Origin: Methylovulum psychrotolerans
Lineage (GTDB): Bacteria; Pseudomonadota; Gammaproteobacteria; Methylococcales; Methylomonadaceae
DNA length: 38,073 nucleotides
Reading direction: 5' to 3'
Assembly (NCBI RefSeq): GCF_002923755.1
Contig: NZ_PGFZ01000009.1
Span: forward strand, 118,288 to 156,360
Part shown: piece by piece, positions 1 through 38,073 of the stretch
Layout of the letters: each line of letters starts with the position of its first letter
Position numbering within the stretch: position 1 is the stretch's first letter
Position numbers and translations under genes: made by a program
Notes under the pieces: model-generated
The model's input: the letters and a program-made list of their open reading frames with translations, nothing else
Told to the model about the DNA's origin: nothing
Database searches by the model: none

Positions 1-14
1 ATAAAGGGAAAGGT

Positions 15-528
15 ATGACGAAAACTGATATGGATGGTGTAGCAATTGGTCTGGGTGGCGATGCGGTAACGTTAATGCCGTCCGGGGCGGACGGTTTGGC
101 TCCGGTGTTGTTTATGGCGGAGATTGGCGGCACGTTGCGCCTCGCGGTGGATGCGCGAGGCGTTGCACCGGTTTTTGGGCGTGAACCGGGATTTTTTGGT
201 GTGGGTCAAAAACAGTATTGCTGAGTATGGCTTTGTTGAGGGGCTGGATTTCCTGCTACCCCAAATGGGGGAGAAGGAAAATGCTGGCCTTCAGACGACA
301 ATCGATTATCACCTGTTGTTGGATACGGCCAACGTGTTGGCGAGGTTGGAGAAGGACGACCAAGGCCGTGCGGCTTTGCGTGCGGTCTTGTTGGCTCGAG
401 CCGGCAAAACGCGGCCGGCTCCGTGGCCGACTGCTCAGTTGCCCGACAAGGTGCCGCTTTTGCGGGTGATTCTGGTTGGGCTTGGGATTTTTATTTGTTG
501 GGGACTATTTTGGGTTTGGGTTTTTTAA
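15..528 (+). pseudogene. AntA/AntB antirepressor-type gene, frameshifted
   Basis: The first part reads in one frame (start at 15) up to the residues LRLAVDAR near 147-158. The typical AntA continuation then lies in another frame from about 157: EALHRFLGVNRDFLVWVKN, followed by EYGFVEGLDFLLPQ and TIDYHLLLDTANVLARLEKD. These are the hallmark pieces of the AntA/AntB antirepressor domain found in phage and mobile-element proteins. Joining the frames needs about two bases in the gcgcg run near 153-158, so a small deletion is likely. The tail after the AntA domain ends in a hydrophobic segment (VPLLRVILVGLGIFICWGLF), which is unusual for an antirepressor and suggests membrane anchoring or a degraded end. 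A programmed frameshift is possible but less likely, because the neighbourhood is full of broken genes. Confidence 0.65.
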
Positions 529-626
529 TGGCTTGGGTTAGACGAAAGCTACGGTTGTCATCCATCACTAAAACGGGCAGCGGCAGTCCGCCGCGCATCG
601 GGTCTTACTTATTTGGGGCAGGCCCG
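529..626. other. short non-coding stretch
   Basis: No convincing gene was seen between the antirepressor remnant and the hairpin-rich island that follows. Confidence 0.4.
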
Positions 627-891
627 CCCGCCGCTGGCGGGTATATGCTGGCGGTTTAGGGTTTGCTTCCTATAGGCTTTGGTGCCTTTTTGTCACGGGG
701 GGTTTAGGAAACCCGCCGGTGTCCCGGCAAAGCCGGGAGGTGTCCCGGTCATCGCGTAAAATCTCTTAACTGACGTTATGCGGTAACGTGCTTTATCCCC
801 GTTTGCCGCGCCGAGCATCACAGGGGTTGTCGGGATTAGTCCGAATACCCATAGGGCATAAAGGGGCGCGGCAGGGATGCCGCGCGTCGGT

Positions 892-927
892 AAAGTACCC
901 AAAGGGCATAAAGTACCCAAAGGGCAT
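892..927 (+). repeat. 18-bp tandem direct repeat, two copies
   Basis: Two identical 18-base units, 892-909 and 910-927 (aaagtacccaaagggcat), lie head to tail. A degraded third version occurs at about 845-862. The pair is enclosed by a perfect 10-bp inverted repeat, gtcggtaaag at 886-895 and its complement at 944-953. Confidence 0.85.
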
Positions 928-1049
928 AAAGGGCAGTAAGTCCCTTTACCGACCACCGACAAAACCGAGACGCACAGGATCAAGCGGCAACCGTGCCGCC
1001 TTCTGACGGGTGCCGTCCTGGCACCCGCACTTCGTGTGCGGCGCATCCC

Positions 1050-1205
1050 AATCCGCTCCCGGCGGATTTGTCTTTGGATACTTTCTTTTCGGCGATGCAC
1101 ACCCTCAGGGGGGGGCAAGGAGTTAGGGCAATGCCACTTCAGGGTGGTTGGGGGACAGAGAAATTGCCGAGGCGGAGCAAAAGACAAATCCGCCGGGAGC
1201 GGATT
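1050..1205. repeat. 26-bp perfect inverted repeat pair (BIME/MITE-like)
   Basis: Bases 1050-1075 and 1180-1205 are perfect reverse complements of each other and enclose 104 bases. Each arm is itself a hairpin (AATCCGC, five-base loop, GCGGATT). Inverted copies of a palindromic unit are the architecture of a BIME made of REP elements. A small non-autonomous element is an alternative, but no target-site duplication was identified. Confidence 0.8.
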
Positions 1206-1367
1206 TGGTGTCAACCCGAAGGGCAAAACCCACGGATGGGTTTTGCAGAGTTTCTCGCCTTCGGGTGCGAGAACCCGATTAAAAAACCGTCGCGACAGCG
1301 ACTCATTATTGTTTTTTCAAATCGCAGAAAATGTCTGCGTAACATCAGCTCTTAAAAAGGTGTCACC

Positions 1368-2315
1368 ATGCAAAATGTAGGCTATGGGCGGGCGGTGGCC
1401 GTCATGCTCATGTTATGCCTGGCCGCATTCCGGGCGGACGGCAAAAAACTCTACCGCTATCAGGACGGCAACGGGCAATGGGCGTATGCCGACCGGCCGC
1501 CTGCGGCGGTTACGGCAGGCGAAGAGGTCGCCGTCAGGCAGTTGGATGTCAAGCCCAGGCAATTGGTGCGGCTGTTCCAGTCCGGCGACCCGCAACAGCC
1601 CGATTATTCAATCATCAACGAATACGCGGGGCCTGCGGAAGTGTTGTTCACCTTTTCCGCCCAAGACAATGTCCGCGCCAATCCTGCCCTGCCCGCACGC
1701 TTTGTGTTGGCGTCCGGGCTGTCGGAAAAGTTGGTCAAGATAAGTATCCTTAATTCACGCTTGCCTTGGCGGTTCTCCGTCAACTATCAATTTGTCCCCG
1801 GCAAACCCTTGCCGGACTACCGGTCTTCTTACCCCTATTTGCCCCCGTTCGCGCCCGGCCGCTCCTTCACCGTCACCCAAGGCTTTAACGGCGGGTTCAC
1901 CCATAGCGAAACCCACAACCGCTATGCGGTGGACATCGCCATGCCCGTCGGCACGCCCGTCCATGCCGCCCGCGAAGGCGTGGTCATTTCCGTGGAGAAC
2001 GATTTTTACAAAAACGGGCTTGAGGAGAAATACCGCCCGGCGTCCAACTGTATCCTGATACTGCACGATGACGGTTCGATGGCCGTTTATGCCCATTTGG
2101 AATTGGAAAAGGCCTTGGTGACCCCGGGCACGGCGGTCAAGGCCGGGCAACTGATCGCCTATTCCGGCAACACCGGGTTTTCGTCCGGGCCGCACCTGCA
2201 TTTTTCCGTCCAGTACAACCGGGGGATGGAATTGGTGTCGGTGCCGTTCGGGTTCAGGGGCGCTGACGGGCAAACGTTTGCCCCGTCAGCCGGGCAGGCG
2301 GTGACGGCTTTCTGA
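1368..2315 (+). CDS. exported M23-family metallopeptidase with DUF4124-like N-terminus
   Basis: This 315-residue protein is probably a periplasmic or secreted peptidoglycan-cleaving endopeptidase. A signal peptide occupies about residues 1-25. Next comes a short DUF4124-like segment (KLYRYQDGNGQWAYADRPP, residues 27-45). The C-terminal half is an M23 (LytM-type) domain: ETHNRYAVDIAMPVGTPVHA at 181-200 supplies H183 and D189, AVYAHLE supplies H243, and GPHLHFS supplies H276 and H278. These are the expected zinc ligands and catalytic histidine, so the enzyme should be active. The ATG at 1368 follows an AAGG-like ribosome site and is preceded by the serial hairpins. It has no obvious operon partner downstream. 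Confidence 0.9.
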   Translation: MQNVGYGRAVAVMLMLCLAAFRADGKKLYRYQDGNGQWAYADRPPAAVTAGEEVAVRQLDVKPRQLVRLFQSGDPQQPDYSIINEYAGPAEVLFTFSAQDNVRANPALPARFVLASGLSEKLVKISILNSRLPWRFSVNYQFVPGKPLPDYRSSYPYLPPFAPGRSFTVTQGFNGGFTHSETHNRYAVDIAMPVGTPVHAAREGVVISVENDFYKNGLEEKYRPASNCILILHDDGSMAVYAHLELEKALVTPGTAVKAGQLIAYSGNTGFSSGPHLHFSVQYNRGMELVSVPFGFRGADGQTFAPSAGQAVTAF

Positions 2316-2418
2316 GCAAATAGACAGAGGCCGGCCAAACCTGCGGTTCGTGTCCGCCTCACTTGCCAAGAGCAAAAATTGGGGCTAGTATGCCCGCCAT
2401 ACCGTATCGGAGTGTGTG

Positions 2419-2823
2419 ATGTTGACGGTAGGGTTCAGGCCAAACCTATCTTCACCGGCCGCTGTTTTTTGGCGGCTATCCCAAACCTGTCGTCAGCCTA
2501 GGGGGGTAATGTTGCCCGCAGATTTTTCGCAATATTTTTCATGCCCCTTAAAGCGCCCGGAAGCTGTTGATGAGGCCGCCCGGCTGCTTTTGGACGTGCT
2601 TGACCCGCAAGTCCAAAATGAGGTAGCGTCGGTCAGCGAAGACGGCTTGACGGATTTTCATTTAGGTCTGGGTATGGCCGTCCGCAACGCTTTTGGGCTG
2701 CATGAGCCTGATAGCCTTTTGCTTGCCGCAACCGGTACCCCGCATCCTGATGACGCTTCCGGGATTATCCTTCTGGCTTTATGGCAACGGCTGAACCGTC
2801 CCTTAACTCCAGAAGGTCTGTAG
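2419..2823 (+). CDS. DUF6794-like small protein
   Basis: About 134 residues if the ATG at 2419 is used, which has a CGGAG ribosome site 6-7 bases upstream. An ATG at 2509, right after a G-run, would give a 104-residue protein covering all of the conserved part. The core has the pattern PEAVDEAARLLLDVL, then EDGLTDFHLGLGMAVRNAFGL, which matches my memory of the DUF6794 family (helix pair ending in H-x-G-x-G-x-x-x-R-N-x-F-G-L). The function of that family is unknown to me. The N-terminal 30 residues look unlike the family, which favours the later start. Confidence 0.6.
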   Translation: MLTVGFRPNLSSPAAVFWRLSQTCRQPRGVMLPADFSQYFSCPLKRPEAVDEAARLLLDVLDPQVQNEVASVSEDGLTDFHLGLGMAVRNAFGLHEPDSLLLAATGTPHPDDASGIILLALWQRLNRPLTPEGL

Positions 2824-2835
2824 GGGACTTGAAAC

Positions 2836-3647
2836 ATGTATGACGGAAAACTTATAATGGCCAGAAAAATACCCGCCTTGCTCTTTTTTGTCTTGTCTTT
2901 TTCAAACGCCATCGCCGCTACAAGCCAAAATTTGTGCGCCGTAAACTATTTTTGGGTGTGCCGCCCAAGATAGTGGGCGTAAAATCGGCGAAATGTCCGA
3001 AGAAATAGGCTATTCGGGCTATGCCCTACGTTTTTCGGGCATAACAAGGACGCCGCTTTGGTCGGCGGAGCATTTGACGGCCGGTCGGGTGGCGGACGCT
3101 TGCGTTATGAACCGCCACGACAAGTTCCATACCGACCCTATCGGCGGAAGGTTTCCGGTCGGAGCTTTCCGACTATTCGCATTCAGGATATGACCGCGGC
3201 CATATGGCCCCTTCCGCCGATATGCCGGATCAGCAATCCCAGGCGGAAAGTTTCTCGTTGGCCAATATGGCCCCCCAACTCCACGCCAATAATGCCGGCA
3301 TTTGGGAGGAATTGGAAAATGGTGTGCGGAACCTTGCCTTAAGCGGCCATGACGTTTACGTTGTCAGCGGGCCTTTGTTTGAAGGCGCCGCGCTGAAACA
3401 GATAAAGAACAGGGTCATGGTGCCCACCGCTTTTTTTAAGGCGTTTTATGACGCGACTTCCCAACAGGCCGGGGCGTACATTACACCCAATGCTGAAGGG
3501 GACGTTTTTGCCGCCGTCAGCCTAGACGTTCTCGCGAAAAGGGCTGGGGTTGAGGTGTTCCCCGGCCTTGCCCCGGCCTTAAAATCGGCCATGCCGGAAA
3601 TCGTCATGCCGGCTCGCCGGACACATTGTCCGGGGAGGAAAAAATGA
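2836..3647 (+). pseudogene. broken NUC1-type DNA/RNA non-specific endonuclease
   Basis: Reading across frames gives a typical exported NUC1 nuclease. A signal peptide (from ATG 2857, MARKIPALLFFVLSFSNAIA) is followed by about residues GVPPKIVGVKSAK in a second frame at 2955-2992. A third frame from 2993 gives IGYSGYALRFSGITRTPLWSAEHL. From about 3165 a fourth stretch gives ELSDYSHSGYDRGHMAPSAD, the catalytic DRGH box, followed by SLANMAPQLHANNAGIWEELE, which includes the metal-binding Asn region. At least three frameshifts break the gene: near 2950-2960 (T and G runs), at 2990-2994 (an A run) and near 3160-3170. It is probably inactive. A second, intact NUC1 protein lies at 9700-10689. Confidence 0.8.
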
Positions 3648-3889
3648 TCAGGGAACCTTTTCTGAACGAAACCGAAACGTTTCAAATAGACCAATTGACG
3701 GTCGAAAACCGTTTGGACAGGGTGCAGTTATACGGCAGCGTCGAAATTACCTATGACCAAGCGGGGCTTGAAAGGGCGTCCGCCCTCAAGGCGTTAGTTG
3801 ACTCCCTTGTCATGAAGCTTTCATCCGAACAACTTCCTGAAAAAGTTGTTGTTGATGATTTGCCAACGGTAAAAAATCCGTTTATATAA
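3644..3889 (+). CDS. small conserved hypothetical protein (81 aa)
   Basis: The ATG at 3644 has a strong ribosome site (GGGGAGG, about 6 bases upstream) and overlaps the end of the nuclease pseudogene by 4 bases. The product contains ENRLDRVQLYGSVEITYDQA, a helix (LERASALKALVDSLVMKLSS) and the C-terminal VKNPF. I recall this pattern from short hypothetical proteins of proteobacteria, but I know of no function. It was probably translated together with the nuclease before that gene decayed. Confidence 0.6.
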   Translation: MIREPFLNETETFQIDQLTVENRLDRVQLYGSVEITYDQAGLERASALKALVDSLVMKLSSEQLPEKVVVDDLPTVKNPFI

Positions 3890-3899
3890 GCTTAAGTGA

Positions 3900-4150
3900 C
3901 GGCCGCCCGGCGGGTGCCAGCAGGACATTGCTGTTTTCAAGCCCTGCCAGGTTGGCGCCGCTGTTGTCCATGGCCATTTTTGTGGGCATGGCCGTGGCCG
4001 TCATGGCTTGACTGAAGAAGGCGGTGGCGGCGGCCGCCACGTCATGGTGTTCGGAGAGCATAATGCCGACCGTATCGCCAAACTTGTCCGCCGTACGTTA
4101 GGGGTAAGTCCATGCGCCAAGAGCCGGCAACTGTCCGTTTGCGGCTTTTT
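3900..4150 (-). pseudogene. IS6-family transposase remnant
   Basis: On the minus strand, residues RTADKFGDTVGIMLSEHHD are followed by AAAATAFFSQAM and NSGANLAGLENSNVLL. This is the central DDE region of IS6/IS26-type transposases, where the usual text is YLYRAVDKxG...KSGANxAAL. A stop replaces the Tyr before RTADK, and the upstream part (GSWRMD) is shifted in frame and has lost about 10 residues. Terminal inverted repeats were not found, so only an internal fragment survives. Confidence 0.65.
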
Positions 4151-4224
4151 GCCGCCAAAGCTGTCAGTGGCGAATAACGGGCAACCCGACGTATTTTTAT
4201 TTTTCCATCTGCCGGAGACCCTAT

Positions 4225-4611
4225 ATGCCAACCAAACGTAACACTAATCTCGCCAGACAGGCGAAACTCGCCAGACGCGCGAAGAGAAAAAAACGCATTT
4301 TATCTTTCTCACCCGTATTGCCGTATCCCAACCCGGACGATTTACCGTATTCCAACGCCGACGATTATATAGAGGACATGGATATTCTTCAAACCGCATG
4401 GGAAGCCCATTATGGGGAATTGTCGGAAGATTTTATGCCGCCCTTTTACTACCAAAACGATGATGGTACCTTGCAGTTGGTGGAATGGACACAAACCTTT
4501 CGAGATTTATTGCTTGAAAAATATGGCTCTTCGAAGTTGGCGTTAGTGGAGCGACGATTCAAATTAATTTTTCAATTATTATTCACTCAAGCGGCTGAAA
4601 TGGCCATATAG
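4225..4611 (+). CDS. hypothetical protein with basic N-terminus (128 aa)
   Basis: I do not recognise this protein. The ATG at 4225 follows a GGAG ribosome site at about 4213-4216. The first 28 residues are strongly basic (RQAKLARRAKRKKR), which could bind nucleic acid. The remainder is acidic and helical, with proline-rich PYPNPDDLPYSN before it. It ends 7-27 bases before the next gene (depending on its start), so the two may be co-transcribed. Confidence 0.5.
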   Translation: MPTKRNTNLARQAKLARRAKRKKRILSFSPVLPYPNPDDLPYSNADDYIEDMDILQTAWEAHYGELSEDFMPPFYYQNDDGTLQLVEWTQTFRDLLLEKYGSSKLALVERRFKLIFQLLFTQAAEMAI

Positions 4612-4638
4612 CCTTCCGTGTCGGATGGAAATTCTATT

Positions 4639-5238
4639 ATGGAAATGGTATCGCCCAAACACCCGTCAAAACCGGACAAGGCAATCATTCATCAGAATGA
4701 CGTGTCCCTGCTTGATTTCCTGAAAGGTCACTTTGAGTTTTCCACTGACGTTAAACTGGCGACGTATTTGGACCTCACAAGACATGCCGTTTATAAGGTT
4801 CGTGCGGGGGATGTGGCATTGGGTAACGCCGTCCGCCTACACCTGCTTGAAATTTCCGGCCAATTCCGGCAATTCATCCCCTTACCCGACCTGTCAGCCA
4901 AAAGTCTGCTTGACGAGATCAAGAACCGGTTGGCTGGTGCCGCTAAACCTGAAAAACCGTCAGTAGCCGATCACATCATCAGTGACGCAGAACTGTTGGC
5001 GTGGTTTAAGCAATATATTGCCGCCACCACAGATGAGGCCGTGGCCGGGAAAATTGGGCTAAAAAGAACCTCACTGTCCATGCTGCGCAAAGGCAAGTCA
5101 AAGTTTGGTATTGCACCACGGATTCAGATAGCCGGCGTTTTGTATCCAGACGCTGACATCGCCAAATTGGAAACGTTGATAAACGATTCCGGGGAACTGG
5201 CAGAATTTCTTGTGAACAAAAAAGAATGGCTCCCATAA
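4639..5238 (+). CDS. protein with two helix-turn-helix-like repeats
   Basis: About 199 residues from the ATG at 4639; a GTG at 4618 would add seven. Two similar segments each resemble a small HTH. The first is LLDFLKGHFEF...KLATYLDLTRHAVYKVRAGD...LHLLEIS. The second is LLAWFKQYIAA...AVAGKIGLKRTSLSMLRKGK...IQIAGVL. Both have the spacing of Cro/CI-type domains, followed by a helix. An internally duplicated DNA-binding protein is therefore likely, perhaps a repressor acting on a nearby promoter or on mobile DNA. Family assignment is not possible from the sequence alone. Confidence 0.55.
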   Translation: MEMVSPKHPSKPDKAIIHQNDVSLLDFLKGHFEFSTDVKLATYLDLTRHAVYKVRAGDVALGNAVRLHLLEISGQFRQFIPLPDLSAKSLLDEIKNRLAGAAKPEKPSVADHIISDAELLAWFKQYIAATTDEAVAGKIGLKRTSLSMLRKGKSKFGIAPRIQIAGVLYPDADIAKLETLINDSGELAEFLVNKKEWLP

Positions 5239-5244
5239 TACCCC

Positions 5245-5545
5245 ATGTCGCCAAACCTAACTGGATTGACCCGTGCCGCCTTCTCCGAAAACGGTACCCT
5301 GTCATTTGAGGGGGCCGACACTGACCAGGCGCCCCATTTTTCGGCAAGTTGCGCCAGCACCGTTTTGAGCGGACGAGGGGATCCCGTGATCTGCCCGAGG
5401 GCATATTGCTTGGCTTCGCCCGCCAGTTTCCCATTGCCACAGCCAGTTTGATGCCGTTTGCCTGCAAACATCAAAAATAACCGACAGTTGCTTGAGGGTG
5501 AACCCCGCGTGGCCAAGCAAAACGCCGTGGAACTTTAGAGCCTTT
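5245..5545 (-). pseudogene. IS630-family transposase N-terminal remnant
   Basis: The minus strand gives GVLLGHAGFTLKQLSVIFDV then CRQTASNWLWQWETG, the winged-helix DNA-binding start of IS630-type transposases. A frame change follows, to RPLKTVLAQLAEKWG, and another to GYRFRRRRHGSIQ, both matching the later HTH and linker of this family. At least two frameshifts are present and the DDE domain is missing, so this is a decayed fragment. Confidence 0.6.
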
Positions 5546-5679
5546 TGTTTATTAGCGCCCTTTATGGAAACGGTTCCGGCTTCCCTAACCCGGAAACAAG
5601 CAAAATCCGCCAGGCCACCGCCTATAACGGCAGACTGGTTTTTGGCGTTAAAACGGTAACGGATTAGGCGGCGTTTTTG
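5546..5679 (+). other. orphan coding-like fragment and spacer
   Basis: From about 5560 to 5667 one plus-strand frame reads ALYGNGSGFPNPETSKIRQA, then TAYNGRLVFGVKTVTD and a stop. It has no start codon and is preceded by a stop, so it is probably the tail of a lost gene. I do not recognise the family. Confidence 0.3.
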
Positions 5680-5891
5680 TCGGGATAAAACAGGTTAATA
5701 TATTGATATATAATATAAAGATAATTTATTTTATTCACTTTTAGTGAAAGGTTTACTATTATTTAAGGTAATATCTGGCTTTTATTTTTTAATAAAACGG
5801 CATATAAAAAGCACTTTTAGGTAAAAAATAAGCTTATGGTTAATTTAAAAATACTTTATAATTAAATTTACCGTCCGGCTTGGAAAAAACC
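5680..5891 (+). promoter_or_regulatory. AT-rich upstream region of the hxs operon
   Basis: About 210 bases are strikingly AT-rich compared with the GC-rich genes on both sides. A perfect TATAAT lies at 5857-5862, about 30 bases before the hxsA ATG. No good -35 hexamer stands at 16-18 bases from it, so either the promoter is weak or activated, or the true one is further up. Such AT-rich DNA is a typical target of nucleoid silencers of acquired genes. Confidence 0.45.
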
Positions 5892-6140
5892 ATGAAAATC
5901 AAAAAATCTTTTTTAACCCCGGTCACCGTGTTGGCCGCCTTGCTTGCCTCCGACGCGACGGCCGCATTACCCCAATCGGTCACCGACAAACTCCCGGAAG
6001 CCAGCCCCATTCGGCAAAACGCATCGGCGCAGATGCCTTTTGTCTTATTCCGGCAAGGCGGCGGCGAACCGTTTGTGGCGGCGCACAGATCGCACAGCTC
6101 ACATGCTTCGCATTCGTCACACGCCTCTTCACGTTATTAA
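5892..6140 (+). CDS. hxsA: His-Xaa-Ser repeat precursor peptide HxsA
   Basis: The product is an 82-residue precursor. It has a signal-like leader (MKIKKSFLTPVTVLAALLAS, followed by DATAA), a linker, and a C-terminal core with five consecutive His-Xaa-Ser triplets at residues 65-79 (HRS HSS HAS HSS HAS), ending SRY. This is the defining feature of the HXS system, in which the repeats are thought to be modified by the radical SAM enzymes HxsB and HxsC. The ATG at 5892 is preferred over the TTG at 5880. hxsD starts 5 bases after its stop. It is short for the family, and the leader implies export of the product. Confidence 0.85.
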   Translation: MKIKKSFLTPVTVLAALLASDATAALPQSVTDKLPEASPIRQNASAQMPFVLFRQGGGEPFVAAHRSHSSHASHSSHASSRY

Positions 6141-6145
6141 GCGTG

Positions 6146-6427
6146 ATGGGGACGGAAACCGCGGTAACGTTTGACGCCAATGTTTTTTCTCTTGAAACGG
6201 TCAAGCGGGCGCTGTATCGGTGTTCCGACCAAAGCCAGTTTGACATCACAAGTGAAGGCGGGGCCATTACCGTCACTTTTTCGGCAATAGACCCGGATGG
6301 TTTGGCAGACAAAATAAGAAATGAAGTCCTGGATCAGGATTTGCGCGACACCTTATCCAAAGAAACCGCAAACGTCCGCACGTTGATTTTGGCCAACGCC
6401 TTTTCCGACACGGGGCTTATCCGATAA
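6146..6427 (+). CDS. hxsD: His-Xaa-Ser system protein HxsD
   Basis: 93 residues from the ATG at 6146; a GTG at 6143 is the alternative. The small alpha/beta protein contains TVKRALYRCSDQSQFDITSE, then a strand ITVTFS, and ends with TLILANAFSDTGLIR. This layout fits the HxsD family, a small partner always found with hxsB and hxsC. Its role is not established; by analogy with RiPP systems it may present the precursor to the enzymes. Its stop codon shares a base with the hxsB start, so the two are translationally coupled. Confidence 0.75.
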   Translation: MGTETAVTFDANVFSLETVKRALYRCSDQSQFDITSEGGAITVTFSAIDPDGLADKIRNEVLDQDLRDTLSKETANVRTLILANAFSDTGLIR

Positions 6428-7899
6428 TGCCGGTTTTAGGGAAAAAATTTAGGCCGCCCGAAGCCTTTGACCAAGCCATAAACGGCTATTACCAACTGCT
6501 CCCTTCCAGGTTCGTGCGGCTGGACGGTAAACGCTATCTGCTCAGCAATGATGTCGGCGAGTTTTTGGTCGTCGGACGCGGACAGCTCGCCGATTACATA
6601 CAAAAAAAGGTGCCTAAAGGTTCTGATTTTTATCATGACCTGAAGTCCAAATGTTTTTTGGTTGACGGCGACTCTAATGTCGCCTTAGACCTATTGGCCC
6701 TTAAATACCGTACCAAAGCCCGGCGTATCTCACAGTTTACGGCGCTGCATATTTTTGTGGTTTCCTTACGTTGCGACTACACTTGCCGGTATTGCCAGGT
6801 TTCCCGGCAGACGGACGACAAACATGCCTTTGACATGTCGGAGGCGACGGCAGACAAGGCATTGGGGTTGGTGTTCAAAAGCCCTTCGCCTACCATAAAG
6901 ATTGAATTCCAAGGGGGGGAACCCTTACTTAATTTCAGCCTGATCCGATATATTGTCGCCAACGCAACCGCCGAAAATATCAGGCACAAAAAAAATTTGC
7001 AGTTTGTCATTACGACAAACTTAAGCCTCCTGACGGACGAAATGTTGTCGTTTTGCTCAAGCCACGGCATATTCCTGTCGACGTCGCTTGACGGCCCCGA
7101 GCAGTTGCATAACGCGAACCGCCCCCGTCCGGGAATGGACGGCCACAAGCTGACGGTTGAAGGGATTAAAAAAGCCCAGACGGCGTTAGGCCGTGACAAA
7201 ATAGGCGCATTGATGACGACGACTGAGAAAAGCCTTCCCGCCGCCAGGGCCATCATTGATGCCTATCTTGAAAACGGTTTGGACAGTATCTTTTTGCGTC
7301 CCCTCAGCCCGTACGGTTTTGCGGTGAAAACACGGCAGGCCTATAAGTATGACGTGGACAGATGGTTCGAATTCTATAAGGAAGGCTTGGATTATATTTT
7401 AGAAATAAACCGGCAAGGCCACCGGTTTGTCGAGCTTTACACCGAATTGGTTGTGAACAAGCTGCTGTCGCCTTTCAGCACGGGGTATGTCGATTTGCAG
7501 TCCCCTAGCGGGGCCGGCATTTCCGCAATCGTCTATAATTATGACGGCGACGTCTACGCCTCCGACGAAGCGAGGATGCTGGCCGAAATGGGCGACAAGG
7601 CGTTCCGTTTGGGTAATGTCCATGACGACGGCTATGAGGACATCATGTTGTCCGACACCCTGCTTGACATGTTGGAGTCCACCTTGTCGGAAAGCATCCC
7701 GATGTGTACGGACTGCGGTTTTTTGCCCTACTGCGGTACCGACCCCGTATACCACCACGCCACCCAAGGGGATATGGTCGGCAACAAGGCCTTAAGCGGG
7801 TTTTGCGGTAAGAATATGAAAATATTCCGCCATGTCGTTTTGTTGCTGGAAGACGACCCGGAAGCCCGGGAAACCTTGCTCGGTTGGGTGCGCCCATGA
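6427..7899 (+). CDS. hxsB: radical SAM maturase HxsB with SPASM-like C-terminus
   Basis: 490 residues. The radical SAM core begins with LRCDYTCRYC, a Cx3Cx2C cluster at C116, C120 and C123 for the [4Fe-4S]-SAM site. It continues with EFQGGEPLLNF (the GGE motif) and TTNLSLLTDEML. The C-terminus has a SPASM-like set of cysteines (MCTDCGFLPYCGTDP and later GFCGKN) for auxiliary clusters. Such enzymes install carbon or ether crosslinks in peptides. The substrate here is inferred to be the HXS core of HxsA. An N-terminal 100-residue region may be a peptide-binding domain. It overlaps hxsC by 4 bases (ATGA). Confidence 0.88.
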   Translation: MPVLGKKFRPPEAFDQAINGYYQLLPSRFVRLDGKRYLLSNDVGEFLVVGRGQLADYIQKKVPKGSDFYHDLKSKCFLVDGDSNVALDLLALKYRTKARRISQFTALHIFVVSLRCDYTCRYCQVSRQTDDKHAFDMSEATADKALGLVFKSPSPTIKIEFQGGEPLLNFSLIRYIVANATAENIRHKKNLQFVITTNLSLLTDEMLSFCSSHGIFLSTSLDGPEQLHNANRPRPGMDGHKLTVEGIKKAQTALGRDKIGALMTTTEKSLPAARAIIDAYLENGLDSIFLRPLSPYGFAVKTRQAYKYDVDRWFEFYKEGLDYILEINRQGHRFVELYTELVVNKLLSPFSTGYVDLQSPSGAGISAIVYNYDGDVYASDEARMLAEMGDKAFRLGNVHDDGYEDIMLSDTLLDMLESTLSESIPMCTDCGFLPYCGTDPVYHHATQGDMVGNKALSGFCGKNMKIFRHVVLLLEDDPEARETLLGWVRP

Positions 7900-9065
7900 T
7901 CCGTTTGCATTCAAAAAACAACGGCGTTTTGGGCGGGCTCCTGCACCGGCATCCCTTTATCGCCAAACTGACGGACAATCCGGGTTTGCCCAAGGCGCTC
8001 CGGCCCCGGCAGGCGTTGTTGGTGTCGGATCATGAAGCGCCCATAACGGAGGGTTTCGGCTTGGTTCTGGTCGCGCACGATAACGGGACGCCTGCGGTTG
8101 ACAATGCCGTCCGGCTGGCCCCCGAACTCCGTTACCTTAAGGGGCACGATGTCATAAAATTCAGCCCGGACACACTAAAGATAGACGTCCTGTACCGTAA
8201 GGAAGCGAATGCCCATTCGTTTTTGGTGACCGAACGTTGCAATTCGTTTTGCATCATGTGTTCGCAGCCCCCAAGGGATACCGACGACCGTTATCTGGTC
8301 GGCGACATGTTGGCGGCCTTACCCTTACTGCATCCTGATACGCGTGAAATCGGCATTACGGGCGGTGAGCCGACGTTATGGGGCGAAGATTTTATCCGGC
8401 TGGTACAGGCCTCAAAAAACCACTTGCCCAACACGGGGCTGCATATCCTCTCCAATGGCCGCAATTTTAAGGACGTCAGTCTGGCGGTCCGGCTCGCCAA
8501 TGTCGGGCATCCCGATTTGATGGTGGGGATACCGTTATATGCCGATTATTCCCAACTGCACGATTTTATCGTGCAGGCCGACGACGCCTTTGACGACACC
8601 ATACGCGGCATTTTGAACTTGAAACGTTGCCGGGTGCCTGTAGAAATACGCATTGTCATCCACCAACAAAATTACCGCAGGTTACCGAAACTGGCCGAGT
8701 TCATAACCCGCAATTTGTTGTTTGTGGACCATGTCGCCTTAATGGGGCTGGAGGTTATGGGGTTTGCCAAATCCAACCTGAAAAGCTTATGGATAGACCC
8801 TTATGATTTCCGGGACGAACTTAGGGTGGCCGTCCAAACATTGGCCGATGCGAAGTTGCGGGTCTCCATTTATAACACCCCGTTATGCGTCATACCCGAA
8901 CCTGTCCGCCGTTATGCGGTGCGTTCGATTAGCGACTGGAAAAACGATTACCTGGAGGCCTGCGGGTGTTGCTCCGCAAAACGGCAGTGCGGCGGATTCT
9001 TTTCCTCTAATTTAGGGACGGCCAGCGGGCACATCAAACCCTTTCCGGCCGGTTTTGTCCCATGA
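7896..9065 (+). CDS. hxsC: radical SAM maturase HxsC
   Basis: 389 residues from the ATG at 7896, which overlaps the hxsB stop as ATGA. A longer start at TTG 7884 is less likely. The cluster-binding motif is ERCNSFCIMC (Cx3Cx2C), followed by the GGEPTLWG box and LHILSNGRNF. A cysteine-rich end (LEACGCCSAKRQCGG) could hold an auxiliary cluster. The pattern fits HxsC, the second maturase always paired with HxsB in HXS loci. Two different radical SAM enzymes on one precursor imply two chemical steps. The next gene overlaps by 4 bases. Confidence 0.85.
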   Translation: MIRLHSKNNGVLGGLLHRHPFIAKLTDNPGLPKALRPRQALLVSDHEAPITEGFGLVLVAHDNGTPAVDNAVRLAPELRYLKGHDVIKFSPDTLKIDVLYRKEANAHSFLVTERCNSFCIMCSQPPRDTDDRYLVGDMLAALPLLHPDTREIGITGGEPTLWGEDFIRLVQASKNHLPNTGLHILSNGRNFKDVSLAVRLANVGHPDLMVGIPLYADYSQLHDFIVQADDAFDDTIRGILNLKRCRVPVEIRIVIHQQNYRRLPKLAEFITRNLLFVDHVALMGLEVMGFAKSNLKSLWIDPYDFRDELRVAVQTLADAKLRVSIYNTPLCVIPEPVRRYAVRSISDWKNDYLEACGCCSAKRQCGGFFSSNLGTASGHIKPFPAGFVP

Positions 9066-9694
9066 CGGCCAAAAAGCACAAACGGCCGGCAGACGGGAGC
9101 CCTTCACCATTTGTCATGGCGTGCCTGGCGCATAAGTCGCTGACCGCATCCGGGCTGGCCTTGGATTTGGCTTGCGGGTATGGGAGGCATACCCGCAAGC
9201 TGGGTTCGATGGGGTTTTCTGCCGTCTCCGGCGATTTGTCTATGGACTGTTTGGGCGTAACCCGGCGCGGCCCGGCACCGGCCTTTTGTGTATGCTTGGA
9301 CGCCCGTGCCGAACTGCCGTTCACCGACCGTGCTTTCCGGTTGGTCCTGATCGTCCATTACGTCGATAAAGGGCTTCTTGCCAGGGCGGCAAGGGTAATC
9401 GCCCCCGGAGGGTTTCTGATCTATGAATCTTATGGCGGGCAAGGCGAAAATTGGCGTTCCCTGCCCGCCCATGGCGAAGTGGAAAACGAATTGTCAGGGG
9501 AATTTTCCGTCATCAGGAAATGCACGCGTTCCGTCGGCCCGAAAGACGGCCCGCGTGCGAATGTGAAACTTTTTGCCCGGAAAAACTCCCCGCAAACCGC
9601 CGTAAATGCACTTTTAGGTCGGGCGGGAGACGGAATGCCGTTAAGCCATTCTTATGCCGGCCCCCATCAGATAATCCTGCCCGGAAAGGGTTGA
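9062..9694 (+). CDS. class I SAM-dependent methyltransferase
   Basis: 210 residues. The glycine-rich SAM-binding motif is LDLACGYGRHTRKL at about residues 37-50. It is followed by an acidic end of strand 2 (SGDLS) and a motif IV/post-I region ending in LIVHYVDKGLLARAARVIAP then GGFLIYESYG. It resembles TehB-like or UbiE/Menaquinone-type methyltransferases. The start overlaps the hxsC stop (ATGA), so it is translationally coupled to the HXS operon. This suggests that it methylates the peptide or a related small molecule. A methyltransferase is not among the standard hxsABCD set as I know it. Confidence 0.8.
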   Translation: MTAKKHKRPADGSPSPFVMACLAHKSLTASGLALDLACGYGRHTRKLGSMGFSAVSGDLSMDCLGVTRRGPAPAFCVCLDARAELPFTDRAFRLVLIVHYVDKGLLARAARVIAPGGFLIYESYGGQGENWRSLPAHGEVENELSGEFSVIRKCTRSVGPKDGPRANVKLFARKNSPQTAVNALLGRAGDGMPLSHSYAGPHQIILPGKG

Positions 9695-9699
9695 TATGA

Positions 9700-10689
9700 A
9701 TGCCGCTTGCCCGTTTTTTAGAGACCGCCCCAATGTATAAGCCCCCCTTATTGTCATTCCCGATTTTACTGGCCGCCTTAATCTTCCCGCCTGCAACCCC
9801 AGCGGCCAATACCCCGTGTTCAGGAAAAAAAGGCGGGATAGCCCGCTGTGACGGCCAAAAGTTTGTTTGCAACGACGGCAGCTACAGCGCCTCCAAGCAA
9901 GATTGTCAGGCCATGTTGGGCGGAAATGCTGCCGGGAGGGGGCAACAGGCAACGCCGGTCACGGAAAAAAATACAGCCGGTCCGCCGCCGTCCGACTTTC
10001 CGTCCCCGTCAGCCGCCGATAACGCCGGCAATATCCTTAAGCTGGATTATGACGGTTTCACCGTTTGGCTGGATTGCTCAAAACGCGGCGCCGTAAAATT
10101 CCGTTACAACCCGCAGCACGATACCGGCAATGCCAAACGGTACGACAAATTCTATCTTGACCCTAACGTGCCGGCGGAATGCCAGCAGACCAGCGCAAAA
10201 CCCTACGGAAACGGCTATGATCGTGGGCATCAGGTGCCGGCAAACCATTTGGATGCGTCGGAGGCGGCGATAAAAGCCACAAACACCATGACAAACATCT
10301 TGCCCCAAGCGGCGAACATGAACCGCGGGGCTTGGTTGCTCACCGAAGAAATCATCGAATGTTACCGGGATATCGACGAGCTGTTGGTGATTGGCGGGGT
10401 GGTCTGGGGCGACAACCAGAAGGACGATTATTTTGTCAAATCGCACGGCATCAAAACCCCCGACGCCTATTGGAAAGTGATCGTCCGCGGGACCGGGCAG
10501 GACGAACGGGCGATCGCATGGGTTGTTCCCAATTCACAAGAGGCCACCAGAAAAAATTTGGACAAGTATCTCGTCAGCGTCAGTGACATTGAAAAACTGA
10601 CGGGTGAAACAATCCCCGTCCACGACTATGCCAAGCACGGAAAGCCCGGCCAATCTTGGCCTATACCCATCGGATGTGACAAAAGTTGA
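9700..10689 (+). CDS. exported NUC1-type DNA/RNA non-specific endonuclease
   Basis: 329 residues from ATG 9700, or 318 from ATG 9733. A hydrophobic export signal ends near PPATPAA. A small Cys-containing region (GGIARCDGQKFVCNDGSYSA) follows, then a Pro/Ser-rich linker. The nuclease domain has YDRGHQVPANHLD at 173-185, with the catalytic His of the DRGH box at 177. Next come TMTNILPQAANMNRGAW, containing the Mg-binding Asn (N208), and a final half with ELLVIGGVVWG. All key residues are present, so activity on DNA and RNA outside the cytoplasm is likely. It starts 5 bases after the methyltransferase gene, and is probably part of the same transcript. It is not a close copy of the broken nuclease upstream. 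Confidence 0.88.
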   Translation: MPLARFLETAPMYKPPLLSFPILLAALIFPPATPAANTPCSGKKGGIARCDGQKFVCNDGSYSASKQDCQAMLGGNAAGRGQQATPVTEKNTAGPPPSDFPSPSAADNAGNILKLDYDGFTVWLDCSKRGAVKFRYNPQHDTGNAKRYDKFYLDPNVPAECQQTSAKPYGNGYDRGHQVPANHLDASEAAIKATNTMTNILPQAANMNRGAWLLTEEIIECYRDIDELLVIGGVVWGDNQKDDYFVKSHGIKTPDAYWKVIVRGTGQDERAIAWVVPNSQEATRKNLDKYLVSVSDIEKLTGETIPVHDYAKHGKPGQSWPIPIGCDKS

Positions 10690-10785
10690 TTTTATGGGAA
10701 ACGTCAGGGTGGAATGGCCGGAAGAAGCTTCCCGCCCGGGTTTTGGACAAATGCTGGGGCGTACCTACTAAACGGGCTAAAAAAT

Positions 10786-12051
10786 ATGACCGTTATTATT
10801 AGGGGGCAGCGTACCGGATTGGCTTCCTTGTTAGGAAGCGACCGACAAACCGGCGGTTTTCAAATCGGCCTAAAAATGTCGGGTAAGGTTGGGGTCGACT
10901 TTGCCTGTTTTGGGTTGGGCAAAGGAAGAAAGTTGTTTGAGGACGCCTACATGACGTTCTACAACCAACCGGAAACGCCTTGTGGCGGGGTTGGATTATC
11001 GGCTGCCGGAGGGGATGGCGACCAGGCAAGGTTTACATGCCGGTTGCCTAATTTGCCGGACGGCATAGAGAGTTTGGTCTTTACCGCAGCGATTGACGGC
11101 AAGGGTTCAATGCGGCAAATACAGCAGGGATATTTGCGTTTTCTTGTGTCCGGTCTGGAAATTGCCCGTTTCGCCTTTACGGGAGGGGATTTCCAAGATG
11201 AAAAGGCATTGATGTTGGGGGAAATCTACCGTAAGGATGGTGTCTGGCGGTTTTCCGCCATCGGTCAGGGTTTTAACGGGGGGATGGCCGCCTTAGTCGA
11301 ATATTTTGGCGCCGCCGTAGCCGAAGGGGAACCCCTGGCAAAAGGCAAACTGTCATTGGAAAATAAAATGGCGGCATCCTCTCCGGCTCTGGTTTGCCTT
11401 GCGAAAAAAGCCGCGATATCTTTGGAAAAACATAAGTTGGCCGAAACGGTCGCCAGGGTCGGGCTGGTTTTGGACGCATCCGGTTCCATGCGCCATCAGT
11501 ACCGTGACGGAAAAGTGCAGTCGGTCATCAACCGTTTGTTGCCTCTGGCCGTGCATTTTGATGATGACGGCGAGTTGGATGTATGGGCGTTTTCCGACCA
11601 TGTCTTGGCTTTGCCTTCGGCGACCCTGAAAAACCATGCCGATTATGTCGGGACTGTCCATCAGGGTTGGCAAAAATGGGGCATGATGGGCAAAAATAAT
11701 GAACCTCCGGCCATTGAAAAAGTTATCGCACACTATCGGGACACCCGCCTTCCCGTACTGGTCATCTTTGTCAGTGACGGCGGGGTCAACCAGAACGCCG
11801 CCATCAAAAAACTGCTTGTGGCCGCCGCGCCTTTGCCCATTTTTTGGCAATTTGTCGGAATCGGCGGCCGCAATTATGGCGTATTGGAAAAGTTCGACAC
11901 AATGGAAGGCAGGGTTATAGACAATTGCGGTTTTTTTGCATTGGATGACCTTGATGTCATCAGCGAACAGGAGCTCTATGACAGGCTGTTAAAAGAATTT
12001 CCCAATTGGATATGCGAAGCCCAACAGAAACGCATCATCCGCACCGGCTAG
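10786..12051 (+). CDS. TerF-like protein: TerD domain plus von Willebrand A domain
   Basis: About 421 residues from the ATG at 10786; an earlier ATG at 10714 gives a 24-residue extension that is unlike the family. The first half is a TerD-type domain: FACFGLGKGRKL, EDAYMTFYNQPETPCGGVGL, and GEIYRKDGVWRFSAIGQGFN. The second half is a vWA domain with a metal-site DxSxS motif in LVLDASGSMRHQ, then ELDVWAFSD and LVIFVSDGG. The same order occurs in TerF of tellurite/stress-response (Ter) systems, which bind calcium and may sense or assemble complexes. No other ter gene is visible, so it is an isolated TerF-like gene next to the HXS operon. Confidence 0.82.
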   Translation: MTVIIRGQRTGLASLLGSDRQTGGFQIGLKMSGKVGVDFACFGLGKGRKLFEDAYMTFYNQPETPCGGVGLSAAGGDGDQARFTCRLPNLPDGIESLVFTAAIDGKGSMRQIQQGYLRFLVSGLEIARFAFTGGDFQDEKALMLGEIYRKDGVWRFSAIGQGFNGGMAALVEYFGAAVAEGEPLAKGKLSLENKMAASSPALVCLAKKAAISLEKHKLAETVARVGLVLDASGSMRHQYRDGKVQSVINRLLPLAVHFDDDGELDVWAFSDHVLALPSATLKNHADYVGTVHQGWQKWGMMGKNNEPPAIEKVIAHYRDTRLPVLVIFVSDGGVNQNAAIKKLLVAAAPLPIFWQFVGIGGRNYGVLEKFDTMEGRVIDNCGFFALDDLDVISEQELYDRLLKEFPNWICEAQQKRIIRTG

Positions 12052-12185
12052 ACTAAACACGATGAAGTGGCTTCATGACACTTAAAAAACGAAAAAACGG
12101 GGCAGCGCCAATCCGCTGCAATGACACTACCTTAAACTAGGCTAAATATTGTCTGGACAATGGGGTCTACTGAAAGGAAATAATT
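12052..12185 (+). other. intergenic with two short hairpins and ribosome site
   Basis: Two small palindromes lie here: ATGAAG/CTTCAT at 12062-12076 and GCAGCG/CGCTGC at about 12104-12121. Neither is followed by a strong T-run, so they are weak terminator candidates for the preceding gene. AAAGGA, 7-8 bases before 12186, is a good ribosome site for the next gene. Confidence 0.4.
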
Positions 12186-13469
12186 ATGATTTTAAAACGA
12201 CATGTTTTAATTTGTGTACTAGCAGGCTTAATGACTATTTTCTGTATAACAATACATGCATCTGAAAAAGTAAAAGTTTCGTCGTCATACGACAAAAATG
12301 GGGTAACCATTTTATTTTTTGGGGTCGCTTATGAAGAAGTTCAAAAATTCATTTTAGATAAAAAAGATGTAACAAATGAACTTCGTGGACTTATTGATGA
12401 AGGAATTGTGATTACGACACCCGAAGGTAGTAATGGTTTTTCTCTTTTTTTCCCGCTTGGTGAACAAGGCATCAATATAGATAAAAAGATATTGCGTAAA
12501 TATGTAGGCGGTCAATTTACGGTTGTTCTTCAAGATGAAACAACAATTTCTGATCGTATTGCCGTCGATACCATTCCCATTGAAAAAGGATTGATTTTTA
12601 TGCCTGGCAATAAAAATACTAGCGAATCATTACCTCGAATAATTGGAGGATATGGAGCTAATTGCGGAAGCTATTCAAGTCCAAACAATCCCTATCCGTG
12701 TTGCGATAACGATTTTAGTAATAAAATAAGCACTAATGATGGAAATTGTACTTGGTGGGCATGGAAAATGGTTAACGAGAAATGGGGAATCAATTTGAGA
12801 GGGTGGGGCAGCGCGCCGAACTGGGCTAGTAATGCGAAATCTGATGGCTATATTGTACTTGATTTTCCTGTTTCTGGAACAGTTGCATCCAGCTCTTCTG
12901 GTTATGGACACGTTGCTTATGTAACAGGCTATAGTGCTAGTAATGTGGCTGTCACAGAAATGAATTGTGGTATTAATAGCTCTGCAAGACAAGGCACATC
13001 CTACACATACCCAACGACAAAGTTTAATACCGGATACATCACACCTTTACAGCTTAAAGATTTTTGGATTAAAAGTACATCAATTACTCCGTCTGCCAGT
13101 ACGGTCTACAGTAACTTTTATCTTAGCCAAAATTTCGATGCTCAATTTAAGGTGGTTAATAGGAATGTTAATAGTGCATTTTACGTCCAACAGTTTAGGG
13201 TTGCTGTACATAAAGCTGATAACAATTTAACTTGGGTGCGTGATTTTACGACCAAAGGAAGTGCTTTAACTGGCGGATACGGGAACACTTTTACTGGCGG
13301 ATATGCTTTATCTTTATTCCCCTGGATCAAGGCTGGAGCTACTTTTGAAAGTAGCGCTGTATATACCTATTTCAATTCTTCAGAAAAAGGAAATTATTAT
13401 ATTATTCCTAAAATGATGATCAATAACAAATGGGTCAACTTAGGAAAACAACTCGTTACAGTTCGTTAA
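12186..13469 (+). CDS. exported CHAP-type amidase/peptidase
   Basis: 427 residues. A signal peptide occupies about residues 1-25 (RHVLICVLAGLMTIFCITIH). After a 120-residue region without a recognised domain comes a CHAP-like NlpC/P60-fold domain. It has the catalytic Cys in NDGNCTWWAWKM (C188), the His in GYGHVAYVTG (H242) and an acidic residue in VTEMN (E258). The last 130 residues look like a beta-rich binding domain (SALTGGYGNTFTGGYALSL). It is probably a secreted peptidoglycan hydrolase. Base composition is clearly lower in GC than the hxs genes, suggesting separate acquisition. Confidence 0.78.
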   Translation: MILKRHVLICVLAGLMTIFCITIHASEKVKVSSSYDKNGVTILFFGVAYEEVQKFILDKKDVTNELRGLIDEGIVITTPEGSNGFSLFFPLGEQGINIDKKILRKYVGGQFTVVLQDETTISDRIAVDTIPIEKGLIFMPGNKNTSESLPRIIGGYGANCGSYSSPNNPYPCCDNDFSNKISTNDGNCTWWAWKMVNEKWGINLRGWGSAPNWASNAKSDGYIVLDFPVSGTVASSSSGYGHVAYVTGYSASNVAVTEMNCGINSSARQGTSYTYPTTKFNTGYITPLQLKDFWIKSTSITPSASTVYSNFYLSQNFDAQFKVVNRNVNSAFYVQQFRVAVHKADNNLTWVRDFTTKGSALTGGYGNTFTGGYALSLFPWIKAGATFESSAVYTYFNSSEKGNYYIIPKMMINNKWVNLGKQLVTVR

Positions 13470-13733
13470 TACCAGATCAGCTTGGCCGACCGTAAGGATT
13501 CGTGCATAGATTGATAGTAGTGGCCTGCAACCCGCATCCTGCCTACAATCACGCCGTTTTAACCGCACTATGTAGTCCGAAACCGGACGGTTTCGGGCAG
13601 GCTTTCCAATGGATGTGCACGAAAGTAGGCATAAAGCATTTCGTACAGCTGTTATAGCCCGGCATCCCTTTCGGACGGATTGAATTGGCCCGTTGTTTAG
13701 ATCTAATATGGCTCTACTATCCATTTACGGGAG
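13470..13733. other. non-coding, possibly transposon debris
   Basis: No gene is recognised. On the minus strand a short coding-like piece (YEMLYAYFRAHPLESLPETV) occurs near 13570-13650 but has no family I can name. The next feature is a transposase remnant. Confidence 0.35.
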
Positions 13734-14103
13734 AATCCTTACGGTTGGGCGGAAAGGGCGGACGGTTTCGAACTGATGTTGCTGCGCCTGTTGGACGAGG
13801 AATATACCGGCCGCCCTTTTTCGGCAGCCGGAAAAATGTGGTTTGGCTACGCGCCGAAGGCCATTGCGTCAACCGCAAGCGGGTGGCAGCGTCTGATGCG
13901 CATTCTGGGCTTGTCGGGGATGGTGTGGCCACAACACCAGAAAAAGCCACCCCCGGCGCACGCGGTTTACCCGTATTTGCCTAGGGGCTTGGGCATTGTC
14001 CGCCTAAATCAGGTTTGGAGTACCTAGTACCCCGTGTTATATCCGGCTGGCGCACGGCTTTGTCTGTCTGGTGGCCGTCATCGACTGCTACAGCCGTACT
14101 TAA
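13734..14103 (+). pseudogene. IS3-family transposase (OrfB) remnant
   Basis: Across frames one reads NPYGWAERADGFELMLLRLL and EEYTGRPF, then GSRK..VVWLRAEGHCVNRKRV. This is followed by RLMRILGLSGMVWP, HAVYPYLPRGL, VRLNQVWST and YIRLAHGFVCLVAVIDCYSR. This is the N-terminal and early catalytic part of an IS3-type OrfB. At least three frameshifts and a stop are present, the first catalytic Asp region (STDITY) is broken, and the C-terminal half is missing. Confidence 0.75.
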
Positions 14104-14185
14104 ATACGCCAATTTAATGGAGTCAGAAAAACAGCAAAACGAATCTTTAAGCCAAGCAAGCAATTAATCTATTGGGAAAATCACC

Positions 14186-16549
14186 ATGTCTAACTCTTAT
14201 CAATTCAAAAAATCAGCTTTATTTTCTGGGATATTTACTTTATCAGCTGAAAAGTTCTTACCCCACTTGGTTGGCAGTTACACCAATCCAGATGGTGGCA
14301 ACCTTCAAGAGATCATTTTCAAAAATGGTTTGGCCTATATATCGGCTAGCGAAAACGGGCTTCAAGTCTTAGATGTTTCAAACCCCGAATCACCAACAAA
14401 AGTGGGAAGCTTCAAATTGTACTACGGCATTGATGTTGATTTGTCTGGCAATTTAGCATACAACGCCGATTCAAGTTATGGCCTACGAATATTGGATGTT
14501 AGCAACCCTAATGCACCTGTAGAAATCGGTGGTTATGCAACAAAAGACAGCGGTTTTGTTTTTTGTAAATCAGTGACATTAAGTGGCTCGTTAGCTTACT
14601 TGGTAATGGAAGGTATTGATAGCGATTTTGCTGATAATGGTATATTGATTATTGATGTAAGCAACCCTTATAGACCAACAAAATTAAACAGCTTTCCTTC
14701 GGCTTTTGAGGCCACTGATCTTGCTATTAGCGGTAATCAGGCTTATGTCACCAGTGGAAATGCAGGGCTACTCATATATGATGTTAGCAATCCCTATAAT
14801 CCGCATCAGATTGGAAGCTATGATGTCGAAGGCTTTAGCTGTGTTGGCACAACGATCAATGGTAACTTTGCTTATGAGCTATATAATTTGTCCAACAGCA
14901 GGGGAACACCTAATATTCTGAAAGTCTTAGATATTAGCAACCCTTCTTCGCCACAACTCGTTGCCAATTACGATTCGCTGAATGTTTTAAGTGTCGTTGC
15001 TGAAGGGGAAAGCACTTATGCTTTTGCTGGGGATTTTAAACCTGATGGTTCTGGCTTCCTGCAAATCTTAGATTTGACCAACCCTAATAATCCAAGTTGG
15101 TTGACTGGGTTTGATGCTTCCCAAGGCATACCGATTAGAAGCGATGTGCCAATTACAGGCATAGCTATTCATGAAAATTTTGTTTATATCACGGAATCTT
15201 TTAACGGCTTGCAAGTGATTCAATTTAAGGACAATGTCCCCTTGCCTGTGTTAAACATCTCCTCCGTTGATGCGGATAAACCGGAAAGTAGCGGTGCTTT
15301 TCTTTTCAAAATCGAAAGGAGTGGAGATTTGAGCAGTAATTCTGTAGTCGATTACAGTGTGTCAGGCGGTCAAGCGACTAATGATGACTTTATTACAAAC
15401 TCAGGCAGTGTTGTTTTTAAACCTGGAGAGACCTCAAAAGTGGTGGTTATCAATGTCGCTAATGACAGTACATTTGAATCTGACGAAGCTTTCATTGTCG
15501 AATTATCAAATCCGTTAAATGCGACCTTAGGTAATGCCGAAGCGGTAGGTACTATAATCAATGACGATGCCAACCACACCATCCCCACAGAGGGTGACGA
15601 TGACTTGATCGGTACAGCAAACGATGATGTCATGAAAGGGCTTGGCGGTAATGATCAGCTATCCAGTTTGGATGGAAATGATAGCCTGAATGGCGGGGTG
15701 GGTGCAGATACGATGCAAGGTGGTGTAGGCAATGATACATACTATGTCGATAATGCGCGTGATATCGTTATTGAAACTTCAACTATAACAACCGAAATTG
15801 ACACTGTTTACAGTGAAACCAGCTTTACATTAAGTGAAAATGTTGAAAATTTAGTGCTGGTTGATTCAGTATGGGCCGTCAAGGCCATAGGAAACTCAAG
15901 CAACAACATTTTGGAAGGTAACCGCCTAGCAAACTTGATTGACGGTAAAAAAGGCATGGATACCATGATCGGCGGTGATGGGGACGACACCTATATGGTC
16001 GATAGTAGCAAAGATATTATCAAAGAAGTCGGTAGTGATTCGATTGCTGGCAACGATAGTGTCAAGTCCGCTGCTAGCTTCTTATTGCCAACCAATGTGG
16101 AAAATTTATATCTGATTGGAACATCTGCAATCAATGGTACTGGTAATGCGCTAAAGAACACGATAGTAGGTAATGCCTATGACAATGTCATTAATGGTGG
16201 TTTAGGTAAAGACACCTTAACTGGTGGTTTAGGCAAAGATACCTTCCTGTTTGATACACCGCTTAAGTCAAATGTCGATAAAATCACCGACTTTAAACCC
16301 GTTGATGACACGATTCGCTTGGAAAACGCCATTTTTACGAAATTAAAAATCACCACAGACCACCTATTGGATAAAGCAAATTTTGTAAAATCCACGTCCG
16401 CTGTTGACGGCAATGATTATGTCATCTACAACAGCACAACAGGCGCATTGTTTTATGATGCCGATGGTAATGGCTCTAGTGCAGCGGTACAGATTGCCAC
16501 CTTGGGCGCCGGATTGAATTTAACCCATGCCGATTTTTTGGTATCCTAA
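14186..16549 (+). CDS. RTX-type secreted protein with LVIVD repeats and Calx-beta domain
   Basis: 787 residues. Residues from about 40 to 345 hold at least six LVIVD-type repeats, each with a core such as GLQVLDVSNPESPTKVGSF or GLRILDVSNPNAPVEIGGY, likely forming a beta-propeller. Residues about 350-460 form a Calx-beta domain (YSVSGGQATNDDFI, SDEAFIVELSNPLNATLG, GTIINDD). From about 468 there are RTX calcium-binding nonapeptides (GLGGNDQL, GGVGADTMQGGVGNDTYYVD, GGDGDDTYMVD, GGLGKDTLTGGLGKDTF). The C-terminus, without Cys, fits export by a type I secretion system. No signal peptide and no transporter genes are nearby. Likely a surface or released adhesin. The composition is low in GC. Confidence 0.85.
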   Translation: MSNSYQFKKSALFSGIFTLSAEKFLPHLVGSYTNPDGGNLQEIIFKNGLAYISASENGLQVLDVSNPESPTKVGSFKLYYGIDVDLSGNLAYNADSSYGLRILDVSNPNAPVEIGGYATKDSGFVFCKSVTLSGSLAYLVMEGIDSDFADNGILIIDVSNPYRPTKLNSFPSAFEATDLAISGNQAYVTSGNAGLLIYDVSNPYNPHQIGSYDVEGFSCVGTTINGNFAYELYNLSNSRGTPNILKVLDISNPSSPQLVANYDSLNVLSVVAEGESTYAFAGDFKPDGSGFLQILDLTNPNNPSWLTGFDASQGIPIRSDVPITGIAIHENFVYITESFNGLQVIQFKDNVPLPVLNISSVDADKPESSGAFLFKIERSGDLSSNSVVDYSVSGGQATNDDFITNSGSVVFKPGETSKVVVINVANDSTFESDEAFIVELSNPLNATLGNAEAVGTIINDDANHTIPTEGDDDLIGTANDDVMKGLGGNDQLSSLDGNDSLNGGVGADTMQGGVGNDTYYVDNARDIVIETSTITTEIDTVYSETSFTLSENVENLVLVDSVWAVKAIGNSSNNILEGNRLANLIDGKKGMDTMIGGDGDDTYMVDSSKDIIKEVGSDSIAGNDSVKSAASFLLPTNVENLYLIGTSAINGTGNALKNTIVGNAYDNVINGGLGKDTLTGGLGKDTFLFDTPLKSNVDKITDFKPVDDTIRLENAIFTKLKITTDHLLDKANFVKSTSAVDGNDYVIYNSTTGALFYDADGNGSSAAVQIATLGAGLNLTHADFLVS

Positions 16550-16632
16550 CATAATAATAAAGGTTTAAAACTGATTGTGCCGTATTATGGGCTAGCTAAA
16601 AAACTCTGTATATGACAAAAATTAGTTAAAAC
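16550..16632. other. short intergenic spacer
   Basis: AT-rich, with no gene or clear terminator; it separates the RTX gene from the transposase remnant. Confidence 0.3.
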
Positions 16633-16820
16633 TTAAGTCACCTTATTGTCCACGCAGAGGAAGGCAAATAAGGCGCTGACCGTATTCCTAAAGCCATACG
16701 CCATCTGAAATAGGGCTTCGTTGATAATGTCCAAGCCGAGCCTGAAAATATTTTTGGCAGGGCGTTGGTGTTTTTTTATTTTGATGGCCTTGACTTGGGC
16801 ATGTTGCCATTCGCCCACGC
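16633..16820 (-). pseudogene. IS4-type transposase C-terminal remnant
   Basis: The minus strand reads RVGEWQHAQVKAIKIKKHQR, then PAKNIFRLGLDIINEALFQM and a short tail to a stop at 16633. The motif (R-x-G-E-W, then K-K-H-x-R-x-A-K-x-I-F-R-x-G-L-D) is typical of the C-terminal end of IS4-family transposases. The catalytic part is gone. Upstream on that strand the fragment runs directly into the most degraded CRISPR repeat, so the element probably removed the old end of the array. Confidence 0.65.
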
Positions 16821-16828
16821 GGTGCGCC

Positions 16829-18505
16829 CAGCAAACCCCACGGGCGTGGGGAAGACCCAATAAATACGGTCGAATAATTGCCGCCGTCAGAAACACCCCC
16901 ACGGGCGTGGGGAAGACCCAAAACGTCGCACTCCCTCAGCACCAACAACGGAAACACCCCCACGGGCGTGGGGAAGACACGCGGATGCCGTGAATCGAAT
17001 CTCTTAAGCTGGAAACACCCCCACGGGCGTGGGGAAGACAGCAATGGCGCTATAACACGAGAGTGGTACATGGAAACACCCCCACGGGCGTGGGGAAGAC
17101 CTCGTTGCTTAGGTTTAGGTCGAGGCCGATGTGAGAAACACCCCCACGGGCGTGGGGAAGACGGCAAATGGCTAATGACACAAATCAGTCAACGAGAAAC
17201 ACCCCCACGGGCGTGGGGAAGACATTTCCCCGTGAGCAATCGCCTGTGCAACGGCAGAAACACCCCCACGGGCGTGGGGAAGACGATAATGCCGCGCCTG
17301 ACAAGTCAGCGGTTACGGAAACACCCCCACGGGCGTGGGGAAGACCAAACGATTGAAGCACTCGTAATAATAGCCCTTGGAAACACCCCCACGGGCGTGG
17401 GGAAGACAATCCCGCTGTAAGACCGCCATAAATCGCTATAGAAACACCCCCACGGGCGTGGGGAAGACCCCAATACGGTCGATGTGGCTTGTGCAGTGGT
17501 GGAAACACCCCCACGGGCGTGGGGAAGACAAAATAATGTTGAATATAGAAATAGCTCTGATAGAAACACCCCCACGGGCGTGGGGAAGACAATATTGCCC
17601 ACAAGCAATTACGCGCCGACGTGGAAACACCCCCACGGGCGTGGGGAAGACAGCCCGCTGGACGGAATACCCATCGTAATACCAGAAACACCCCCACGGG
17701 CGTGGGGAAGACCGACATATAACAACACAACAGGCGTTTTTAACGAAACACCCCCACGGGCGTGGGGAAGACTCCGCCAGCGTGGTATTCTTTTGCGCCT
17801 TCTTGGAAACACCCCCACGGGCGTGGGGAAGACTTGGCTCAACGACATCCAGCGCAACGCCAACAAGAAACACCCCCACGGGCGTGGGGAAGACGTAAGG
17901 TTATACGAATCATAAAAAGGGGCTTGGGAAACACCCCCACGGGCGTGGGGAAGACGCCGGAGCCGAAGGATAGCTGATTAACGTACCGGAAACACCCCCA
18001 CGGGCGTGGGGAAGACAATACCGGGTATCCGGCCACAGATTTGCAAGAAGAAACACCCCCACGGGCGTGGGGAAGACAAATAGCAATACAAATCAATGGG
18101 TTGTTATTGAGAAACACCCCCACGGGCGTGGGGAAGACCTAGCCGATAAAGCGCGGGTTACGGTTCCCGCAGAAACACCCCCACGGGCGTGGGGAAGACC
18201 AGGGGCGGCGACTTACAGCAGCTCGACGGGTGGAAACACCCCCACGGGCGTGGGGAAGACATGCCGCCACCCCTTGCCCAGTAGCTCTTTCGGGAAACAC
18301 CCCCACGGGCGTGGGGAAGACTGTTCAACAATTGCTTGTGTGGATCGTCGCGCCAGAAACACCCCCACGGGCGTGGGGAAGACCCCAACCTGGGCGGATT
18401 TTTTACGACTTACCCGGAAACACCCCCACGGGCGTGGGGAAGACTTGAGTTTGCCCTAACTGCCATAGAGCGCGGTAGAAACACCCCCACGGGCGTGGGG
18501 AAGAC
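16829..18505 (-). CRISPR. type I-E CRISPR array, 28 repeats and 27 spacers
   Basis: The 28-base repeat reads, on the plus strand, GAAACACCCCCACG followed by GGCGTGGGGAAGAC. Repeats begin at 16829 (degraded in its first 12 bases), 16890, 16951, 17012, 17073, 17135, 17196 and so on to 18478. Spacers are mostly 33 bases; four are 34 and one is 32. The reverse complement, which starts GTCTTCCCCACG and ends GGTGTTTC, matches the orientation of the E. coli I-E repeat. Transcription is therefore predicted on the minus strand from the leader at the right. The degraded repeat at 16829 is the old, trailer end, as expected. The stem is CCCCAC/GTGGGG with a GCCC loop, the substrate for Cas6e. Confidence 0.97.
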
Positions 18506-18581
18506 ACCAACATTTTGTGGTGAAATTTCTTTTAACAACAATATATAGTATAAAATCCAGTTGCGGTTTTCATGTTACGGC
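18506..18581 (-). promoter_or_regulatory. CRISPR leader
   Basis: 76 bases between the end of cas2 and the first (newest) repeat, AT-rich as leaders are. On the minus strand it holds a tatactatatatt stretch that could serve as a -10 box for the pre-crRNA promoter. No clear IHF site could be assigned by eye. The region is short, so the promoter may extend into the cas2 end. Confidence 0.6.
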
Positions 18582-18965
18582 TCAAAATGGCGGCTTTTTA
18601 TGGGTGGTGACGGATGCTTCTGACGGCGTTTGTACGGCATTGTTTGTTTCTGGCAAAGGGGCTTCAGTCTGGTTGGCGGAGTAAAAGTCATCTTTTTCCA
18701 ACACCAGTTGCAAACCTGAAATGTCAATCATACTTCGCCGCGTGTCGCCGATACCTTGAATCTCGTAACCCGGCGGTTGATTGATCCGGCGAAAAATCAT
18801 TACGCCGCTGTTGGGCGGGCAATGCCGGTAAAGGTAGTCGATTACTTTTTTGGCTACGGAGTCTTTTAGTCCCGACACAAAGACGTTCGGGCGTGGCTCG
18901 ACAAACCACAGCTTCATCCTGCCCCTCACCGCAGGCGGCAGGTCATTCGCTATTACGATTAGCAT
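18582..18965 (-). CDS. cas2: Cas2, type I-E, with C-terminal extension
   Basis: 127 residues. It opens MLIVIANDLPPAVRGRMKLW then FVEPRPNVFVSG, the signature of Cas2 of type I-E (CasF/Cas2e). The core ends around GLQLVLEK near residue 92. About 35 residues rich in Thr, Pro, Ser and Glu follow (APLPETNNAVQTPSEAS), which are absent from the usual 94-97 residue protein and look disordered. It pairs with Cas1 to integrate spacers. It overlaps the cas1 end by 23 bases. Confidence 0.93.
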   Translation of the reverse strand: MLIVIANDLPPAVRGRMKLWFVEPRPNVFVSGLKDSVAKKVIDYLYRHCPPNSGVMIFRRINQPPGYEIQGIGDTRRSMIDISGLQLVLEKDDFYSANQTEAPLPETNNAVQTPSEASVTTHKKPPF

Positions 18966-19833
18966 GTTGTTTTACCCCCAAACTGTCTTCAATGTCTTTT
19001 GCCACTATGGTTAATAAATCCATGTCAATGACCCGTTTTCTAAAGGCGTTTGCCACTTTATGTTTGTTATAACGCCCGCCCATTTCCAGGGTCAAGGCAA
19101 AAGCCAAATCAATGCACAACTGTTCTTTATACAAATCCGCCAAATCATAAATGAACGGCAAGGGGCTGCCGGAATGGATAAAGCCAATATGCGGCGAATA
19201 ACCTAGGGCATGGACAGCCGAGGTTAAAATACCATACAAAGCGGCATTGGTGGACGTTAATATCTGGTTGGTTATATCGCCCATTTCAAATTTGCCCGGC
19301 AGGTAGCTCCGGCCTTTCCAGCCGACTTTATACTGTTGGGCTTTTTGTTCGTATAACTCGCGGACACGGTAACCTTCCATGCCCATCATTTCTTTCAGGG
19401 TCTTCCCCGTCAGTTCGGCTTTGGGGAAACGCTTGGCGAACATGCGCCGTGCCACGTCCACTGATTTTTTGTCATCACAGGCTATCAGCATTTGTTTTTT
19501 CAGGTTTCGGGTGTTGCTGGTGGGTGTGACACCGGCGGCGTAAAACAACAGCGAGTCTTCGCCTACCCAACACACCGAGCAATTCGCCGCCGCCGTGACT
19601 TTAATTGCTTCATGGGTCACGGTTGTGCCAGGGCCTAGCAACAGGCAGTTGAGGGTGGCGATGGGCAACCGCACCACATTACCGTCACAATCGAGCCATT
19701 TCACCGAGCTGTCGTCAATCTCTAAGCGTCCGCGCTCCAAGTAAATAAAAGGGTATTTGTCTTTTATTTGTGGCAGGGTGTCGCGGGTGACTTTGATGAT
19801 TAAACGGGTGATGTCGTTGTTGTCTTCAGCCAT
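18943..19833 (-). CDS. cas1: Cas1, type I-E spacer integrase
   Basis: 296 residues. Catalytic metal residues are seen as E153 in GMEGYRVREL, H220 in GFIHSGSPLPF and D233 in DLADLYKEQL. These match E141, H208 and D221 of E. coli Cas1. The protein forms the Cas1-Cas2 complex that inserts new spacers at the leader end. It starts about 60 bases after the cas5e stop and overlaps cas2. Nothing is missing, so adaptation should be functional. Confidence 0.95.
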   Translation of the reverse strand: MAEDNNDITRLIIKVTRDTLPQIKDKYPFIYLERGRLEIDDSSVKWLDCDGNVVRLPIATLNCLLLGPGTTVTHEAIKVTAAANCSVCWVGEDSLLFYAAGVTPTSNTRNLKKQMLIACDDKKSVDVARRMFAKRFPKAELTGKTLKEMMGMEGYRVRELYEQKAQQYKVGWKGRSYLPGKFEMGDITNQILTSTNAALYGILTSAVHALGYSPHIGFIHSGSPLPFIYDLADLYKEQLCIDLAFALTLEMGGRYNKHKVANAFRKRVIDMDLLTIVAKDIEDSLGVKQHANRNSE

Positions 19834-19895
19834 AAAATCCCCAAACAGGTTTGCCGATATTACAAAACATTAGGTTGTTAAAGAGCATGGGCACC

Positions 19896-20630
19896 TTAGT
19901 CCGCGCTTGAACCGGCGCTTATTACGGTTACCCGGCGGTCACGATAGCGTTTTTGTTCGCCAAATTGTAACGGCACATCCGTTAGCGTTAACACTTCACC
20001 CTCGTGTTCGCCTTCCTGGACACGAAAATCCAGCAGCAAGTGTTTTTCCGTTGCGATAGCGACGGCTTGAGCGTCCGCTTCCGCTTCGGTGCCGAAGGCG
20101 CCGCGATACACCATATCACTCGGCACACAGGCTTTACGCCCCAAGTATAAGTCCCAAACGGGCTGTTGTAAGGCTTGGGCAAGGGCTTGCGCCTTATCAG
20201 TAGGCACTTCTAGCAGCACGGCAAAATACGCGTCTTGCAGATAATAACGGTAAGTCATTTTTGTACCCCCGCCGACGGCTTTTTTACCTTCGGCGGTTTT
20301 GGGGATGAGCAAGGTTTGCCACGGGTCGCCGTCGTCATAGCCGCTGCCGACCATCTGAAAATCACGCAGTAAGGGTTCAGGGTCATGTTTGACGGTTGCG
20401 CCGTCGGCATCGCTTCGGCTCCGCGCAAACGCCAAGACCGTCTGTTTTAGCGGTGCAAATTCCGCCAACAGTTCGGTTTGTTCGCCGCCTGCGCCCAGCG
20501 CACAGCACAGCAAGCCCAACACCCCCGATTTGGTCGGGAAGTTAAGGGTGTCGCGCCGCCCGAATTTGGAATCATGCCCCCACGCTTGCAGCGGGGCTTG
20601 CAACCAGAGCAATAAATACCGGCTTGCCAT
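19896..20630 (-). CDS. cas5e: Cas5e (CasD) Cascade subunit
   Basis: 244 residues. The start YLLLWLQAPLQAWGHDSKFG then RRDTLNFPTKSGVLGLLCCA is the classic Cas5e opening. The protein caps the 5' handle of crRNA in Cascade. Later parts include the glycine-containing GAFGTEAEADA and DVPLQFGEQKRYRDRRV. The gene follows cas7e with essentially no gap, so it is co-translated. Length is close to the family norm of about 225-250. Confidence 0.94.
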   Translation of the reverse strand: MASRYLLLWLQAPLQAWGHDSKFGRRDTLNFPTKSGVLGLLCCALGAGGEQTELLAEFAPLKQTVLAFARSRSDADGATVKHDPEPLLRDFQMVGSGYDDGDPWQTLLIPKTAEGKKAVGGGTKMTYRYYLQDAYFAVLLEVPTDKAQALAQALQQPVWDLYLGRKACVPSDMVYRGAFGTEAEADAQAVAIATEKHLLLDFRVQEGEHEGEVLTLTDVPLQFGEQKRYRDRRVTVISAGSSAD

Positions 20631-20631
20631 G

Positions 20632-21771
20632 TTAAGCCCCGACGTGGGTTTTTAAGGCCGCCACCAGGTCGTCAATGCTGAAAGTGTCGTCTTCGCCAAA
20701 GGTGTAGTCACCTTGTTTGCCAAATAATGAGCCGTACAGTTTTTCTTTTTTCGCCAGATAGTCGCTCAATGCTTGGATGCTCGGTTGCAAATAGCCGCCC
20801 TCTTTGGCTTTGATGGGGGCTTCAAACGGCACTTGCAGACGCTGGCCTTTACGCACCAACACTTTGGCGAATTCCCAGGCGGATGCGCCGGACATGGTGG
20901 TTTGGCGGGCGCTGGGTACGGCAACAAACAAGGCTTTGGTGAAGGCTTCGACCGCGTCGGCGAGGTTTTGCCCGGCAAGCGATTGGTAAAGCTGGCCTAG
21001 GTTTAGGCTGATGTAGCGGTAATAGGTCGCGGAGTTGAATTCCAGGCTGCCCATGTGCGCGGAACCGGGTTCGGTTTGTTTATCATCCAATGCGGTAAAA
21101 AACTCCACTTCGGAACTGACCTTGTGGGTGGATATGGCGTGGGCAAACGAGGCGGCGGCTTCAACATTCAGTTCCGCCGCTTGCGCCACCATGCGCCCAA
21201 ACAAGACGATGTCGAGCGCGTCGACGGCTTCGGCGACATTGCCGATCAAGGCCGCCATTTCCTTGGCTTGTTTTTTGGCATCTTTTTGGGTGATGACGAG
21301 GTCGGGGTTAAAGCCGGCTTGGGCAAATGCGTCAGCCAAGAGGGCGATTTCTTTCGGGCTTAAAAATAATAAGGTGTCGGTTTTTTCTTGCGCGGGATCA
21401 GCGTCGGCTTCTTCAAGGGCTTCGGTGCCTTTGGCCTTTTTGGGTTTTTTGTCGTCTTTTTTCTTGATGAAGATTTGTTCTATTTTGTCGCCGCAGGCTT
21501 TGGCCTGTTCATTTTCCGCGCCTTTGTCGCGGCAGGCGGAGGCCACCATTTCTGAAATCAGTTTGGTTCTTGCGCCGTGGACAACGCCCAAATCGTGCAG
21601 GGCTAAGCGTACCTGACGTTTCCAGCATTGTGAGCTGACGCGGGCACGCGGCACGCCGCCCACCATGGCTGATTTTGGGCTGCCGACATCATCGCGGTTT
21701 AAGCAACTGACCGGAAACGATTGCAAAATATGAAACTCGATAACGTGACCTTTAAACGGATTTGTACTCAT
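20632..21771 (-). CDS. cas7e: Cas7e (CasC) Cascade backbone subunit
   Basis: 379 residues. Typical Cas7e text is present: IEFHILQSFPVSCLNRDDVG, then VGGVPRARVSSQCWKRQVR. Later come the SLEFNSATYYRYISLNL segment and TTMSGASAWEFAKVLVRKG. Six copies of this protein form the Cascade backbone along crRNA. Residues about 103-131 are a lysine- and acid-rich insertion (KKKDDKKPKKAKGTEA) compared with the E. coli protein of 363 residues; it is probably a surface loop. A solitary CRISPR-like repeat lies 32 bases before its ATG. Confidence 0.95.
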   Translation of the reverse strand: MSTNPFKGHVIEFHILQSFPVSCLNRDDVGSPKSAMVGGVPRARVSSQCWKRQVRLALHDLGVVHGARTKLISEMVASACRDKGAENEQAKACGDKIEQIFIKKKDDKKPKKAKGTEALEEADADPAQEKTDTLLFLSPKEIALLADAFAQAGFNPDLVITQKDAKKQAKEMAALIGNVAEAVDALDIVLFGRMVAQAAELNVEAAASFAHAISTHKVSSEVEFFTALDDKQTEPGSAHMGSLEFNSATYYRYISLNLGQLYQSLAGQNLADAVEAFTKALFVAVPSARQTTMSGASAWEFAKVLVRKGQRLQVPFEAPIKAKEGGYLQPSIQALSDYLAKKEKLYGSLFGKQGDYTFGEDDTFSIDDLVAALKTHVGA

Positions 21772-21803
21772 TTGCCTGCCTTAAATTAAAAATAAAGTGA
21801 AAA

Positions 21804-21831
21804 GAAACACCCCCACGCGTGTGGGGAAAAT
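21804..21831 (-). repeat. solitary CRISPR-like repeat inside the cas operon
   Basis: The 28 bases on the plus strand read GAAACACCCCCACG then CGTGTGGGGAAAAT. They match the array repeat at 24 positions. In transcript orientation (minus strand) the six-base stem CCCCAC/GTGGGG is intact, the loop is ACGC instead of GCCC, and the last 13 bases including the 8-base 5' handle (GGTGTTTC) are identical to the array repeat. The two changes in the first three bases lie outside the stem. It sits between cas6e and cas7e, in the sense orientation of the mRNA. It could be a Cas6e cleavage site in the cas transcript, or a one-repeat pseudo-crRNA with regulatory function. Confidence 0.85.
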
Positions 21832-21868
21832 CTTTGCCGGGGATTGGCTTTCGCTAGCACCAAAAATA

Positions 21869-22501
21869 TTAAATGGGCACAATCTGTAACAGTCCGGCCC
21901 CAAATGCCCGTCCGCGTCCTATGCCGTTTTGAAAGCTTTGGACAAATTTGGCCTGATCGGTCACAGCCAAGCGCCCGATTAGTTTGGCTTGGCTTTGGGT
22001 GATGGTTTGCTCGTTTTTTTGGAAGCGTTTCACGTCAATTTCCCTGACTTCCAAATGTGCGGGGCTGACGGTAAAGCCCCACTGCGGGGCTTTGTTGACA
22101 AACCAGTCGGCTATTTTTTCGCGGGTGCCGGTGTCGTCACCGGATAACGCGGTTATGGCGACCAGCTTTTTCGTGGTGTTGTCGCGCTTGGTGGGGTTGA
22201 TGACGACTTCAAAACGGTAGTGGCTGTTAGCCAAAAAGCTGTCGGCAATTTTTTTAATGGTCAGTTCGCCGTGTTCGGGGAGGTTCGGCTGGCGGTTGGA
22301 GAGGATTAAAATTTTCCGCCCATGAAAATCTCCGCCTTTGTCGGCATATAAGATGCCGCTGGGCAGGCTTTTTTGTTTGTCCGCTTCGCTGCGGATGTCG
22401 GCAAACAGGCCATAAACGACGCGGTGAATGGAGTAGGCGTCGGTGACTTTTAAGGCTTTCAGGTCGGCGCGGCTTAAGTGCAAGGCACTGGCAATCATCA
22501 T
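21869..22501 (-). CDS. cas6e: Cas6e (CasE) crRNA endonuclease
   Basis: About 210 residues from ATG 22501, which overlaps the cse2 stop (ATGA-type junction). An in-frame start at 22549 would add 16 residues. Family marks are AYSIHRVVYGLFAD near the N-terminus, with the active-site His region, and the glycine-rich C-terminal GIGRGRAFGAGLLQI. The enzyme cuts pre-crRNA at the base of the repeat stem and stays bound to the 3' hairpin. Its place directly after cse2 and before cas7e is unusual for type I-E, where it normally follows cas5e. Confidence 0.93.
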   Translation of the reverse strand: MMIASALHLSRADLKALKVTDAYSIHRVVYGLFADIRSEADKQKSLPSGILYADKGGDFHGRKILILSNRQPNLPEHGELTIKKIADSFLANSHYRFEVVINPTKRDNTTKKLVAITALSGDDTGTREKIADWFVNKAPQWGFTVSPAHLEVREIDVKRFQKNEQTITQSQAKLIGRLAVTDQAKFVQSFQNGIGRGRAFGAGLLQIVPI

Positions 22502-23040
22502 GCGTCGGCCTCCCCGGTTGTGGTATGGCGGTAGAAGTTTTGCGCCCAACGGGATTTGACGCGTTGCCGCTGGTCGTCACTATGAAAGCCGCGTAAATCT
22601 TGCAATAGCGACGCGTAATCCAAGGGGATGCCTGCTTTGGAATCGATCAAGCTAAACAAGGGGCGTAGCACACGGCAGGCTTCGTCAATATCATCACAGG
22701 CCAGCAAGCGCCGTAATTTGGCTTTGGCTTGGTCGCTGTTGTTGCCGTCTTCGTAGCAACGGGCTATCGCTTCTCCGATGCGCATGGCACCGTTTTGGCT
22801 GGCTTTTGCTTTTGCGATGGCCGAGGCAATGGTGGCGTAAGGGAGGCGTTCGTAATCTTTGTCAATGTCGATAAACCGTGCGAGATATTCCCAGCATTGG
22901 TATTCGGTGGCCGGATTGTCGGCACGTTTAAATGCCGCCGCCACGCCATTGTCGGTTTGCGTCAAGTCGATAATGAAGTTAACAAATTGCGTGCTTTTAT
23001 TGGGTTGTGTGCTTTTATGGGATCGCGTCATTTCGCTCAT
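22498..23040 (-). CDS. cse2: Cse2 (Cas11e) Cascade small subunit
   Basis: 180 residues. Identification rests on position (between cas8e and cas6e, overlapping each by 4 bases), the all-helical composition and pieces such as YQCWEYLARFIDIDKDYERL, then LRRLLACDDIDEACRVLRPL and LDYASLLQDLRGFHSD, all of which fit CasB/Cse2. Two copies line the belly of Cascade and stabilise the R-loop. Nothing unusual was seen. Confidence 0.9.
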   Translation of the reverse strand: MSEMTRSHKSTQPNKSTQFVNFIIDLTQTDNGVAAAFKRADNPATEYQCWEYLARFIDIDKDYERLPYATIASAIAKAKASQNGAMRIGEAIARCYEDGNNSDQAKAKLRRLLACDDIDEACRVLRPLFSLIDSKAGIPLDYASLLQDLRGFHSDDQRQRVKSRWAQNFYRHTTTGEADA

Positions 23041-24542
23041 GCTTTAGCCTGTTCTGGTTGGTTTGCATCTTTTAAGTAGCTGCCAAGCTTCGGTAAATTG
23101 CCTGCCCACGCCGTCAATTGCCTTGCGCTATGGTTGGGGCAGAAACTGTCGTAGGATTTTTGGGCAAATTGTGCGAAGGTTTTGCGTATGGCTTTGGCTT
23201 GGTTGCCGTCGGCGCAAGCATTCACTAGGGTTTGAAACTGCCGCTCGCACAGTTGCCAATATAAATGGCTTGCCATCGCCGCCTGCTTTTTGCCTTCGGC
23301 TTTTTGGCTTTTGAAATAATTGAGGGTGGCGCTGTAAACGATTTTGGAGAGTTGGTCGAGTTCCGCCATTTCGAGCTGTAAATTGCTGAACCACATCTCG
23401 CCAAAGTCCTCTTGCGGCAACATCAGCGCCGACTCGACAAAGTCATCGCTGCCCCCAGTATATTGTTCGCCGGCATTGCTGCTGACCCGCAAGCCGCCCG
23501 ACCAAATGCCCAAGGTGTCGGTGCGGTCGCGGGCGCGGCCTAAACCGAGGCGCAACTGGTAACAATCGAACCCTTGGCTGCCGTTTTGTGAGAGGAAACC
23601 CAGCAAAGCCGTTAAGAAACGCCAAGGGCGTTTTTCTGGGTCGACCCAGATCGCTTTCGGGTCTTTGCCGGAAAAATCCGCTGAGACGCTAGGATCAAGT
23701 AACCCGTCTTTATAACCCAAATGGGCGATGCCTTCGGAATAGTGCAAGCCTGTGTCGGCCAATAAACAAAACCGTGATAGCGGCAATAACCGCCCCATGA
23801 GGCTGTTTTGCAAATGTTTTGCGGTTGGGCAATTTTCGCCGTCTGGCATGGTTTCCCATGGGGCGATACCTAAGCCGTCGGCATACGGCAAGCTGTTAAT
23901 TTGGTCTTGGCTAAACACATTGAGCCATAAGGTTTGCCATAGGTTGCCGCCGAGCAAAAAATTGTGCATAAAGCCCATGAACCCTAGCGAGCTTCCTGGC
24001 CTTCCGGTGGCGGGCTTGCCTTTGTCGTTGGTTTTGCCTGAGTAACCCGCTGACAAAACGACGCTGTTGTCGGTTTTTTTGCCGCCTAAGCCAAAGCCCA
24101 TCAGCACGACAATCAGCACGGCTTTTTCAGCGTCGCTTAAGGTTTTTTCGACTTGTGACTGGGTTAATACGGTGGTGTTGCCTGTGGAAATTTCGGCAAA
24201 TACCGCGCCATAAGGCTGTACACTGGCGGCTTTAATGGCGGGCATTTGCAAAAACGGTTTATCGCCATACAAGTCGAAGCTATCGCGCCATTGCTCCAGA
24301 TAAGCCAGGCACTTTTCCGCCATGCCTGCCGCGCCTAAAGTTGCCCAAGCGTTTTCATCTGCTGGCGTGTACGCGGCTTGGGCGATGGCGAGCAGCAATT
24401 TGGTCAAGGCGATTTTTTGTACCGGATTGCCGCCTAAGGCACGGTAGCTGGGGTTGGTAAAAAGCTGTTTTAAACTGACCCGCCCAACATCGGCAATCGG
24501 TATCCAAGGTTCATCAATTAAAGAAAATCTGGTTTCTGTCAT
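23037..24542 (-). CDS. cas8e: Cas8e (Cse1/CasA) Cascade large subunit
   Basis: 501 residues, the usual size. The start FSLIDEPWIPIADVGRVSLK, the segment LYGDKPFLQMPAIKA, and LLGGNLWQTLWLNVFSQDQI are characteristic of Cse1. It recognises the PAM and recruits Cas3. A 40-base gap separates it from cas3 upstream; it overlaps cse2 by 4 bases downstream. Confidence 0.95.
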   Translation of the reverse strand: MTETRFSLIDEPWIPIADVGRVSLKQLFTNPSYRALGGNPVQKIALTKLLLAIAQAAYTPADENAWATLGAAGMAEKCLAYLEQWRDSFDLYGDKPFLQMPAIKAASVQPYGAVFAEISTGNTTVLTQSQVEKTLSDAEKAVLIVVLMGFGLGGKKTDNSVVLSAGYSGKTNDKGKPATGRPGSSLGFMGFMHNFLLGGNLWQTLWLNVFSQDQINSLPYADGLGIAPWETMPDGENCPTAKHLQNSLMGRLLPLSRFCLLADTGLHYSEGIAHLGYKDGLLDPSVSADFSGKDPKAIWVDPEKRPWRFLTALLGFLSQNGSQGFDCYQLRLGLGRARDRTDTLGIWSGGLRVSSNAGEQYTGGSDDFVESALMLPQEDFGEMWFSNLQLEMAELDQLSKIVYSATLNYFKSQKAEGKKQAAMASHLYWQLCERQFQTLVNACADGNQAKAIRKTFAQFAQKSYDSFCPNHSARQLTAWAGNLPKLGSYLKDANQPEQAKA

Positions 24543-24582
24543 TAAATATTTCCGTTATCGGTTAGTAAATAGCCGGGCTTTT

Positions 24583-27126
24583 TTAGCTTTGGTAGCCAAA
24601 ATCTTCGTTGTAACTCAGTTGGTGATTCGGCAACGCCTGCCCGCCGGAGAGGCTTTTTAAGTTGTCGGCGCCGTCAACTAGGGCAATCCTCAGCAAGCTT
24701 TCGTCATGTGCCGGGTCGCCCAGATAGAAATACTCTTTTAGCCAAGCCAATTCGCTTATTGCCACGGCTTGCGGGGCAAGGTAATCGGCGACTTGTACGG
24801 TGTTTTGCAGCAAGGTGGCCGCCAAATCACGCCACTGGGTTTGGTCGCGGATTTTTAGGTCACGCGGCAATACCCGTTTGCTGCCGTCCAATAAGGTGAT
24901 TTCGGTTGCCGATTTGTCGGCGGTGTGGCGGTAACTTTTTAGCAGCAATACTTGGACGCTGTCCTGTTCGCTATAGCGGGTGCCGGCGCGGTTTTCGGAC
25001 AAGGTTTTCCCGGCCTTGGACAAACCGACTAAGGCCAATTGCTTTAATTTGGCGCGGGTTTTTGCCAATTCGGCTTGATAGGCCAGCATCGGGCCTTGTT
25101 CCGCTTGTTCGCTATAGGTGGCTTCAATCAGCGGGCGGATGTCGTGGGGCAAAGAAACGCTCTCGCGTTGTTGCCAAACCGCTAAGCTACGGCACAGGAC
25201 ATAAGGGCTGTAGACTTTGGCGGTTTTGCCAAATTGCTGTTTGGCATCGGCAACGGCGGCATCGAAATCTGGGGTAAGGAGCCAAGCCTCACAGGTTGCC
25301 GTGGTAGGGCGTGGGGTATCGCCATGCCGCCATAACCGCCCTAGCCGTTGCAACAGCATGTCTGTGGGGGCAAAACGGCTGATGAGAAAGTCCGCGTCAA
25401 TGTCGAGCGATTGTTCCAAAATTTGCGTGCCCACCAAAATACGGCCTTGGGCTTGGCGGGCTTGGTGGTTGTCTTTGCCATATAAATCTACCCACAGCTT
25501 TTCCTTGGCGGCGCGGTCGGTTTTTAAGAACCGTGAATGTAAGAGGCCGCAGGCAATGGGCATGTCCATGGCGGACAATTGTTTATAAATGGCTTGCGCT
25601 TCGGCAACGGTGTTTTCAATCCATAAGACTTGTTGGCCTTGTGCGGCGCGGTCTAAGGCTTCTTGAATGGCTAGGTCATCCTGTTGGCAACACTGGATGG
25701 CAACTTCGCTGGCGGTCGGGCTGGGTGCGGCAAGCTCAAGCAATGCGCCTTGTTTGGCTTTGGCGGAAATCAGCGGGTATTGGTGGGAACATACCGTTTG
25801 CCCCAATAATGCGCCGCGCCGCTGTTGGGTTAGGGTGGCGCTCAAAATAATCACGGTGCAATGCAGGCCTTGCAAGGCCGTGACCAGTTCATCCAAGAGC
25901 GTTCCTGTGTAAGCGTCATAGCTATGCACTTCATCCAATATCACAACTTTTCCGGCCAGGCCGAAGGCGCGGACGAAACCGTGTTTGACATTCATCACCG
26001 CCATTAAGGCTTGGTCGATTGTCCCGACGGCGAAGGGGGCGAGGATGCCGCGTTTGCCACCTTCAAACCATGAACCGTTGGGCTGGCCTTCCACGCCCAG
26101 TTCGGTTTGTTTTAACCAGGCATTGCCGTGCAGCAACAGGGCTTTTTGATGCGGGCTGTCAGCGGCCAGGATTTTTGTTAAGAACTGGGTGACCCGTTCG
26201 TGGATTTTGTCGGAGGTCAGTTGGGTCGGTAGCGCGAAGTAAAGCCCCGTGGCTTGTTGGGTGGCCATTAATTGGTAGGCGACATACAGCGCCGCTTCGG
26301 TTTTGCCGATGCCCATCGGCGCTTCCAGCACATACACGCCGGGTTGTTGGCCGCTGCTGATCAATTGTTGCTGGATGGCGCGGGGCTCAAAGCCGAACAG
26401 GTCAACAAAACGTAAATCGGTCTGTAAGCTAGGCCGCACAAAACCGGCATTATCCAGGGCTTTCTGGATGTTAGGCCGCCAATCGTGGCTTGGGTCATCA
26501 AACAGTGAACCTGATCCTATCCAATCCGACACGGTGGTCAGCCCCGCCAAGGCTTTGGCTTGTAAGTCGTTGCTGACAATTGGGAAATCACAATTGAGCA
26601 AGTGTTTAAGCCCGTCCAGCAATTCGCCGCGCCGCGCTTGCCAAGCTTTGCCGCCAAATACGGCATCTTCGGCTTTATGTACTAAGTTGGGCGAGTAGCC
26701 ATGATGTTGGCCTAGAATTTCGGGGATATAGCGGCCTACGTTTAGGGCTTCGGCGGTCGCTTGGCTGACCCCTGCATGGCCTCCCCACAATTTTTCGGTT
26801 TCAGGATTGGCAGCCGATAATTCTGGCTTGGCGTTGTTTTGATAATGTTCGGTGCCACGGTAAATTTTTTCTTGGAATGTGGGGCTGACTTTACCGAGGT
26901 CATGGCAAGCGGCAACCAGTTCCGAACCCGGCGGAAACAACTCGGCACTTAACCAGTTTGGCATTCTGCCAAGCAATGCTTTTGCCACTTCCCCAACAAT
27001 ATGGCAGTGGTTCAGTATTTTGCGGCCCGGTTGTTTTTGCGCGTAGGTTTTGGCTAAACAGTCGTCAAGCAGCAAAGCGGCTGGCTGGTTTGGTATGGTT
27101 TTCTGAGATTTTTGCGGCTTGAACAT
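24583..27126 (-). CDS. cas3: Cas3 nuclease-helicase, type I-E
   Basis: 847 residues. The N-terminal HD nuclease domain shows the His in HCHIVGEVAKAL, the HD pair in VAACHDLGKVSPTF (H75 D76), H117 in GGHAGVSQ and GQHHGYSP at 139-146. The helicase part has Walker A in LEAPMGIGKTEAAL (K275), the DEVH box in VVILDEVHSYDAY (398-401), SATL and QRLGRLWRHGD. It degrades target DNA after Cascade binding. It is first in the cas transcript. All catalytic motifs are present. Confidence 0.97.
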   Translation of the reverse strand: MFKPQKSQKTIPNQPAALLLDDCLAKTYAQKQPGRKILNHCHIVGEVAKALLGRMPNWLSAELFPPGSELVAACHDLGKVSPTFQEKIYRGTEHYQNNAKPELSAANPETEKLWGGHAGVSQATAEALNVGRYIPEILGQHHGYSPNLVHKAEDAVFGGKAWQARRGELLDGLKHLLNCDFPIVSNDLQAKALAGLTTVSDWIGSGSLFDDPSHDWRPNIQKALDNAGFVRPSLQTDLRFVDLFGFEPRAIQQQLISSGQQPGVYVLEAPMGIGKTEAALYVAYQLMATQQATGLYFALPTQLTSDKIHERVTQFLTKILAADSPHQKALLLHGNAWLKQTELGVEGQPNGSWFEGGKRGILAPFAVGTIDQALMAVMNVKHGFVRAFGLAGKVVILDEVHSYDAYTGTLLDELVTALQGLHCTVIILSATLTQQRRGALLGQTVCSHQYPLISAKAKQGALLELAAPSPTASEVAIQCCQQDDLAIQEALDRAAQGQQVLWIENTVAEAQAIYKQLSAMDMPIACGLLHSRFLKTDRAAKEKLWVDLYGKDNHQARQAQGRILVGTQILEQSLDIDADFLISRFAPTDMLLQRLGRLWRHGDTPRPTTATCEAWLLTPDFDAAVADAKQQFGKTAKVYSPYVLCRSLAVWQQRESVSLPHDIRPLIEATYSEQAEQGPMLAYQAELAKTRAKLKQLALVGLSKAGKTLSENRAGTRYSEQDSVQVLLLKSYRHTADKSATEITLLDGSKRVLPRDLKIRDQTQWRDLAATLLQNTVQVADYLAPQAVAISELAWLKEYFYLGDPAHDESLLRIALVDGADNLKSLSGGQALPNHQLSYNEDFGYQS

Positions 27127-27415
27127 TCCTCACCCTTATTTTATTAGGACAATATAAACCCCTGCGCGGGGGATGCGAACCCGGTTATCGGTTCCGCTGC
27201 ACATCAAACCCACAGTGGACAGTATGGGAGGGGAAGCATAAGTTTTTTTGGGCAATAAATTCTCCACGCCCGATAGGTTTGTATCACTTTAGGGGTAATT
27301 AGACGCTATTTTGGTATACTGTATAGTTTTTTAGTGATTGCCGCAATAATGGCTGGTAAAGATATGCACAAAAACAGCATTTTCTTGTGCATGTTTTCAA
27401 AACTTCCCCCCTATA
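27127..27415. promoter_or_regulatory. divergent intergenic region: cas promoter and hairpins
   Basis: About 290 bases separate cas3 (minus) from the next plus-strand gene, so the cas promoter should lie here. An 11-base palindrome TATACTGTATA at 27315-27325 could be an operator or a -10 element. ATGCACAA at 27364-27371 and its complement at 27385-27392 form an 8-bp hairpin. A GC-rich palindromic piece, CCCCTGCGCGGGGGATGCG, at about 27163-27184 slightly resembles a type I-E repeat. None of these assignments is certain. Confidence 0.4.
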
Positions 27416-27679
27416 ATGGCTTTGGACAACCTGACCGAAAAAGACATGGTGGATTATGCCTACACCATCAGGGACAAGCTCAGCGAAAACCGCACGGTCA
27501 TGAAACAAATCGAAAACAATTCACCGGAACAGGCCTTACCGGGTGATTTTAACAAGGCGATAGATGATGGCATCATCGACAGCGGCGAAGCGCACCAAAA
27601 CCAGATGCTGCAATTATTGTCCGACCCCGCCAAAGTCGCCAGTTTTGCCGGGGTGGTGTTTGATTTGTTAGCGGGCTAG
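27416..27679 (+). pseudogene. probable HsdR (type I restriction) C-terminal remnant
   Basis: 87 residues. MALDNLTEKDMVDYAYTIRD, then NSPEQALPGDFNKAIDDGI and DSGEAHQNQMLQLLSDPAKV, look like the very end of some type I restriction R subunits (pattern PEQAxLGxFxKAxxDAxxDSxEAHQxxMxQLLS). The helicase and nuclease parts are absent, and there is no convincing ribosome site before the ATG at 27416. A small independent gene is possible. Confidence 0.45.
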
Positions 27680-27781
27680 ACCGGGCAAGCTATCTTAATC
27701 AACAACCTGGTATTGTAACTATCAGACTTTTTCTGGCATTCTATGTCGGCTATGCACGAGTAATAACGCTATTAACAACTC
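27680..27781 (+). other. intergenic spacer before the radical SAM gene
   Basis: About 100 bases with no gene; no clear promoter box or terminator could be named. Confidence 0.3.
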
Positions 27782-28684
27782 ATGACAAAATCGAACGCGG
27801 CATTTGCCACTTCCAATGATTTCCCGGAAAAGTTCCTAACCTATTATCGTTATGTATTTTTTATAAAACGTATTCTTAGGTGGTTACGGGTCCAGCACCC
27901 AATAACAAGGCTGCTAGGATTCCAGTACACGGTTGCTTCCGACCTGATTGAAATTGATCTGACCTATCTTTGTAATCTGCGATGCAATAATTGCAATCGT
28001 TCTAGCGCCCAAGCACCCGAGGCTGTCCACATAGAACTTAATTTGGTTAGGCGTTTTGTGGACGACTCCTTGGCTCAAAACCGTTCTTGGACAAGAATCC
28101 GCCTACTCGGCGGTGAGCCAACCCTTCATCCTCAGTTTGATGATATTGTGAACGAATTACTTCGCTATAAAGCCCACTATTCAGGCGTTCGAATTCAGGT
28201 TGTCAGCAATGGGTTCGGTCACAAAGTGCAGGCAACACTACAGTCACTTCCTTCATCAATTGAAGTCGAGAATTCAGGTAAAACGGAGGTAGTCCAACCT
28301 GGCTTCGGCCCCTTCAACCTGGCGCCTCAAGACAGTTTTGCGTATGCACAAGCAGACTTTCGTAATGGCTGCGAAATTGCAAGCACTTGCGGTGTCGGAT
28401 TGACACCACAGGGCTATTACCCTTGTGCGCTGGCTGGTGGTATTGATCGGGTATTGGGTCTCAAGCGAGGTAGAACAACGCTTCCGGATCCTGATGATGA
28501 AATGCGAGACCTGATGGCAATTGCATGTCGGCTCTGCGGTCGCTTTCGAGATGGGCACTTCGTACCCATCAAACTGAGACCCCAATTGATGGATCAGAAA
28601 ACGTCTCCAACTTGGCAGCATATTTATTCCGAATGGCACAAACGGAAGAGCACTAATGAGAACAACAGGCAAGAAATCCAATGA
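27782..28684 (+). CDS. radical SAM protein (CxxxCxxC) of unknown product
   Basis: 300 residues. The cluster motif is IDLTYLCNLRCNNCNRSS (C64, C68, C71), followed by RIRLLGGEPTLHPQF (GGEP) and IQVVSNGFGHKVQ. Later cysteines (GCEIASTCGV, YYPCALAGG, CRLCGRF) could hold a second cluster, as in SPASM-type enzymes. The N-terminal 40 residues are basic and hydrophobic. The substrate is not evident; a peptide or sugar nucleotide is plausible given the adjacent glycosyltransferases. It overlaps the next gene by 29 bases. Confidence 0.8.
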   Translation: MTKSNAAFATSNDFPEKFLTYYRYVFFIKRILRWLRVQHPITRLLGFQYTVASDLIEIDLTYLCNLRCNNCNRSSAQAPEAVHIELNLVRRFVDDSLAQNRSWTRIRLLGGEPTLHPQFDDIVNELLRYKAHYSGVRIQVVSNGFGHKVQATLQSLPSSIEVENSGKTEVVQPGFGPFNLAPQDSFAYAQADFRNGCEIASTCGVGLTPQGYYPCALAGGIDRVLGLKRGRTTLPDPDDEMRDLMAIACRLCGRFRDGHFVPIKLRPQLMDQKTSPTWQHIYSEWHKRKSTNENNRQEIQ

Positions 28685-29534
28685 ATGCTGTTATTGGGCG
28701 GGTATAGGCATTAAACTACCAACACTTTACATTATAGGAAACGGCTCAGGGCAGATTCCTGATAAAGATCAGTATCAACCTTGCGTGATATTCAACCCGC
28801 CAAAAGGTTATCAACCAACGGGATTAGAAGTCGGTATTTCTAATTGGAAACAGTATGGCAGCAAAGACAAGCAGAGGTATTTTGTCGTTGAATCCTCATT
28901 TCTTGATAAACCGCAGATTGAATTACTGGAACAAGGGCTGGCTAATTTTGTGCAAGCCCTACAAGAAAATCTCGATTGCTTTCCTTCTACAGGTTTGGTG
29001 GCGGTTCATTACGGCATACACATTTCCAAACAAGTGAATGTTTATCGAATGCCGCTTAAACCCAGCTTGGAACGCCCTTTGGATATGTTCCAACGAAAAC
29101 CCCTGCCCTGCGTATTCCATAATTGGCTAGGTGAACGGCGTATCGGATTTAACCTAATCAACCTTATGGATAGCGACCGATTAAGTTGGCCTTCGTTATA
29201 CTTGGATAAACCCCCTTCAGAATATCCTATTGCCCAAACCGATCCGTTCTTGGAATTGCTTGCCCTTTTCAAAGCATCTCCCCTAGAGGATAACAAGTCG
29301 GCTTTGATTGCTGGTTTTCAAACACTGTCCCAATATGAACCAACGGCCTGGCTAAACTACGCGAAGGGTGAGATGCTAAAGTCACTTGAACCCTACTTCT
29401 TTTTGGATCGCGATAGCCGGTATACGTCCAATTGGTGGCTGTATGATTATGCGGCATCGAAGCCGCTTGATAAAATTCTGCACATCTTAATGTGGTGCCA
29501 ACAAAAGCTATATTTACGAAAGGGCGGGCTTTAA
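28656..29534 (+). CDS. glycosyltransferase-like protein with sialyltransferase-type motifs
   Basis: 292 residues. LPTLYIIGNGSGQIPD followed by PCVIFNPP resembles the first motif of GT29/GT42-like sialyltransferase folds (GNGxS...V.FN). STGLVAVHYGIHISKQVNVY resembles the second motif (STGLxAL...V.V.GF). The C-terminal half has WLYDYAASKPLDKILHILMW and no recognised domain. I call it glycosyltransferase-like with moderate confidence. It is coupled to the radical SAM gene, and its 3' end overlaps the end of the opposite-strand gene by 21 bases. Confidence 0.5.
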   Translation: MRTTGKKSNECCYWAGIGIKLPTLYIIGNGSGQIPDKDQYQPCVIFNPPKGYQPTGLEVGISNWKQYGSKDKQRYFVVESSFLDKPQIELLEQGLANFVQALQENLDCFPSTGLVAVHYGIHISKQVNVYRMPLKPSLERPLDMFQRKPLPCVFHNWLGERRIGFNLINLMDSDRLSWPSLYLDKPPSEYPIAQTDPFLELLALFKASPLEDNKSALIAGFQTLSQYEPTAWLNYAKGEMLKSLEPYFFLDRDSRYTSNWWLYDYAASKPLDKILHILMWCQQKLYLRKGGL

Positions 29535-32519
29535 AAAAATCTCCTCTAATATTGCGGATTGCCGGGATTTTTTCTCTACCGAATACGGGTCACGCTGGTG
29601 GTAATAACAAAAGATGTCATCAATATAGAGCGGATTTTCTGCCAATTCGCTTATCGGCAGCATCACGGCATAATCGGTCACCTCATCGACCCAGTCACCG
29701 CCGACCATAAAATACGCTTTGGGAATGCGTTCAAAGAGTTTTTTCTTGAAACCTCTCAGGTGAGCCCACATATTCGCCCCCCCTTTTGTCCGCGCCGATA
29801 AATAATCGGGTTCATAGAGTTGCAATGGCTTTTCAGGTCGGAACAGGCCGCCATGTACTAAGTCCGCCCCTTCAGAATAGGCCTGGCTTAATTTTGCAGA
29901 CACGTGTTCGGACATCAGGCAATCATCCAAATCCAAGATGACGATTAACGTTTCCGGGTTAAGACAAATTTCTTCGACGGCATGAATAATATTACGGATA
30001 TGGCCTTGCCTGCTCCGGTGACGGATCAGCGTTGTCCTTTGCAATAAACCGCCAAGCAGATGGGGAATATACCAAGTCTCTATAAACTCCCCGCCATCTT
30101 CGATAATGATAAGGCCGAAATTCTGATCAACCTGCCTTGCCAAGGAGACAAAGCAGCGTTTCAGTTTTGCATGGCTGGTGCCCTTGCCTTTCATTAGAAA
30201 AACCAATGGCTCGCCCCGTCTGGGATAAGACCATCCAGCACCCGGTATCAGATCCCATTGGTTTTGTTGGCCTAGGGGAATAATGCCCTGAGCCACTAAA
30301 TCGCGGATTTTTGGCAAATCGCCATGGTATTTGTCACTATTTTGGGGATGAATGTAAAAAGTGCGGCTATCCCCGCCTCTTAAACAACGCATTCCCGTTT
30401 TTCTTTGCTGATGCTGAAGCGCACGATGCCACATATACGCAAATTGCCCGTTGCGGACAGGGTTTTCAATAGGAAGGAGTGAACGAAGGCGTTCACTATC
30501 GAGTAAGGCAAACCGAATTTCAGCCACAAACTCCCCATAGCCTGCCTGATAGGGCTTAAAGCCAACAATCGATTGGGGAATATTAAAACCGACTCCCAAT
30601 ACATCTTCCGTTTGCAGCGCCAGCTTCATGTCATTGAGAAAATCGTGGGCAAAATCTTGGCGTCCAATCAAGACATCGGCGTCGCACTGAAGCAAGTAAG
30701 GGGTTTTGACTTGATCAAATGCCCATATTTGCGCAAAGAGCGGGGCATTTTGTGAGGTGTGTGTTTCAATGATTGCTGAATTATCGAACCAGCGGCTGTA
30801 AGTGGTTCTGATCACTTCAGCATCACTGGGTGCAATCAAAATCGCATTGATGATGCCCTTGGCTTTTAACCGTGCGGCAATATCTTTGACTGTTGTTAAA
30901 TTACCCTCATTGAATTGGCGAAGAAACGGTCCCTGATACGGGTCTATCAACAGAATGATTTCCTTGCATCGGGTTGGATAGGAAAGTTGCGAGACGATAT
31001 GTTGCACTTGGTCTTCCAGGAAGGGGGCATCCTGTGCACAGGTTTTAATCAGTAAAGCCGTATCGCTATCTAACCGCATCCCTGGATACTGTATTTCTTT
31101 GGATTCGTTCGTTAAAAGACAATGCGGGAATAGGGTTTCAACCAATTGGCGATAAAACAGCCCAAAGCCGGGCAATTTCGCCAAGGACTCATGCTGACAG
31201 TGTATCGTTTCCCGACGGGTTAGTTCGTGGTCTGAATAACCCAGGATACCGATGCAATAAAGCCGTGCCGAAACATCAAGAAATCGGGATAAGGTGACAT
31301 TAACAATGTCTTTGCCGATGTCGATATAAACCAATTCACCGTTAATAGTCAGACGCAGGTTGTCACGTTTGATATTTGATGTAATGACACCTTGTTGGTA
31401 AGACTGTATCAAAAATAGCGTTACCACCGGTTCCGGAAGGGTTTCTTTTACCGGAAAGCAATCGAAATTAGGGTAATGGCAGAAAATGTTGCCACCCTCA
31501 CCGCACAACCAATCCGGTTTTGGGATAAAACCCGCAGTGCATTGGTTAAGCAACGACTCCAGGCGTTGCATTTCCTGCACATCCATCGCCCATGAATAAA
31601 AACGCTTCCAAACCTCACCGTTTTCCAACCAAACCAGTCCCTCTTGTCCAACCCCCAACATAGGTTTGCCATGGACAATGGCGGTTGTCCAATGGCGGGT
31701 GGCTTCCGCCAGTCGTTGCCGCTGAATGAGCCAGTGGGAAGATCGACGGTTCGCCGTCGTTTCGGCGCCACCCAGCGAATAAGCAGCGTAGATGGGATAA
31801 GGGGCTATCGTCCCCAAATGCTTTCGAAAAATCAGTAAATTAGCGACCAACCAATGGTCTTCGGCACTCCGTAAATCTGGGTAGCGAATTCCTGAACGGC
31901 ACCGTAAAACGAGATTGCAGGAAGGTAACTCCTGTGCGGCGTCTTGCAGACAAAAATCGTCAATGAAAGCTTGTATGCCTTGGGTGTTTTGTAAAATCCG
32001 TGGATCGGCGATGTTATCCCTATCGAGTTGTTTACCATTCAGGGTCAAGTGGTTGCTGCCAAGCACATAAATCGAATCATTTAGGTCTCCTGCCCGACAC
32101 AGCACCGATACTGATTCAGTTGACGCCAATGTATCATCGGCATCAAGCCTGGCTACCCAACGGGCATTAAGAAAATTCATATCCACAAAATCCAACAGCG
32201 CATTTCTCGCCCGTGCTGCGGAACCGCATATGCCTTTGACCACCACCACCTTGGGGTGTGGGAGTGGGATACCGCACTGTATTTGCCAATCATCTGCTGA
32301 TTGGTCGTCCAAAATGACAACAACCGCTTTGCCTTGCTCAACTAGCGTTTGCGATAACGCTGAGGCCAATGTACGGGATAGATGATGGGCTTGGTTATGG
32401 ATAGTGATGCCAATAATCACTTCAGCCTGCCGTGCGTCCGGATGCACCGGAAGGACAAACGCCAATTCTCGAGTACAGAGTGCCGTATGAAGCGTTTTTG
32501 GAGCCTGTCTAAATATCAA
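29514..32519 (-). CDS. giant fusion: three glycosyltransferase-like domains plus kinase-like domain
   Basis: 1001 residues. Domain 1 (about 32-260) is GT2-like: IIGITIHNQAHHLSRTLASA, DDQSADD, and WVARLDADDTL with its DxD at 126-128. Domain 2 (about 285-445) looks like a protein- or sugar-kinase fold: GQEGLVWLENGEVWKRFY, then SNIKRDNLRL (catalytic-loop-like) and ELVYIDIGKD (DFG-like). Domain 3 (about 485-720) is another GT with LLQCDADVLIG (D613, D615). Domain 4 (about 770-990) is a third, with LIIIEDGGEF and LIVILDLDDCLMS (D863, D865, D866). Such a chain suggests ordered assembly of a phosphorylated glycan. It starts 2 bases after the stop of the next upstream gene on this strand. Confidence 0.75.
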   Translation of the reverse strand: MIFRQAPKTLHTALCTRELAFVLPVHPDARQAEVIIGITIHNQAHHLSRTLASALSQTLVEQGKAVVVILDDQSADDWQIQCGIPLPHPKVVVVKGICGSAARARNALLDFVDMNFLNARWVARLDADDTLASTESVSVLCRAGDLNDSIYVLGSNHLTLNGKQLDRDNIADPRILQNTQGIQAFIDDFCLQDAAQELPSCNLVLRCRSGIRYPDLRSAEDHWLVANLLIFRKHLGTIAPYPIYAAYSLGGAETTANRRSSHWLIQRQRLAEATRHWTTAIVHGKPMLGVGQEGLVWLENGEVWKRFYSWAMDVQEMQRLESLLNQCTAGFIPKPDWLCGEGGNIFCHYPNFDCFPVKETLPEPVVTLFLIQSYQQGVITSNIKRDNLRLTINGELVYIDIGKDIVNVTLSRFLDVSARLYCIGILGYSDHELTRRETIHCQHESLAKLPGFGLFYRQLVETLFPHCLLTNESKEIQYPGMRLDSDTALLIKTCAQDAPFLEDQVQHIVSQLSYPTRCKEIILLIDPYQGPFLRQFNEGNLTTVKDIAARLKAKGIINAILIAPSDAEVIRTTYSRWFDNSAIIETHTSQNAPLFAQIWAFDQVKTPYLLQCDADVLIGRQDFAHDFLNDMKLALQTEDVLGVGFNIPQSIVGFKPYQAGYGEFVAEIRFALLDSERLRSLLPIENPVRNGQFAYMWHRALQHQQRKTGMRCLRGGDSRTFYIHPQNSDKYHGDLPKIRDLVAQGIIPLGQQNQWDLIPGAGWSYPRRGEPLVFLMKGKGTSHAKLKRCFVSLARQVDQNFGLIIIEDGGEFIETWYIPHLLGGLLQRTTLIRHRSRQGHIRNIIHAVEEICLNPETLIVILDLDDCLMSEHVSAKLSQAYSEGADLVHGGLFRPEKPLQLYEPDYLSARTKGGANMWAHLRGFKKKLFERIPKAYFMVGGDWVDEVTDYAVMLPISELAENPLYIDDIFCYYHQRDPYSVEKKSRQSAILEEIFLKPALS

Positions 32520-32521
32520 AA

Positions 32522-33376
32522 TTATTTATCCAATACAGAAAGTATTTCGGTTTCGCTCCAACCAAACAAGGCCAGTGCGCGGTCAAAAAAGCGTTGGCGA
32601 ATTGCTTGATCCATTCGGTCGCCATAAAGTTGAAAAAATTGGGCGAGGCCAATACGTTTGGCTTCCCCTCTTGTCCTGGAAAGGCAGTTGGATTCACCCG
32701 CCAGATACCAAGTGGCGGTGTGTTTGCCCGTAAAAACCATTTTAATGCCCGGAATCGATAACACCCGGTAAGCTAAATCCCTGTCGTTACAGCTCAAGAG
32801 ACCATCGGTGAAGCAGCCGGCCTTAAGCAAAGTTGTCAGCCGAATAAAGGTGTTTGAGCCTTGCCAACCCGGATTTCCTGCAAGAAAATCCGTTGCCTTA
32901 AATTGATAGGGGGGCTGATCAGATAAATCATTGCCCTGTTTATCAATCCGTAATCCAGATACGACGACATCAGGCCATGCTGTTGAAGCGGCCCATGTTA
33001 AGCAGGTTTGTATATGCTCCGCATCCCATTCATCATCGTCATCAAGTATCGCCAAATAGGCTTCCGGCCAATGTTCTGAAATAAAACGGATGCCGGTATT
33101 CCAACTGCCTGCAACACCCCTAGCCCTAACATTAGACAAAAAATGGAACGGCATGAGAGGAAATGCTTCGGTTAAACCAACTTTGATGCTTGCGGGAATA
33201 GGGGTAGTGTCAGCAACGACCACCAAAGCATCAAGGGATGCTGTTTGTCTAATGATTGAAGGTATAGCCCTAGCAACTAAACGCTCGATTCTTGGCAAGG
33301 TTGCAATCAAACCAATAACAGGAATATTCAATGTTTTTCTCTGGGTATGTTCAGGTGGATACCGGCTCAGCAACAT
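32522..33376 (-). CDS. family 2 glycosyltransferase
   Basis: 284 residues. The GT-A fold is shown by NIPVIGLIATLPRIERLVAR, SNVRARGVAGSWNTGI and the DDD motif in YLAILDDDDEWDAEHIQTCL. SNTFIRLTTLLKAGCFTDGL and CNDRDLAYRVLSI follow as in acceptor-site regions. It precedes the 1001-residue fusion with a 2-base gap, so the two are co-translated. Confidence 0.85.
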   Translation of the reverse strand: MLLSRYPPEHTQRKTLNIPVIGLIATLPRIERLVARAIPSIIRQTASLDALVVVADTTPIPASIKVGLTEAFPLMPFHFLSNVRARGVAGSWNTGIRFISEHWPEAYLAILDDDDEWDAEHIQTCLTWAASTAWPDVVVSGLRIDKQGNDLSDQPPYQFKATDFLAGNPGWQGSNTFIRLTTLLKAGCFTDGLLSCNDRDLAYRVLSIPGIKMVFTGKHTATWYLAGESNCLSRTRGEAKRIGLAQFFQLYGDRMDQAIRQRFFDRALALFGWSETEILSVLDK

Positions 33377-33581
33377 TTAGGAAAGCTGTCTAAAGCTGAT
33401 CTTCATAGTCTGGCAACGAAAATTGGCGGAGTATCCCCCAAAATTGGAAAGTTTGCGACAGAAACCCTGCTGCCTCGAAAGCCACCTAATGACAGCTAAC
33501 CCTTCTCAATTTCGACTAATTTCGATTGCACTTCGGAGCCGAATTCACGACCTCGCATGGCTAGCATCAATCTATCACCTA
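33377..33581. other. intergenic spacer
   Basis: About 205 bases between two minus-strand genes. It should contain the promoter for the glycosyltransferase pair. No convincing boxes or terminator were seen by eye. Confidence 0.3.
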
Positions 33582-35699
33582 TCATGATCTGATAAATATC
33601 GACAATGTTCCGAACCCGGAAATAGAGCAAAATCGTTTGGCGCGGGTTATGGCAACATAAAGCAAGGATCTTTCGCGTTGTTCATGCTCGCGGATAATGG
33701 TTGGATCATCCGAGTTCAGAATGGTTAAAGGTAGCACGCCATCATTTACACCGGCAACATACATGGTATCAAATTCTAAGCCTTTTACGCGATGCATAGT
33801 TGCCAAACGAACTCCAGGATGATGGTAATCATCTAAAGTATTTTGATCGACTTGGTAAAATGGAAAACCAGCATCAGTTAAAACGCTCTTATAACGATCA
33901 ATATCTACATGACGCCTGACACTAATGCATGCCTTCGCCTGATCATCCGGCGATAATGCATGTAAAGATTCAAGAATAAACTGTGCTTCTTCTTGTGAAT
34001 TACCAAAACATTGCACTAAAGGTAGTTCACCTGACATAAGTGAGCGGTAGCCTATTTGTTTATCAATACCATTATCCAGGTCGTCGAATGCAATGCCTTC
34101 TAAAATAGCAACCGCAGCAAGACGAATTTGTTCTGTCGTACGGTAATTAATTCTAAGCTTATAACTACGTCCAATGATTTTAATCCCGCATTGCCCTAGT
34201 ACTACTTTGCTACCGTAAATACGTTGGTGCGCATCGCCGACAATAAACAAATCATTTTGTCGTTCATTAACCATCTGCCGTATTAACTTAAATGCATTCT
34301 GTCCAAAATCTTGTGCTTCATCAACAAGGATACTGGTATAGGGTAACTTAATCGATTTGGTTTGGATTAAAGAGAGCGTATCACGATACGCATCTTCTGC
34401 TTCTTTTAGACCCGCGTCATTCAGCCCTAGCCGATAATTTTCAAACACCGGCCAAACTGCCTTTCTCAATGCCCTATTTAATTGAATACCGCGTCCTACC
34501 CGTCTTGCTTTGAAATAATCCTCTAAAGAATTAACATTCTGTGGCTGAATCACTTTTTCCCATTCCTCATGAAAAAAGGACTCCGACAAATCTGGTTCAT
34601 CCGGCTTTAACACCAAGGCATTATCCCAAATCTGTCTTTTTTTCTGATCATTAAAAAATGTAAACTTAATGGGATAGCCCTGCTTATCCATAAAGCGTTT
34701 GACCCAGGCATCCAAATTAATGACTTCAATTTTTCGCAGTACTTCCGGTGCACAAATGTGTTTTAAATTCTGTTCAATATCCACCGCCAAATTCTTGGTG
34801 AAAGTGGTAAACAAAATCCTGGTATCACGATCTTGCAACGTTTGTTCGGCCAACCACTTAGCCCGGTGCATTGCGACGACTGTTTTTCCGGTACCCGCTC
34901 CGCCCAGTACACGGACTGGGCCATTCCAATCCCTGAAAACTAATTTTCGTTGCAGAGGATGTAAAAACACCCGCCATTTTTCTAAGGGGGCATCCAACAT
35001 CGCTTGTAAGGCCTCATCATCGGAAGCCAATAAAAACAGCCTCTTGCTATCCGGATTATCCAACGCACTGGCAAAATCATTCGTATCAATCTGTGCGGGC
35101 TCATGCTGTAAACTAACATCATAAACAGACAATACTTCTTCAAGACTGACACCATCCGCTATCATAGCTAATGCTTCATAAGCTTCATCGGGTAACTTGA
35201 TTTTTAAAGCGTCAACATCAGCAGGCATTTGAATTTGCCGCACCAATGGTAAAAGCTCTTCGGGAACACCGAGTCTTATTAGATGTCGGTCTCGAATGTC
35301 AACAAACAATCCTGCTTGTGCTTGTCTATCAGCCTGTCGCAGTTGTTCTGCTTCATCAATATATTGCGACTCAAGAACCTGGAGTACGCCATTTTCAGGG
35401 TTGATTTTTAAAACTTTATTACAGGCCCATTCATAGGCATCATCGTGTTTATCCGCCCACAACAAAATGTAAACATCACCCCGTTCCGGCGCTAAAACAA
35501 TTGCCCTATAGGCTTGATCAATTCTAACCGAACGCAAATTTTTATCTCTGGCCGCTTGAATGCTTTCATAATTAATTCCTGGCGATGTCGGGTCTTGCCG
35601 AAACAACTCCATAAACTTAACGGCTTTTTCCTGCTGCGCCTTGGGTAATTTCAAAACACTGCTAAAAAAATCGGACGAAATGGCTACTTTGGGGTGCAT
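33582..35699 (-). CDS. UvrD/Rep-type helicase with RelE-like N-terminal region
   Basis: 705 residues. Superfamily 1 helicase motifs are all visible: Walker A in VRVLGGAGTGKTVVAMHRA (K272), ILVDEAQDFGQNAF (motif II), FIVGDAHQRIYG (motif III), INYRTTEQIR (motif IV), LATMHRVKGLEFDTMYVAG (motif V) and LLYVAITRAKRFC (motif VI). Residues 1-95 resemble a RelE/ParE toxin fold: QAAR..NLRSVRIDQAYRAI and LAPERGDVYILLWADKHDDA. This combination (toxin-like start plus SF1 helicase) occurs in defence-type proteins. It lies 14 bases after the next gene's stop on this strand, so they form one operon. Confidence 0.88.
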   Translation of the reverse strand: MHPKVAISSDFFSSVLKLPKAQQEKAVKFMELFRQDPTSPGINYESIQAARDKNLRSVRIDQAYRAIVLAPERGDVYILLWADKHDDAYEWACNKVLKINPENGVLQVLESQYIDEAEQLRQADRQAQAGLFVDIRDRHLIRLGVPEELLPLVRQIQMPADVDALKIKLPDEAYEALAMIADGVSLEEVLSVYDVSLQHEPAQIDTNDFASALDNPDSKRLFLLASDDEALQAMLDAPLEKWRVFLHPLQRKLVFRDWNGPVRVLGGAGTGKTVVAMHRAKWLAEQTLQDRDTRILFTTFTKNLAVDIEQNLKHICAPEVLRKIEVINLDAWVKRFMDKQGYPIKFTFFNDQKKRQIWDNALVLKPDEPDLSESFFHEEWEKVIQPQNVNSLEDYFKARRVGRGIQLNRALRKAVWPVFENYRLGLNDAGLKEAEDAYRDTLSLIQTKSIKLPYTSILVDEAQDFGQNAFKLIRQMVNERQNDLFIVGDAHQRIYGSKVVLGQCGIKIIGRSYKLRINYRTTEQIRLAAVAILEGIAFDDLDNGIDKQIGYRSLMSGELPLVQCFGNSQEEAQFILESLHALSPDDQAKACISVRRHVDIDRYKSVLTDAGFPFYQVDQNTLDDYHHPGVRLATMHRVKGLEFDTMYVAGVNDGVLPLTILNSDDPTIIREHEQRERSLLYVAITRAKRFCSISGFGTLSIFIRS

Positions 35700-35713
35700 A
35701 AAAACTCCTGATT

Positions 35714-38073
35714 CTAAGCAAAGATATTAAGCAAGGATTGAACAGCCTTATTCAGCTCACTATTCAAAAAAACAGTCCAACCGGCTTGGGTAAACGTTGA
35801 GCTATCATCTTCAAACTCATCAAAAATAATCACACACCTTACCTCAGGCCAAGCCAAAAAGGCTTCGGCTATAATCTCACCCTGGTCATTGCTAAGTTCA
35901 AAACTGCATTGGGGTAGCGGCAAAGCAAAACCACTGAGCATCTTGATAATGGCAACTTCATCACCAATCCCATCGGCTAATAGCTGACCCCAATCGGAAG
36001 CGGTCGTTACAGGTGCGGGATGGCTCACTATTAAATCTGAATAAACCTGTTCAGTAATACCTTTAACGGTAAAATAACTACTGTAAGGTTGGAATTGAAT
36101 AAGGTTCATAAATCTTAACAGGGCTTGCCACTGTTTAAGATCAAATTCAGACCCATCCAGCTCAACTTGGTCATTAAATACAATAATAATGCTTAACTGA
36201 TTATGTTGACCTTGATTAATAGCAGTTTGATCAATACATAAAGACAGATAGAAGCGCTGGTAAACATTACCAAATATACCACCAGAGGGGGCAGTCTTTG
36301 TTGTTGCAGCAGAATCCAAACAGGCCAGTTTATGCTGAGCATAATCTGGCAAGGTTAATTCTGATACTGTTATCTCTGTTCCCATTTTCTTAAACCAGAC
36401 AAAGCAAGCCATGGCCGCATAGCGTTCCCAGATTGACTGATCGGCAGTCTTTAAGACGTGGATTAACCAGGCAAAGCTAGATTGATCGTGCAATACCAAC
36501 AATTCCTCACACAAAAATGTCCCTGATAATGTTTTGGTATTGCCATTCGGCATATTCAGAAACAAATCCAACTGCTGATCAGGCTTTTCATCCAGCACGT
36601 TTTGTACGTCATCATAAGACAGTGACCATACCCAAAAATCATTCGATGCTAGAATTGCCATCCGTTGCGCGGTATCTAACGCCAAACGATTTTTATGATA
36701 TTGAAAACCATCGGTAAATACCACAATAGGCTTAAGGTTCGAACTACCCAAAGGCCACAAAACAAAGTCGGCTCTAGAATGAACGGTAATGCCTTGTGTA
36801 ACATCCAATTCAACCTGCGGCTGCAAAAAATACCGGCACTGATCAAAACGCAAATACCAGCCGGCATCACCGCCATGAAATTCAGGCCGTAACTCAAAAT
36901 TAGAATGAGCCTTTCCAACTCGACGCAAGGCTTCAATAAAGCGGGCTTCCAACTCGCTTTCCACCAGCGGTGATATTTTTACTTCGCGTAACCCCGCTAC
37001 TGGGACAATTTTTCCGGAATATTCTTTAAGGGTCTGGATAAAGTCCCGTGCTTTCTTTCGTGAAATCGTATTCATATCACGACTATTGCGATATACATAG
37101 AGGCAACGATAACAGCCATCGGCACCTTTTTTTTGCACACAACTGCATTGTTCCAAAATGGGCATGGCGAACTCAGTCAAGACTTCCAATAAGGCTTGTT
37201 GGTTGGTCATTAATTGCTTTAGATAGCCGGTACCACCGGGAATCGCATCATATATAACTAAATAACGCTTACTGATACCAGTATCCGTGTCAGGTTCGAC
37301 ATTCTGTGCTACGCGTAAATGGTCAATACTGCCGCCAAATTTTTTCTTTAAACCTAAGTGCAAAGCGGCAACAAATGAATTCTCGATGATTTCAGCTTCT
37401 GCTCCAGACGTAATCGGCAACAAAATGCGTATGGCCTCCGAATTAAATTCACGATACAGAAAAAGTCCGCTGATCAGATTGCTTTGATTTTCCTTGTTAC
37501 GCGCCGTACAACTAATCGTGTGTTCCTGCTCCTGATTTTGGCCATTCGTTTTTTGAACCATACCGCAATACTGACAAAGTTTAAAACCTCTACGCTTGGC
37601 ATCTTGCCCGGCAATAGTGATTTCAGGTGAATTTTCATCGCTATGTCCGGTATTAATCTCCCTGAAATCCGCTTTTGAGATAAATTCAAATCCAAACGGC
37701 CAATCGTCTTTATCCACTTTCCAAGCCGCAGTAATGGCGTGCGGTTCAAAATCAATCAATAATTGTCGGGTAAAAAACTGATTATCCCGGTCATCTTTAT
37801 CATCTGAAATACGGCTTTTTTTATCTGCTGTACTCGCGTAAACCTGTTTTAAGCGCAACATGGTTTGCTTCTGTGTCACATTCTCCCACCACGCGTCCCC
37901 ACAACGTGGACAGGTTTTATAATGATCGCCCGCATCAATACATTCCGAGTGATGACAGCTTTGACATAAGCGCCAGGTTTCCTTTTTAGAAACACGCATG
38001 TCAATCCGCGTAATTTGCACCCGACGACCTCCTGCATAAAAGGTGCTCAGCGGTGCTAATTCCGATAACGCTG
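35714..38073 (-). CDS. C-terminal part of large DUF1998-type helicase with nuclease-like end (partial)
   Basis: At least 786 residues. The frame is open to the right edge of the window and reads LSTFYAGGRRVQITRIDMRV there, so the N-terminus is outside. Early cysteines (CQSCHHSECIDAG, CPRCGDAWW, CQYCGMV) are zinc-finger-like. A DUF1998/MZB pattern follows: LVIYDAIPGGTGYLKQL and CSCVQKKGADGCYRCLYVYR. The last third includes QPQVELDVTQG, HSRADFVLWP, PIVVFTDGFQYHKNRLALD, which looks like a PD-(D/E)xK or Vsr-type nuclease fold. The helicase ATPase domains should lie beyond the window. Candidates include Druantia DruE-like or DISARM-like proteins, but this cannot be decided here. Confidence 0.75.
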   Translation of the reverse strand, partial: ALSELAPLSTFYAGGRRVQITRIDMRVSKKETWRLCQSCHHSECIDAGDHYKTCPRCGDAWWENVTQKQTMLRLKQVYASTADKKSRISDDKDDRDNQFFTRQLLIDFEPHAITAAWKVDKDDWPFGFEFISKADFREINTGHSDENSPEITIAGQDAKRRGFKLCQYCGMVQKTNGQNQEQEHTISCTARNKENQSNLISGLFLYREFNSEAIRILLPITSGAEAEIIENSFVAALHLGLKKKFGGSIDHLRVAQNVEPDTDTGISKRYLVIYDAIPGGTGYLKQLMTNQQALLEVLTEFAMPILEQCSCVQKKGADGCYRCLYVYRNSRDMNTISRKKARDFIQTLKEYSGKIVPVAGLREVKISPLVESELEARFIEALRRVGKAHSNFELRPEFHGGDAGWYLRFDQCRYFLQPQVELDVTQGITVHSRADFVLWPLGSSNLKPIVVFTDGFQYHKNRLALDTAQRMAILASNDFWVWSLSYDDVQNVLDEKPDQQLDLFLNMPNGNTKTLSGTFLCEELLVLHDQSSFAWLIHVLKTADQSIWERYAAMACFVWFKKMGTEITVSELTLPDYAQHKLACLDSAATTKTAPSGGIFGNVYQRFYLSLCIDQTAINQGQHNQLSIIIVFNDQVELDGSEFDLKQWQALLRFMNLIQFQPYSSYFTVKGITEQVYSDLIVSHPAPVTTASDWGQLLADGIGDEVAIIKMLSGFALPLPQCSFELSNDQGEIIAEAFLAWPEVRCVIIFDEFEDDSSTFTQAGWTVFLNSELNKAVQSLLNIFA

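What the first reader, a model, noticed from the sequence alone, without database searches (positions are those of the whole stretch)
21804..21831. Solitary CRISPR repeat between cas6e and cas7e may be a Cas6e cut site in the cas mRNA
A 24/28 match to the array repeat sits in the sense strand of the cas transcript, 32 bases before the cas7e ATG. The stem and the 5' handle are unchanged, while only the loop and outermost bases differ. Selection for the Cas6e-recognised parts is suggested. Cas6e could cut between cas6e and cas7e to tune Cascade subunit levels, or the repeat could yield a mini-crRNA like CreA or CreR regulators known from other CRISPR types.
Basis: partly seen in the sequence, partly recalled or inferred. 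Interest (0 to 1): 0.8.

Follow-up and report, generated by a model that had tools for sequence, protein, structure and literature searches.

The report
CRISPR repeat embedded in cas mRNA
A bacterium from a methane-eating group carries a lone copy of its CRISPR repeat inside the messenger RNA for its own CRISPR proteins, where the RNA-cutting enzyme Cas6e would be expected to cut, and the hairpin stem has been kept in several relatives, which hints that the system trims its own message.

Summary
In detail: 21804-21831 (- strand) matches the array repeat at 24 of 28 bases, sits on the sense strand of a type I-E cas operon between cas6e and cas7e, and ends 32 bases before the cas7e ATG.

It is not isolated. 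Of 20 order genomes matched with Cas7e (311 searched), 13 carry standalone repeats at cas-gene junctions and 6 have one at cas6e|cas7e; so does one Baikal MAG outside the order. At the thresholds used, none of the 61 other named loci does.

All 24 intra-operon elements found are sense-strand. Across seven cas6e|cas7e copies the stem is 91% identical, while fourfold sites (41%) and the loop (39%) look unconstrained. The stem appears selected.

Twelve elements are repeat-spacer-repeat mini-arrays. Four at cas3|cse1 match their own gap with AAC before the match (CreR-like). The window's single copy has no such target, and single copies mostly lose the 5' handle (2 of 12 intact) but keep the stem.

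Best reading: a Cas6e binding/cutting site in the cas mRNA, not a guide. Cutting and effect are untested.

The parts
21804..21831 (-). solitary (standalone) CRISPR repeat, 24/28 to the array repeat, sense strand of the cas operon
21821..21826 (-). 5' arm of the hairpin stem, CCCCAC
   Evidence: stem 91% identical over the pairs of seven cas6e|cas7e copies
21817..21820 (-). loop ACGC (array: GCCC); loops at this junction are 39% identical, about the fourfold-site level
21811..21816 (-). 3' arm of the hairpin stem, GTGGGG; predicted Cas6e cut between 21811 and 21810 (position by analogy with E. coli Cas6e, recalled)
   Evidence: inference
21803..21810 (-). 5'-handle-like GTGTTTCT, predicted new 5' end of the cas7e message
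   Evidence: inference
21772..21803 (-). 32-base AT-rich cas7e leader with an AAGG/AGG ribosome-binding-like sequence (by eye); no second repeat
21869..22501 (-). cas6e (TIGR01907)
20632..21771 (-). cas7e (TIGR01869), long allele with a lysine-rich internal insertion
22498..27126 (-). upstream genes of the same operon: cse2 22498-23040, cse1 23037-24542, cas3 24583-27126
18582..20630 (-). downstream genes: cas5e 19896-20630, cas1 18943-19833, cas2 18582-18965
16890..18505 (-). CRISPR array, 27 perfect repeats, same direction as the operon

Best explanation
The element is a Cas6e site embedded in the cas messenger RNA. The co-encoded Cas6e binds the hairpin and cuts at its base (predicted between 21811 and 21810), splitting the transcript into a cas3-cse1-cse2-cas6e piece, whose 3' end is a hairpin capped by Cas6e, and a cas7e-cas5e-cas1-cas2 piece with a new 5' end 39 bases before the cas7e start. 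This would let the two halves of the operon have different lifetimes, and would make the cut depend on free Cas6e, so that it is frequent when crRNA precursors are scarce and rare when they occupy Cas6e. It belongs to a family of sense-strand standalone repeats at cas-gene junctions in type I-E operons, found here in Methylococcales genomes and one Baikal MAG; some members are one-spacer mini-arrays. Shown: position, strand, stem conservation, family. Inferred: co-transcription, cutting, effect on expression, dependence on Cas6e supply.
For: Stem and handle match the repeat of the array that the co-encoded Cas6e should process, and the hairpin is in the predicted RNA fold. Same junction, same strand, 21-32 bases before the cas7e start in seven loci. 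Pooled pairwise identity: stem 0.91, handle 0.71, loop 0.39, fourfold sites 0.41. All 24 intra-operon elements found, in 14 loci, are sense-strand. On 33 of their 37 repeats, 98.4% of pair cells are paired (94.7 in shuffles) and 4 of 6 pairs have changes on both sides (0.7 in shuffles). Single copies keep the stem and mostly lose the handle, as expected for a Cas6e site rather than a guide. In the Racr paper a solitary I-F repeat is bound and cut by Cas6f, and handle changes still allowed substantial inhibition (PMC10651486, passages).
Against: No RNA or biochemical data. At this junction absent from 14 of 20 order genomes and from the 61 other named loci, so not needed by I-E systems. Four sister loci carry an unrelated repetitive hairpin at the same junction, so any hairpin might do. 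The 113-nt region does not fold better than its shuffles (z -0.72, 46 of 200 fold as well). Single copies could be collapsed mini-arrays (L031 against L036). The element meets a crude terminator pattern. In one search the number of further pair types is no higher than in shuffles (6 against 5.6), and 5 of the 8 both-side changes come from mini-array first repeats, one from a last repeat and two from single copies (L031; L076 at cas3|cse1).
Confidence: 0.6

Rival explanations
1. Relic: a mini-array once inserted at the junction collapsed by recombination between its two repeats, leaving one repeat that Cas6e may still cut, without selected function.
For: L031 and L036 share the cas5|cas1 flanks but have two repeats and one repeat respectively; L058 against L032 likewise; L033 still has a two-repeat mini-array at cas6e|cas7e. 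Single copies look like the last repeat of mini-arrays: handle intact in 2 of 12 against 1 of 12.
Against: Stems stay 91% identical where fourfold sites and loops are near 40%; a neutral relic would have decayed. Of the four cas6e|cas7e loci whose array was seen on the contig (window, L031, L033, L036), three have a loop unlike their array's, which argues against recent recopying; L036 matches its array.
Confidence: 0.17
2. Generic mRNA hairpin or partial terminator: the repeat serves as a stem that protects the upstream message's 3' end or attenuates transcription, independent of Cas6e.
For: One search lists it first among terminator-like sites (stem then TGTTTCTTTT). L032, L035, L058 and L059 have another hairpin at the same junction; it has 12, 1, 4 and 6 copies in their genomes within 3 mismatches. 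L065 has a further one.
Against: The stem sequence itself, not only pairing, is kept and equals that of the array repeat. GTG separates the six-pair stem and the U-run. The first array repeat meets the same terminator pattern, and terminator-like hits in the region are near shuffle level (23 against 17.8, sd 4.3).
Confidence: 0.15
3. Single-repeat guide (CreR/CreA-like): Cas6e cutting releases an RNA whose handle plus cas7e leader directs Cascade to a cas promoter or another gene.
For: Handle intact in the window and in L036. CreR-like mini-arrays occur at cas3|cse1 in four sister loci with AAC before the match. CreTA modules with one ectopic repeat are described (abstract of PMC9458426).
Against: No downstream repeat; best operon seed match 6, below the shuffle mean of 7.8; genome seed matches 5 against 4 for the control; handle not intact in 10 of 12 single copies.
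Confidence: 0.05

Closest known systems
CreR (cas-regulating crRNA-like RNA; seen here through the review PMC12737573, passages)
   Same: CRISPR-like RNA element tied to cas expression. The L032, L033, L036 and L059 mini-arrays at cas3|cse1 behave as CreR predicts: the first spacer matches the own cas3|cse1 gap with AAC before the match.
   Different: The window copy is a single repeat without second repeat or matching target; the proposed action is on the mRNA, not guided repression of a promoter.
CRISPR-derived RNA regulatory elements, Shmakov et al. 2023 NAR (title and reference seen; content recalled, paper not held)
   Same: Conserved standalone repeats in CRISPR-cas loci, often as mini-arrays (recalled).
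   Different: That work, as recalled, stresses mini-arrays as guides; a non-guide single repeat at cas6e|cas7e could be in its tables and I could not check.
Racr / viral solitary repeat units (PMC10651486, passages)
   Same: Solitary repeat that engages Cas6 by its stem; handle changes still allowed substantial inhibition.
   Different: Racrs lie in mobile elements and inhibit the host's CRISPR; this is in the host's own cas operon.
Synthetic operons with Csy4/Cas6 cut sites between cistrons (recalled)
   Same: Endoribonuclease site between genes decouples their expression.
   Different: Engineered; here natural and inferred.
CreTA toxin-antitoxin (PMC9458426, passages)
   Same: Ectopic, degenerated repeats; the paper links degeneration to stability against recombination.
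   Different: No toxin RNA was sought at the window junction; no guide target found.

Membership tests
Type I-E CRISPR-Cas operon | cas3, cse1, cse2, cas7e, cas5e, cas6e, cas1e, cas2e | tested here: met
   NCBIfam; seven of eight are over the cut-off of an I-E-specific model; Cas3 passes the general core and HD models but not the cut-off of model PRK09694
CreR | spacer flanked by two (degenerate) repeats | tested here: not met
   single repeat; no second repeat within the window's operon at the thresholds used
CreR | partial match to a cas promoter region with PAM | tested here: not met
   window score 6, shuffle mean 7.8; in sister loci L032, L033, L036 spacer 1 and L059 a match with AAC lies in the own cas3|cse1 gap
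CreTA | adjacent toxin RNA repressed by the guide | not tested
   no search for a toxin RNA was made; the gap holds only the repeat, a 37-base and a 32-base flank
Racr / viral solitary repeat unit | lies in a phage or other mobile element | tested here: not met
   lies inside a complete cas operon of the bacterium; the wider neighbourhood was not examined for mobile genes
Cas6e substrate | repeat stem-loop of the co-encoded system, sense strand | tested here: met
Cas6e substrate | actual Cas6e-dependent cleavage | not testable with these tools
   needs RNA ends or purified enzyme
Intrinsic terminator | GC stem directly followed by a U-run | tested here: inconclusive
   pattern met but with GTG before the run; the first array repeat meets it too

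The most novel reading that the evidence does not exclude
A cis-acting 'self-Racr' sensor: free Cas6e, not occupied by pre-crRNA, binds and cuts the hairpin at the 3' end of its own message, stays bound, and seeds a Cas7 filament back along the cas6e coding region, as reported for Racr RNA with Cas6f and Cas7f. That would shut down further Cas6e synthesis and cap Cascade assembly when crRNA is scarce, a post-transcriptional counterpart to CreR acting on mRNA instead of on promoters.
Probability: 0.15. Interest if true: 0.85.

Novelty: new variant of a known kind. Interest (0 to 1): 0.6.

Why it matters
How I-E systems balance Cas6e, six Cas7 per Cascade and crRNA supply after transcription is, to my knowledge, poorly known. 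A natural Cas6 cut site inside a cas operon would be a direct, simple control loop, testable with one stem mutation. It would extend the known roles of standalone repeats from guides acting on promoters to processing signals acting on the message. The methanotroph I-E loci also offer a natural series: mini-arrays, single copies, other hairpins and none, at the same junctions.

Tried and rejected
Guide reading for the window copy: operon and genome seed searches gave nothing above control. Strict link between the repeat and the long Cas7e allele: suggested by the first relatives but broken by L054 (short Cas7e with repeat) and, by protein length, by long-Cas7e loci without the repeat at this junction, such as L032, L035, L038, L040, L076, L077 and L087. 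Operon targets for the other mini-array spacers: none above shuffles for L031, L032, L035, L059 and L087 at cas5|cas1, L033 at cas6e|cas7e, L036 spacer 2 (8 of 100 shuffles reach it) and L087 upstream of cse1; L031, L035, L054 and L087 are cut contigs without cas3. The L033 cas6e|cas7e spacer had no phage match, and its seed pattern matched G069 12 times against 14 for the control. L054 and L080: no convincing match, without shuffles. Other I-E lineages: in 27 Cas6e loci from 26 of 369 class genomes (scan for perfect 6-bp C-rich stems with 4-base loops, stretches of up to about 3.7 kb), a lone repeat beside cas6e was seen in the window and in L155, whose sequence and place match L054. L168 has one repeat within 50 bases of the stretch's end, so an array cannot be told from a lone copy there; L152 and L166 have a GC-rich stem that does not look like a repeat.

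Literature: a non-guide Cas6 site in cas mRNA was not met, the searches aimed at it (listings only; openly licensed PMC papers only), nor in passing, nor in the passages read of PMC8616872. The two most relevant papers (Shmakov 2023; the CreR paper) are not held or were not found, so prior description cannot be excluded.

Full report
OBSERVATION. The window holds a complete type I-E operon on the - strand, in the order cas3, cse1, cse2, cas6e, cas7e, cas5e, cas1, cas2, followed by a 27-repeat array in the same direction. At 21804-21831 lies ATTTTCCCCACACGCGTGGGGGTGTTTC, 24 of 28 to the array repeat. The two stem arms and the handle are unchanged; the four mismatches are in the 5' flank (positions 1, 3) and the loop (12, 14). 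The loop-free pattern matches exactly 28 places in the window, the 27 array copies and this one, and none of 100 shuffles at up to 3 mismatches. In the whole 5.19 Mb genome, up to 3 mismatches add only two places, last repeats of a second array type on other contigs, against 1 match of the reversed control.

RELATIVES. Of 121 genomes searched with Cas6e, 10 match; of 311 order genomes searched with Cas7e, 20 match, in 21 loci. Cas6e is the gene before cas7e in 79 of 80 named loci; L031 is cut. A standalone repeat at cas6e|cas7e occurs in the window, L030, L031, L033, L034, L036 and L054. The first six are six of the 20 order genomes (G000, G010, G005, G069, G054, G004). L054 is a Baikal gammaproteobacterial MAG; G369, the class-search genome with the same repeats at the same places, is in another family of the class and 82% complete. 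Counting all junctions, 13 of the 20 order genomes have at least one standalone repeat. Of the other 61 named loci (80 less 18 and L054), none has one inside the operon at the thresholds used; L080 (Spirochaetales) has a pair upstream of cas3. Several loci are on short contigs, so absences at outer junctions are weaker than at cas6e|cas7e, which was seen in all 61.

ANATOMY OF THE FAMILY. There are 24 intra-operon elements with 37 repeats in 14 loci (recount): seven at cas3|cse1 (two of them on contigs that start downstream of cas3), seven at cas6e|cas7e, ten at cas5|cas1, all sense-strand. The one antisense entry inside an operon is the palindrome of a sense element. Two degenerate hairpins of L036, at cas1|cas2 and before its first cas3|cse1 repeat, are not counted. 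Twelve elements are mini-arrays (repeat, about 33-base spacer, repeat; L036 has three repeats) and twelve are single. Repeats that precede a spacer keep GTGTTTC in 13 of 13 cases; last repeats in 1 of 12; single copies in 2 of 12, the window and L036 at cas6e|cas7e; Fisher p for the first against the third is 2e-5. Classes were assigned by eye. Single copies therefore resemble a last repeat: a place for Cas6e, not the start of a guide.

SELECTION. Over all 21 pairs of the seven cas6e|cas7e copies (L033 by its second repeat), stem identity is 0.91, handle 0.71, loop 0.39; fourfold sites of cas6e and cas7e (cas7e only for pairs with L031) give 0.41. The loop drifts like unconstrained sequence while the stem does not. 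On 33 of the 37 repeats (one identical copy omitted; three with other loop lengths left out), 98.4% of pair cells are paired and 4 of 6 pairs show changes on both sides, against 0.7 in shuffles; sliding the partner destroys the signal; the number of further pair types is not raised (6 against 5.6). Of the 8 cells changed on both sides, 5 are in mini-array first repeats, 1 in a last repeat and 2 in single copies (L031, and the weak L076 copy at cas3|cse1), so covariation supports the family more than the window copy. Relatedness is not removed by these controls.

GUIDES IN SISTER LOCI. In one search I tested 12 mini-array spacers and 2 single-copy leaders against the own operon for a seed match, ignoring every sixth position (recalled property of I-E Cascade). 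Four cas3|cse1 guides (L032, L033, L036 spacer 1, L059) match a place that starts in the same cas3|cse1 gap, with scores 14, 13, 13 and 12, reached in 0 of 100 shuffles each, and all four have AAC before the match. Whether these places are promoters was not tested. In the window array the first base of the spacer unit, by analogy the PAM-derived base, is C or T in 25 of 26, in line with AAC. These are CreR-like. The other eight spacers and two (L054, L080) showed no convincing match; L031, L035, L054 and L087 are cut contigs without cas3. The five cas5|cas1 spacers differ between loci with near-identical flanks (L032, L035, L059), so that place seems to swap spacers.

THE WINDOW COPY. It has no second repeat, and treating its leader as a guide gives a best score of 6 against a shuffle mean of 7.8 and five genome matches with up to 2 mismatches against four for the reversed control. 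What remains is the hairpin. Because stem and handle equal the array repeat of the same system, and cas6e ends 37 bases upstream, cutting is the simplest expectation. The cut would separate cas3-cse1-cse2-cas6e from cas7e-cas5e-cas1-cas2. This is inference: no RNA evidence exists here, and co-transcription is assumed (no promoter-like site was listed in the junction).

HISTORY. Cas6e, Cas7e and Cas1 trees of 29, 29 and 26 rows, from 30 chosen of 85 loci, differ. Cas7e exists as a long allele with a lysine-rich insertion and a short one (aligned for eight loci), swapped among close relatives (L033/L095, L030/L066). The repeat mostly accompanies the long allele, not strictly: L054 is short with it, and L032, L035, L038, L040, L076, L077 and L087 are long without it at this junction. 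L031 and L036 at cas5|cas1 show the same flanks with two repeats and one, so gain or loss of a repeat-spacer unit happens. In G005 a PIN-domain gene (Pfam PF01850, over cut-off) and a short partner gene with a sub-threshold Phd/YefM antitoxin match follow cas6e on one contig (L021); on the contig that carries cas7e (L031) the repeat follows the end of the same kind of partner gene, 28 bases before cas7e.

RIVALS. A generic hairpin is the strongest alternative in kind, since L032, L035, L058 and L059 have another hairpin at the same junction, repeated elsewhere in three of the four genomes. The strict stem sequence argues for Cas6e. A terminator is possible, but the first array repeat meets the same loose pattern. 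A pure relic conflicts with stem conservation.

PRIOR WORK. The Racr paper (passages) shows a solitary I-F repeat bound and cut by Cas6f, handle changes that still allow inhibition, and an estimated Cas6f-Cas7f filament on the RNA upstream of the cut. The CreTA paper (passages) says ectopic repeats degenerate and become stable against recombination. CreR is seen through a review (passages). Shmakov 2023 is not held and the CreR paper was not found in the library. A natural non-guide Cas6 site in cas mRNA was not met in the searches named in Tried and rejected, which does not prove it is undescribed.

VERDICT. A real, conserved, lineage-restricted feature; most likely a Cas6e site in the cas mRNA (0.6). 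New variant of a known kind.

Noticed in passing
19876-19887 (- strand), cas5e|cas1 gap: TGCTCTTTAACA, a boxA-like antitermination motif (motif recalled). A loose pattern is found in the cas5|cas1 gap of 20 of 76 loci with both genes, 18 of them of this order.
   Followed up: partly
L032 6833-6921; L033 about 7008-7097; L036 816-965; L059 2995-3083: Mini-arrays at cas3|cse1 whose first spacer matches the own gap with AAC before the match: CreR-like candidate autoregulators in I-E operons.
   Followed up: yes
L031 2254-2342; L032 11878-11966; L035 4682-4770; L059 7646-7734; L087 5225-5313: One-spacer mini-arrays at cas5|cas1 behind the boxA-like motif; spacers differ between loci with near-identical flanks; in L032, L035 and L059 followed by a terminator-like hairpin, seen by eye.
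   Followed up: partly
20632-21771 and relatives: Cas7e occurs as long (lysine-rich insertion) and short alleles that are swapped among close relatives; cause unknown.
   Followed up: partly
L028 2650-3045 and L029 2627-2715 (own genome, contigs C36, C41): A second array type (CCGTTCCCCACGCCCGTGGGGATAAACCG); on L028 next to weak Cas1/Cas2 matches; both followed by a long run of CCCTAATTGCG/CCCTAGTTGCG-like units.
   Followed up: no
L021 239-844 (- strand) and L031 1-300: PIN-domain gene and a short partner gene (weak antitoxin match) after cas6e in one relative (G005), next to the standalone repeat.
   Followed up: partly
IMG/VR loci L178-L208: 31 viral-contig stretches hold TTTTCCCCACNNNNGTGGGG, some as single copies, possible Racr-like units.
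   Followed up: no
14355-15093: Six diverged 40-base repeats (61% or more alike) inside the ORF 14186-16549.
   Followed up: no
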